Shown here: one piece after another, positions 1 to 64,000 of the stretch
Layout of the letters: each line of letters begins with the position of its first letter
How positions within the stretch are numbered: position 1 is the first letter of the stretch
NCBI RefSeq assembly: GCF_963675165.1
Contig: NC_087377.1
Location: 8,883,122-8,947,121 of the forward strand
Reading direction: 5' to 3'
DNA length: 64,000 nt
Origin: Halichondria panicea
Taxonomy: Eukaryota; Porifera; Demospongiae; Suberitida; Halichondriidae
Position numbers and translations under genes: made by a program
Notes under the pieces: model-generated
Database searches by the model: none
Told to the model about the DNA's origin: nothing
Seen by the model: the letters and a program-made list of their open reading frames with translations, nothing else

Positions 1-1265
1 ACATTTGGAGTCATCCAGTAGTGTAAATTAACCTCTATCGAAGGAAATCAGCATGCAGGCAACGGCAGTGCTATATAGTTTGTCAATAATTACATACACA
101 TGCAGTATTCTATAAGCTTGCTTAAGCATTAGAGTGTTATAAGAGGGAGCTCAATGAAACAGAAATGTGATGGCTATACAGACGATGATCTTAGGGGAGG
201 ATCTGCAGAGGGGTTAAAGTTCACAATGACTGCTGCTTCTGGCAGTGTACAGCTCTTTTCTTACTCGTACATAGGCTTTAGTGCAAGACTATAATTATAA
301 CTCATATAAGTTGATGCTCCAAACAATTCTGAGGAGACTGCAACAGCCAAACTTAACTAAAAAAATAAGCTTACAAATCAAAATCCAAGAGAACGTGCCT
401 ATAAAAGATTTTGCAACCATTTAAGCAGTATAAGCTGGAATACACAGACACAAACACATAATGAATATACATACTATGAAATATTTTCGAGGAAAAGGCT
501 ATATATAGCGCATTTCCTTGTTTGTATTATAATTATTGCTGTGTACATTGAATAAGGATAGCGGTTTGACATACTTATATGACAATGTTTGTACATAGCA
601 GGACGATATCATTTTTGCATGTATAGTAAACCTCTCATTTGCTCCTGAGGATACCATAATAATACCAAGAGTGTATGAAGAGGAGTATGTGCAAATTCCA
701 TTCTACATCTAGGACTGAATTCGGCGCTAACACTAGTCTTGTAGTTGTGTAAACTGTTAGCCATGAATAAAATTAAATGTGGGCTGGAGGTACAAACCAC
801 ACGTGTGTATGCTGATATCATTTTTAACTAATAAACCACTACACCTACGCACCCACTTAAGATGCGGTCTGGTAGTGCCGTGTTATGACATACTTGTACC
901 GAAACCTGGTTTACACTACAACTGCTACAGTTGGATACTCCTCTTCATACACTTCTATAATACTAATAGCTTATAAGGGTATGCACTTAGCTATTCTCAG
1001 ACTAAGCAAAATTTAGACATTCTACCCCCGCGAAATGTTATTTTTAGACGCGGAACTTTGCCAGTATAATAATTATATTGGATTCTATTATTTTATGCTT
1101 CTGATATAAATTTTGCTGGGTATGTAAGATAGTTGCATGCATGCATGCCCTTTTCTCGCTTATATATATAAGCCTTGTGTTCTTATGTTTGACCACACCT
1201 TGGTAGTTTTGATTGTAACCATTATTTGACCAACACCTAGATAGGACATTACGTTGTAATATTAC
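1..1265. other. Left-edge region without a convincing gene
   Basis: I see no supported exon here, although the minus-strand exon chain at 1266-1722 must continue into it or end in it. A loose inverted pair (a segment near 655-685 carrying GTGTATGAAGAGGAGTAT, and its reverse complement near 935-957) suggests a small foldback repeat. The rest is AT-rich DNA with many TGCATGCA runs. Confidence 0.4.
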
Positions 1266-1722
1266 CTGTTCTGAGCATGGCAGTTGCTCAATATCAGAAT
1301 TATTGGAAGTAGAATAGCTGCTAGTACTTCTCTCACATTCGAGGGAGTGATACTATATTTATTGATGAAAGAACATGAGATACTGGCATGGCTTGCTATT
1401 TGTTTAGCACTAACCTCCATGAAGCAGCGTGGAAGCCGTACTCTACAGGAGAAACACGCTTCAATTGGGCACACATTTGCAATGCTTGCCTATGAAATTT
1501 AAATGTTATAGTATAAAGTTCGATAAAATACACGATAGAAAACCGAACCTGAGAGATGTATGGACAATCTGATGTATGTTCCTGGCTGCCATCTTCCACA
1601 TCTGTTTTATACAAATTAATTGTTTTGGTTCAGTGAACTATTGGCTTACCATCAAGTTCATCTTTTCGGTAGTCAGCTTGGCACACATCATCGTAAAGCT
1701 TTTTGATTGTATCCCTGCAGCT
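1266..1722 (-). CDS. Partial multi-exon gene of unknown function (four exons, both ends missing)
   Basis: Four short exons can be chained on the minus strand: 1650-1722, 1549-1601, 1415-1489 and 1266-1352. Each has an AG acceptor and a GT donor (gtaagc, gttcgg, gttagt, gtaata), and their phases agree (0 to 1, 1 to 0, 0 to 0, 0 to 0) with no stop. The peptide begins SCRDTIKKLYDDVC, passes through an acidic stretch (ELDDVEDGSQEHTSD), then a Cys-rich part (CPIEACFSC) and a Ser/Thr-rich part. I recognise no domain. The neighbouring minus-strand gene at 2315-3681 has an unused phase-0 donor-like GAG|GTACAG just before its stop, so these exons could be an alternative 3' end of that gene; this is not shown. 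The start and the end of the gene are not located. The evidence is splice-site and phase agreement only. Confidence 0.45.
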
Positions 1723-2188
1723 CTATGAAAATTACCATGGTGCAGTTACAACTTATACTCCATGCACCTTTAAATAGCTCTCGGCCCACTTTCACACTCT
1801 TTATATACCAACGCTTCAAATGGATTGCATTTAGTGAGTAACCTTAGATACCACAAAAAAAAAACCAACGGACTACTATAACCCGCTGGCCGCGGCACGA
1901 CCTTGGGTTAACGACTACTATAACCGCTGGCCGCGGCCATGGTTAATTACCTTATCACTGAGCAGTTTTACGTTTCACCCATGTGAAAATCAGTAGCATT
2001 ATATAAACATGGAAACCTAGCAGAAACTACCTGAACTATATATACAGAAGAAAATAAGATTTGAATGCTAGGCTAACGGCAGTGGTGGATCAGCATGCAT
2101 GCATGGTCAGACATGCACTATAAGACTATAATTATAGCCGAGTTAGCCTAAAATGTTATACAAATAAGGTTCCAATCAAAAGATATCA

Positions 2189-2351
2189 ACATTTAAGTAC
2201 AACTACTCACACAATTGTGGTAATCTATACTCTCTAAACTGGATGCACTGTACCTCATCACTGTAAACATAATTATTAACATTTAAGTACAACTACTCAC
2301 ACAATTGTGGTAATCTACTCTCTAAGCTGGATGCACTGTACCTCATCACTG
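2189..2351. repeat. Tandem duplication of ~75 bases covering the gene's stop codon
   Basis: The stretch at 2189-2263 recurs almost unchanged at 2279-2351 (offset 90 at the left end, 88 at the right). The right copy holds the C-terminal codons and the TAG stop of the minus-strand gene at 2315-3681. The left copy lies just past it. Confidence 0.85.
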
Positions 2352-3681
2352 AGAAGCTCACAGCAACAGTAGGGCACCTGACCGTCATATTCAAGAAGGA
2401 TGATGTTGTTGGCCAACAGTTCTTGCTTTTGAACATTATCTAGGGTAGGGTCAAATTCTTCATCAGCACGCAAACTAATCATCTCAAAGCATATTTCCAC
2501 ACAGCCTTCCCTGACAGAGGTAACTCGAAGGTTAATATGTGGAGGCAGTTTAAGAATTGTTTTCACTACCTTCTTGAAATGGTAAAGGCGATCAATTCTA
2601 AACTTGAGATACTCTTCTTCAACTTTAATCTTTAGCTTTTTGTGCACTGAATAGGTGCTTCCATTGGCATCTTGCAGAATGGTAGGTACAAGAACGACTC
2701 GGTGTTGAGCATACTCCTTGAAACTAGCCTCGTATCTTTCAGCTGCGGCTTCGGCAGAACGTCTGAGTTCATTTTCTGTACCTGATAACTTCAAGATACT
2801 AAGCCGATGTAACAAAATGTCGTAATTTATGAAGTTAGCTCCTTCTCGGAATTGTCTGTACAATTTCTCAAAACTTGATTGTTCATGCTCAGTAAGATCT
2901 AGAGCATCTTTTATGAGACTTTCAATATCAGGAATTGATTTGGCATACATGCGCACAGCTACTATAAATGCCATAAACTCCTTCTCGACACTCTGAGTTT
3001 GTTCTTTAAGCTCCATATTCAGCTGCTTCTTGTCGTATTTGCTAGATTTCAGATCAACTTCTGGAAAGTTTCGGCTATCAGAATGGCGGTTGACTAGGCA
3101 ATCGGGTGGAGGGTGGAGAATGTGTGAGAAATCGCAACTACCACATGGACATCTGCAGGGAACAGCATTGCCAATATCATCCAAGGCAATTACGGTGTCA
3201 ATATCTGATCCTTCTGTGCAAATGGCAGGGATACCTGAATAAATACAACAGACAATGATTGCTCGCTTTTTGCTGTATAGTATATTTCCCAAATAAATGT
3301 GCCTAATAGTTATGCACCAAACAGCCCAGGTGATCTCGACCCACATTGTTGATGATTCCCGGCGTACATTATACTTCCCAGTTCAGGATATACAGAATAC
3401 TTGAGATCGAAACGAATATATATGCAAATGCTCGTCTAGTATATAATACATGTTGCTGAAGAACTTGAGGCTTTGAATACGATAATAAAATTATGGTCTA
3501 ACTCACCATTATTTCTAAAAATGGCATGTCCATGCTATAATTATATAGGCAGTACAGAACAATGACATACGCACATGCACATGCACATTTATATGCATGC
3601 CTGAGTATTGTGTAATGAACATACCACTGGGTAGGGTACTTTCAACACCGCTAGGATAAGAAGGGTTTGAGCTGGATCCAC
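2315..3681 (-). CDS. Conserved protein of unknown function, two 3' exons seen
   Basis: Two exons join cleanly on the minus strand: 3625-3681 (57 bases; acceptor tttttag, donor gtatgt) and 2315-3234 (920 bases; acceptor ttattcag), both in phase 1. They give about 325 residues ending at a TAG. The start is not found; the 5' exons should lie above 3690. The N-terminal part is Ser/Pro-rich (PSYPSGVESTLPSG). Next comes a small Cys cluster (CRCPCGSC), then a long helical, charged middle that looks alpha-helical or coiled (EQTQSVEKEFMAFI through RRSAEAAAERYEASFKEY). The C-terminal block (LPPHINLRVTSVREGCVEI) has a spacing I associate with C-terminal regions of some sponge and cnidarian NLR- or death-domain-type proteins, but that link is from memory and weak. 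No catalytic motif, membrane segment or signal peptide is visible. An AG just upstream of 3234 fits better than the in-frame ATG at 3346 as the exon start. Confidence 0.6.
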
Positions 3682-3689
3682 CTAAAAAT

Positions 3690-4990
3690 TGAATAGCTAT
3701 CATTATACTCTCAAAGTATATGCATTTTCAGAAAAAAAATTTTTTTTAATAGATTCATAAATGCGTTTTATTATTAGCGCGTACTTAATTTAGCGTTAAT
3801 TACAAATTAAAATTTTGCTGAAATTAGTACCCGTTTATAATAATAATAGTAACTAGTGTTCAAGCTGGCGCTGTGCTAATGCCTCTCGCCATGTTTTTGC
3901 TTTCGCTCAAAAGTGTTATATTAGTTTCTATAATGAATTTTATATTAAAGTTAGCTTATCTATATAAAGTCACTGAGAAGAAAAGACTTATTTACATGCA
4001 TCTATTGTTGTTATTATTTATTGTATTATGTGGCTTAACAGGACCTCAAGAAAGATTCTTCCAGGATCTGTAGTTCAGTGTATATAATATCTAAGACCTG
4101 TGTACATGCATATTGTTATCTATATTGTTATATATGGTAGTGTTTTGTGGCTTACCAGGCCCTCAAGACAAAGATGATTCTGCCAGGAGGATCTGGATCT
4201 GGATCTTGGATATTATTTTCTCACACATGGGGAATGAGCGCACATGTGCATTACATCCACAGGAATAATAAGATTATAATTAAAGGGTGTGTCCAATTTC
4301 ACAAAATTAATAGCTACTGCATGCTAGCTAGCTATAGCTAGCTGTTTTAACAGATATTTTCTGAGTATTATAGCTAACATAAAGCTAGCGCTTTAGTGCA
4401 AGGCTAACTCATATGTTGAATAGCAAGTTTGTGAGGACAGATGATGCTTCTGCAACAAATGCTCTCGTCTGATTTCTTGTTTCCACGCTTTTTTGTGGTT
4501 CTTTGTGGTTCCCCTGGCCAATCCTAGCAATTTTTCACATTGCAAATGTTTTTCTAGTCGGATAATTATAGTAACATTAAGGTAATGCAAGTGTGTTCAT
4601 CAATTTTTAAAAAAGCTATACTAATGTAGCTTTATGTTGTATAAATTTGACACCTCCATCAAGGCATCAGCACCTGCAGTGATTTCATTATTTTTTGTAC
4701 TCATGCCCTTTTATCAACCTTTATGTGAAATACTGCGCATGGGCACAAGAGCTAGCTACACTCAGCATAGCCTCGATTACAGGCCGACCTCGAAACTCGG
4801 ATTGGCAGCCTGGTATACATTGTATGCGCAAGCATGTGCGTACATTACCCCAAAAAGGGGATAATCCGTATATTTTGTATTCTGAAGTTGTAGTCCGTGT
4901 TACATCATCACATAGAAGTATTGTGCAAAGATGCCAGCTTTAGCTTACGCTCTTTATTGTGTCAAGCCAAGTCTCAAGAGCTTAACGACA
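3690..4990. other. Intergenic, repeat remnants
   Basis: No supported gene. Two related pieces (about 4030-4075 and 4148-4200) share a CCTCAAGA...CCAGGA.GATCTG core and look like an old duplication. A half-element resembling later 'GGCCAATCCTAGCAA' repeats lies at 4480-4580. A GCCTCGATTACAGGCCG repeat half is at 4769-4800. Confidence 0.4.
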
Positions 4991-5323
4991 CCTTATACAC
5001 TGTAATATACTCGCAAGCTGTCACTGTTGCACAGCGAACAGTAGACTGGTCAAACTTCGTATAGAGACTCGTGCAACGTTTGCTACGATATATTTGTGGC
5101 AACTCAAGTGGCTAGACCGCATGCGGTTGCCACAAGATCATTGATAGTGATCGACGTAGCACTGGAAAATTCTAGGTAGCACATGCAGTATACTGACCTC
5201 ACGAAAACCGCAGCCACTTAGAATCTTATCTGATTATGCAACACGAGTCTCTACACAGAGTTTGACCAGTCTACTGTTCGCTGTGCTAACAGTGACGGCT
5301 TGCGAGTCCAAACACTGTAAGGC
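4989..5323. mobile_element. Foldback element with ~75-base arms
   Basis: The left arm (about 5009-5080) and the right arm (about 5237-5310) are near-perfect reverse complements; both contain GCGAACAGTAGACTGGTCAA or its complement. A weaker match extends outward to about 4989 and 5323. A diverged relative lies at about 58735-59325. It encodes no protein. Confidence 0.8.
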
Positions 5324-5460
5324 TACAGATGTTATAGGAAAGGCATGATGTGTTCCTGTGGGTCCCCTGTAGGGGTTGGTAGATTATGCTCGCGATATTA
5401 CCTATTATGCTATTCTTTTATGCTTGAGTTAACAGCTTTTCAAATCGGCTCACATTATTA

Positions 5461-5753
5461 CAGTAGAACCTCGATTATCCGGAACCTCGATTATCCGGCT
5501 TGGCAGTTTTCTTTTTAATCAGATTACATAATTCAGAAAATGGGCGTGTCCCTAAAATGCGCATGCTCGTTGCAGCTGTTACCATGGAGACATGCCTGCT
5601 TTTCTTTTGCGCATGCGCAGACAACATGTGGCACTGCTGTTCATCAATAAAGTGGGTGGATCAAGGCGTGGTTTATCTATTCGATTATCCGGCATATTCA
5701 CTTATCCGGCCTGCTTCTGGAACCAAGGTGTCCGGATAATCGAGGTTCTACTG
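5461..5753. mobile_element. Pogo/Tc1-like MITE, family A
   Basis: A 293-base element bounded by TA. Its terminal inverted repeats of about 24 bases start CAGTAGAACCTCGATTATCC. A close copy is at 36234-36542. The CAG start and TA duplication are typical of Tc1/mariner-pogo non-autonomous elements. The internal open frames are not convincing genes. Confidence 0.85.
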
Positions 5754-6521
5754 TACTCCAAAGCACAACATAGACCCCATGTTATCGCACAAGTAACATC
5801 AAAGTATAAATAATGCTCAGGGGTATTTAAGGACTGTTCAAATTAAAATGACATGGAATTTTGTTATAATGATATTCATGCGTGTGACGTCACAGCTTTG
5901 GAATGTTTATCACGTGGGTGGGTGGCAAACGTCTGCAATTACTAGTGAGGGCGGAACTTGGGTCACATGACACTGTACTTAAGTTGACCGTAGCTAGTTG
6001 ATCGAGTAAAACCCTGAAAGCATTTGTTGTAGGCTACCTAGTAGCTATTAAAGGCCTTAACTAAGACTATTAGATAGTAGAGAACTTGTTTCCTGCTGCG
6101 CAAGACAGAGTGCAGCCAAGCAAGAAAGTTAGGAGGAGAAATCAGGGACAATTCAGGTAAATATTAGCTTGTTGTTTGTATAGACCATAATTACCTATGA
6201 ATCTGCTTTTGCGCAGCAGGATTTCATCAGTATATGATATGTACATCAGGATTCCAGGAAAAGATAGGATCTAACTAAACTGGAACAAATGCTTATTTTA
6301 TAATTAGTTTTACAAGGAAATTTCATGTTAATTGGTCACATGATAATTACGTGATCTTTATTTTTGATTAAGGAAACTTAAATTTTTATGAGAAAACAAA
6401 AATTAATGTCAAATTAATATGTTTAATATCGCACACTTTTTAACGTATGTGACGTTGGCCTTTTCTTGATTCTGGACGTGCCTTAATTAATGCACCTGAG
6501 TGGTCTATAATTATTACACTT

Positions 6522-7319
6522 TATATCCCGTTGCTACGTTGTTGCCAAGTGCAATATGCAGCATAATGCACTGCTGAAAGTCATATAATGCACTAACCGC
6601 AAAGTCATAATGCACTAACCACAAAACGCCCCTCTGGCACATCAGACAGACAAAATAAAAAAAATTATCATGAGGTATCAAAGTAATTAAAGCCATGCAG
6701 GAATGTTCAGCACTGCTGGACTGGACTCTGGAGCTTCTTCTTTGCAACCTTAACCATGCAGGTTTTAAAATAGTCCAAGGTTCATTTTTTGGAAGATTCT
6801 GTGTTCCTATAGACCTAGTTCTCGACCTCGTAATGCATGTCAATTCTGTTTCACCATAGCACTAGAAGCGGCTCTTTTTGCTGGGGACTTGAGCTGTTTT
6901 GCAGCAGTGTAGAGGCGAGCTTCTTGGCTTGGTTGTGATGCCGAGGATAGACCACCGTGGAGAGCTGTTCGAGCAGAAGTTACACTGAGTAGTGGGCCAT
7001 GGGGTGGGGCTGTTTCTTCGCAGCAGTAGTGGGGTGGGGCTGTTTCTTTGTAGCAGTAGTGGGGTGGGGCTGGTTTGCAGCACCAGAAGTGGGGTGGGGC
7101 TGTTTTGCAGTGGTTTCAGCGGTGGGACTCCAACAATTTTGTGTCAAGCCATTCGTCGGTCATGTCAATCTTATATACGCTGCAGATACTGGCGTCTAGA
7201 AGAGAGAAGAGATGGAGCTGTGTCTAGAGTTGTCTCTGTCATCTTTTTGTGCAGTTTATATTGTGTTACTAAGACAGTGTTATGTTGCTATGCCCTCGGA
7301 ATATAAACTAGTTATAACA
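6522..7319. mobile_element. Element D copy 1 (~0.8 kb dispersed repeat)
   Basis: Nearly the whole stretch recurs at 9770-10507 in the same orientation. Both copies begin TATATCCCGTTGCTACGTTG and end with a GATATA/AATATA box followed by ACTAGTTATAAC; the reverse complement of the end also begins TATAT.CCG, so the termini are weakly inverted. It contains a GC-rich 30-base tandem array (6989-7110). Open frames across the array are low-complexity by-products. Confidence 0.75.
6989..7110 (+). repeat. Four ~30-base GC-rich tandem repeats
   Basis: The core AGTGGGGTGGGGCTGTTT occurs about four times with a CGCAGCAGT-type spacer. The GGGGTGGGGC core resembles GC/CACCC boxes bound by Sp/KLF factors in animals; a regulatory role is only a guess. 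The sister element at 10216-10310 has about three units. Confidence 0.7.
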
Positions 7320-9660
7320 TACAGAATGCCAAAGAGATAATTAACCACCACTACGACCATCAGGCCTACAAATGTTTATACTATGATTATAGTACTGACC
7401 TGTACTTACAAAACCTACCTATAATTATGTCAGCATAATTCTCACCAAAAAATGTGCCAAAAAGCTACAGAAGTAGTACCAATCCTAGTTAAAGCCTTTA
7501 ACAATAGCTTTATAGCTTTGACACCCACCAAGCTTTCATAAATAAAAGAAAATGACTTGACAATGTTCAGCCAGTGATACTTATTTTCATCCCTGCGCTA
7601 TAGCTGGAGCTAGCTCATTCCTGACATGAGGCCAGAAACATGCAATGCAGTCAAATTCTCTCTGCTTTCTAGTCAAAGCTGTGCATGGCTCAATACTGTC
7701 ACAAATAGTGCACAGTTGACGTTGATAGACTATACTAGAGCCAAACGGCAGGCTCTGTTGTGATATTAGTGGGCGAGTCTGGTCAATTAAAATTTATGGC
7801 TGTAAGTTCCAGCAGAACGTATAGCTGTACTGTACTGCACTGCATGATTGGAAAAGTAGCTACTATATACAGCTCTATTGTTAGTAACTGGTCTACACCT
7901 GCATATCCTGAGGCAAAGGGGTTGTTAAAGTAAGCTTGACTGTCTCGTTTAAATAACTGTTTTAATTTTGTTGACTGGTATAAATTGCCTAATATATAAT
8001 TATGGCTGATAACCAACCACAGCCTCGGGCTGGCACTAGTCACCCATGGTCAATAATTTACTATCTGCATGCAAAGAATGTTAAGCCAGATACTCACAAA
8101 GTATATAGCTGTACTTTGTATAGTATAGGCAGGCTATATATAAAGTTAGTTGGGCATGGCAAAAGAAAGGAGGTCAGGTTTTAAGCTTAATATGTCATGC
8201 TGTATTATGTAACATGCTATGAATAATTATTAAAGTGGGTGTTATACATTGTTTGTGGTTGCGCAACCGGATATGAAACTAAAATGCTGTAATCTGATAA
8301 AATCCTGACATAAGCTTGTAATCCGACTTCCTTTCTGGTTGGGCCATACACAACTATAGTATATAGTATGCACATTATTGCCTCGAGGCGTAGTCGCACG
8401 AGGAATACGATAAAGCTGACTGTGTGTGTGTGTGTGTGTGTTTGTCTTTATATTTAATTGAAAACTATAACAGCTTCTATAGCCACGTATGTCAGGCTCT
8501 TGGATTTTTGAAATGACGCCGCGCCGGCCGCCATATGATCTAGCCTTGCAGATGAAAATATTATACACTTACTTTGACCCTCAGCCATGTGTCACACTCA
8601 GCTTGTCAGTTTAACGGAGCCTGAAAAATACACGCTGTGAATGTGAATAATAAAATTAATATACCGGTAATTATAACAATGTGATATTAATTAAATAATA
8701 CAAGTCAGTAGAACTATTTATCACAAATGATATCAGTATATAATAATAGTCTATTATAGAATCAATACACAGTAGACGCCTACCTTACACTTCACTAAAG
8801 CACACACAAAGGTTGTTTAACAGCAGCATGCAGACACAATAATTCTGCTCTAAGTATACACTGTAGACAAGAGATCAACACAGCTACAGAGAGATCAACA
8901 GTTGCGTAACGTACGTACGTATGCCTGTACCATGCATAGACAGTATAGTATTGTAGTAATGCCTGTACATGTACATAATATAGCCTCATAGGGGCTTACC
9001 CCGGTAGAGCCCCAGGTACATTCCCTTCTGTGGGAGAGGGAATGCCCCTTTATTATGAGAGTTACAGTACTAGCCTCGATTCCAGGCCGCTCTCAATTGA
9101 GAAAGACCTGGTATACACTGTCTGCGCATGTGTCAATTGCCCCCAAGAAATATTCAAGTGCGAATAGACTATACATGTATTTATACCACACTTACGTCAC
9201 CACAAATTGATCTCATTGGTCAACAGCTGTAGGATATATAGAATATTAGCATACAGCCCCAGGCATGCACAGTTTTTCAAGTTGTTTTTAAGTTTTTTCA
9301 TTTGTTCAAGAAAGTAAGCAAAGAGAAAAGAGCCATGCTTGACGGTACTAAGACTCAAAGCGACGGCAGAAACACGGAAGGTGCTGTCCAACAAGATGGC
9401 TAAGCTTCCATGGGCGCGGTTTAGATAGATTTTATCCAAGAAGAGCTTGCAACTCCAGTAAGGGACATCGAATGGTCAACGCTTGGACCAAGGAAGCTCT
9501 TGAGCATCTGTAGGAGTCAACATGTTGCTCAACTAGCTCTTTGACGGCTGCAAAATCCGGCATAGTCCTGTTCTTTTTTGCAGTCTGGCATCGTGATTGA
9601 ATTGTTGCTAGGGGGAGGTCCTTTTATAGTGCTGCCGGTCACGTGGTATAAGTCAGATAT
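7320..9660. other. Long non-coding stretch
   Basis: No convincing gene. A short frame from 8002 (MADNQPQPRAGTSHPW) starts well but has no supporting exon or homology. There is a TG microsatellite at 8421-8440 and a GCCTCGATTCCAGGCCG repeat half near 9071. Other open frames are under 110 codons and look random. Confidence 0.4.
8421..8440. repeat. (TG)10 microsatellite
   Basis: Twenty bases of perfect TG dinucleotide. Confidence 0.95.
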
Positions 9661-9682
9661 GCCACACCTACTCGGAGGATAT

Positions 9683-9768
9683 GCACCCTATATATCCTCC
9701 GCTACCGTGGTTACATACCCCTCGGCTCCGCCTCGGAGTAACCACGGTAGCGGAGGATATATGGGTGC
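9683..9768. repeat. Short palindrome abutting element D copy 2
   Basis: The arms 9683-9713 and 9739-9768 are reverse complements apart from one indel (core ATCCTCCGCTACCGTGGTTA). The loop itself is GC-rich. It ends exactly where element D copy 2 begins. Confidence 0.85.
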
Positions 9769-9769
9769 T

Positions 9770-10507
9770 TATATCCCGTTGCTACGTTGTTGCCAAGTGC
9801 AATATGAAGCATAATGCACTGCTGAAAGTCATATTGCACTGACCGCAAAGTCATATTGCACTGACCACAAAACGCCCCTCTGGCAATTAGACAATTAAAT
9901 TTAATACGCATGAGAAATAACAAGTATCAAAGTATGTCCAGCCATGCAGGAATGAATGTTCAGCACTGCTGGAGTTTCTTCTTGCAACCATGCAGGTTTT
10001 AAAATTGTCCAAGATTCATTTTGTGGAAGATTCTGTGTTCCTAGATCGACCTAGTCCTTGACCTCTTGATGCATGTCAATTCTGCTTCACCGTAGCACTA
10101 GAAGTGGCTCTTTTTGCTGGGGGCATGAGCTGTTTTGCAGCAGTGTAGAAGCGAGCTTTCTTGGCTTGGTTATGAGGCAGAGCGTAGACCAGCAGCTAAT
10201 ACATGTATTCACTGAGTAGTGGGGTGGGGCTGTTTCTTTGCAGCAGTAAGTACGTGGGGCGGGGCTGTTTTGCAGCACCAGAAGTGGGGTGGGGCTGTTT
10301 TGCAGATTTCAGTTGAAACTCCAACAATTTTGTGTCAAGCCATTTGTCGGTCATGCCAATCTTATATGCTGCAGATACTGGCGTCTAGAAGAGAGAAGAG
10401 ATGAAGCTGTGTCTAGAGTTGTCTCTGTCTTTTTTTGTGCTGTTTATATTGTGTTACTAGGACAGTGTTATGTTGCTATGCCCTCGGGATATAAACTAGT
10501 TATAACA
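9770..10507. mobile_element. Element D copy 2
   Basis: Same element as 6522-7319, slightly shorter, with the GC-rich array at 10216-10310. It is flanked on both sides by unrelated short palindromes (9683-9768 and 10499-10612), unlike copy 1. Confidence 0.75.
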
Positions 10508-10612
10508 CGTGCACTCGGGCTGCATGGCATATATTGCACTCAGCCCTCGGGGCTGGCGCCCTCGTGCTTCAGTGCAATATATTCCATACATCCCTCGTGC
10601 CCGTGTTATAAC
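10499..10612. repeat. Short palindrome at the right edge of element D copy 2
   Basis: The arms 10499-10540 and 10571-10612 pair with few mismatches (GTTATAACACG at the left, CGTGTTATAAC at the right), with a GC-rich CCCTCGGGGCTGGCGCCCTCG loop. Confidence 0.8.
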
Positions 10613-10652
10613 TATAACATATCCTCCTCTTAGGTGTGGTATATCCTATACA

Positions 10653-12577
10653 TACACAGCCAAAAATCCACAGGGCGTGTCAGGTCCGTTACATGTCCGT
10701 TACAGGACGTTTACCACATCCTGATACGGGACCGTTGGGTAGACACTACTAAACAGGCCGTTCACATACAGCCTGTAAACAGCCCGTACAAACGGCCTGT
10801 ATTCAGCCTGTATCATACTGTTCTCATGCACAATTTAATAAGCTAGTATATCATGCTTCAAAAGGTCACAATTCAAAGACAAAGAAGACAAGAACAAGAT
10901 ATATTAATTTCTGTTCAGCTACATTATATAATTATGTCTCTCATTATCATGTCCGTGTCTTCACATCCCACGGTGGCACTGCAGATAAAAACAACCAGTT
11001 GAACCGTACGTTAACGCCACATAAGTATACTAACTTACTGTATTTATATTCGTCTTGTTTTTGTGCAGATACACAAAGATAGACTCTGAGGAGAAGAGGC
11101 TGGGAATTGTACAAAAAATACACCACTGCTTACCGGCGTACTATGAAGTCAGCTTGAAGGGCCGTTCTTCATCTCCGAGATAGCTCGCCAGCTGTACACT
11201 AATAATACTTATTCACATAGATTAAACTAAGTTGCTTACCAGGCAATTGTTGCATTCTCTTTATCATTCGTCTAAAAACTTCAATCTATGAGGCATATAA
11301 TGCATCACCAAACACATACAAAATAATGGCACTTACCTAACACATCCAGACTCCAACTCGGCATGCCAATAAAGAAATCTATTAAATAACATGTGTAACG
11401 AGTGCTAAAGATGAAAACAATAAACAAACCTTGAGTTTTGCAACATCTGAATAAGAGTTAGGAGATTAAAAGAAGAACACACCACTGTGAATAATCTTAC
11501 CGGCGTACTATGAAGTCAGTCAACAGCTTACAGTGTGCTGTACACATTACAAGGGCTCTTTTTCATCTCGAAGATATCTCGCAACTGTACACCAATACGC
11601 TATTCACACAGATTACATAGTTGCTGAATTTTCTTACCAGGAAACTGTTGCTTTATTTTTAGTTCATTCTTCTGACAACATCTAGTGTCTACAGAAGCAA
11701 TAACGTATCACAAAACACAATAGAACAGTGGCACTTACGTAATTAGTCCAGACTTCAACTCGGCAGCATTATCTAAAGTCAATTTGATCGCATGTTTAAT
11801 ATGTGAATGCTAGTGAAAGAGAATAACAAACCTGGGAGCATTCTTCAACACCTCTTTATCAAAAGTGAAAAAACTTCAGATGGGAGCCTACGATGAGGAG
11901 GATTATTTCAAAAAGGAAGCAAAACGAAACGTTTACCTTGTAAAATTGGCCGGTGTTCCAGCTTCAAAAGTCCATAACAACGTGCAAACCTGAATTTATA
12001 AACATACAGTAGAGGTGAAATTTACAGACCTTTGCTGCCAACTACACTAGAGGTCAAATTCACTACAGATTTGAAATAGCTGTGGAACTAGAGGAACACA
12101 AACTGCTATGAGAAAGTTCAATAAAAATAATATAACTGTTATAATAACATGCTGCTACAGCTTCACCTTTTTCTGTTCACAGGTAGACTAATAGTAATGG
12201 ACTGTATAGTCCTCTTCAAGTTGTCTTTTTGGACCAGCAGCTCCTCTTGTGACAAGCAGCAGGATTTTTTCTTAGAGCTCTGTCTGTCTCATTCTCTTTT
12301 TGTAGTCAGGTGACGTCATCCTGCCCCAAGCTAGCGCATGCGCATAAGCTACAGCTGCAATAGCCTGTATACAGGACGTGGGTGCTACGCCCTGATACAG
12401 GCCTGTATCCACGGGCTGTAAACAGGACGTGGGCTAACGTCCTGTTTACAGCCCGTGAGAACGGCCTGTATACAGGACGTGGGTGGGCTACATCCTGTAT
12501 ACAGGCCGTTCACGGGCCCGTAACGGCCCGTTTTCAACTAACGGCCTGAAACGGACCCGTGGATTTTTGGCTGTGTA
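10653..12577. mobile_element. Element E: 1.9 kb transposon-like unit with 19-base TIRs and subterminal arrays
   Basis: The left end 10653-10671 (TACACAGCCAAAAATCCAC) is the exact reverse complement of 12559-12577. Inside each end lies an array of short related motifs (ACGGCCTGT, ACAGGACGTGG, CAGCCTGTA) at about 10690-10820 and 12362-12555, as in DNA transposons with subterminal transposase-binding repeats. The middle holds two diverged tandem segments (about 11120-11441 and 11479-11842). Read on the minus strand, these show repeated exon-like pieces with GTAAG donors (endings QQLP| and QQFP|, then a piece with RYLRDEKEP) and several stops. I see no transposase. It is probably non-autonomous and carries decayed gene pieces. 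Confidence 0.7.
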
Positions 12578-12713
12578 TACCCAAGTCTCACAAATCTTTA
12601 GAACTCTAAATACGTACATGTTTATTTTTTCTAACTGGCCTTCCACATTATAATTTTGAAAAAAAAAAAAAATTGCCCCCAAGAATCTTGTGGGTAGAAA
12701 TATCTTAGTAAAT

Positions 12714-13121
12714 CAGCAGACTCTCGCTATTCCGGCTCCCTGAAGTACGGCCACAGGGTTTTCAATGTAATTTTATACGTGTACTTACGGCCGGATATGA
12801 CGTTTTGGGTGTGGTTTAGCAAATAAAATTGAATTATATGTTGGAGCTGGGGTCAAAGGTCTGCCCAGGGCACGGGCCTTTTGTACCGCAACAGGCGGAA
12901 GTGAATCTAAACATTAACCGCGCGCGCCTTATAAAGCCAACATGCTCGTTTAAATAGAGAACAAAATGATTCATTATCCTCGAGACAAGAACCGCAAAAG
13001 TAGTCATTAGATTCGAGGTAAGGTCGTTTTAAGCCGCGGCTATTTCCTGAGCTGCAGCCACCTCGCTATTCCGGCCAAGCTGCATGGTCCCAAGGGTGAC
13101 CGGATTAACGAGAGTCTACTG
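12714..13121. mobile_element. MITE family B, full copy
   Basis: The ends are inverted (CAGACTCTCGCTATTCCGG at the left; reverse complement of CAGTAGACTCTCGTTAATCC at the right), followed by TA. A truncated inverted relative is at 22227-22451 and another full one at 44606-44970. Internal marker: CGGCCGGATATGACGTTTTG. Confidence 0.8.
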
Positions 13122-13415
13122 TATACTGTATATTTACCATGATGTTATTGCACAAATCATAGCAGTTTTAATAAAATAACACAGATACTTGCAACATTTA
13201 TGGCCTAGACTACAGCTAGTGACTAGTTTTGTTGTGATTGCTTCTACTTCTCTTCAGCTCTTGCTCACGCTCCCTCCAGTGTTGAAAAGTCAGGTTTTGT
13301 CTTCTTTTGTACTGTGGTAGAGTGGTGGACGTTTTCTGTCAGTACCGACTGACTCTGGTAAGTCTACTTGCCTCCTAGCCTCGAATCCAGGCCGATTAAA
13401 ATACGGCCTGGTACC

Positions 13416-13625
13416 TACCGTATAGCAGGTAATTTTCGGGGGACAAAATATTCATGGTTCAGCAATATTGAGACATTTCGTGGGTAATATTTTCGTGGTT
13501 GCTGCTTGGATTGTAGGTAAAGGTAGGCAAGGTCGCTTCATTCATGGGTAAAATATTCGTGGTCAGACCTCCAACCACGAAAACCACAAATATTTTGCCC
13601 CACGAAAATTACCCGCTATACGGTA
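13416..13625. mobile_element. MITE family C (CCGTATAGC termini)
   Basis: The inverted ends read TACCGTATAGCAGGTAATTT and its counterpart AAATTACCCGCTATACGGTA, enclosing paired ATTCGTGG motifs. The same termini recur at 24579, 26063, 41758, 45326, 47359, 52917 and 63567, making this the commonest small element in the window. Confidence 0.8.
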
Positions 13626-13683
13626 TTGCATGTGTAATTAATCATAGGCGTGGCCGTCCACGCCCATGTACTATCTATTGTTA

Positions 13684-15613
13684 TATGTACCTGCAAAAAA
13701 ATAATGCTATAAGGAGACAGTATTAAGTGTTGTTTGAGAATTTCTGTGAGCCCCGTTCTGAGAATCATGCAGGTTTCTGAATGTTTTGCTACTACCATAA
13801 TTATACCTGGTTTCGAATAGATTGCAAATGGAGAGGTTTCCACATAATTGCATAGGTCGCAAACGAAAAAAAGGAAAAGCGGGTGCATACAATTCGCCAT
13901 AGTTAGACGCAACCAGGCTTGTACACTGTCATTCGCAAATATTATCGGAATACGGTATACGGTAGTGGCTGTTGAGATAAGTAGTTTTCTTGTGCAGGTT
14001 TGGAAGCGGTTACAAATGTGAAAGCCAACACAACTACTTTGTCTTGGACACAGCCGGAAAACACTGCTTCAGATGGCTGCAACTCTGGCTATATCATCTC
14101 CTGGACTGAAGGAGAAGATACTACGGTCGGTTCTCGCACTTCAGTCCTGGTGTCAAATCTACACAACTTCCCTTTCTGTCAAAGTCAAACTCTAACGGTG
14201 ACACCCAATACACAATCTGGTCGTCTCACTGTGGGTACCAGTTTGCAGAATGTGATATTTGAGCACCCAGGTACATAGTTTTGTGCCTCTAAAAGGTTTT
14301 AACTTGATCCTACATGTGTCTACACTTTACAGATTTTGCTGCTCCTGTAGTATCAGTCTTTTTCACTCTCCAGTCCGATAATGTGGTCATTAACATCAAC
14401 TGGCAGGTACATGTAACAGGTTGTTTAATATTTCATCAAGAATCATTCTTGTATATATGTATGTATAGGATATCTCTTTAGAGGCAGTTCCATTGAGAAT
14501 GTTTGGGTTCAGTAAAATCAGGGAGGGTGTGTGTAACCCTCGGTTTAGTGCAACTGGTTCATCAGGAACCCAGTCAGTACCATGAGCTCAGTCTGGTGAC
14601 AGGTACACTGTCTGTGTGGTGTTTATCAACAACGAGTGCATGAAACGTACAGATGACACTGTCAGAGGTGAGAGAAAGCTTTGTGTGCCTAATTTATCCA
14701 TTTTGTATATCTCTACAGTTCTGGTGCAACTGCTCACCAATCCACTGCTATCTGTTGGTGATAGTTCTGTCTCAATAGTGATAACTGTATCTCCCTCTCC
14801 CCCCATGAGTCTTGACTCCCTGTCCATAATCGCAACTATTGATCCCCCTCATGCTAGTGCTGTGTTGGCAAACTATCCCACATCATCTCAACAGTACACG
14901 GTGATGCTTGATAGTCTGATCCCTGGAACAATCTACATTTACGACATAAAGGTGATACTCAAGAATGACTCTACCACCACTATTGGTCTACCGGTGACTG
15001 GATCCTTCACTGTTCCAGGTAACTATACCTTCTACAGAAAATGTATGTGTCTGTTTATTAAATCTGTATCTCTCCTCAGCATGTGGCACAGTTTGTGTAA
15101 CCGTGGTTATTGTAGTGAGTGCAGTACTGCTAGTGGTTGCTGTTTTTTGCCTAGCTGGAGGCTTCGGTGCTTACAAGTACAAAAACAGATCTAAAGGTAC
15201 ATGTAATGTAACAGATGTGCTCAGAATTTTTTGTAACTAGCTTGATTAAGTTCATAAACATGATCTTCCTGCATCCGAAAGATTGGTCTGCGAGATCGTT
15301 CAAATCCGAAAACACAGAGAAGCACGAACTTACGTAAGTGAAAGCCATAATTGTCTCGGTGTGCATTCTAGTGTGCGTGTGTGTTTGTGTGTGTGTCTGG
15401 CTGTGTAGACTGTTACAGCTGCTCAGTGATAAATGAAGTGCAAGTAAGAGCTTCTAGTCATGTTTTCTTCGTGAATTTGCAAAATAATACTTGTTCTCGA
15501 ATTATGGCTAGTTTTGCTTACTTTGAAGGGCATTGCAGTCTCTTCAGACTCGTGTGTAGCAAAATCTGTTGATATGACTTAGCTATTTAACTTAACATGT
15601 TAGCTCTGCACTA
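13684..15613 (+). repeat. Segmental duplication 1, left copy
   Basis: About 1.9 kb, introns included, matches 32925-34826 in the same orientation. It carries only the middle exons of the Ig/FN3 receptor gene. The right edge runs into a GCCTCGATT repeat at 15613. Confidence 0.9.
13998..15443 (+). pseudogene. Truncated, stop-bearing copy of the Ig/FN3 receptor gene
   Basis: Six exons match those of the intact gene at 31959-35602 one for one, with identical lengths: 13998-14270, 14333-14406, 14469-14667, 14719-15018, 15080-15196 and 15409-15443. They encode the FN3-type modules, the membrane segment (TVCVTVVIVVSAVLLVVAV) and the small post-membrane exon (DCYSCSVINEVQ). The signal-peptide and first extracellular exons, and the tyrosine-tail exons, lie outside the duplicated block and are absent. 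A GGA codon of the intact gene is TGA here (14583-14585), stopping the frame inside the third exon. Splice sites remain usable. It is therefore a duplicated pseudogene, fairly recent judging by intron similarity; it could still be transcribed from flanking DNA. Confidence 0.85.
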
Positions 15614-16780
15614 GCCTCGATTCAAGGCCGATTAAAATACGGCCTGGTACCTATTGCAGGGGTGATAGTGCGCATGCGTTAGTTTATTCACCAGAATCTG
15701 GGGAATCCCCTTTTTCTTCCTTCATCTATTTTCTATCTTTGTGTAACAATTATTCATTGATTATAATATTATTCATTGTTTTTGTGACAGTTGGTCATGT
15801 GATGTGACAGAGTCTTGATATGATAAATCAGAGATACAAAAGAAAGGGGATTGGAAACGACCGCCCACGCCCTATGTAAAAGGACTGACATCCGGTGAAG
15901 CACTCCGTGTAATTATTGCGCTCGCAAATAATTACATGGAAAAGTTTTATATCCCTGGTTTCTAGCTCTCCTATCCACTAGAGATCACTCAGGGCCTGGG
16001 AGATACTTGAGAGAAGTAAGCTTATACCACTGACAAGCTCTAAGTCCGTTGTCTTTACTCAGTTTCCAATTTTTTTGAGTTTAGCTTGAATTACTCTATG
16101 TCAACTTTTCTCTGTCCCTCCTGTGAAGTCAAAACAGCAAAGGACATTGCTTGACTTGGTTATTATGTATCTAAGTGCTACATAGAATGGCTTCATGCTA
16201 TAAATAAGCTGTACTGTTCATAAACGTTTGCAGTATAGTCCTTCAAACTGCTTTAGTATACTTTTAGACACACCACGGGCCTGTCCCTCTTACGACTTCA
16301 TAGTAAAGGCTATTTCTTCTTGCATAGCATTTATTTGTCTAGTAATAGTGGCTGCATGGCTTAGTCGACTTTTTAGAGCTAAATTCTCTTTACTTTTTAG
16401 AAAAATCAACATTAAAAATTAGATATGGCGTGATATGGGCACACGAATTATGTACGCACATAAATGCAACAGTAGCACGTTGCATGGGATCGCCATTACT
16501 GTGGCTGTATAATCAAGGATTCGAGGCTATCCATCCCACTAGCTAGTGCGGCCTGGTAATCGAGGTACTTAAGTAGCCTCGATTACTTAGAGTGTATGGA
16601 ATCAAGGCTAAGACTTAGCCTATAAGTCCACGCATCAGAGGAGGTCCGACAGGCGACAGGCGCGGTGCAGCTCAAGTAATTAGCCCTTTGATTACTCTCA
16701 GCAAAAACATACGACGTGGACGGATAATTATTCAAAGGCTAATTGCCTGAGCTGCACCGCGCCTCCTCTGTCCACGCATG
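15613..16780. other. Intergenic with palindromic GCCTCGATT repeats
   Basis: Repeat halves sit at 15613-15656 and 16519-16615 (paired GCCTGG / CCTCGATTAC motifs). A pair of related GC-rich stretches near 16640-16680 and 16740-16775 (GCGCGGTGCAGCTCA and its complement TGAGCTGCACCGCGC) forms a further inverted repeat next to the tandem array. No gene is supported. Confidence 0.5.
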
Positions 16781-16801
16781 ATCACTTGCACTGCATGCAC
16801 C

Positions 16802-17320
16802 GTTGCATCTGTTGCATCTGTTGCACCGTTGCATCTGTTGCACCGTTGCATCTGTTGCACTGTTGCATCTGTTGCATCTGTTGCACCGTTGCATCTGTTG
16901 CATCTGTTGCATCTGTTGCACCGTTGCATCTGTTGCACCGTTGCATCTGTTGCACCGTTGCATCTGTTGCATCTGTTGCACCGTTGCATCTGTTGCATCT
17001 GTTGCATCTGTTGCATCTGTTGCACCGTTGCATCTGTTGCACCGTTGCATCTGTTGCATCTGTTGCATTTGTTGCATCTGTTGCACCGTTGCATCTGTTG
17101 CACCGTTGCATCTGTTGCATCTGTTGCACCGTTGCATCTGTTGCATCTGTTGCATCTGTTGCATCTGTTGCACCGCTGCATCTGTTGCATCGTTGCATCT
17201 GTTGCACCGTTGCATCTGTTGCACCGTTGCATCTGTTGCATCTGTTGCACCGTTGCATCTGTTGCACCGTTGCATCTGTTGCATCTGTTGCACCGTTGCA
17301 TCTGTTGCACCGTTGCATCT
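16802..17320 (+). repeat. 519-base minisatellite of mixed 9- and 8-base units
   Basis: The array parses completely into two unit types, long GTTGCATCT (9) and short GTTGCACC (8): 39 long and 21 short units, exactly 519 bases, with about four point variants. Short units are never adjacent; the runs of long units are 2,1,1,2,3,1,1,2,4,1,4,1,2,4,1,1,1,2,1,2,1,1. Each short unit shifts frame by one. Because no phase of either unit contains a stop on either strand, all six frames are open for over 500 bases, so the large open frames here are not evidence of a gene. Confidence 0.95.
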
Positions 17321-17484
17321 GGAAATCCAAGCAAATGTTTGCTCTGCTGTCATGAGGTTAAGTAGAGGGTTCAATTCTCGAACCTTGGAAGGATGGTAAG
17401 TTGTCTGACAGTCTGTTCGTACATGATTTTTAATGTGCAATTAATTCATGGCAGTCATCATTATTATTATATATATATATATAG

Positions 17485-19296
17485 CCTCCTCTGAACTGAA
17501 ACAAACTCCTGCATCCTCCTCTCAACAAACTCCTGCACGTGAGGCTCACCAGAGCAGGAATGTGAGGCAAACAGCTGCAGTTACATTGAAGAAATAATTG
17601 TATTCTCCTGCCAAGTTGTGTAGGTCTCCCAAGAAGAAGCGATGCACGAGACCACACCTCTCACTTTCTTTGAATGGATCACCTTCAAGTTCTGAGGCAG
17701 AATTACACACCTCTCAACAGATCACCTCTCAACAGATCACACCAATTACATCGGACAATGATGAAGTTGAGTTTACTACACGGTCCGACGGTATTGAGCA
17801 TTCCTCACTACTTAATCCTCAAAAGAAGAGAAAAGAGAGAGCTCTGCCGACACCAAGAGGAGTTTTTACTAGCACTCCAATTAACAAACATTCTGTGGCT
17901 GCTCTCAATCAATCAATTTCTCCAATCTGCCACAAGATTAAACCGAGAAAGCTACAAAAACATTTTGAGGGCAGTCGTCATGATGCAGATGAAAAGACCT
18001 CCATTTCATCCATTACTCAAAGGCCACATCAGGATCCCCCAATGCTTTAATTGCAGCAAAAAGTCTCCCCTGGTAAGTGAGATAGGTCGGCCGGGACCAG
18101 CTATAATTATGCATGCATCTATATAAATTATAGGTTTTCACGATTGTGCAAAATAACAGCAATAATTTTTTAATGGAGGTTCCATTTTGTGGACGTTTTG
18201 TAGAATGTGTTTCGCGCTATACGGTATAGACTCTCGGCTCTTTGAATTACGGTCACCTCTCTATATATATAATTATATACCTTTTGTTTCGCTAGGCACG
18301 AATTAATTGGCATGCATGCAGGCTGTTAAAGCAGCCACCTTGCTATTGCGGCCACTGCATGCGACACTGTCCCTATATTTTATATAATTCTTATAATAAT
18401 ACATGTACATACATGCATACATTATGTACATTATAGGGTGACCGGACTATAATAATTATAGTATGTCAATGTTGAGCTCGAATGCATTATTATAAATTAT
18501 GCATGCAGAACAACAGATCATAGCTATTGAAGTGGTTGACTCGGTCATCAAACTCAAGAAAATACCAGGTAACTTTTCCGGCATAGTCCATATAAATTAT
18601 GTGAGGATGCATGCATGATTATACCACCAGCATGCATTAGTGCGTTTTGGTGCTGCTTTTTATGAGAGGTGCGTTTTAAAAAATAGGTGGTGCAATTTTT
18701 GGAGAGGTACATTTTTCAGAGAACGACGTTTTGCACAGAGGTGCGTTTTTTAGAGAGGTGAATTTTGTAGAGAGACGTTTTGTACAGAGGTGCGTTTTTT
18801 AGAGAGGTGAATTTTGTAGAGAGATGCATTTTGTAGAGAGGCGCATTTTTCATAGAGCGTTTTTTCAGCCAACTCCACCCATCATGTGGTTTGGTCAAGA
18901 CGCTAGCAGCATCTAAAATATGGCTTTTGCAAACATACCTCTGCTTTCAAGCGTGAAAGTAAAAATCATGCACACATGCATGCATGCACTGTCATGCACA
19001 CAGTAATTTGTTTTCTCAACAGCAACATTTTATTCATGCACACGTCACCATGCCCATTAATATTTTGTGCTACTGTATATAATTATACAGAAGACGAGAA
19101 ACACTGCCAGCAAAATTAATGTGGAGGGAAATTTACGAAGAAGGGAAAACGCATGTGGGTCGGGTGTGAGGCTGACTCATGCTGGCGATGGTATCACTAC
19201 ACCTGTGTAGGTTTGAAGGAGCTGCCTTTCGAGAGCCAAGTTTGGATATGTCCAAGCTGTCATCCACCAGCTGGAAAGTTATCCGTGATTAACTGA
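17485..19296 (+). pseudogene. PHD-finger protein gene, three exons, probably inactivated
   Basis: Exons 17485-18072, 18509-18568 and 19091-19296 are bounded by good splice sites (tatatag/gtaagt, atgcag/gtaact, tatacag/stop) and are all in matching phase 1. The first is Ser/Thr/Lys-rich with basic patches that could be nuclear localisation signals (SPKKKRC, NPQKKRKERA). The second reads EQQIIAIEVVDSVIKLKKIP. The third encodes a C-terminal PHD zinc finger: C-GGKFTKKGKRMWVGC, then C, H and C ligands in CWRWYHYTCVGL, then WICPSC, ending at a TGA. The common frame is broken by TAA at 17595-17597, 18048-18050 and 19117-19119. The last is part of an AATTAA that separates the first two zinc cysteines; without those six bases the spacing would be the usual C-x2-C. 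PHD fingers read histone tails and also end some transposon proteins, so origin is open (TAF3-like or transposon-derived). The 5' part is not found. Confidence 0.65.
18660..18860. repeat. Degenerate tandem repeat (GAGAGGTG.(A/C)TTTT units)
   Basis: Units of about 17-19 bases with the core TAGAGAGGTGAATTTTGTAG alternate with GTGCGTTTTTTAGAGAGG. Part of the array repeats as a higher-order block of about 50 bases. Confidence 0.8.
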
Positions 19297-19299
19297 ATA

Positions 19300-20290
19300 A
19301 TGCCAAAACTAATTGTACGGTATATATACTATTATTATCTATTTACCCAGTTATGGTCATAATTACATGCATAATATGTTTGATTTGTGGCATTATAATT
19401 ATTATAATCCGTTGTCATCGTCGTTCAGCCGGTCACTCTTTATCTGCATGGTAAACATTCAGTATTACCGGCAGAGAACTCTGATACTGATACTGACATA
19501 GAGCACAGGATCCGATTCACATTTTAGTGGGATAGGTGGCCAGATTGACTTTCTATTATTAACTAGTCTAGAGCAAGGAATCTAGGTTAGTATTAAACTC
19601 CGAGCTGCTATATATAGCGCCTTTGCATACGGGTTGGATTTGCCTGCACAGTACAGTGTAGCCTCGATTCCAAGCCGCTGTTCAAGGGGCTGGAGTCGAG
19701 GCTAAGTACAGTGCAGTGTTGCTAGACTGGAAACCACGCCCATAGTATAAATCAGCTGCCCTTCCTTGGGCCTGGGGGCTGCAACAGGTGCAACACATGC
19801 AACAGTTGCATTTTTTGTTCTTAATATTCGATCTACCCAAATCAATCCACAAGTGAACAGATCTGGATCTCACTTGCACTATATCTATATCTATAAAAGA
19901 TGGCTGCCAATTAATGTCATGTGCTAGGACTCATGCATCATCATGCATCATAATGTGACAGGCTGCGACAGCCACCTACACGTGTAGATAGATCATATCA
20001 GCTTTGTGGTTTGTGGTGTGAGTACTCACTTCAACATTCAACTTTGAATGTATTCAACCTACTTGAAAAGTACTGTATACATAAACTTGTATTGAGTACA
20101 CTGATTCTAAAAGTCATGTAGCTTAGTTTTCAATGAAGTTGAGCTTACAATGTCTTCTGGTAGACTGTTCCATAAGTACGGGGCATTAATAAAGTATGAA
20201 TGCCTGTAACCGTCAATTCTTGACTGTTCACATGCAGAGGTAGTGGTGCCTTAATTGTGTGCGTGGTAGATACCGTATAGAGGGTAATTT
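19300..20290. other. Intergenic
   Basis: No supported gene. A short palindrome of the GCCTCGATT family is at 19659-19704, and a family-C MITE start lies at about 20271. Confidence 0.5.
19659..19704. repeat. GCCTCGATT palindrome, compact copy
   Basis: TAGCCTCGATTCCAAGCCGC pairs with a downstream GGCTGGAGTCGAGGCTA across a few bases. Same family as 49748-49798. Confidence 0.75.
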
Positions 20291-20298
20291 CGCTAGAC

Positions 20299-20412
20299 TG
20301 GTCCTTTAGTCAACACTCAATTCCGCTTCCAATATTAGACTACTTCCAATATTAGACTATACTAGATCTAGTCTAATATTGGAAGCGGAATTGAGTGTTG
20401 ACTAAAGGACCA
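20299..20412. repeat. Perfect 44-base hairpin with an internal arm duplication
   Basis: The arms 20299-20342 and 20369-20412 are exact reverse complements. The 26-base spacer begins with a second copy of the arm's last ~17 bases (CTTCCAATATTAGACTA), so the right arm can pair with either copy. It could be a very young foldback or a small-RNA precursor. Confidence 0.9.
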
Positions 20413-20841
20413 AACCAGACGACTATTATGCACACTGTTCTATAGCTTCTATATATAATACTGTACAAGTATATACCCTCTTAGTTAGTTGTGAAAGTAG
20501 TTTATCTGATGCACCCAAAGTACAAAACTAAATGTCTATAGAAAATCCCAATCTGAGCTAGCGATGGTAATATTAGCACAAAACTATCAACACTTCCAGC
20601 ACATGCAGCTTGAAAGGAGAGGTCAAGTAGTAAATAATGTCTTGTCAATTAATATTGAGCTAATCGACTTCCAATAAATTTAGCTATTAATTGCTGTATG
20701 TTGTTGGTGATCAAATGGCTGCATCCTACCTGTCTTAAAACACAAACCAAACATGCGTGCAAGTCTTTGAATATGGCAAACTCAATAATTTACAACTCAG
20801 AGAGGCTCTGACTGAGCTATTCAGTAGGTAGCTAACATCAC

Positions 20842-21043
20842 CTCCTAGGTAAGACTCAAAGTCCACAATAGAATACTGAATACGTGTTTGTATTAACAGA
20901 ATATTTTCACACATGATACACGTCACTGGAGTAAGGAAGAGATCCTTCAGCTGCAGAGACTGCACCTGTAGGCTGTTATTCGCTGCAATACACTCAGTTG
21001 CCTGTCCAGAATTCGGTCCCTTCCAATAGAATTCGAGTGTGAC
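20842..21043 (-). CDS. Possible isolated exon (unassigned)
   Basis: On the minus strand an acceptor (ctatag) at 21044 opens 67 codons beginning VTLEFYWKGPNSGQATEC and running through LKDLFLTPVTCIMCEN to a weak donor (gtgatg). The start and composition resemble an extracellular module. No partner exon was found in phase, and the donor is poor. The frame also stays open beyond the donor to 20735, so exon limits are uncertain. Confidence 0.25.
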
Positions 21044-21049
21044 CTATAG

Positions 21050-22220
21050 CTAAGCATTAATTTTGCATGGGCTCAATTATAACATACAACTTTAGCATTC
21101 ATATCACACAACTATTGACTTAGCTTGCTATACCTAGAATTTAGATTTTTGAGATTCGGTCAATGTACGAAAAAGCGACTGAATTAAGGACATTAACTAA
21201 ATGTATAACTATGGTTTTAGATAAGCTTGTGATTTGTCGTAAATAGTATTAGTTCTAATAGTGGTTGATTTTAGTTTTACATAACCTGTATTAGTGTTCT
21301 AGAAACTTTTTCTGTGTTTCTGTTTTGTAGCATGCATGTGTGTCTCTTTATGAATACTGATTCGATTGTTGCTCCTTGAACCTCTGTGAGTCTGACCTAT
21401 ATAGCTAAGCTATAACTGAGGCATTAAATCCCCTGCCAACACATCATGCGTCTGATAATGTGCAGGTATCTTTTTTGGTGAGAATTATGCTGGCATAATG
21501 GGTTAACAATTATATGAGAATAGGCAGATTTTGGAAATGCAGGTCATAATAATTTTAAACATTTGTAGGCCTGATGGAAGTACTGGTGGTTAATTATCTC
21601 CTTGAATCATGTGGTCATTAGATGTTACTTATGCGACAACATGGGGTCTATGTTGTGCTTTGGAGGAATAATGTGGGAATAATAGGCTGTTAAAACTTGA
21701 AAAGAATACAATAATAATTATCTCGAGCATAATCTACCAACCCCTAATCATAACACACCACACTACATGCACAGTAAGAGTGTAAACACAGTGCACATTG
21801 AAAGTATTATGTCACAGCACTAATACTATATACACTGAATACAAAGTTGTTTACATCATGTGAAAACATCTAGATCTAGCTTTGCTTATACCAATAAACA
21901 TAGGTGGAGCATGATGGATATCAAAGTGAACTTTTAAAGTGAACTTTTGAAGCAGGTCAGAGTTCACAATACAGATGCCATGCATGCACACCGTCTCAGA
22001 CTACATAATAATTATTTATTAATTTCTATCATCATCGTCAACAATAAAACATTCAACTTAGGGAAAAAAGTTTCGTATCAAGTACAAACTAAGCTGATCA
22101 AAAAAGATACTTAATTTTCCAGACTCGTGTAATTAACTATTAAACTGCAAGGTCCATGATATTAGTGCATAGATTTTGCTGGGGAAAATGGGTAAATTTT
22201 ATGACTTGGAGGAGCAAATA
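21050..22220. other. Intergenic
   Basis: No supported gene. GAGCATAATCTACCAACCCC at about 21725 recurs at about 22708 and, reversed, near 5363 and (diverged) 60580, pointing to another small dispersed repeat. Confidence 0.45.
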
Positions 22221-22226
22221 GGTATA

Positions 22227-22451
22227 CAGTAGACTCTCGTTAATCCGGTCACCCTTGGGACCATGCAGCTTGGCCGGAAAATAGCGAGGTGGCTGTAGCT
22301 CAGGAAATAGCCACGGCTTAAAAACGACCTTACCTCAAATCTAATGACTACTTTTGCGGTTCTTGTCTCGAGGATAATGTAGGATAATGAATCACACCCA
22401 AAACTTCATATCCGGCCGTAATATACGTATAAAATTACATTGAAAACCTTG
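22227..22451. mobile_element. MITE family B, truncated copy
   Basis: It starts CAGTAGACTCTCGTTAATCC after TA and follows the family-B sequence in inverse orientation to the copy at 12714-13121. It breaks off near 22451 before the far terminal repeat. Confidence 0.75.
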
Positions 22452-22454
22452 TTT

Positions 22455-24105
22455 GGGACAGGTTCTACCAGGCTTGACTGACACCCCAAGTCACTCACTC
22501 ACATAAATCAGTTTATATAAAGCGTATTTTAAAATCGTAATAGCAGCATAAATAGGTGAATAGAAAAATTGGTGAATACATGTAACTAGAAAAGAAAAAA
22601 AAGTTTGATGTTACTTGAGTGCCAACATGAGATAATTATAATTAGTGAGAATAAAAGGAAATTCGAAAATATTATTTGAGAAAGAATATTAAATAGGCAA
22701 TGCCCTGAGCATAATCTACCAACCCCCTCTTAGTAAGTATGGTTCTTATTATTATATCGTCTGTTTGCTCACAACCGCAAACCATGTTTATTCTTCTATG
22801 ATAGTGGCTAAAGTGCTCTGAATATTGACCCACATCTTTGAACTACTGTCAGGATCACCACTGTCATGTCATGCAAGATCATGATTTTGCTAATCTAGAC
22901 TGTTCATGACGTTGCATGTGACAAACGGTTTTCTCCCTTACTCTCTTGTTTCTCCCTTACTCTCTTGTTTCCCCCCAGCCAATCCTATATCACCCAATGT
23001 ATTAATGTGTTTTTAGAAAGATTCATAATATAGCTGTGACGCTGCATATGACGGATTGACGTAGAAATTTAGGCCTGTACCAAATATTCACCAAATTATT
23101 TATTCTCAGCCTATTATTATTCAACTTTATCAGTCTAGCTCTGATTCAAAAAATTATTACTGACACCGATAGCGAAATAACAGACCTATAGCACCAAAAG
23201 CCATAATTTTTAACATTCAAATATTGGACTATAATTATAACGATCAGATTTACGCCATGTCATTTTGGAGCTATACTGCGCTGTCTGCGCCATGCATGTG
23301 CTCAATGAACTATTTTTTGCAGTGTATATACTGGCCACATGAAATATCTGTGGCTATACATTATAACACCGTATAACGGGAAAATTTGGCGATTAAAATT
23401 TTGACCGAAGATCGATAAATTAATTTAAAAGCAATGAAAGCACGTCATTGACATAGTATAGCCACGCCTGAGACACCAAATTAAAAAATGCCAATTCGAT
23501 TCAAATATAAATGCTCACAAAATTTTCACGTTATCGACAGAATGTCGCTCAGGCTGCCGTGTTTTGATGAGCTTCGTCTGCATGGGAAACACTTTGCTTT
23601 ACCAATGCAGTAGCCACAGGAATTAATAGAACACAGCTATTTAATATCTAAGCTGACTCATAGTACTGTTAGCACCGCGGGCTTGAAATTGTTGCCGCTG
23701 CATTTTAATACAAACTGTGTTATCACTGCAAAACTTTTGTTCCACAATACAATTTGTACTTCATAAAAACCCTAAGAAAATGCATCAGATGCAAACAGTC
23801 TAAAAACCAAAATTTCCTGGGGGGCATGCCCCCAGACGACCGTGTACCTGCACATAATTATGGATATTCGGCCTGTTCCCCCCCCCATTTTTCTAAAATG
23901 TGACTTTTTCCCCCCCTGTCAATTTTTGTTGTATGAAGGCTTGCTAGTTCTCTAAATTGCCAGCCTATATACTGTTTCTATATTATTATACATGCAACAC
24001 ACATCAATTACTAACTAGGATATAGTCTAGAAGAGGTTCACTGAATTGCTACAGTGCGCAGTTGTAGTTTACCACCTGATTAATTGCTTCCTCTAAAAAG
24101 AATTC
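22455..24105. other. AT-rich intergenic stretch
   Basis: Nothing with coding signals on either strand. A poly-C run (CCCCCCCC) occurs near 23880 and a tandem TCTCCCTTACTCTCTTGTT pair near 22933-22970. Confidence 0.45.
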
Positions 24106-24578
24106 AAAATTAATTGTGCCTACGAACAGTTTTGCTTTTGCGATTCGGAGTGTGTAATAAATGAACTCGTTTTATGCATGCAATTGTATAATTGAAAAGT
24201 ATACTGAGATCAATATTGGTGCAGGAAATGGTCAAACAGGCGGCCCAACCACCTGGAGAGTATCCAGTGGAGTTTCCAGTGTGGAACTTACAGCCGTAAA
24301 ACAGAACAAACAATTTTTGTGTTCACGCAAGAGCTATAGAGATCAAGAATTGTTTACATCACACTTCATTACTATTGGATCATTGTTAATAATTGACACC
24401 ACCACGTACCAGTGTATTAAGCTGTTATTGAGGTGCTATTAATTATTTTGACTGTCATCAGTATAATTATAGTGGTGAGTATATACACCGTAAAATGATG
24501 CGTGGTTCATACAAAACAGTGTGTGAATGAGTGATTTGGCATAATAGTCACGCAAAATTAGGTTGTTTTTAACACACT

Positions 24579-24807
24579 ATACCGTATTACTAGATCTAGA
24601 ACGTTTTGCGAGCATCAAACATTAATTTGAATTTTGCGAGGGTTGATCAATTCGCAACAATAAAATCCGCAAAACCTAAATTATTACTAGTAAATACACA
24701 CAATCTTTGCCAGAATGCAATAGTTAGATTGCAAATGGTCAAATTTTCTGCTGATTTGGCTCATTTGCAAAGGTTTTTCACCCGCAAAATATTCTAGTAA
24801 TACGGTA
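24579..24807. mobile_element. MITE family C-like element
   Basis: Inverted ends TACCGTATTACTAGA and TCTAGTAATACGGTA enclose paired TTTTGCG.G motifs. It is a diverged member of the CCGTA-terminated family. Confidence 0.65.
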
Positions 24808-26062
24808 TAAAATTCCACGCAGCAAACGCCTCGTAACTATACCAAGTGAAAGTTTGTAAAATAGACAATAAGAATAACGCACAAACAAAATTAATGTTAA
24901 CAAAATAAGCCAGTCTCGCAAATTAAAAAGACGTCAACATCGTTGTTTTCAGCTTCCACTGAATAATGTGTATTCAATTGCTGCTGCTTTCATCCTCAGG
25001 GAAGCCTGCATGGACAATTAATTATATCATGCCTATATCTATAAGGCAAGGCGCTTGCTTCAATTCAGACGTTAATGGTATGAATACTGTCCGTTACATA
25101 GAAATTTATCACTGTCTTTTTATAGGAGAGTATTAAAGTGCTCTACCCTCAACGTTTCTATAAGTATGTCTCACAACCAGCTAGAGGAGTGTTACAAAAT
25201 AAAAACTATAACAGGAGAACTATGAAACTGTAGAGGGCATGCTGATCAGAAGTAAGTTAATTTTTACTGATGTTGAACGCTATTGCAAGGCTTTGAGAGT
25301 GGCAATGGTGCATAGTAAGACATGTACTGCACACATGCATGGGACTACCGTAGTTATTCATATTTAATAATTATAATGCCACTTTTATTGGAGGGCGAAT
25401 AATTAATGTTGCAGTCCTTGTGTCGCATATTTAGAGGGTTGCATCTAATAGGATGTCGGTCGGGTTACTCTATTAGCCTCGATTTTAGACCGCTTACAGG
25501 GTTTTATCTTGTGGGGAGCAGGGGTGAACCTTCCCCCCACAAAAATGTTGTAGAATAATGACATCATCACATTAGTACAACAGCAGACATATATATAACA
25601 TCATCAATTATTAGTACAATATCAGACGCTTACAGGCACCCAAACCTTCCCTTCTAAACTTTTCATCCTACATGAAACCCTGGCTTAAACATTGTTTCTA
25701 GCGGCCTAAATTATATATATATAACAGAGGTCAAAGTATAACCACCTATAAATGGCCATATTTGACCTCTGTTTAGGATGCAACATAAAAAATAAGTCAA
25801 TGCTACCTTTAGAGGTCAGAAAATTCCCTAAGATGGAAGATGTCGCAAATCGCCTTAATTAATTATAGTCTATCTAATTTTAGTACATTGCAGTACCAGA
25901 GGAGGTATAATACGATACGCATCTCGTGCTCTCTCTTTTAATCGCATTCCAATTTTTTTGACATTGGCTTTCAATGTATTGTGTTCCCATAAAACATTTA
26001 ACTAGCTCTGTAAGTTGCTCAAGTGTTTTTCCAGCTGATGCCCTGGTTATAACTCATTCAGA

Positions 26063-26251
26063 TACCGTATAGCGGTATAGTATAGTATTTTGCGGAAAAC
26101 CATTTGAAAGGTTTTCGCAGATTTAATTTTCGTGGAATAGCAGCCTTCATTGCATATAATTAATTTCGCGGGTATAAATGTTTGCACATACATACTTAAT
26201 TAGCAAAAACTGCGAACATTTATACCCTCAAAATACGCCCGTTATAAGGTA
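26063..26251. mobile_element. MITE family C copy
   Basis: Starts TACCGTATAGCGG and ends with a CCCGTTATAAGGTA-type terminus; the interior has paired GTTTTCGCAG / CTGCGAACATTT motifs. The second segmental copy has its counterpart at 41758-41916. Confidence 0.65.
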
Positions 26252-27890
26252 TTTATGGAGCAAGCATATCTCTTAACTGAATAGGGATTCACTGAGGTTC
26301 AGGAATGGAAACAGTTTAATCTAGGACCTATACATGTACTACTAATTTTGAAAAGCCCACAATGGAATTCAATTAAAAACAGTGTCGTACCTCCTCTGAC
26401 TCAGCGAAGCTTTTACTGCCACAATTGAATGAGGCTATCAACGCAGCACAGCGCTTTGGCAGCCAGGTGAGCCAACACAAACAGACACACTGGCAGACCC
26501 ACGGCCACCCGTGTCAATAAAAGGTGGAGATATCAGCATTAATACGTGTATTATGATTATATATACACACTAACCGGCTTGTATGCTTTAAGTTGGGCCT
26601 TATAAATTCATGGTCAGGGACAACATGAGAGACCAAACCAGAGCATCCATATTATCTAGGAGATTCCTGAATAGCTTTACAACTTCTCACCTAAACAGCA
26701 ACGTCACAAGCTGAGTAGCTGGAACTTAACTTTCATCCGGACCTTTTTAAATAATGATGTACAATCATAAAAAAACATGACCGTAATTAGCAAACTATGT
26801 AGTTCATTCTTACTTTTAGTGGACAGGGTTTCATCTAGTGGGGGACAGGGGGTGAACCTTCTCCCCCCTCCCCAACATTCTGTGGAATAATGACACCATC
26901 AATTAGTACTACGCACATGAGACTTAAACATAGCTAATTATTTTCATAATATATTTATTAACCCAACTATGTGCTTATAACCTGTAACTTCAAAAGTAGA
27001 CTCTACTGTAATATTATAATGCACAAAATGGGGGGTGTAGTCAACAAGTGGGCATGGCCCCCACAATTCTGCGGTGCGCTAAGTTCTTTCTTTTCTCTTA
27101 AATGAAACCCTGATGGAGACTTCTGCTCCCCTTTAGAGCTCTACATTGATGCAAAAACAGCAGAGTCTGAAGGATTCTTAATAATATTATTTATCGTATA
27201 ATTATAGAAGATTAAGGAGATTCCTTTTACAATAAAATAAAACCTAAACAACAGCATCACAATCACTGAAATTCCAACTGGACCTTTTGGAGTTTCTATA
27301 TAATTATATGCACATAAAACAGCATGACTTTAATTAATCACGAAGTATGTATACTGTATAGCGGGAAGTTTTCGCTATATGGCTCAAGAGCCCTCAAAAG
27401 AAATGTTCATAGTTATAATAATTACTGTCTTTCTTCTAATTACAGCGTCACTTAGTGGCGCACAAATAGAACAAGAAAAAACTCAGTTTGGCGCTTATAT
27501 TAGCTTAACAAGTGAACGTACGAGTAGCTATTTCCATGAGGCTTCATAGATCAGTTGTATATAAAGTCTCGATTAAAGGCCACGTATTGTAATTACCTAA
27601 GCGCCAGCAAAAAATAATTCCAGAATTTACTTAACGTTCAATTGGAATAAAACAAAAATTATTTTGTGAACTTAGCGCTTCTATTAGAGCGGCGCTGTAA
27701 TTAGAAGACAGTATTCGCGTTAAAAATCACACGACCCACCCACCCACCAACACCAACTAAGTTTTCATGCATAAATGTATAAAATACAGGTACGTGGGCC
27801 AGTTTAATTTTCGCAGTACCGTACTTATTTGATTTAAGGCAACACTTTAAATAATTACAAAACCAGAGATCGTTTCTTTTGGAGGTTATG

Positions 27891-28380
27891 CACTTGTCAA
27901 TCTAATGCCCCACCCTCCCTACCGGGGATAGGTGGGGCATTAGACCAATCACCTGATCTAATACCCCTACCTTAGGGCATGTTATTTGGTCTAATCCCCT
28001 GGTAGCCCCTAGTACAACATGGGGGTTATGTGGGGATTAGACCTGTATCACTATAGCTATTTGTTCATGGTTTCTAGCGAGAAGATAAAGTTAACAGATT
28101 ATTTGAATCACTATATAAATATTGACAGCTATACTCCTATAGCTAGTGAAGTCAAGAAGGCAGAGATTGCTTAGGATTAATGAACTGTAAATTTTGCTCT
28201 CACTGTACTCAGCCTGTGTTGGAAGGAAGAGTGTGGCAGACATCATGTGATATTTAATTGACCTTTGACCCAATGCATGCATCAGGTGATCTGTCTAAGT
28301 CCCCTAGGTAGGGGAGCAACTTCAAGTCTAATCCCCACCTATCCCCGGTAGGGGGAGATGGGGAATTACTTTGACAAGTG
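27891..28380. mobile_element. Foldback element polymorphic between the two segmental copies
   Basis: The ends are CACTTGTCAA and TTGACAAGTG. Inside each end lie complementary stretches carrying CTACCGGGGATAGGTGGGG-like sequence. The matching position in the other segmental copy (about 43185-43205) has no insertion, and TTATG appears on both sides here, which suggests a short target duplication. Confidence 0.85.
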
Positions 28381-28741
28381 CATTATGTTGAAGTCCTGGT
28401 GTTGTATATTTAGAGGGTCGCATCTAATTGGAGATTACTCTACTATCCTCGATCATAGGCCGTTTAAATTACATTGTTTCCTAGCTGGAATCGAGGCTGT
28501 GGTTTGACCTCGATTTAGGACGCGACATAAAAAAATAATTGTCAACGCAGCACACACTAGAACTTTTAGAGGTCAAAAAATTGGAAAAGATCGAGGGTGT
28601 CGCATATTTGGCCATTGGAGGATCGCTTTAAATCGAATAAGTATGCAAAATTTCCTGCTATATAGAGTCTAGACGTCTACGTACGGTAGTTCATTCTTAC
28701 TTTTGGTGCTGATGACTTGAGACTTCTGCTCTCCTTTGGAG

Positions 28742-28915
28742 CTCAAAGTGCAAAGAACAGCACGATCTGAAGAATTTTCTAAGGACTTAGACTTGATCTC
28801 AAAAGAAATAGAAGAGCAGCTGCAACTGCATTGCAGAAAAATTGATCATGTGATCCAGAGCCTCCCTGGCCATGTGCGCGCACACACACAAATGCAGTCT
28901 TCTTCCATAGATAGA
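28742..28915 (+). CDS. Conserved exon in segmental duplication 2 (left copy), function unknown
   Basis: The stretch follows a pyrimidine-rich acceptor (ctctcctttggag) and ends at a strong donor (AGA|gtaagt). It is open for 58 codons in phase 0: LKVQRTARSEEFSKDLDL, then ISKEIEEQLQLHCRKIDH, then VIQSLPGHVRAHTQMQSSS. It looks helical and charged, possibly coiled. Compared with the copy at 43523, the four base differences across this frame are all synonymous (AGA/CGA, GCA/GCG, TTA/TTG, ACA/ACG), which argues that it is or recently was translated. No upstream exon was found, and the opposite-strand frame is less likely for that reason. Confidence 0.5.
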
Positions 28916-29785
28916 GTAAGTAACCCATCTTCGCCAGGCACCTATAATCGGCGGCTATTGCACGAAGCACAAGACAATTTTGCACAAAACTAACTACATG
29001 GATCTACAGATGGGTAAGAAAGTAACAGCTCCCCAAAATTTGGAAAGAATAACTTGCTTGCGGACGGAATGGTGGTCATGAGAAGTGAGCTGCCGAATGT
29101 ATCGATAATCGTCAGTGAGACACTTATCTCCGTCTTTGCACGCTTACCAAGCACTGAAACTACCAACACTAAACAATGCTTCTTGGCACAACTCTAACTA
29201 GTGAGCACTACTTGCAGGCAAAGCAGCGTTAGCTGCAGATCGAGCCCCACCCAGCTAGGCATGACGAAAATTTTGCAGAAAATAATGCTGATTCAGCAAT
29301 AATTGTGCACATTCAGCAATAATTGTGGCAAATTAAACTGGGATTAGCCTCGATTGCNNNNNNNNNNNNNNNNNNNNNNNNNNNNNNNNNNNNNNNNNNN
29401 NNNNNNNNNNNNNNNNNNNNNNNNNNNNNNNNNNNNNNNNNNNNNNNNNNNNNNNNNNNNNNNNNNNNNNNNNNNNNNNNNNNNNNNNNNNNNNNNNNNN
29501 NNNNNNNNNNNNNNNNNNNNNNNNNNNNNNNNNNNNNNNNNNNNNNNNNNNNNNNNNAAGACGAAGATAGATGTCTGTCTGACGACAATTGAACTATTCG
29601 GCAGCTCACTTCGCGTGACCACCATTCCGTCTGCAAGCAAGTTATTCTTTCCAACTTTTTGGGAGCTATTTCTCTCATACCCGTCTGTAAGTCCATGCAG
29701 TTAGTTTTGTAGAAAATCGTCTTGTGCTTCGTGCAATAGCCGCCGATTATAGGTGCCTGGCGAAGATAGGTTACTTACTCTACGT
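28909..29785. repeat. Large inverted repeat around the assembly gap
   Basis: About 230 bases at 28909-29145 reappear inverted at 29558-29785 with modest divergence (shared CGGCGGCTATTGCACGAAGC). The intervening DNA contains the 200 N gap and a GCCTCGATTGC start just before it. Confidence 0.85.
29358..29557. other. Assembly gap (200 N)
   Basis: Exactly 200 undetermined bases, a conventional placeholder length, so the true size is unknown. Any frame drawn through it is meaningless. Confidence 1.
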
Positions 29786-29789
29786 CAAT

Positions 29790-31955
29790 TACGGTATCTG
29801 GTAGTTCATAAATCAATGCAAGGATGACCATCTCTTGTATCAATTCTAGTCTTGTAGAATGTACAGTATATGTGACTGACAATTTGTCGTATCTTGCCAG
29901 GTTATTTATTATCTCGTGATTGCCATGGCTTTGTAGTGTACATCACAAAGCATGTAGTATAGGCACCAGATTGCCAGCATACTATTGTTCTCAGCTTATA
30001 AGAATAATAATTACGTGGATAAAATAATAAAGACCAATTTAGTACATTAATTCTCACCTATATAGCGTAGCTTGCATCATATCTGGGCAACTCAGCTTGC
30101 AAGTGTTTGTTGGAGTCATACTGGCCACTTTTATGATTTTAGGGCATATTTTCTCTCCCATATTTTCGTATACTTATATATATAGTAGCTCCTTCACACT
30201 CTTTGACGATCTGCATGAATTGTATTGTATAACATCATAAGATCTGCTCTATATCTCATCCGCTTCCTTTAGAGGAGGGTATGTGCTTAGCACAGATTGT
30301 AGAGTTAGGGGGCCCTCACCCGGCCATGGTGTCAGCTCTTTTGAAAGTGATGGTTCTTAACATAAGCTTATCGGTGGCCTGCAGTTTTTACTTTTTACTA
30401 TTTTGTCATTTCATAGCACACGTAGGTATGTCATAGGAACCAGGTCGCATTTTATTCCTGTAGACCCCTTAAATATATATAGGACGTTTAACGTACCCCT
30501 GTATGAGGCTATAATTATATAGTTACTGTAGTCTGTAGCAATGTTTAATTGCGTTACAACGCCAGGTAATATAAATTACTTGTCTGTTTGTTGGCTTCCC
30601 ATGTTTGTAGTCGTGATGGGCAAGCCTCCTATGGAGGTGCCGTGTGAAGGCATGTCTGTCTTCATTTGTGTATATTTGTATACAGGAGAAAATATAATAT
30701 GCCTATCTTCCCTTGTGGATCAACATTACCCAAGTCTTGCCATAATTATAGAAAGAGACCTTTCAAATGATGTGCATAGTGCGTAAAGTGCAGTATTTTC
30801 TAAACACTATACTGACCTTTACCAATATGCAGTGAGTACATGATTGAGTTTGTACCTTTATGGGCAGATCAAAGGGAATGCGGAAATACAACGCGTAATG
30901 TATTGACACCATGCATTGTGCGTCAGTACCGTGCAATATGAGCCATAAATGTAGTGAACATTATTACCCCGTGCGTGCGCAGCAGGGGTAGAGCGATTGG
31001 TTTGTGTGTGTGTGTGGACACAAAAATTAGCTGTTTGAGCGAATACAAGTTCATTTTCGAAACAAGTATACAAAGAGCGTTGAAAAGTTCTGTCCAACTA
31101 CTGTCTACTTCCTTATTTTCTCTGAGAGAAAGTTCTCTCAGAGGAGATTCGTGTACAATAGTGATTCCTTTAAATGCTTTATCGTTAGACCACACGAATT
31201 AGCTCTCAGAACAGTTAGCACTTTATTTTAATGAATGAATTCCTTTAACGCTAAGGATATTTTGGGGCTGTATAATATTTTTCTATCTATCCTACAGCCG
31301 TTGACCAATGAGAGCATGCCTGGGGCTGTATGATATTTTTCTACCAATTAGTATATTAAAGTGTGGTATAAGTTTTGTTCTTGGTTTTCCTACTAGGAGT
31401 GCAGGGGTAGGAACTCTTATTTATGCCTGTACGCTAGACAGCTATAGAGAGGTAAGCTGCCATAATAATTATGACGCTTTTATCATAGAGTATACAACTC
31501 AGGGATTTTGTTGCTAGCTATAGTAGCTAGAGTTTTGCAAGTAGAGATTATTTGTTGTAACCTCTGGATAACGGTACTGGTATTATGGGTGCACATGATC
31601 CGTTTCCCATCCCTCTTCTCGAATATCTATGCTTGTAGATGAGAAAAATATGTTGCTTCTTATTGTTCACTCACTTGATTATAAAACAAGACTGAAACAC
31701 ATCGGCTTAGTATGTGAGACAGTTATTCAGAATATACTTGGTCACTTTCCATTCTAAAACCTACACTTACAATGTCTTAGGACTCCACAATTGAGAGTAG
31801 TAGCTATTATTATGATGTGGCAGTGATGTGTGTATACAACCCTACACGTACATAGGGAGATGCCCTTAATTTATTAAAATAAATTACTTATTAGATATTG
31901 ACTTCATTTCAAGCTAGCTAGCTAGCTGTGAAGCTGTGACCAGAGTTGTGACTAA
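29790..31955. other. Intergenic upstream of the Ig/FN3 receptor gene
   Basis: No supported gene. A frame at 30541-30786 (ending at a stop) and one at 31308-31517 are open but lack splice or start support. This region should contain the promoter of the receptor gene that starts at 31959; I see no distinct core element. Confidence 0.4.
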
Positions 31956-31958
31956 ATA

Positions 31959-34900
31959 ATGGACACAAGATTTGTTTTATTTTTAGTAGCGCTCTTAAGC
32001 TGGACGTCAGGTAAAAGTTCTTATTTGAACATTGAGCTCTCAGTGCATATATCCTTCTTGCTAAATTTAATACTTTCAAAACGCTCTACTGTGTAGTTTA
32101 GATGTAGTTTAGTACTTAAGTAGCATCCACATGAGTATTTATCCATGCACTCTTTAGCTCAGCAACTGGTACTGTACTGTCCCGGTCCTGCAACTATCAG
32201 CTGTTCAACTGTAACACCAATCATTTGGGATGGGACGGCTTTTAATGGACAGTGTCCCCACAATGGGATCTCTTTTCAAACTATTAACAATGACAGCATT
32301 GGTGAATCTTCCTCTTGTGGAGAACTGAATGTGACTATCACCAATATAGTCACAACTATTGATGTTGGTAGCACTGTAGTGAATGTTGACTCATCACTGT
32401 CTTTCAGTGCCCAACCATCTCTTAGTGGATTAACTGTTGTCTGTAGAAGTGGAGCCAATGCTGCTGTGAACTCTATGCTTTTGATTCCAGGTAGGTATGA
32501 GTTGGCTGATAATCAGACATGCTTGGCTGACTCTGTATTTGTACCACCCTGCAGATCCTACTCAGGCTGTGTCTGTGAGCCAGGACTCTTTGACAGCTGT
32601 GACAGTGAATTTAACAGGCGGAGACAGTTGCTGTATTTCACTGTACTTTGTGGTGATCACTGAGATAGGCAGCAGCGACTCACCCACTATCATAAGCAGC
32701 TTTTCTCCTTCCATTAGTGTGACTGGTCTGGACCTGTGTAGGAACCGCTACTTTATTGTCGGCTTTGTTCAAGCTCCCTCAGGCGTACAAGGGGGAAGAA
32801 GTACACCACAAATGATAAGTAAGTATATGAGTGATTTAGAAGCCTAGCATCCTAGGGACTATTCATCGCCCAAAATTATAGCGAGTAGATACAACAAGTA
32901 GATACATATAATACATATATACGTATCTGCAAAACAATAATGCTATAGGAGACAGTATTAAGTGTTGTTTGAGGATTTATGTGAACCCCGTTCTGAGAAT
33001 CAGGTTTCTGCTACTACCATAATTATACCTGGTTTTGAATAGATTGCGAATGGAGAGGTTTCCACATAATTGCATAGGTCGCAAACGAAAAAAAGGAAAA
33101 GCGTGTGCAAACAATTCGCCATAGTTAGACGCAACCAGGCTTGTACACTGTCATTCACAAATATTATCGGAATACGGTGTACGGTAGTGGCTGTTGAGAT
33201 AAGTAGTTTTCTTGTGCAGGTTTGGAAGCGGTTACAAATGTGAAAGCCAGCACAACTACTTTGTCTTGGACACAGCTGGCAAACACTGCTTCAGATGGCT
33301 GCAACTCTGGCTATATCATCTCCTGGACTGAAGGAGAAGATACTACGGTCGGTTCTAGCACTTCAGTCCTGGTGTCAAATCTACACAACTTCCCTTTCTG
33401 TCAAAGTCAAACTCTAACGGTGACGCCCAATACACCATCTGGTCGTCTCACTGTGGGCACCAGTTTACAGAATGTGATATTTGAGCACCCAGGTACATAG
33501 TTTTGTGCCTCTAAAAGGTTTTAACTCAATCCTACATGTGTCCATAAATTACAGATTTTGCTGCTCCTGTAGTATCAGTCTTTTTCACTCTCCAGTCAGA
33601 TAATGTGGTGATTAACATCAACTGGCAGGTACATGTAACAGGTTGTTTAATATTTCATCAAGAATCATTCTTGTATATATATATATATATACATGTAGGA
33701 TATCTCTTTAGAGGCAGTTCCATTGAGATTGTTTGGTTTCAGTAAGATCGGGGAGGGTGTGTGTAACCCTCAGTTTAGTGCAACTGGTTCATCGATGACC
33801 CAGTTAGTACCAGGAGCTCAGTCTGGTGACAGGTACACTGTCTGTGTGGTGTTTATCAACAACAAGTGCATGAATCGTACAGATGACACTGTCAGAGGTG
33901 AGAGAAAGCTTTGTGTGCCTAATTTATCCATTTTGTTTATCTCTACAGTTCCGGTGCAACTGCTTGTCAATCCACAGCTATCTGTTGGTGATAGTTCTGT
34001 CTCAATAGTGGTCAGTGTATCTCCCTCTCCCCCTATGAGTCTTGACTCTCTGTCCATACTCGCAACTATTGATCCCCCTCATGCTAGTGCTGTGTTGGCA
34101 AACTACCCCACATCATCTCAACAGTACACGGTGATGTTTGATGGTCTGACCCCTGGAACACTCTACATTTACGACATAAGGGTGATACTCAGGAATGACT
34201 CTACCATCACTATTGGTCTGCCGGTGACTGGATCCTTCACTGTTCCAGGTATAACTATACCTTCTAGAAAATGTATGTTTATTAAATCTGTATCTCTCCT
34301 CAGCATGTGGCACAGTTTGTGTAACCGTGGTTGTGGTAGTGAGTGCAGTCCTGCTAGTGGTTGCTGTTCTTAGCCTAGCTGGAGGCTTTGTTGCTTATAA
34401 GTACAAAAACAGATCTAAAGGTAACGAATATAGTGCTCAGAATTTTTTGTAACCAGCATCAACCAATTTACCCAAGTTCATAAATATAACCTTCCTGCAT
34501 GCATTCGCAAGATTGGTCAGTGAGATCGTTCAAATCCGAAAACGCAGAGAAGCACGAACTTACGTAAGTGAAAGCTGTAATTGTGCATTGTAGTGTGTGT
34601 GTGTGTCTGTGTGTCTGGCTGTGTAGACTATTACAGCTGCTCAGTGATAAATGAAGTGCAAGTAAGAGCTTCTAGTAATAAATGTGGATTTGCAAAAATA
34701 ATGCTTGTTCTCGAATTATGGCTAGTTTTGCTTACTTTGAAGGGCATTGCAGTCTCTTCAGACTCGTGTGTAGCAAAATCTGTTGATATAGCTTAACTAT
34801 TCAACTAAATGTTAGCTCTGCACTAGAACGCTACCTATTGGTATAGCTGTGAAAGAGCTGCAAAGCTCCACTGAATGCAACAGCCATTAATTGTAATCTT

Positions 34901-35602
34901 CTCAGCAACGATCAGGATTGATCGTTTCCCACTATCTTGTACCATTCCTGCCCTGCATGCAATAGCAAAAGCATTAACATTATTGCAGCTAGCTTTCCAC
35001 CGCGGCATCAGCGCCCGCGGTACTTTCATTTATTATGCTTTTTTAAACTGATTGGAAATAACCCAATTGTATACACATGTACAAAGATGCATGATACGTA
35101 TACACTCATTTCTAATACCATGGCAATTTTCTCATTCAGACTTAGCTTACCCCCTCCACCACCTGACTCCTTGTACGCTGACCCCAAATTCATTGAGCAC
35201 CAGGCAGCCCCGGGCACTGAGGACCAGTACGCCATTGTCGATAAAAACGGCAAGAAAAACACAAAACCAAACCCAACTCCATCAGAAGCTGTGTATCAGG
35301 TATGTGTAAAGTACTTGTTGTATCATACACGTGTAGATACTCCAAGGTTTTCGTAATGTAGGGTGCAAGTTAACTACCTTGTACATGTACCTTCTTACAA
35401 CTAGTGTCGCTTTGTGAACCTACTGCTTTGGTTATTACTCCCTACTGCTATTTAGTATACACCCCCAATCCCCACCCAGGACCCCTGCACGATTGAGCAC
35501 GAGACCGCTGCCTCTGGAGTTATGTGTGCCGTGGTGGACAAGCCCAAGAGGTCCTCTAAAAAGAAGGGAGGGTCGGATGTGGTTCCTCCAGCCAGCGAGG
35601 GG
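31959..35602 (+). CDS. Ig/FN3-type single-pass receptor with tyrosine-module tail
   Basis: Exons: 31959-32010 (ATG, signal peptide MDTRFVLFLVALLSWTS), 32158-32490, 32555-32818, 33220-33492, 33555-33628, 33699-33897, 33949-34248, 34304-34420 (membrane) and 34627-34661. All nine are in matching phase and total 1647 bases, 549 codons. Two more exons, 35140-35299 and 35480-35602, encode the tail; the first needs phase 2 while exon nine ends in phase 0, so one small exon is missing from my model, and the 3' end is not found. Exon two encodes an Ig-like module (CPGPATISC start). Later exons form FN3-like modules (TTTLSWTQ, GYIISWTEGED, GSFTVP ending). The membrane segment is TVCVTVVVVVSAVLLVVAV. 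The tail has two repeats of the form [L/V]Y.DP..IEH...[Y/C]A[I/V]VDK, in which the second lacks its YAIV-type tyrosine. It is presumably a cell-surface receptor signalling through SH2 partners; the ligand is unknown. The middle exons are duplicated at 13998-15443. Confidence 0.8.
32925..34826 (+). repeat. Segmental duplication 1, right (parental) copy
   Basis: Contains receptor exons 4 to 9 with introns and corresponds to 13684-15613. A TA microsatellite in the intron at 33675-33692 is expanded relative to the other copy. Confidence 0.9.
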
Positions 35603-36233
35603 GTGAGTGGAGGAGGTCTTGTCTAGTATATGCAGTTACTATTTTGTGTAGTGTACGTAGCGGGTCAATAAAAGTTCCCGTAGTACATGCATGCGTGATA
35701 CATACCGTTTCAGCAATATTTCGCTACCGTACTGTTTACCACACCGTTTTTTGCATGTGGAAATACAACGTAGCCACACCCTATCTAGTTGCAACGTTTC
35801 AGAGAAATGTACAGCTCGACAGCATAATTAGCCTCCAGAAGCTATGATGCTAAAGAGTTGGTTATAAGTCTAAACAAAAGTCACAGACTGTTTTACTTGT
35901 CTTACCTAACCGTAACAATATTCCAGCAGTAGTCCTTATTTGTGGTAACTACGCTAATCCTAGTAGATCAGCTAGCTAGTTCACCTAGCATGCTCTCAAA
36001 CTTCTTGCTGCAAAAGAACAGTTTTGCAATTAAAATTAATGTGCGTATAGTGTTAAAGCATTTTTACAATGCTTTAATTAAACGGTACGGTATATGTACC
36101 TTGAATGCCTGAGGAAAGCATTTGAGTGTGTGTTTGTACAGGTATCAGTTAGAGTAAAGTTTGAGTTCAAGTGCTTGTGAGTGCTGTGTCAGTAATAGCA
36201 ATTGTTCAAAGTAATCCCTGATCTTTGGTAGTA
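35603..36233. other. Region after the last mapped receptor exon
   Basis: A possible terminal exon follows an acceptor (gtttgtacag) at about 36140 and reads twelve codons to a TGA in the required phase 0. This is weak; the true 3' end may lie elsewhere. No other gene is seen. Confidence 0.3.
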
Positions 36234-36542
36234 CAGTAGAACCTCGATTATTCGGTCCTCCATTATCCGGAACCTCGATTATCCGGCTTGGCAGTTTTCT
36301 TTTTATCAGATTAGAAAATGGGCGTGACCCTTAAATGCTCGCAAATGCGCATGCGCGGTGCAGCTGTTACCATGGAGACATGCCAGCTTATCTTCTGCGC
36401 ATGCGCATACCACCATGCGGCACTGCTGTTTATCAATAAAGTCGGTGGATCAAGGTGTGGTTTATCTATTCGATTATCCGGCATATTCACTTATCCGGCC
36501 TGCTTCTGGAACCAAGGTGTCCGGATAATCGAGGTTCTACTG
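36234..36542. mobile_element. Pogo/Tc1-like MITE, family A copy
   Basis: Close relative of 5461-5753 in the same orientation, flanked by TA, with CAGTAGAACCTCGATTATCC-type ends. It has a partial duplication of the left terminus, as in the other copy. Confidence 0.85.
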
Positions 36543-36659
36543 TAAATGTTTGTGTATGTGTTCTTGAGGGGATTCAGTTATCACAAACAGTTCAACTAAA
36601 TCACTTTCACTTTTAATATTGAATATACAGCTGTTATCTGTCAATTGAGATACATGTAC

Positions 36660-37340
36660 ACATGGGATTGCCTTATACGAGATCAACTCCCATGCACAAC
36701 TTACCAGATCAACTTTACATGAGGTCAACTGTCAATAGATCTATTTTTAGCTAATTACTATCGTGCATGCATGTGCGTCCATGCCAAAGGTTGACAGGTA
36801 TTGAATATTTAGCACAATGCACATGCATTCATTCACAATGGCTCAATTCATCAAGCATTCAGAGGAGCTCTAGAGTCTAGAGGAAAGAACGTTAAATTTG
36901 AGGGGTAGATTTATACTGATCTGCACGAAAATAAGAGCATCTGCTGTGGCATTTTTTCCACTGACATTTGTTAATAGCCTGGCTTGCCGTGAATGCTCCG
37001 AACATTGAAGCTAGTGAACTATGTCATGCACTTAGTACAACCTGGATCACTGGGATTATTTCAATCACATCATCCCAGAACCAACAATCATATATAATGT
37101 TGAGGGATAGCATTTTAATGGACAGCAAAAGAGAAGAATCCAGACATTGTTTGACCGTTTCAACATCCACAGGAGGCATGACTATAATTATTTATTTTAC
37201 TAACCATCAAGCATCAGTTGATCATAATTATGAAGTTGATTCTATGACAGTTGATCTACTGACAGTTGACCTCATGCAAAGTTGCTCTGATAAGAATTAT
37301 CTCATGCATAAAAGTTGATCTCGTGTGCACACACCTTACA
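36660..37340. repeat. Loose inverted repeat enclosing an unassigned open frame
   Basis: GATCAACTTTACATGAGGTC near 36710 pairs with GACCTCATGCAAAGTTG near 37270, suggesting a decayed foldback. Between them a plus-strand frame at 36968-37318 is open for 116 codons (LIAWLAVNAPNIEASELCH). I recognise no domain and find no splice partner. Confidence 0.45.
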
Positions 37341-37919
37341 TATACAGTTACCATTGAGTGAATTGCTCCAACCTTAATACATTGTCATAATTATGTGCTT
37401 TCTCACCTAGCTGCCAATTGTATAAATTCCATTCTAGTGCATGTGTGCATCTATTACCATAGTTGGAGGTAGTGTTTATGAATAGTAAGTATTTCAGTCA
37501 GATTATTGCTCACTTGGCTTGCCGTACTTCTAGAGGTACTTGGTTGTCAGAGAGTTATATTATCCTCTTATCACCCCTAATGTTGTGTGTACAGTAGATT
37601 AAGAGATACATGATAAGACCTGCCTTCAAGTGTTTCCTTAGTGGTGCCCATTGTGAATTGCAGTTGTCATAACTATAGCCTCTCGTTTTCATTTTAGAAG
37701 AAAGTGGTCATGCTTTTTGGCCAGTATACAGCAATGATTTCTCTGTATAAATAGTGAAAGTTAGCGTATCGGACCATGAATTGAATCATCAACTCATAAT
37801 TATGATCTAGCACACTTTAGTGTTTACTTGTTGACACCATATTATGTAGACCACTGTAGGATGCGTTAACTTGATAAACACCCACTTTAATAGTAATATA
37901 TGTGCCTATCTAGGGTGAC

Positions 37920-38149
37920 GCAAGCGCCATGGGGCAAGCGACGCATCCAACTCTGCTGGAAGAGATTGTACAAAGGACACCACATCTTGTGGCAGGTTGG
38001 TGACATGGCCTGTGTATCCATATTGCCCATCTCCTCAGCATCTTGGATTGAACAGTAGATTGTTCGAATAGAGGCATATCTGGATTCACGTCTGTATGCC
38101 TCTGCCTGTGTTGTTCCAAGCATGCCTGTGCACTTGGCCTCTGCAGTCT
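37920..38149 (-). other. Exon-like open stretch, unassigned
   Basis: After an acceptor (cacttacag) the minus strand is open and begins ETAEAKCTGMLGTTQAEAY, continuing RRESRYASIRTIYCSIQDAEE. The composition looks protein-like, but no clear donor or partner exon is present and I do not recognise a family. Confidence 0.25.
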
Positions 38150-38163
38150 CTGTAAGTGTAATC

Positions 38164-38677
38164 ATAGATTGAAGAGTTAGAGGGATAGGAAACGGTTTGT
38201 ATCTCGAGTAACATCCGCGCTACGCTGCGGTTTAATCAAGGCCATCATAACAATATCTATTTCTACACTCAGTGCATAATAAACTACAAGTAACTGTGCT
38301 TAGTCCGTGCAACTCACTTATATTTCAAGGTCTATACCTATTGTAGTAGTCATAACCAGCACGCTTACACGTTATATGTTCCAATAGCTCTAAAATAGCC
38401 TTGGGAACATATAACTTTATTGGAAAGTCTCTTTTTACTGGGTGTGGTCAGACATTAGCAAGTACTACACGTGGCTCATGGACTAGGCGTGTTATAAATT
38501 GCTGAAAGAGATGATGTCTCGAGGAAACACAGCTTTGGGAGTTACCCGGCAAAAATGTGCTTAATAGCCTCGTTCATAGGGCGTAGCGCGGATAATTTTC
38601 GAGGCTCCACTGCAGATTCAATGTAAAATCATCACGTGCACCACTCCGTTTCCTATCCCTCTAACTCTTCAATCTAT
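38164..38677. mobile_element. Foldback element with 32-base TIRs
   Basis: 38164-38195 and 38646-38677 are reverse complements (core GAAGAGTTAGAGGGATAGGA). Inner sequence repeats the trick with GCGCTACG / CGTAGCGCGG motifs. A GCCTCG half-repeat sits at 38568. Non-coding. Confidence 0.85.
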
Positions 38678-38679
38678 GG

Positions 38680-40050
38680 TGTAATGAACATTTAATAATG
38701 TTTGGCCACTTTCTGCTGGCTTGTGCATTTTCTACATAAAATGTTTATGTTTAATAGTCAAACACCAGAACCCTTTCAGTTAGTTACCTTCACTTCCTGC
38801 TGCTCCTGTGTGCCCTGTATCTTTCTCTGGGTCTAGCAAGCCTCCTTTCCCTCTTTTTAGCTGTTTCTGACTATCTTACCTGTACGTCACTCCCGCTCCT
38901 TCCTTTAATTTTTCTTGTTTTGTCGCTATTCATATCTTTATTCTTTTATTCTTTATCATACTAAGATAGATCTACATCACGTAGAAATTGGTAAAGGATC
39001 ACGGATCCCAAAAGCAATGCCAGTCCGTGACATATACATACATACATACCGTGGACACTAACTAAGGGACTTGCTTCGCTCGCCCCAATAATATGCATAT
39101 GAATTGTGAAATTGTTAATCATAGGTCAACCATACAATGTGTACTGCATGCCATTCACATGTATACCTTGTACAGTATACAACCCAGTTCACACTAGTCA
39201 GTACATTATATAGATATAGTGGCATAATTATTAATTTTAATTGTGGAGGTAGTTCTACTTAGTCTACATGCATGTACTTGCCTCGATTTCAGCGCTTATC
39301 TATTTTCCAGTGCTAGAATTGAGGCTAGGGTGTTACTACCTTTACCTCCATTTATGACGGGACACTAAAAAATAATCGTCAACGCTACTTTTAGAGGTCG
39401 GAAAGTTTGTCTAAGCTAGTGTGGTACTGTAAAGTCTAATATTAGCGCCAATTTCTCATGAACCGTTTGATTCTAATTGGGCGCCAAATTAAGTTATTTG
39501 TCCTGCAGTTTCAACATGGCTGTCACTCTAAATGAGGCGCCAGTTGCAAATAGACATTAAAATAAATCCTATATTATATGGTGTACTCTATACATGCAGT
39601 TGTTTGTTGCTCAAACCTCATAGTGTAGGTTATACATTATTATACCTACATGCATACACATTTAGAGTACATGTAAGCGTGTTGAAGAAGCAACTAAACC
39701 TAACTCCAGCCAGCTTCCTCAGGAACTTTATTCAGAGGTGTTCAATGCATTGCCGAAAGGGATGGCTCCTAAAGTTGTGAGGAATGGAACGAAAAACTAA
39801 CCGAATTTTATATAATACAGTTGTGTAGTTATAGCAACAGGTGCTCATTTTAACCTCATAGTGTAGTTAGCTTACACTATAAATCCTTTAATCATACATT
39901 ATTCATTATGTTTGTCGCTGTAAGAATCAATTTATCTTTATACAACAAGAGGAGCTATACTGCACAAATCACATAATCATCATTACCTAAGTTAACTATA
40001 GAATATAGATATGGGTGAATACGGTGAGTCAGTCCTCGAGGTTAGTTCAT
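38680..40050. other. Intergenic, repeat remnants
   Basis: No supported gene. A decayed GCCTCGATT-family repeat (CCTCGATTTC...AATTGAGGCTAG, then ACCTCCATTTATGACG) is at about 39280-39420. Confidence 0.4.
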
Positions 40051-40059
40051 GTCTTTCAC

Positions 40060-40400
40060 TTCCCTTCTCTCCCCAGCTCCCATTGGATGCGTTAAGTCTC
40101 AATGAGGCAAGTGGTTTTCTTGCAAGACCTGGAGGATCTTCTAGGAAAATGTTGAGGAATTGGTATCGCTGATGGAGGCTCTGGACCATGGGCGTCAAAA
40201 GTCGCCCTTAGCAGTCGGTGGGTGGTGCATGGTGTCGCTAGTGGCATGGTAGATATCGGTATGCGTTTACAAAGGAAATGCTGATTCCTGACTAGGACTC
40301 TCCCAGATTGGGTCCTGATGGAAATATTGGCGATGTGGCCTAACGTCTGTAATAGGCCTCCCTGATAAATTATGCTCGGAATAATTTTAGCATAATATAG
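40060..40400 (-). pseudogene. Possible LTR-retrotransposon polyprotein remnant (3' end)
   Basis: The minus-strand frame contains IRTQSGRVLVRNQHFL, which resembles the 'T.SGR..RRNR..L' signature near the C-terminus of Gypsy-type polyproteins, followed by Pro/Ser/Arg-rich residues. There are no recognisable reverse transcriptase or integrase core motifs and no LTRs nearby, so this would be a fragment. The assignment rests on one short motif remembered from the family. Confidence 0.35.
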
Positions 40401-40489
40401 GTGTCTAAAGAATAGCTGGGAATAATAGGTAGCAATGTCCATTTTTGGTAAAGATCATTACATAAAGTTTTGCATAACTTCCTCTACAA

Positions 40490-43400
40490 TAATCAGTCCT
40501 TCTCACTTGCTTCTGTGGTTCGGAGTGTGTAATAAACGGACTCGTCGTAATTACGCAATTGTGCGATTGAAAAGTATGCTGATGTTTTTAACACATTATG
40601 ACATTCCATGTTGTACAACTATAGAGCTAGATCTACCATAAAAGTATGTGAAATAGACAATAACAATTCAAATAACCAACGAACAAAATAAGCCAGTCTC
40701 GCAAATTTAAAAGACGTCAACATCGTTGTTTCAGCTTCAGATCCACTGAATGATGTGTATTCAATTGCTGCTGCTTTCATCCTCAGCGAAGCCTGCATGG
40801 ACATAATCATGCCTATCTATATATAAGGTAAGGCACTAGCTTCAATTCAGACGTAATAAACGTATGAATGCCGTCTGTTACGTTGAAATTTATCGCTATC
40901 TTTTTATAGGCGAGTAGATTAAATCTATTAATGTGCTCAACCATCAATGTTTCTATAATTATAATCGTATAGCATGTCTCACGACTAGAGGAGTGTTACA
41001 AAATAACAACTATAACAGGAGAATAAACTTGACTATAAAACTGTAGAGGCATGCTGATCTGAAGAAGTTACGCTATTGCAAGACTTTGTGAGTGGCAATG
41101 GTGCATGGTAAGACATGTACTGCGCACATGGGACTATTGTATTTATTCAATTTATGGTGTAAATAATTACAATGCCACTTTTGTAGGGCGAATATTTATG
41201 TTGCAGTCTTTGCGTCGCATATTTAGAGAGTTGTATATAATTAGGAGGTCGGTCGAGGTTACTCTATCAGCCTCGATTTCAGGCCGTTTAAAATACTTCG
41301 TTTCTAGCGGCCTAAACGGAGGTCAAAGTATAACCACCAGTTACCTATAAATTGTCATATTTTGACCTCTATTTAAGGACGCTATATAAAAAAATAAGTC
41401 AACGCTACTTTTAAAGGTAAGAAAATTCCCTAATAGAAGATATCGCGAATCGCCTTAATCAGTATAGTATCTAATTCTAACACATCGTAAATGTTTTTGT
41501 AGCACTTCGTACCAGAGGAGGTACGACACGCATCTCGTGATCTCTCTTTCAATTGATTCAAATCTTTTTGACATAGGTTTTCAATGTACTGTGTTCCCAC
41601 AATAACTATCTTATTTGCTTAGCTGGCAGTTAGTTTACCGTGACCTTGGCGCGACAAACCCTAGGCTTGTAGAACGCTTGTAAACATTAATTTTAGCCAG
41701 CTCTGTAAGTTGCTCAAGTGTTTCTCCAGCTGATGCCCTGGTTATAACTCATTCAGATATCGTATAGAGGGATTATTTTGAGGGTATTTTGCAGAAAACC
41801 GTTTATGAAAGGTTTTTGCGGAATAGCGGCCTTCATGCATGTGATATTAATTTTGTAGGTATAAAACTGCGAACATTTATACCCTCGAAATAATTATACC
41901 CGTTAGCTATACGGTATTTATTGACGGGTGTAGTGCTCTTACTTTTTGTAGCAAGCATATCTCGTAACTGAATAGGGGTTCACTGAGGTTCATCAACGGA
42001 AAGAGTTTAATCTAGCTAGGACCTATACTACCAACTTTGAAAAGCAAAACGAGGACCCTTTATTGTACAATCATACAGAGCATGACCGTAATTAAGTAGT
42101 TCATTCTTACTTTTAGTGGACAGAATTTCATCTAGTAGGCCTAAACATTTTGTGGAATAATGAAACCATCAATTAATACTACGTACACATAGCTAATTAG
42201 TTTCACAATAAATAATTATTTATTAATCCGACTATGTACATGTAACCTGTAATACTGGTATCTTTGTACTATTATAATGCTTATAATGGGGGTGTGGTCA
42301 ACAAAGTGGGCATGGCCCCCACGATTTTGCGGCGCGCTATGTCTACCGCGTGCAAAGCTCTTTCCTCCAAAACATTTTATCTTAGATGAAACCCTGATGG
42401 AGAGTTCTGCTCCCCTTTAGAGCTCTATATTGATGCAAAAAACAGCAGGGTCTGAAGAATTCTCTAAGACTGACAAAACCAGGGCTGCTTAATAATAATT
42501 ATTATTTATCCTATAGAAGATTAAGGAGATTCCTGACTAGTTTTACACAAAATAAAACCTAAACAGCAGCGTCAAAATCATTGAATTTCAACTGGACCTT
42601 TTTGGAGTATAATTATGTGCACATAAAACACAAACTATGTATACCGCATAGCTGGAAATTTTCACTAAATGGATTGAGAGCCCTCAGAAGAAATGTTCGC
42701 AGTTATAATAATTACCGTCTTTCTTCTAATTACAGCGCCACTTATGATCTTCCAGTGGCGCACAAATAGAACAAGCTATAATTCCAGTTTGGTCTTATAT
42801 TAGAGTGGCGCTTAGCAATAGAACGTAGAGTACTGAGTAGTTGTTTCCATGACGCTTCATATCAGTTGTATATAAAGTCTCGATTAAAGGCCACGTTATA
42901 ATTTCTTTACCTAAGCGCCAGCAAAAATTATTCCAGAATTTACTTAGTGTTCAATTGGAAAATTATTTTGTGAATTTGGCGCTTCTATTAGAGTGGCACT
43001 GCAATTAGAACACGGTATTCGCGTTTCAATGCCAAGAAACCACACCCACCCACCAACAAGTTTTCATATGTAAACGTATAAAATACCGGTACGTGAGCCA
43101 GTTTTAATTTTCACTGTACCATACTTATTCGATTTAAGGCGACACTTTAAATAATTATGAAGCCAGAGGTCGTTTCTTTTGGAGATTGAACAATTATGTT
43201 GAAGTTCTGGTGTCGCATATTTAGAGGGTCGCATCTAATTGGAGGTAACTCTGCTATCCTCGATTATAGGCCGCTTAAATTACATTGTTTCTTGTGGCAT
43301 GGAATCGAGGCTATGGTTTGACCTCTATTTAAGACGCGACATGTCAACAGCAACACGCTACTTTTAGAGGTCAGAAAAGATCGAGGGTGTCGCATATTTG

Positions 43401-43690
43401 GCCATTGGAGGATCGCTTTAAATCGAATAAGTATGCAAACATTTCCCGCTATAATAGACGTCTACAGTAGTTCACTCTTACTTTTGGTGCTGATGACTTG
43501 AGACTTCTGCTCTCCTTTGGAGCTCAAAGTGCAACGAACAGCGCGATCTGAAGAATTTTCTAAGGACTTGGACTTGATCTCAAAAGAAATAGAAGAGCAG
43601 CTGCAACTGCATTGCAGAAAAATTGATCATGTGATCCAGAGCCTCCCTGGCCATGTGCGCGCACACACGCAAATGCAGTCTTCTTCTTTG
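40490..43690 (+). repeat. Segmental duplication 2, right copy
   Basis: Collinear with 24110-28918 but shorter. It has its own ~60-90 base insertion around 41610-41690 and lacks the foldback of the left copy. Similarity stops abruptly after GCAGTCTTCTTC at about 43686. Confidence 0.85.
41758..41916. mobile_element. MITE family C copy
   Basis: TATCGTATAGAGGGATTATT start and GCTATACGGTA end with paired internal motifs; the counterpart of 26063-26251 within segmental duplication 2. Confidence 0.6.
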
Positions 43691-43693
43691 TGA
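43523..43693 (+). CDS. Conserved exon in segmental duplication 2 (right copy)
   Basis: Same 50-odd codons as 28742-28915 after the same acceptor, but beyond QMQSSS the sequence differs and meets TGA at 43691 instead of a GTAAGT donor. If the left copy keeps the original arrangement, this one has a truncated exon. Confidence 0.4.
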   Translation, partial: LKVQRTARSEEFSKDLDLISKEIEEQLQLHCRKIDHVIQSLPGHVRAHTQMQSSSL

Positions 43694-43694
43694 C

Positions 43695-44600
43695 TTGACT
43701 CTCAGACTGCCAGTAGACTGCATGCTGTTCTGATCCCAAACAGCAGCAGGATCTACTAAAGGTTAGCCAGTTTTTAGATCTATTCAGTAGAACATGGTAT
43801 AGAAAAGATCTAGGCTATATGCAATCACCCAAATTCACAAGTCCCCATTTGTTAATTATGTGGATGTATTAAGCTAGTGGACTCCACCAGGCCCGCCGTG
43901 TGTTTATATATCTATGTCCCAGCCCTGTTCGTGTGTTGTATCCCCATAGCAGCATCGAAACATGTCTATTAAACTGCTCAGACATAATTCATCTATTCTC
44001 AATGCAGTCGCAGCGCAGCTAGCTGGCTGTGATTTATAGGGTGCCTTACTCACTTGAAACTGCCTTATACGAATTGTGTCTCTATAATATAAATTAATTT
44101 TGTGGATTTGTTGTTATCGATCTAACTAAATTCCGAGGGGTCCGACACTGTAATTTTTAGCGTACAAGATTTCAAGATTTCACGAAGATTTCAGATATTT
44201 CCCAGAGCATCACTGGGGTTGAAGATTAAAAGTTCCTGAGTGCATGTATCTAACTAACCAGAGTCTACCGTCATTCACCACTTGCACTAGTCATGCACCT
44301 TGGTCATGGATGCACTAGCACTTGCACTGTGAGCTGATGCAGTCAAGGCATAGATATATGGGCGTGCCCGTCCCTTTTTGGAGGTAGGCCACGCCCATCT
44401 AGTCAAGGCATAGCTAATGAGATTACGGAAAATGAGGTCAAAGGTGGGATTTCAGAGATTTAAGATTTCGGGATTTCATGAGATTTCAAAAGTGGGTGTA
44501 CAAGATTTCACACGGTGTCGGACCTCTCGACTAAATTCTGTTGCACAAGTATAATTGTTAAATATAATAATAATAATTGTGTTATCTTAGAACTGTTATG
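43695..44600. other. Intergenic
   Basis: No supported gene. TTTCAAGATTTCACGAAGATTTCAG-type runs at about 44165-44200 and 44455-44515 flank a stretch beginning and ending with GGTCCGACAC / GTGTCGGACC, an apparent small foldback (about 44139-44525). Confidence 0.45.
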
Positions 44601-44605
44601 TTGTA

Positions 44606-44970
44606 CAGTAGACTTTCGCTAATCTGGCTCTCTGAAGTTCAATATAATTATTGTCATTTCGTTTGCTAGCTTGATCATTACTGCAAAACTCACCCTGAAA
44701 TGCGGCCACTCGCTATTCTGTATAATGGTCAGTTCTGTCTGCCCCAAACTAGGTTTTAATTTTATACATTTATTATGGCCGGATATGACGTTTTGGGTGT
44801 GGTTTGGATATGAGAGAATAAATAATCAAGAGAGAGAAAACTGCAAAATTATTCATATTATTCGAGGTAGGACTGTTTTTTTAGCCGTGGCTATTTTCTG
44901 AAATGCAGCCACGCTATTGCAGCTAAACTGCACTGTCTCCAAGGGTGACCAGATTAACAAGAGTCTACTG
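44606..44970. mobile_element. MITE family B copy
   Basis: TA-flanked, starting CAGTAGACTTTCGCTAATCT, with an inverted end AGATTAACAAGAGTCTACTG type. The interior has GGCCGGATATGACGTTTTGG. Confidence 0.8.
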
Positions 44971-45361
44971 TATATTCAACAATCTGCCCTGTACGGTTCT
45001 TGTAATTATGTGTACATAGCTATACCGTATAGCGCGGAATTATCAAGGGGCTTAATTTTCGCCACAAAAAACAACGAATATTTTGCACCACGAAATTACC
45101 AGCTATACGGTATTGGGTTGGATGGCAGGGTTTCATCTAGTGGGGGGGGGGGGGCTGGGGGGTGAACTTTCCCCCCCAAAATGCTCATTTTCCGGCGTGC
45201 GTAAACCTCCCCCCCCAAACTTAAACTGCACTGTCTCCGAGGGAGACCAGATTAACAAGAGTCTACTGTATATTCAACGATCTGCCCTGTATACAGTTCT
45301 TGTAATTGTGTGTACATAGTTATACTGTATAGCGTGAAATTATCGAGGGGCTTAATTTTCG
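44929..45361 (+). repeat. Tandem duplication, ~135 bases at ~299-base spacing
   Basis: The stretch 44929-45063 (end of the family-B MITE plus start of a family-C MITE) recurs at 45228-45361. Between them lies a poly-G run (GGGGGGGGGGGGCTGGGGGG) near 45140. A similar G-rich TTTCATCTAGTGGGG segment recurs at about 47590. Confidence 0.8.
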
Positions 45362-46230
45362 CGGATTTCGTGGGTTAGAATTCTACACGAAAATTAAGTC
45401 CACGAAAATTGTTCGTTAATTAGAATTACCTGCTATCATGCAAATATTTAAAGGCGTGGCTTCCGGTAAGCAGTCATTCCAGAGGAGGGAGGACACGATT
45501 AACCTTAGCTCTAATTAGCTAATTATCACGATCTTTTAATTACATTCTTTGAACGATTCATCTTTTCTTTCTTTATAACCTCTACATATTGGACACAAGA
45601 GCTAGAGCAAAGTAAGCCTTTTCTCCTACTGGAGGTACCCTTATGGCCAAGTTGTCAGGACCTGAAGGTAATAGGACCCCTATAAGAAGCACCTCAAGTA
45701 CTCCTATCTCTAAGATCCCTGTGAGAAGCATCCCAGGCACTCTGATCTAATCTCTGTGAGAAGCACTCTTGATCCTGGAGACAGGATCCCTATGAGGAGC
45801 ACCCCAGGCACTCCTGTCTCCAAGATCCCTGTGAGAAGCACCCCAGGCACTCTTGTCTCTGTGATAAAGCTGCAACATGGAATTGTTTAGTTCAGAGTGT
45901 CTCCAACATGAAGAACATCAATGACACTAACAGTCTCAGCTTCTAGCACCCCTTTATTTGTATGGTTTGCTCTGTGCCTGCAAGAATTGCCTGTCACTCA
46001 TACCACAGTACTGTTCTGTGTGTCCCAATATGTAGAGGTTATAAAGAAAGAAAAGATGAATCGTTCAAAGAATGTAATTAAAAGGTCGCGATAATTAGCT
46101 AATTAGAGCTAAGGTTAATCGTGTCCTCCCTCCTCTGCAGTCATTCCACGAACATTGTGCAACGAAATGGCTTTTAGAGGCCAATCCACGAAATATAAGT
46201 GCCTCGAAAATTTTGCGCTATACGGTATAC
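45326..46230. mobile_element. MITE family C split by a later insertion
   Basis: The left half (45326-45480, CGTATAGCGTGAAATTATCG) and right half (46137-46230, ending GCGCTATACGGTA) are complementary ends of one element, interrupted by the long-TIR element at 45481-46136. Confidence 0.75.
45481..46136. mobile_element. Mutator-like (Pack-MULE-like) element with 112-base TIRs and 11-base target duplication
   Basis: 45481-45592 and 46025-46136 are reverse complements with about two mismatches (outer end AGAGGAGGGAGGACACGATT). The 11 bases GCAGTCATTCC flank both sides (45470-45480 and 46137-46147). Long TIRs with a 9-11 base target duplication are the hallmark of Mutator-like elements. The interior has no transposase. 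It holds a gene-like piece with 39-base repeats reading IPVRSTPGTPVSK or variants in one frame, interrupted by stops, and a Cys-rich end (CACKNC...CSVC). This suggests a captured host exon, as in Pack-MULEs. Confidence 0.8.
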
Positions 46231-47350
46231 ATAGTGTGTGAAATTTAACGCACTCCAATTTTACAGTGTAGTAACCATGCATATAAATTGTGTGATAATC
46301 ACGTATCAATTTTTACAATGTATATTCACGTATCCTATTAAAAAGTACAAATAAAATATATAAAATATAATTATATAAAATTATCGTACCTGCCCGAAAA
46401 TATACGCCCCCTTCGTATTTTCTGATGATGTGATATAATACTGCTATACTAGTCTGAGCTATACTGAGAGCTTATAATCAATGTCACTGCAAAATTAGTT
46501 CATTATGTTCCGGACTACACGGAAGCACTCTCTTCAATGGCATGTTCAGTGTAACAGGTGATCACATTGTCTCATTTACCTTCTAGCAGACAGTGTGCTA
46601 GCACTGCTTTTACAAGATGAAACTAACGGGAAAACATATACAAAATAATTATTATCTTGGTGTTTAAACTCTCTGTCTGTTTTCTGTTTGTTTTTGAAAC
46701 TGTCTTAAAAAAGACACAGACCATGCAGAACTAACGTGCAGTACGTGGGATTATTTTACACACCATGCATGCTCACTATTATTACACCAGCACCAGATTT
46801 ACTCATTTATTATAAAAAAGGTTTTTGGAATTATTTACGTCCCTGTTCAGTGCATGCACGATCAATTAAGGATAACTCTATAGCTCAGAAGAGTTAGAAC
46901 TTCTAGATGGTATATAAAGTGCGCATGTGAAGACAGACGATTGACTTATATAGCCCTATAGTCTATATAGATAAAAGTATAGTGAGGGTCACATCAATAT
47001 AGGACTTAGGGTACAAGCAGGTATTATTAAATTTTTTCTTACCCCCCTGTATTGCAGTAATTTTGAGGGAGCAAAATTTTGTTTACACCCTTCTTGAATT
47101 GTTTACACCCCTGTTTTAACAGTGCAAGGGAATAGTGTTAAATTATTAATATTAAGGATAACTCTATAGCTCAGAGGAGTTAGAAATTCTAGATGATGGT
47201 CTGGTGCCTCCTTCACAAGGCCTGTGGCCTGGAATCGAGGCTATAGTGTATAAAGTGTGCATGTGAAGACGATGGGACACAAACAATTTAGCCCAATAGA
47301 TGAAAATAGTGGTTTAAATAAGACTCTTCATCAAAGTAGAGCAAATGCAC
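46231..47350. other. AT-rich intergenic
   Basis: No gene signals. AGGATAACTCTATAGCTCAGA occurs twice (about 46868 and 47154), each followed by related sequence, and a GCCTCGATT half-repeat lies at about 47223. Confidence 0.45.
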
Positions 47351-47358
47351 AATAATTT

Positions 47359-47570
47359 TACCGTATAACTGGTACATTTTGTGGTGTAAAAATTTCCTTA
47401 TTTTATTCATGAGCAAGCTGAATGAAAATTTTACCCATCAAAACGTATAGGTGTGGTTTATCCAGAACGCATGCAATAATATAGTGCACGTAAACAAAGA
47501 TTCGTGGTCAGAGCTTCAACAACGAAAAACCACGAATATTTTGCACCACGAAATTACCAGCTATACGGTA
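47359..47570. mobile_element. MITE family C copy
   Basis: Starts TACCGTATAACTGGTACATT and ends AAATTACCAGCTATACGGTA, with paired CGTGGT / ACCACGAA motifs. Confidence 0.75.
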
Positions 47571-48098
47571 TTGGGTTGCCGATGGCAGGGTTTCATCTAG
47601 TGGGGAGGGGGGGCTGGGGGGTGAACCTTCCCCCCCAAACTTTAAATCCGAAACCCTGGATGGTGGGGCATATCAAAATAAACTGCATTTACACACATGC
47701 AGTGCAAGTGCATATAATCCCAGTGCATTATATGGTTGCTATGGTAGTGATGCAACATATGCCATATACAGAGCACTGGATTGCTTTGATCTGCCCACTC
47801 ACTGGGCAACAAATTATATATGTCTGTGTGAAAACATCAATCAATTCAGGGTGTTTTTATACAAACAGCTGTGGTGAGTGAGTATACAAATAAAGAGCTA
47901 GCTCTATGGTTGAGCACAATTTTAATGTATTAAAGTCAATATCTATAAAAAAAATTATACTTATATAGGCCTCGCTGTTCATAATTATTATATATACTCT
48001 ACAGAGTTTATGATCATGCATAATTTTTGCATTTCTATATACAGTCATGATCAATGTGTTAACATTAAGTATATAGCTAGTTCATGTATAATATTATA

Positions 48099-49286
48099 TC
48101 AAATATCTTGGAAGTTGGCATAGTTGTCGAAGGAGTCCAAGTAGACCAGAATAGCATCAAACAAATCCTTGTAGTTGTCCTGTGAGGGGGAGTGGCACAT
48201 TAATGCTCATGCATGCAAGTGTGTGGTGGATAATACATTGTTCGTTATATGCTATAATTATATATACCCACACACTGCACAAACACTGACTGTGATTGTA
48301 CAATATACATTGCAAATAGCACCATGCAATCAACAGTATACAGCTAGCCACTACTATTTGAGGCCTGACTTGAAGCTTTGTAATTGTGGAAAAACAACCG
48401 GCAAGCCTCCTCGATGTAAGAGCAGATGAACTCACGACTGAGGGTACTGCCCCTGGCTTGTGGACCCTGAGAGCCTTGACCACCTGGAACACATCCACCA
48501 CTCCCTCTGTCTTGCAACGGCCAATGGTAGTAGCTACAGAGCAGTACATACCAGAGCGGGTCGCAGTGTCACTGGATAGAGAGAGGTTATAATTATAATG
48601 TCCATATAAGGTTACAGCATGCACTTGTACGTACTTGCAATGAACCAGTATAGTGTTGTTTCCAGTTCTCCTTTGAACCTTTATAACCTCTTCATTGACG
48701 TCAGTTACAGTCTTGAAGTTCTCACACTTTCCACTGCTCTTCCAGTTAGTGATGTGGAACTGAGTTAATTGACAGGCCTTTTGGGTCTGCATGGAGGCAA
48801 CAAGGATAAAGAGAGGTTCAAAGAGATGCATGACGGGTACCTTTTTATTAAGCATGCTCAGTTGCCTCATAACGAACCCAGTGTTGACTTCCTCCTCCAA
48901 GTTATTGATGGTGAACTCACCGAAGGAGGTGACATTGCCACTCTCTGGCCAGTACTGGGAGCATGCTTCCTATATATTATACATACATACATGCACTCAA
49001 CAGGGAGGACCTCTGTGAAGACCATCTCTTACCTTCCCATTCTCACTGAGTGGAGTCAACATCACAACAGCCGCACACTTCCTGTCATAGATCACTTTCC
49101 AGAAGTTACGCACAGTTGAGTCCAGTGGATTCTGGGCAATGATGTATGCCTGCTGGTGCTTGTAGCCCTGGAGGGAGGGAGGGGAGCATAAGAGTACAGG
49201 GCTCTAGTAGTTGACACTTACATGAGCAAACACAGCATGAATGTAGTCAGGTTGCTCTCCCTTCAGAATCACACGACTGGGCTCAG
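48099..49286 (-). other. PTP domain D2 (degenerate) of the receptor phosphatase
   Basis: Exons 20-25 encode the second phosphatase domain. The P-loop reads HCNDTATRSG: the Cys (about residue 1356) and Arg (about 1362) of C-x5-R are kept but the Ala-Gly of the classical loop is lost. The WPD position reads NWKS (about 1320-1323), so the general acid is missing. By family knowledge such D2 domains are inactive or weak and act in regulation or binding. Confidence 0.85.
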
Positions 49287-52200
49287 CTATTGTTGGGGAA
49301 CAGTGAATGGATATAATGTACACCGTTAGCAGAAATCCTTACGTGGCAGGTAGTCCATGTTCCTGTTCCTGGCAGCATTCTTAACAGCAATAAGACTTCG
49401 AACTTCTTTAGGATTTGGAGTAACCTGTTCCAGAATTTGGAACTGGTATTGGAATTCTGAGGTGGTTTTTCCCGGGGGTACTAATGACATCTTTTGTATC
49501 TGTCTGCGCAGATCTCCAGCACCGATCTGAGTGTCTCCACACGTCATTGACTCCAGGATAGCATCGTGGATGAACACATACTGATCCTATAGGGGGTAAT
49601 GCATGAGCATGCTCAGTAGAATAAAAATGGCAGCAATCATTAGCGTCGAAAACAGCAAGGTGCAGAGGTGAGGTCACCATTGTTTACTCTATTGAGCATG
49701 CTCAGACATAGTATAGCATGGCCACACCCCTCTTATCTTAGCAACCATTAGCCTCAATTCCAGGCCGATTAAATTAATCGGCCTGGATTTGAGGCTAAGC
49801 AACCACTTGAGGTCCATAGCAACTGTATAGTGTTTTGTAGTGTTTTGTACTGTTGAATCTTAGCGCTCTTTTGTACTGTCATTCTTACCGCTCCAGTTCA
49901 CAATTGCAGTGCTTGCAAGTTGACAAGCTGCTCTTATTCTGAGCTGAGGCTCTGAGCCCTTTTAATTATTGCATGCATATCTACATGTACAAAACCAAGA
50001 AGTTAATCATGACAGCTAGCTGTAGCATCTTTCTTTTTTATAGGTGGCATTGCCACCTACTTGATCTAGCTAGCACCATAGATTTATCTATGCTGGTCTA
50101 TCTGTGAAGAAAAAACGTGTACAAACAAGTGTAAAGAACATTTGTGAAAAATAGTGAGAAGTAGGGTTGGAAGAGCAGCTCAAACCATGAAAGAAACACC
50201 CATTAGATAGACACAAAACGTACTGGTATCTCAGGACAAACTAACTCTCCAATACCTAACATTTATAATGCGCAGAAAAAAGTTTACAAACAAGTGCAAA
50301 AAACGTTTTGTGAAAAAATGAGGAAGAGTAGTGTTGGAAGAGCATGCGCACTGAAGTAACAAAAGCTCGAAAACAAGATTGTGGGTTGGTATAGTCTTTG
50401 CATGCTCCAACTAGTTGCGGGTGGGGCTCGATCTTTGCGATCTTTGACAGTTGGGTCCAGCACTACTTCGAATTTTAGTGGGGGTCATCTGTAGAGTCTC
50501 AAATTTAATATACACACCATGTGCTTTGGTTTTCGATCATTCAAATGCGTTATTCTTATATCGCAACACATGCAAGTTGATGGTCAAATATAGGGGATCG
50601 AGGGCTTCACATAAAGAAATAGGTGTAACTCGAAGTAGTGCTGGACCCACTGTTAAAGATCACAAAAATTGAGCCCCACCCCCAACTAGTTGGAGCATGC
50701 AAAGACTATACCAACCCACAATCTTGTTACTTCGATGCGCATGCTCTTCCAACCCTATACTCTTCCCCTTTTTGCACTTGTGATAGAAGCAATACTATAT
50801 ATAGAATTAGAGTAGATATATACCCACCTGTGTTTGTACAAGCTTCATCCTCTGGTTGCGAGCTTTAACAATGGTCCCGGAAATATCGATGAGACCATCG
50901 ACTGAGATCTGATCGAGAACATTATCAATGGCAATATAAGTGCCTGTGCGTCCCACACCAGCACTGCAGTGGATCAGAATAGGACCTTTTGATGGCTTGT
51001 GTTGGGACTGGACCCGACGATGGAACCCAAGAATGGGCGTGGCATAGTCAGGCACACCGTGATCAGGCCAGGCAGTGAAATGGAATAGCTTGACTCTCAG
51101 AACACGGAGATCACCATCCAACTAGAGGCAGGGGAACAATAATCCCACTCCTCCCCACTCTCTTATAATTATGGTATTGCATGCAGTTGAGTAATAATTA
51201 TATACACACTCACTGAAGCCTCCAGTGTCCTGACAGTGTAATCAGCCAGTATTTGCTGATCTGTAATGGCCACTGTGAATGGTCCAAACTGCTTCTTCCC
51301 AGAATCTGGCCAGTATTGTTCGCACTTTATCTTGTTGTTCTCCTCGAGGTTGGTGAGCATGACTATTATGGGTGGTCTCTCCTGCCACATGAGACGCCAA
51401 AAGTCCACCAGAGTTCGTGGTAGCGGTCCTATATGAGGGGAGGGTGAAAACATAATAAAGACTGAAATTTACACTGAGCAATATTTCGATTCACTCATGC
51501 TTAAATCTGCAGGGAAAGCAACCTAATCCAGAAACTGGCTGGACACAAATATGAATATTTTAATGAATGAATATTAAAAGTTTTACTATTACCGGTACAC
51601 ATTTTACCACTGACTGACTACAGCTAGTCTATATTCATATTAATTAAAAGTGAGTACGGGATTTTTCGAACAGCACTTTCTCCCAGTACAACAGGACATT
51701 CTGCACAAGGTTTCAAAGCAACAATAATACTTCCGATTTGTGATTGCTTTCATGTGGCAGATGACCTCTCAGGCTGCATATACGTACTTTTGTTACCTAT
51801 TATAGACACAATTTTGCCATCTTATGAAATGGATGTAGCTGTGACATGACTATTTAGATCTACGGAGAGTACTATTACACACCTCCTTCAACTCTTCAAC
51901 TCTCCAATTTGATCTCAGGTTAAGGTATGCTAGTTTATATGTACTGGCTAGACCTATACCGTAGACCAGGAGTGCATGAATGTATATTGAAGTGAGTGGG
52001 TGTCAGATACTCCTATTCATGCACTCCTGCGTAGACCTATAGACTATATACTGTAGGCATATTATAGGCTCATACAACACTGCAGACTATACAAGGCAGT
52101 GTTGCCATTTTATCACTGACTCACGAATTCTAAAAATTCGTAAGCAATAATAGCAATTATGCGTTTATTCCAGTCCTGTCTTCTCTTCTTACCTTAAGGT

Positions 52201-55200
52201 GACATATTTTCACAGGTAGATTTGTTTGTGTTTTCACTGTTTAGCTCATTTTGCTGGTATTAAATTCTGCTATTCATTAGCGTTTCTAATTACAGTAGAA
52301 CCTCGCTAATCCGAATAGAGCCGGACCAGACCCCATCCGAATACATAAAATTTCTGGAACAGATGTCATTGAATACATTAACGAAGACACTTTTGTACAT
52401 GTGTATTACGATATTACTGTGCATGGCCAGAAGGGAAGCTGCTAGCTACTTTTATATCAACTTTCTCTCCAATACAGTGAGTCTTGTGAGCTCTCTCTTC
52501 GTTTTCTTTGCAGTGGCCGTTGTCAGAGCAAGGATTGAGCAGTTTATTAATAAGATTATTGCTGATTCAGCAAGATCCAGATTAGCGAGGTTCTACTGCA
52601 TGTACTCGCAAGTGGTTTTAATGAGATTCATTGCATTTTCCAATTATCTGCAAGTAAAAATTTTTGCAATTTTACTATAATTCATATAGAAATTCACAGA
52701 AATTAATACTCGCGAAAATATGTCACCTGCTTCTTTATGTTTCAGTTCCACTATCTATCTTTCATTATAACGGTACTGAGGCTAGAAAATATTTGCAATG
52801 TAAAGGATTGGCCGGGGGAACCACAAAAAAGCGTGGAAACAATATGTCCTGTGAGAGCATAACTCCAATCTGTTATAACGTTCACATGTATATGTACAGC
52901 TAGTGTTGATACATTATCGTATATACTATATGTATAGTGGGTAATCTTTGTGGGGTAAAAAATTCGCTATTTTCGTGGGCAAGCTGACCTCGACGAACAT
53001 TTTACTCACAAAAACATAGGCGTAGTTTACCGGAACGCATGCAATGCAGTGCACGTAAGGAAGCAAATAAAATTTTGACTTATAAAAATCACCGCTGTTT
53101 TTAAGTTCAACGAATTTTTTACCACATGAAAATTACCCGCTATACGGTACATGCATTAGATCACAATTGACACCAGGTCACCATGCATAGATGGACTGCA
53201 TGTGTGTTAATCCACGCTTTTAGGCTCTCAGCCAATAATTATCCTAGCAACTTTTTACAGAATTGCAAATGTTTTTCTATCCAGATCACTTTATGGTTTC
53301 AACTGTGCCCACAACAAGGTAAACAATGACTCCTCGATGCCCATACAAGGTAAGGGTAGACACTTAATTAATTAGTAACCAAGGACCCACCTTGTGTTGC
53401 TATAAACTTTTTAGGCTTCTTGTACCCCTGAGAATAGAAATAATTTACATGAGCTGGTGGACCAGTATTGCGTGTGCCAGTATAGACAGTTCATATACAT
53501 GTATATTGCAGAGGCGTAGGAAATGCAGGGGCTGCAGCGGCCATAACCGGTGCACTTCTTGAGCTATTATTATCTTGCAAATATTACAAGGGCCAAAAAT
53601 CCGCCCCCGTTGGCAATCATTGTGCACATGTGCAGTATTCAGTGTAGACATGGTCTCTAGTCTAGATTACAACCTTAACCATCCAAGATCTACCCTCTAT
53701 TGCCTGCTCACTTGGGCTTCCTCACAATTCAAGGCACACTCACGTCTACATAGCAGGCATTGATGTAGTCACTCTGGCAGTCCTCTTGGCTAGGGATGGG
53801 GTCTAGGATAATGAGGTTGTCATCATCTGTAGGAAACCAGTGTGAAAACACACACACGAATACACTTGCACAGTGCTAATAATGACCTCTTTGCTGGCCA
53901 TCCGCCAGTACTGCATGTACATACATGTAGAACTGCTAACTCTCATGATATACACTCACAGACAGCAATGTTGCCAAATCTGTTGTTGAGTCTGTTCTCA
54001 GGAGTCACTGAAATAATCACTGGATGACCCCTCTCCCCACTGTCCAGATTCTGAGAGTGTGTGTGCATGTATATGTGCGTGTGGTGTGTGTGTCCGTGTC
54101 CGTGTCTGGTCCCATTACAATAGCACGACTGTGCTATCAACCGTGTGTGTGTAAAGTATAGTCACCTTTACCACTAATGATTGTGCAGGCTGTCCAATTG
54201 CTAGTAGACACACTCTCACGCCCACACACACAGCCAGTATAACATTACCTTGTAAAGATCTTTGAACTTCTTATTGCTGCTGGCATGGAGGTCAGCCACA
54301 TACGCTCCAAACTCTGTCACAGGTATGGGGGCGTAGTCCACCCCCTCCATCCCCTCACTAGCCTTACCACTCTCACTCATCACTGTTACCTTGACGAGCT
54401 GTTGCGTTGTTGACCCTGAGGCTCCAGTAACCACCAGTTTATACACACCTACAGAGTACGAGTAAACATTCATTTCAATTTTCATTATGCACAGTAAACA
54501 ATCACTGTTTTCTTATCAGAACCTCTGGTTATGTATACATTGCAATTGTACATACACTAAAGGCTGTAGCTAGCCTAAACATCTTATGACATTGAAAGTA
54601 TATAGCGTGTGCTCACCAGTGGCAGGTGCGTTATGTTATTAAAACAGTACATTCCCATGACCAGTACACAATCTTGAGTATCAGTATACATGTATATACT
54701 CACCAGCATGCTTAGCCTCCACACTAGAGAAGGATACTCCACCGTCCTGGTCCAGTTCTGTGGCATAGTCTGCAGTCACCTTCCTACCATCGTGGTACCA
54801 GGTGAGACTGGGTGGAGGGTGACCTCCCACCTTCACCCTCAGATACACCTCCTCCCCCTCCGTTGCATGAGTATCACTAGGAAACTCTACTATACTAGGC
54901 TCTGTATAGGACACAACAATATTACAAAAATAGTAAAAGTGGTTTTTCGTACCGTTGACTTTCTCAATGGTGGCTTTACTGTCTTGTCTGTTGCTCTTCT
55001 TGAAGGATGCTTGATAGGGGGTGGGGCGAGGGGGAGATGCATGGCGTGGGGAGGGGCCGTACTTGGTCTGGTTGCCATGAAGTTTCCTGTAGACAAAGCA
55101 ACACATTATTACATGCACAAATAATTATTTTTATGATAGTCTTACCTCCAGAAATAGACCCCAACAATGATACCCACCACAATGACAGCGGCTAGAATGA

Positions 55201-57804
55201 GTAACACGATGACTACACCTGCTACCACACCTCCTGTGTTGCTAGCATCAGGGCCTGTGGGGAGGTTGCTAGTACATGGTCAAAAAATTGGTCACAATAC
55301 AACTGAACCCACTTACCTAACTGCACACAGAAAGTTGTGTTAACTCCAGTGCTGTCAGGAATCACACAGCAGTAGGAGCCAGTGGGGCCTGACACAGACC
55401 CTCGACGATGGAGTCTGAGTGCACTTGTATTTCTAACACTGTACAGCAGATCTGTGTCTGAAATAGTAATGTCCAGATTTCTTATAATAGCTGTTCCATT
55501 CGGTAGTAGCCAATCTCCTAATCCATTGGCACTATTGGGGTTATCTTGTCCTGTACAACAAATAGTTGAGTCAGTTTTGCAAGTCAATGCTGTCTCAGTG
55601 GTATCTCCAATGGTGTCTATGGAAACCTGTGAGTTATTAGTTGCAAATTTGGTGGTTCCCACGGAGACGTAGACAGGAGATACTGTAGGTGGGGGATTGT
55701 AAGTGCATTAGTGTACATTGTACTAGCTTACATTGACAGGTTGGAGCTAACCCACTCCACACTCCATCACTCCCACAAGTCCTAGTGCTGCCTCCATTGA
55801 GAGTGTAGCCAGTGTCACAGGTGCAGGTGGCCACAGTGTCCACTGGTCTCAGACTAGCAGTCCCCATATTGTAAAGAATCATTCCATTGGTCAGAGCAGG
55901 GAGGTCGGAACAGGTGGTGGGTGATTTAGTGGGTCCTGTGTTCACTGTATCAAAAAAAGTGAAGCAGCTGTTAAGATGTAGTAGAACTAACATTGACAGG
56001 TAGGAGCTGTTCCACTCCAGGTCCCATTCTGACAAACTCTGACACTCCTTCCACCTCCAATGAGAGTGTAGCCATTGTCACAAGTGAACATAGCAATAGT
56101 ATTATTAGGTCTGTTGTCAGCAAGTCCACCAGCGTAGGTAATGCCTCCATTCATTAGTGGTGGTAAATCAGAACAAGGTCCTGAAATAATTATACACTCA
56201 ACAAATACAGTACTAGTCGATTTACTCACGCTGACAAATTGGACCTGACCCACTCCAGCTCCCACTCACACAGACCCTAGTGGTGTCCCCTCCAGTGAGA
56301 GTGTAGCCAGTGTTGCAGAAGTATGTAGCGTTAGAGAGGAAAAGTCTGTTATTAGTGGATCCATCACTATAGGTAATCATCCCGTTGGTCAGTGGGGGTA
56401 AGTCAGGGCAGTTAGCTGTATGGGAGACGATATGCTCAACAAACAAACAGTACAGAGTCCATTCCACTTACGCTGACAAGTTGGAGCTGACCCATTCCAG
56501 CTCCCTCCAGTCACACAGATCCTGTTAGTGTCTCCTCCAGTGAGAGTATAGCCAGTGTTGCAGGAGTGCACAGCACTAGAGAGGAAAGGTTTGATGCCAA
56601 TGGATGTAGCACTGTACATAATCGTCCCGTTGGTCAGTGGGGGTAAGTCAGGGCAGTTAGCTGTATGGGAGACAGTATACACTCAACAACAAACAGTTAC
56701 ATGCAGAGTTCATTCCACTTACACAGACACACTGGAGCAAACCCAGTCCACACTCTATGTATACCACTCCTACAAGTCCTGGTGGTACCTCCACCAATAG
56801 TGTAGCCAGGGTTACAGGTGTAGGTGGCCACAGTGTTCACTGGTCTACTGTTATTGGATCCAGCACCACCATAGTCAATATTCCCATTTGTCAGTGAGGG
56901 TAGGTCAGAACACGTCACTATGGGAACAGGTACACACTCAACGTACACAATATTACAAATTCAGTCATTCCTTACTCTCACACACTGGAGTTGTTGTTGA
57001 GCTCCACTTTCCATCACTCCCACAAGTCCTCACTGGCACTCCAACCAGAGTGTAGGGAAGGAAGCAGGCGTAACTGGCTGTAGCACCCACTGATCTGTTG
57101 TTAGTGGATCCACCAGTATAGGTTATGCTTCCATTAGCAATGTCCGGGAAATTATCAGAACATGTGACTGACATAGGTGCAACTGTAGGGGGGGAATAAA
57201 GGTTATGCAATGGAATAGGAGAGTTGTGATGGTTTCATAAACTCCTGAGGTGAACACATGCATATATACTGGCTGGCAATGATAATAATTTGATCCACTC
57301 ACTCAGGTTAGCACAGATGGTCATATCTCCCAGTGTAGTTGGTACAGTACAACAGTAGGACCCGGTTGGAGTGAGGGGATTGTTAGCCTGTCTACGAGCC
57401 AGTCTGATGACCTGAGCAGCATTCCTCACAATGTAGAACTGCTGTGCAGCGACTGCATCATTGCCCATTATCATACTCCCATCAGGATACGTCCACTGTC
57501 CTAGTGTTCCATTACCATTGTTGTCAGACACATTTCTACAGCAGGTAGTGAGGTCACTGTGACAGGTGAGAAAAGGAAGACCACCATCAGCATTCTCTCC
57601 AATAGTAGTGATCAAGATATAAGTATTGTTAGTGGTGATGCGACCAGATCCCAGTGCCAGGTAGACTGCATGGAATAAAACGCAATGTCAGATTACAAGC
57701 CAGTACACATCTAATCAACTATAATAACCTTGCTGTTCCCCTGCCAGTACAGCGAGCCCAGAGAGCAGAACCACACACACTAGTCCACACAGCATGGAGG
57801 TCAT
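48099..57804 (-). CDS. Receptor-type protein tyrosine phosphatase, sushi/Ig ectodomain, 25 exons
   Basis: Exons (minus strand, 5' to 3'): 57729-57804, 57303-57665, 56976-57182, 56723-56917, 56472-56660, 56230-56415, 55992-56180, 55732-55944, 55317-55682, 55146-55254, 54953-55086, 54704-54901, 54249-54448, 53960-54050, 53744-53826, 53391-53427, 51214-51428, 50828-51121, 49343-49586, 49222-49286, 49033-49167, 48841-48969, 48635-48786, 48436-48571, 48099-48179. All junctions are GT-AG and in phase, giving 1428 residues. The ATG precedes a signal peptide (MTSMLCGLVCVVLLSGLAVL). Order: signal 1-22, Ig-like 26-147, six sushi modules 147-540, Ig-like 540-661, membrane segment ~670-695, proline-rich basic linker to ~742, Ig fold ~743-835, PTP D1 to ~1180, PTP D2 to the end (SFDNYANFQ). 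D1 should remove phosphate from phosphotyrosine at the plasma membrane. The longest intron (51429-53390) holds a MITE-like element; the next (49587-50827) holds a foldback. Confidence 0.93.
49748..49798. repeat. GCCTCGATT-family palindrome, minimal copy
   Basis: A 51-base palindrome with a single mismatch: TTAGCCTCAATTCCAGGCCG and its complement around ATTAAATTAAT. It lies inside the receptor phosphatase intron 18. Confidence 0.9.
50291..50783. mobile_element. Foldback element in receptor phosphatase intron 18
   Basis: The arms of roughly 150-190 bases (50291-50480 and 50618-50783) pair over GTTGGAAGAGCATGCGC, AACTAGTTG and TGGGTCCAGCACTACTTCGA. A partial direct copy of the left arm lies at about 50110-50200. 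Non-coding. Confidence 0.8.
52293..52598. mobile_element. Pogo-like MITE variant nested in a larger repeat
   Basis: The ends are CAGTAGAACCTCGCTAATCC and its complement, preceded by TA. The interior differs from family A and happens to keep a frame open from 52363 (LLYMCITILLCMARREAA) past the element's end, which I do not accept as a gene. It sits between GGTGACATATTTTC (about 52198) and its complement (about 52715), the ends of an older element whose right half recurs at 58326-58417. Confidence 0.7.
52917..53148. mobile_element. MITE family C copy in receptor phosphatase intron 16
   Basis: The left end is blurred (TATAGTGGGTAATC), the right end reads AAATTACCCGCTATACGGTA, with GTGGGGTAAAAAATTCGC and its partner inside. 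Confidence 0.6.
54249..54901 (-). other. Cysteine-less I-set Ig domain on the predicted cytoplasmic side
   Basis: Exons 12 and 13 encode an I-set-like fold: EGEEVYLRVKVGG, then LTWYHDGRKV with the core Trp, then VEAKHAGVYKLVVTG. The two canonical disulfide cysteines are replaced (Val in LRVKV, Leu in YKL). Its position after the only membrane segment and before D1 puts it inside the cell. Titin- and MLCK-type intracellular Ig domains likewise do without the disulfide. Confidence 0.8.
55317..57665 (-). other. Ectodomain: Ig-like, six sushi (CCP) modules, Ig-like
   Basis: Each sushi module is a single exon in phase 1-1 (exons 3-8), with the typical C..LP.L.NG, Y.C..GYTL.GG and W.G..P.C pattern. 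The two Ig-like exons (2 and 9) share a V-Y-V/L-S/A-x-G start, a TT/IC-C pair (DLTTCC, DSTICC) and GSYCC near the end, so they are homologous to each other. The symmetrical phases make module shuffling easy. Confidence 0.88.
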
Positions 57805-57809
57805 GGGTA

Positions 57810-58480
57810 TAGTCTTTCTTCAATGGTAGACAGTTAGTAGGTATCCCTAGCTAGCTTGCTATGATGTTAGCTAAGTACAATACCTTGTGGCCTGTAATTA
57901 TAAGTACAGTATTGCTAGCCTTAAGGAAATTGATTGAAACAGTTTTGCCTGCATGCAGGTATTGGATCCCTACATGAGACCAATCAGTGTGCTCGCAGAA
58001 ACTGATTAACTGTTATATAGTACACTATCATGCCATCGGCATGTTGTGTACACACTTTGACAATAAACACTGTCATAATAGTTATGTTATCTGTTTCTAG
58101 GCTATACAGTTTCTCGAAAATAGTGTTAGAAAGGTTTTCATGGATTCGAATAGCAGCCCTTTTGCAGCATGCATTGTGATGTTAAATTACTGCGAACATC
58201 ATACCTCGATAATCCTTAAGTTCAGGGTGATTAACAATAGCAGTGGAAATAAAGAACTCTATGATATTGTACAAAAAGGAAGTCAGTATCTCTAAGTACA
58301 ATACCTTGTGGCCTGTAATTATAAGATTGAGCAATTTTCAATTATCTGTGAGTACAAATTTTTGCGATTTTATTCTCATTCGCAGAAATTTAATACTCGC
58401 GAAAATGTGTCACCTTAAAGGTATACTCAACAGAGTTCATGCATACAATTTGTTCATTTTTTGTGTTAGTATAGTTGTAC
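57810..58480. other. Upstream region of the receptor phosphatase gene
   Basis: This should hold the promoter (minus-strand gene starting at 57804). No clear TATA box or initiator is identifiable by eye. A partial family-C-like repeat (about 58100-58215) and the repeat half shared with 52626-52728 (58326-58417) lie here. Confidence 0.4.
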
Positions 58481-58483
58481 ATG

Positions 58484-60577
58484 CATATTCGCTAAGATAT
58501 CCTTATAGTTGTCTTGTGAGGGGGAGTGGAACCTCAATACCATTACACTAACTATATAGCTACACATTGACTGTCTGTGGTGTGTTATGGTAGATTATAT
58601 AAACTATATATACACTGAAAATAATAACAATCAACAATACAGCTCCTACTAGCTGATCGACTTAAAGCATTCACAATCTCTTGTGTTGGGGGAAACAACC
58701 TGGTACAGGCCCTACTAGGCTAGACTCACGAGCCGTCACCTTTGCACGTCAAAAATTAGACTGTTAAAACTATGTGCTGCAATGCTTGCCACTAAATGAT
58801 GTGGAAACTCAAGTGGCTAGACCGCATGCAGTTACCACAAAATAATTAAATAGTGACGTTGAATGCATACCACCATATAGGCATAGCACACTCTGGGCAT
58901 AGTATGCAAGTTGTCAACTTGAGTAGCTATATAGCAATAGTGTGAAAAGAAGGCATTCAATCTAGTACACGTAGCGAGCGAGCAGAATTCATAATATCGT
59001 GGGCCGATAAATGTGCATTTGCATGAAGCTCTTTTTTTTAGCACTTCATGCAAATTCATTCGCCTACGTGGTGGAATCAGCTGTTTTGCTGTTGCATGCC
59101 CTCTCTTCTTTACGCCCTGGGCTAATAGCACGTACTGGCACTAGAATACCTTTTGTGTAGCTAGTTTTGTGGTAGTCTAAGTCTAAGTATCACGTGCAGT
59201 AGACTGACGTCACGAAAACCACAGCCACTTCGAGTCTTATCGGATATGTGGACTGTACTTTGACCAGTCTACTTTCCGCTGTGCAAAAGTGACGACTGGC
59301 AAGTCTATACTACTATAGGCAAGGTCTGGCTCTTGTAATGGTACAAGCCTCCCACTATGTGAGCAGCAGATGAACTCACGACTGAGGGTACTGCCCCTGG
59401 CTTGTGGACCCTGAGAGCCTTGACCACCTGCAACACATCCACCACTCCCTCTGTCTTGCAACAATCGATGGTAGTAGCTACAGAGCAGTACATACCAGAG
59501 CGGGTCGCAGTGTCACTGGATAGGGGAGGTTATTTATATAAATTATTATTCAGAGAGCTATTCAATTATGCATCCATTAGATTTTAATTTGAACACAAAA
59601 TTAATTACAGGCTCTCAAAAAATAGCTACCAAATCGGCTGAAGTCTACTATAGGTTACAGCACTTGTACGTACTTGGAATGGATCAATATATATACAGGC
59701 TTGTTTCCCATCCTTCTTTGAACCTTTATAACCTCTTCATTGACGTCAGTTACAGTCTTGAAGTTCTCACACTTTCCACTGCTCTTCCAGTTAGTGATGT
59801 GGAACTGAGTCAATTGATGGGCCCTTTGGAGGCAACAAGGAATAAAAATAGGTTTGAAGGCAACAAAGAGATGCATGATATACTTTTCATTGAGTACGCT
59901 CAGTTGCCTCATAACGAACCCAGCGTTGGTTTCTTCCCCCAAGTTATCGATGGTGAACTCACCAAAGGAGGTGACATTGCCACTCTCTGGCCAGTACTGG
60001 GAGCATTCTTCCTATACACACACACACTCAACAGGCTATTGGAGACCATCTCTTACCTTCCCATTTTCACTGAGTGGAGTCAACATCACAACAGCCACAC
60101 ACTTCCTGTCATAAATCACCTTCCAGAAGTTATACAGCTGAGTCCAATGGATTCTGGACAATGGTGTATGCCTTCTGGTGCTTGTAGCCCTGGAGGGAGG
60201 GAGGGAAGCATGAGAGTATACAATATAGGTCAAGGGCTCTAGTATAGTTGAACACTTGTATGAGCATGCAAACACAAAACAAAACAGTAGTCAGGTTGTT
60301 CTCCCTTCAGAATCACACGACTGGTCTCAGCTATTGTTGGGGACACAGTGGATGGATATAATGTATACACAGTTATAGCAGAAGTCCTTACGTGGCAGGT
60401 AGTCCATGTTCCTGTTCTTGGCAGCATTCTTAACAGCAATAGCACTTTGGGATTTGGAGTAACCTGTTCCAGAATTGGATTAGGTATTAGAATTCTGATT
60501 TCGATGGCTTGTGTTGGGACTGGACCCGACGATGGAACCGAAGAATGGGTGTGCCATAGTCAGGCACACCGTTATCA
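58484..60577 (-). pseudogene. Decayed copy of the receptor phosphatase 3' exons
   Basis: Recognisable remnants of exons 18 (60502-60577, partial), 19 (about 60390-60483, partial), 20 (about 60295-60338), 21 (about 60058-60195), 22 (about 59884-60014), 23 (about 59685-59825), 24 (about 59378-59521) and 25 (about 58484-58508). Disablements: exon 21 has lost two bases where the intact gene reads TVRNF, giving a frameshift and TAA; in exon 23 the D2 Cys codon is TCC (Ser); exon 25 diverges after DNYKD. Intron 18 is deleted, with the exon 18 and 19 fragments almost adjacent. A foldback-type element lies between exon 25 and 24 remnants. No signal, ectodomain or D1 front half is present, so it is a truncated duplicate upstream of the active gene. 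Confidence 0.85.
58735..59325. mobile_element. Relative of the 4989-5323 foldback, inserted in the pseudogene
   Basis: Shares CTCAAGTGGCTAGACCGCATGC and the GCAGTAGACTGACGTCACGAAAACC / GACCAGTCTACTTTCCGCTGTGC arm with the 5 kb element, but is longer and has diverged arms (GTCACCTTTGCACG against GTGCAAAAGTGACG). Confidence 0.65.
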
Positions 60578-61950
60578 CAGTAGGGGTTGGTAGCATTATG
60601 CTTGAGATAATTATTACCTATTATCAATGCTATTCTTTTATGCTCAAGTTAACAGCCGTTAATGTTCACGATATTATTACCTCCATGCATCAGTTGGCCG
60701 GGTTACTGTCCAGTGCACGAGGATACTTAAGCTGGCCCCCACTTTTCAAAACAATCTTGCTTACAGTTTTGTGTAGTTTGACACTCATCTACTGTTGGTA
60801 TATAACGTTGTAGATGTCAAATACGCAGATTTTTGACAAAAAGCTTGTCCGTAATTATAACTCACTCACTTTGACGGTACCAAAAGTGGGAGGAGATTCA
60901 GGTATGTTGGCCATGAGATCCACCTCTCCTCCCCATCGTTGGTATACTGAAACATATATGTATTTTGTGCCTCAAGCAGTTTCGGGGCCTGCATCACAAT
61001 GGAACCAATTTTGTTGGAACCTGCAGACAACTGCGAGAACTCAGTGAGTACCTCAAGACGAAGGCAGTCTATCTCTAAGTTTCTCACATCACAGAACATT
61101 TCTTCACCTTGACAGCATTCAGACCAGTGGCGTTTGCATGTAGAAGACTATACCTACAGAACTGTTGTGTATTACAATTATCGAAAATATACTGAATTGC
61201 ACGATGCAACTATAATTATACAATAGTATTGTTTTATACTGACATGTACTTCATGTCTGTGGATTTTATATTAAAGTGACTCCAATCAGCCAGAAGTCAG
61301 TGTAACAGCATAATTGAGAAAAATAGGCTTGGGAACAAGGCTAAATAAATACATAATGATAAATGTTGGATTTGGAGAAAGTACATGTGCATGGCCCGTA
61401 TCAGTATTTAATTTATCTGATTTGAATGGTCTCCAGTAGTTAGCGAGTGAAAGGTCGTCATGTGGTAAAGATGGACAATACACTGGGGATCTTTCAGCTC
61501 ATATACACATGCATGCACACATAATTATATACTGAAATGCAAACTGAAAGCATGTCAGAATGCAAACACACTGTACACTGAATGTAAGGTAATGAATGAT
61601 TCTAGTTTGTTTACTATCATTAAGCATCTGTATGTAAATAGCTAATGTAGACGTCCACCCTATTATAGCGAGCATGCAAGTTATAAATTAAAGTAGACTT
61701 TCAGGTTTCACAAAAACCTCAGGAGAGTTTAAAAGTATCACACACCATGCAGCCATGCATTCTGACAATAGTCTCAAATGAGTGTATAAAACATAATTAT
61801 AACTAGTCAGTCATAAAAAAACAGAACACTTTTATACATAAATTAATACAAGGAGGTGAAATTATGTATATAATTTTTATACTGGTTATCAAATAATTAG
61901 GTTGACTAAATACGATATTAATACTGACAGTGACTCACTGTTTGATTCGA
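60578..61950. other. Intergenic between the pseudogene and the next receptor gene
   Basis: Starts with a repeat (TAGGGGTTGGTAG.ATTATGCT) also present near 5370. No supported gene. A frame at 60511-60813 spans this repeat and looks incidental. Confidence 0.4.
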
Positions 61951-61952
61951 AA

Positions 61953-63972
61953 CTAACTGAACTGCACATGTCCATAAGCGAGGTTTCCCTGAGTACAAGG
62001 GTCAGGTTTAACGATATCTGGGTCCTCGTATATTGCAACTGGTGGTTGTCTCATTTTAGTTTCAGTTTGCAAAGTTACCTTCTCAGACCTCCTCCACTTG
62101 TTCACTGCCAGTACAATAAAGACACCAATGGAGATTGCTAGAGCCAGGGTCAGCAGGAAAGTCACGATTACGGATATAACAGTAGTTTCTGAAAAGCACA
62201 TAATTAAATTAATATGACATTGTAATGTAAAATTACTTTACCTGCACATGATCTAGAACACCACCGTATGCCCATGTTGTTCCACTGACCGTCAACACAT
62301 GTCACCACAGCTGCTCCAGATACTGAGGCAAAAGTTTCGGTACAGCTCAGAGTAGCAGTCGTGAGGTGAGACACGTTGCCGCTAGTGACTTCTCCGTCAA
62401 GCTGGTAGGAAACACCATCTGCCAGGAAAGAAGGAAGGACACTTACAGCGCACCCAGCAATGTCAAGATTAGCATAAGTTCCGATTATAATCCCATTATG
62501 CATCAGAGTTGCACGATAACACAGGTTAGTGGATGAAGCCACGGGTGCACAAGCCGACCTCGGCATCAGTTGTATGGTGGATGTGCTGAAATCTGATGGA
62601 AGCAAGTCTCGACATACACCAGATCCTTCTTCAAACTGGATGACAAAGTTTTCACTTTGCTCAGAGACACAGGTTTGACCGAGAGAGAATGTGAGGCAAT
62701 TCATTGTTTCCAGCGTACTCTCATCAACAATGAACGGGGTAACTATAACAGTGCATGTACATGCAAGATGGGTATCATATTATATAGAGGTTTTCATCAA
62801 ATAAAGAGTTTACCAACAACTCTTTCAGATATTTCCGTGCTTGATCCAGCCGCATTCGTCACAGTCACAGTGAAAGTGTACACATCATTCTTCACTGTGT
62901 CTGTGAGCTGGTAGGATGAATCAGGAACAAACACTGCATTGCCACTGAGACCCCCTTGCTGAAGAAGTAAAGGTTATAGTCGGTGTACCAATTTGGGGAG
63001 GAACTAACTGAACTGTTGGGTTATTGGTGCTCTGAACCTGTGATGTGTATATACGTGCATAATTGGACAGTTACGTAAGAGATCATTCGCTTACGCCTTC
63101 CATCGCACTCCATGATCCACTGATTGGCAGTGATGAATTGGAACAGTCAACGAATCCAGTGGGTTGAGTCAGTACAGGAGCTGAAAATTAGCTACTGTAT
63201 AAGAATACAAACTCTCAGATTGATGTTCTACTCACTTCTTATGTTAAACACCACAGGAACATCAACGCTCCTATTGTCCACTCCTGGACACACAGCACTG
63301 GTAGCCACCACACTGACAGTGTGAGACCCGGTGTAGCTTAATCCAGTCACATTGATGCTGTTGTCAGTGACAACCACTGAGCCACTACCTCCAACCATAC
63401 TGGCAGAAATAGTGAACTCTGTCCCTTACGAAGAAGTTGAATCGTCCGGTAGTTGAGTCGACCACTGAGTACTCCATACTGTCAACAGTTGGAGTGGAAG
63501 GCGGGCCTGTAGTGAGACAAAAAGGATATTGTACCATTTCGCTCATGCATGCATATATAGCAGATATACCGTATACCGTATAGCGGTATATTTCGAGGGT
63601 ATAAACTTTCGTGGAGTAGCAGCCTTTCTGCAGCATTGATGCATGCGATAAAATGTGTGGGTATAAATGTTCGCGGTACATGCTTAATCACTTAATCAGC
63701 GAAAATCGCAAACATTTATACCCTCGAAATATACACGCTCTACAGGGTAGTATCTCACCAATAACTTGTACAGTGAAGTTCCCAGCTTGAGGATCAGATG
63801 TAGAAGCACCAGCATAACAAGTCACCACTGCACCATTCAGTGACTGATCAGCTGATAACACAAGAATAGACATCCTTGTGGGTTGATTCATAGCACTGAC
63901 CATATTAATGGTGAACGTTCCACACAGGGCGTCGGATGGGTTGGTAGAGTGAGTAGCAGTAAGAGAAGATAG
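61953..63972 (-). CDS. Ig/FN3 receptor with ITIM-like tail, 3' part (5' end outside window)
   Basis: Exons on the minus strand: 63759-63972, 63236-63506, 63095-63180, 62814-63037, 62242-62742, 61953-62188. The first encodes an Ig-like piece (TCYAGASTSDPQAGNFTVQV). The next encode FN3-like modules (GPPSTPTVDSMEYSVVDS; SHTVSVVATSAVCPG; PTGFVDCSNSSLPISGSW; NDVYTFTVTVTNAAGSS). A Cys-rich module follows (SVLPSF, SCTETFA, VTCVDGQW) that looks partly sushi-like. The last exon holds the membrane segment (VISVIVTFLLTLALAISIGV), KWRR stop-transfer and a tail with IYEDPD and LAYGHV just before the TAG. Two exons (63236-63506 and 62814-63037) break frame internally and are each exactly one base longer than their splice phases demand, next to GGG and GGGGG. 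Either these are sequence errors or the gene is damaged. Same family as the gene at 31959-35602. A family-C MITE lies in the intron at 63567-63749. Confidence 0.75.
63567..63749. mobile_element. MITE family C copy in a receptor intron
   Basis: ATACCGTATAGCGGTATATT start; the right half carries ACATTTATACCCTCGAAATA with a degenerate terminus. Paired GGTATAAA.(C/T)TTTCG motifs lie inside. It ends about ten bases from the donor of the exon at 63759-63972. Confidence 0.65.
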
Positions 63973-64000
63973 CTACAGTCCCATTAAATGTGTAGTTGTA

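Follow-up and report, generated by a model that had tools for sequence, protein, structure and literature searches.

Receptor tyrosine phosphatases (RPTPs) are the textbook case of an architecture in which immunoglobulin (Ig) modules stand outside the cell and enzymes inside it. The LAR-type (R2A) RPTPs are type I proteins with one transmembrane (TM) segment and tandem phosphatase (PTP) domains, a D1 with the active motif followed by a D2, and I-set domains likewise belong to their family toolkit; these features are shared by the gene described here, which lies in a 64,000-nucleotide stretch of DNA from the sponge Halichondria panicea (the whole of the stretch analysed, called the window below). 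The Ig domains of LAR-type receptors are extracellular and disulfide-bonded, whereas the window gene has an ectodomain of Sushi repeats and its Ig domain is cytosolic and without the cysteine pair. Cytosolic I-set domains occur, as here, in titin, myosin-binding protein C, palladin and myotilin, and our profile matches titin strongly; these proteins are neither receptors nor phosphatases. In cytosolic I-set domains the disulfide between strands B and F is dispensable.

Titin, palladin and other cytosolic Ig proteins are anchored to the cytoskeleton, according to the part drawn on here of an account of AjNLR-new, a membrane receptor from the sea cucumber Apostichopus japonicus whose intracellular Ig domain is reported to bind Fidgetin and actin (PMC13133943). 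Unlike the window gene, AjNLR-new has an extracellular NACHT domain and carries its Ig between two TM segments, and that part of the source mentions no phosphatase (PMC13133943). Fester and FcoR of Botryllus are, like the array genes described below, clustered multigene receptors that combine Sushi and Ig domains, but their Ig domains lie outside the cell, there are three TM segments in fester, and the portion of the source used here mentions no phosphatase domain (PMC12065747). In the open-licence literature, at the level of titles and abstract openings among the matches listed, we found no RPTP with an intracellular Ig domain, in agreement with the sequence-only reading of this DNA, which knew of no receptor phosphatase with an Ig domain at this position.

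New here is an RPTP family with a disulfide-free Ig domain inside the cell, just before the enzyme; sequence comparisons also indicate that the exon for most of this domain has been copied between dozens of genes, which is likewise new. A large family of this kind represents another wiring of RPTP receptors, and to judge from the homogenisation at exon scale, the genome keeps parts of the cytosolic module uniform while the outside changes.

Gene structure, topology and the Ig domain

One gene of 25 exons, with GT-AG introns and consistent phases, occupies the minus strand of the window from 57804 to 48099, and rebuilding it from the DNA gave a coding sequence of 4287 bases (1428 amino acids), the length previously proposed. 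The encoded protein consists, in order, of a signal peptide, six Sushi repeats, one TM segment, a basic linker, an I-set domain, PTP D1 and PTP D2 (Table 1). A Pfam search with the whole protein returned six Sushi stretches and two Y_phosphatase stretches, corresponding to the tandem D1-D2, and the protein has what defines an RPTP: a signal peptide (by eye), one TM segment and a cytosolic PTP with HCX5R and a WPD loop. Its ectodomain is not of LAR type, as Pfam searches to E 1 gave Sushi and no FN3 there, and all Ig matches up to the same E value fall at residues 744-831, after the TM segment, with none outside the membrane. D2, to judge from its motifs, is probably inactive. Exon 13 codes for both the end of the Ig domain and the start of D1; the interval 54249-54901 first assigned to the Ig domain does hold its exons, but also takes in an intron and the D1 start.

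Table 1. Features of the receptor phosphatase gene, in window positions.
Feature	Positions	Strand	Content
Exon 1	57729..57804	-	Start codon; hydrophobic N-terminus, taken by eye for a signal peptide
Exon 2	57303..57665	-	Cys-rich extracellular domain, resembles exon 9; no Pfam family above cut-off
Exons 3-8	55732..57182	-	Six Sushi (CCP) repeats
Exon 9	55317..55682	-	Cys-rich extracellular domain; no Pfam family above cut-off
Exon 10	55146..55254	-	Transmembrane segment VVAGVVIVLLILAAVIVVGII
Exon 11	54953..55086	-	Cytosolic linker, basic and proline-rich
Exon 12	54704..54901	-	Ig strands A-E
Exon 13, 5' part	54378..54448	-	Ig strands F-G, about the first 24 codons; boundary approximate
Exon 13, 3' part	54249..54377	-	Short linker and PTP D1 N-terminal helix region
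Exons 14-18	50828..54050	-	PTP D1 with WPDHG and HCSAGVGRTG
Exons 19-25	48099..49586	-	PTP D2 with HCNDTATRSG; WKSSG where WPDHG expected

The ectodomain (residues 26-661, 636 amino acids) contains 37 cysteines, and the 45-residue linker after the TM segment contains 10 K/R and 2 D/E. We place the Ig domain in the cytosol because it follows a signal peptide, one TM segment and a basic linker and has the PTP domains downstream; the distribution of N-glycosylation sequons (15 in the ectodomain, one in the linker, none in the Ig domain and three in D1-D2) would agree with an intracellular Ig, as a weak pointer.

Sequence profiles support the Ig assignment. I-set matched residues 744-825 of the whole protein at E 4.5e-11 (43.1 bits against a cut-off of 23.7) and Ig_3 matched at E 3.8e-11, also above its cut-off, so that both Pfam families suggested earlier as a check on these exons recognise them; the 99-residue Ig peptide by itself gave an I-set E value of 7.2e-13. 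PDB matches of this peptide were Robo, titin, DSCAM and sidekick chains, the best PDB match of a profile built from seven representatives was a titin chain (E 1e-57), and all seven aligned representatives matched I-set at E <= 0.001. The spliced sequence bears out the description in the sequence-only reading of a domain that has lost both canonical cysteines while keeping the core Trp and the AGVYKL strand: Val occupies the cysteine position in the B strand (YLRVKV), Leu that in the F strand (AGVYKL, once spliced), the core Trp is retained in LTWYHDG, and residues 743-832 contain no cysteine. An Ig fold without a disulfide is the supported prediction from these sequences.

The Cys-rich domains of exons 2 and 9 are related to each other (CC ... 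W.P.G ... G.YCC) and resemble, by eye, a divergent V-type Ig; relatives of exon 9 recur across many paralogue stretches. Elsewhere in the window, 59344-60577 (minus strand) holds a truncated duplicate of the D1 end and D2 with 83-94% DNA identity to the gene, in which the D1 piece is joined straight to the D2 piece and the matches are split in two exons; it has the look of a pseudogene fragment. Parts of a further membrane protein gene lie at 61953-63972, also on the minus strand, with a weak Sushi-like stretch (19 bits against a cut-off of 20.7), a TM segment and a short tyrosine-containing tail, the last two read by eye.

A family of related loci across the genome

Searching the whole genome with the protein of exons 12-13 recovered, besides the window gene itself, close matches on contigs C1 and C4. 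Our set of 38 loci comprises the window gene, 36 array copies on C1 and C4 (every non-window place matched by a DNA search with exon 12) and a divergent locus, L020, on C3. Chance is excluded, since the domain order recurs at 37 other loci of the genome, and reading frame, splice sites, copies and constraint together rule out a chance match or a pseudogene. AG and GT flank exon 12 in all 37 array genes, window gene included, while in L020 the Ig domain and the D1 start lie within one uninterrupted open frame. Twenty loci (the window gene and L001-L019) gave a match to the basic linker exon, which was also seen by eye in L024, L029 and L020, and each of the five genes inspected has both HCSAGVGRTG and WPDHG.

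The earlier placement of the Ig domain after the sole membrane segment and directly before D1 carries over to the family: a hydrophobic segment with mean hydropathy of at least 3.26 precedes the Ig exon in 38 of 38 loci. A second membrane segment behind the Ig domain, named in the sequence-only reading as evidence that would speak against this order, did not appear in a hydropathy scan of the window gene from exon 12 through exon 13. The same scan, from exon 12 start to exon 13 end, picked up TM-like stretches in five of the 38 loci; in L025, L034, L035 and L036 these are CV-repeat sequence preceding exon 13, and in L021 the stretch starts on the last base of exon 13. We rejected a hidden second TM segment past the Ig domain, reading all five stretches as intronic. 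Between the TM segment and the Ig exon, L017 has one marginal stretch (hydropathy 2.3), and L021 and L024 have CV-repeat stretches close to the TM segment; we take these extra stretches to be probably intronic as well.

The cysteine pair that would form the B-F disulfide of I-set domains is absent across the 38 loci. Position B lacks Cys in every one of them, carrying Val or Pro (37 by script, L015 by eye), and at position F 34 of 37 array loci have Leu and L020 has Phe. Single cysteines occur elsewhere in exon 12 in five loci (L022, L023, L034, L035 and L036) and close to the last Ig strand in L020. The Ig domain is damaged in three of the 38: L032 and L033 miss two residues of strand F, with a stop in exon 9 of L033 as well, and L036 (3100-3300) has lost most of strands F-G from exon 13 and is still open into the D1 start.

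Six further RPTP loci of the same genome were read (L038-L043), of which five (L038 and L040-L043) showed no intracellular Ig. Ig and FN3-like domains (the latter by eye) are extracellular in L038, L040 and L041, and the portions read of these loci have no Ig between the TM segment and D1; their eight readable extracellular Ig domains (four, two and two) all have both cysteines by eye, a strict cysteine pattern catching three of the eight. The ectodomain of L042 combines Sushi and Ig-like domains and that of L043 Calx-beta-like and FN3-like domains (by eye), and neither locus has an Ig between TM and D1 among the frames of at least 60 residues read. The sixth, L039 (C4:519800-525500; 1-5701), has a TM segment, a linker, an Ig exon and then the D1 start, in that order, and is therefore another intracellular-Ig lineage; its Ig keeps the B cysteine only (LMC), with Val at position F. 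An intracellular Ig is thus present in at least three divergent lineages (the arrays, L020 and L039), and from the abundance of weaker I-set matches elsewhere in the genome further intracellular Ig domains may exist. PTP sequences as a whole are very greatly expanded in this genome (at least 176 matching pieces, which are exon pieces and not genes); among the matches listed most lie on contig C4, many of them in arrays between 0.33 and 2.6 Mb.

Homogenisation of exon 12 and selection on the Ig domain

The DNA search with exon 12 matched 37 places, window included, of which 24 contain the whole or nearly the whole exon at 95-100% identity; the other 13 match its last 130 or 157 bases, at the 3' end, with 87-98% identity. 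Around exon 12, L011 of array A and L024 of array B are 99.6% identical over 240 bases, a tract that runs from 32 bases before the exon to 10 after it, and their adjoining introns gave no alignment at E 1e-5. Comparing the window gene or L011 with L024, pS is 0.00-0.02 in exon 12 and 0.00-0.04 in exons 20, 21 and 24, as against 0.62-0.83 in exons 9, 10, 13 and 14. For L011 against L024 by themselves, synonymous differences per site are 0.00 in exon 12, 0.00-0.03 in exons 20, 21 and 24, 0.11 in exon 22, 0.15-0.39 in exons 15, 17, 18, 19 and 23, 0.62-0.76 in exons 9, 10, 13 and 14, 0.65 in exon 11, 0.78 in exon 16 and 0.81 in exon 25. In the stretch covered for E_L029 the D2 exons had no good counterpart, and its D2 values were not used.

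When array groups A/C1, B and D/E are compared, synonymous sites in exons 9, 10 and 13 are close to saturated (A resembling C1 in all three exons and D resembling E in exons 10 and 13), and the mean DNA identity of exon 13 between these groups is 50-63%. Because exon 12 is nearly identical while exons 9, 10 and 13 approach saturation, exon-scale gene conversion is indicated. The trees conflict in the same way. The exon 13 tree, built from 36 of 37 array loci after one was left out for its length, shows A, B and D+E as groups, though not C1; in the tree for the 5' portion of exon 12, built from 34 of 37 loci (the matches of the other three were not 66 codons long), D+E is the sole group, and in that of the 3' part A, B and D+E dissolve and the C1 pair alone holds. 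A conflict of this kind has the pattern of gene conversion or copying at the scale of exons, acting on C4 as well as between C1 and C4. Purifying selection at the nucleotide level is a less likely source of the likeness, given that the ends of the identical exon 12 tract vary, that in arrays D and E the tract covers only the 3' part, and that in this part the mean likeness of D+E to A (0.962) exceeds that within D+E (0.946).

The homogenisation is uneven: it takes in the Ig exon and some phosphatase exons, and leaves out ectodomain exon 9 and the TM exon. We rejected the idea that the Ig exon alone is affected, as exons 15, 20, 21, 22 and 24 are low in some pairs and exons 18, 19 and 23 intermediate.

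Selection was gauged by omega from pooled counts with Jukes-Cantor correction, a rough measure, and omega values above 1 for exon 12, which rest on few changes, were discarded. For codons 1-25 of exon 12 omega is 0.12 (D against E), 0.09 (within E) and 0.13 (A against D), and this low omega argues for strands A-B, at least, being part of a working protein domain. The ectodomain exon 9 gave 0.51-0.57 within arrays and 0.23-0.41 between arrays in which it is not saturated, the comparison of A with C1 giving 0.54. Most comparisons of strands F-G (codons 1-24 of exon 13) gave 0.24-0.62, and these strands are thus no more constrained than the ectodomain. Protein-level constraint estimated in this way is strong for strands A-B and moderate for strands F-G.

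Possible roles of the cytosolic Ig domain

On balance we favour the view that the window gene encodes a type I RPTP in which a disulfide-free cytosolic I-set, set between a basic proline-rich linker and D1, acts as a docking domain. The intracellular Ig of AjNLR-new offers a precedent for docking (PMC13133943). The I-set would serve as a docking surface in the manner of the cytosolic I-sets of titin, palladin and myosin-binding protein C and would most likely link the phosphatase to the cytoskeleton or to another common partner, and many receptors with different outsides would thereby reach one shared cytosolic partner, with gene conversion keeping part of their shared cytosolic half alike. 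Several observations weigh against docking: exon 12 can be skipped in frame, constraint on strands F-G is only moderate, the Ig domain is damaged in three of 38 loci, five of the six further RPTPs showed no intracellular Ig, and L039 retains its B cysteine. The homogenisation can also be mechanical, with no need for a shared binding surface, as other exons show it.

The main rival, a realistic though clearly less probable reading, is that the Ig domain is an autoregulatory or dimerisation module that packs on the D1 N-terminal helix region or on a neighbour's Ig and controls access to the active site. In its favour, the linker to D1 is short and a single exon, exon 13, contains both the last part of the Ig domain and the beginning of D1; a homogenised shared half would fit the pairing of different receptors; and regulation of RPTPs by wedge and by clustering is discussed, with the wedge model called controversial, in the part drawn on of one source (PMC7959691). 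Against this, the stretch between Ig and helix varies, with three residues missing in L009, L012 and L014, and exon 13, which codes for strands F-G and the helix, drops to the between-group identities given above; with this variation and divergence no conserved Ig-D1 interface is evident. Of protein binding and D1 autoregulation as roles of the Ig domain, we would prefer binding.

It is improbable that the Ig domain is only a rigid spacer, holding D1 at a set distance from the membrane without a specific partner. The damaged domains in three loci, the moderate constraint on strands F-G and the related RPTPs that appear to manage without an intracellular Ig would all suit a spacer, but the omega of 0.09-0.13 on codons 1-25 of exon 12 and the occurrence of the domain in at least three divergent lineages speak against it.

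A more far-reaching version of docking, which we regard as a long shot, would make these receptors a recognition system whose outsides vary while the inside is shared, the Ig domain being a pairing or docking code kept alike by gene conversion across at least 37 receptors on two contigs. If true, receptors with different ligands could pair with one another or compete for a single partner; self/non-self recognition would be one such setting.

That the mature protein lacks the Ig domain through exon skipping, or has another topology, is very improbable: the gene is known here from DNA alone and skipping exon 12 by itself (198 bases, phase 1-1) keeps the frame, but the frame is lost if exon 13 (200 bases) is left out, whether alone or along with exon 12 (398 bases for the two), the Ig domain and D1 start of L020 share a single open frame, the exon 12 splice sites are retained in every array gene, and the domain is constrained at the protein level.
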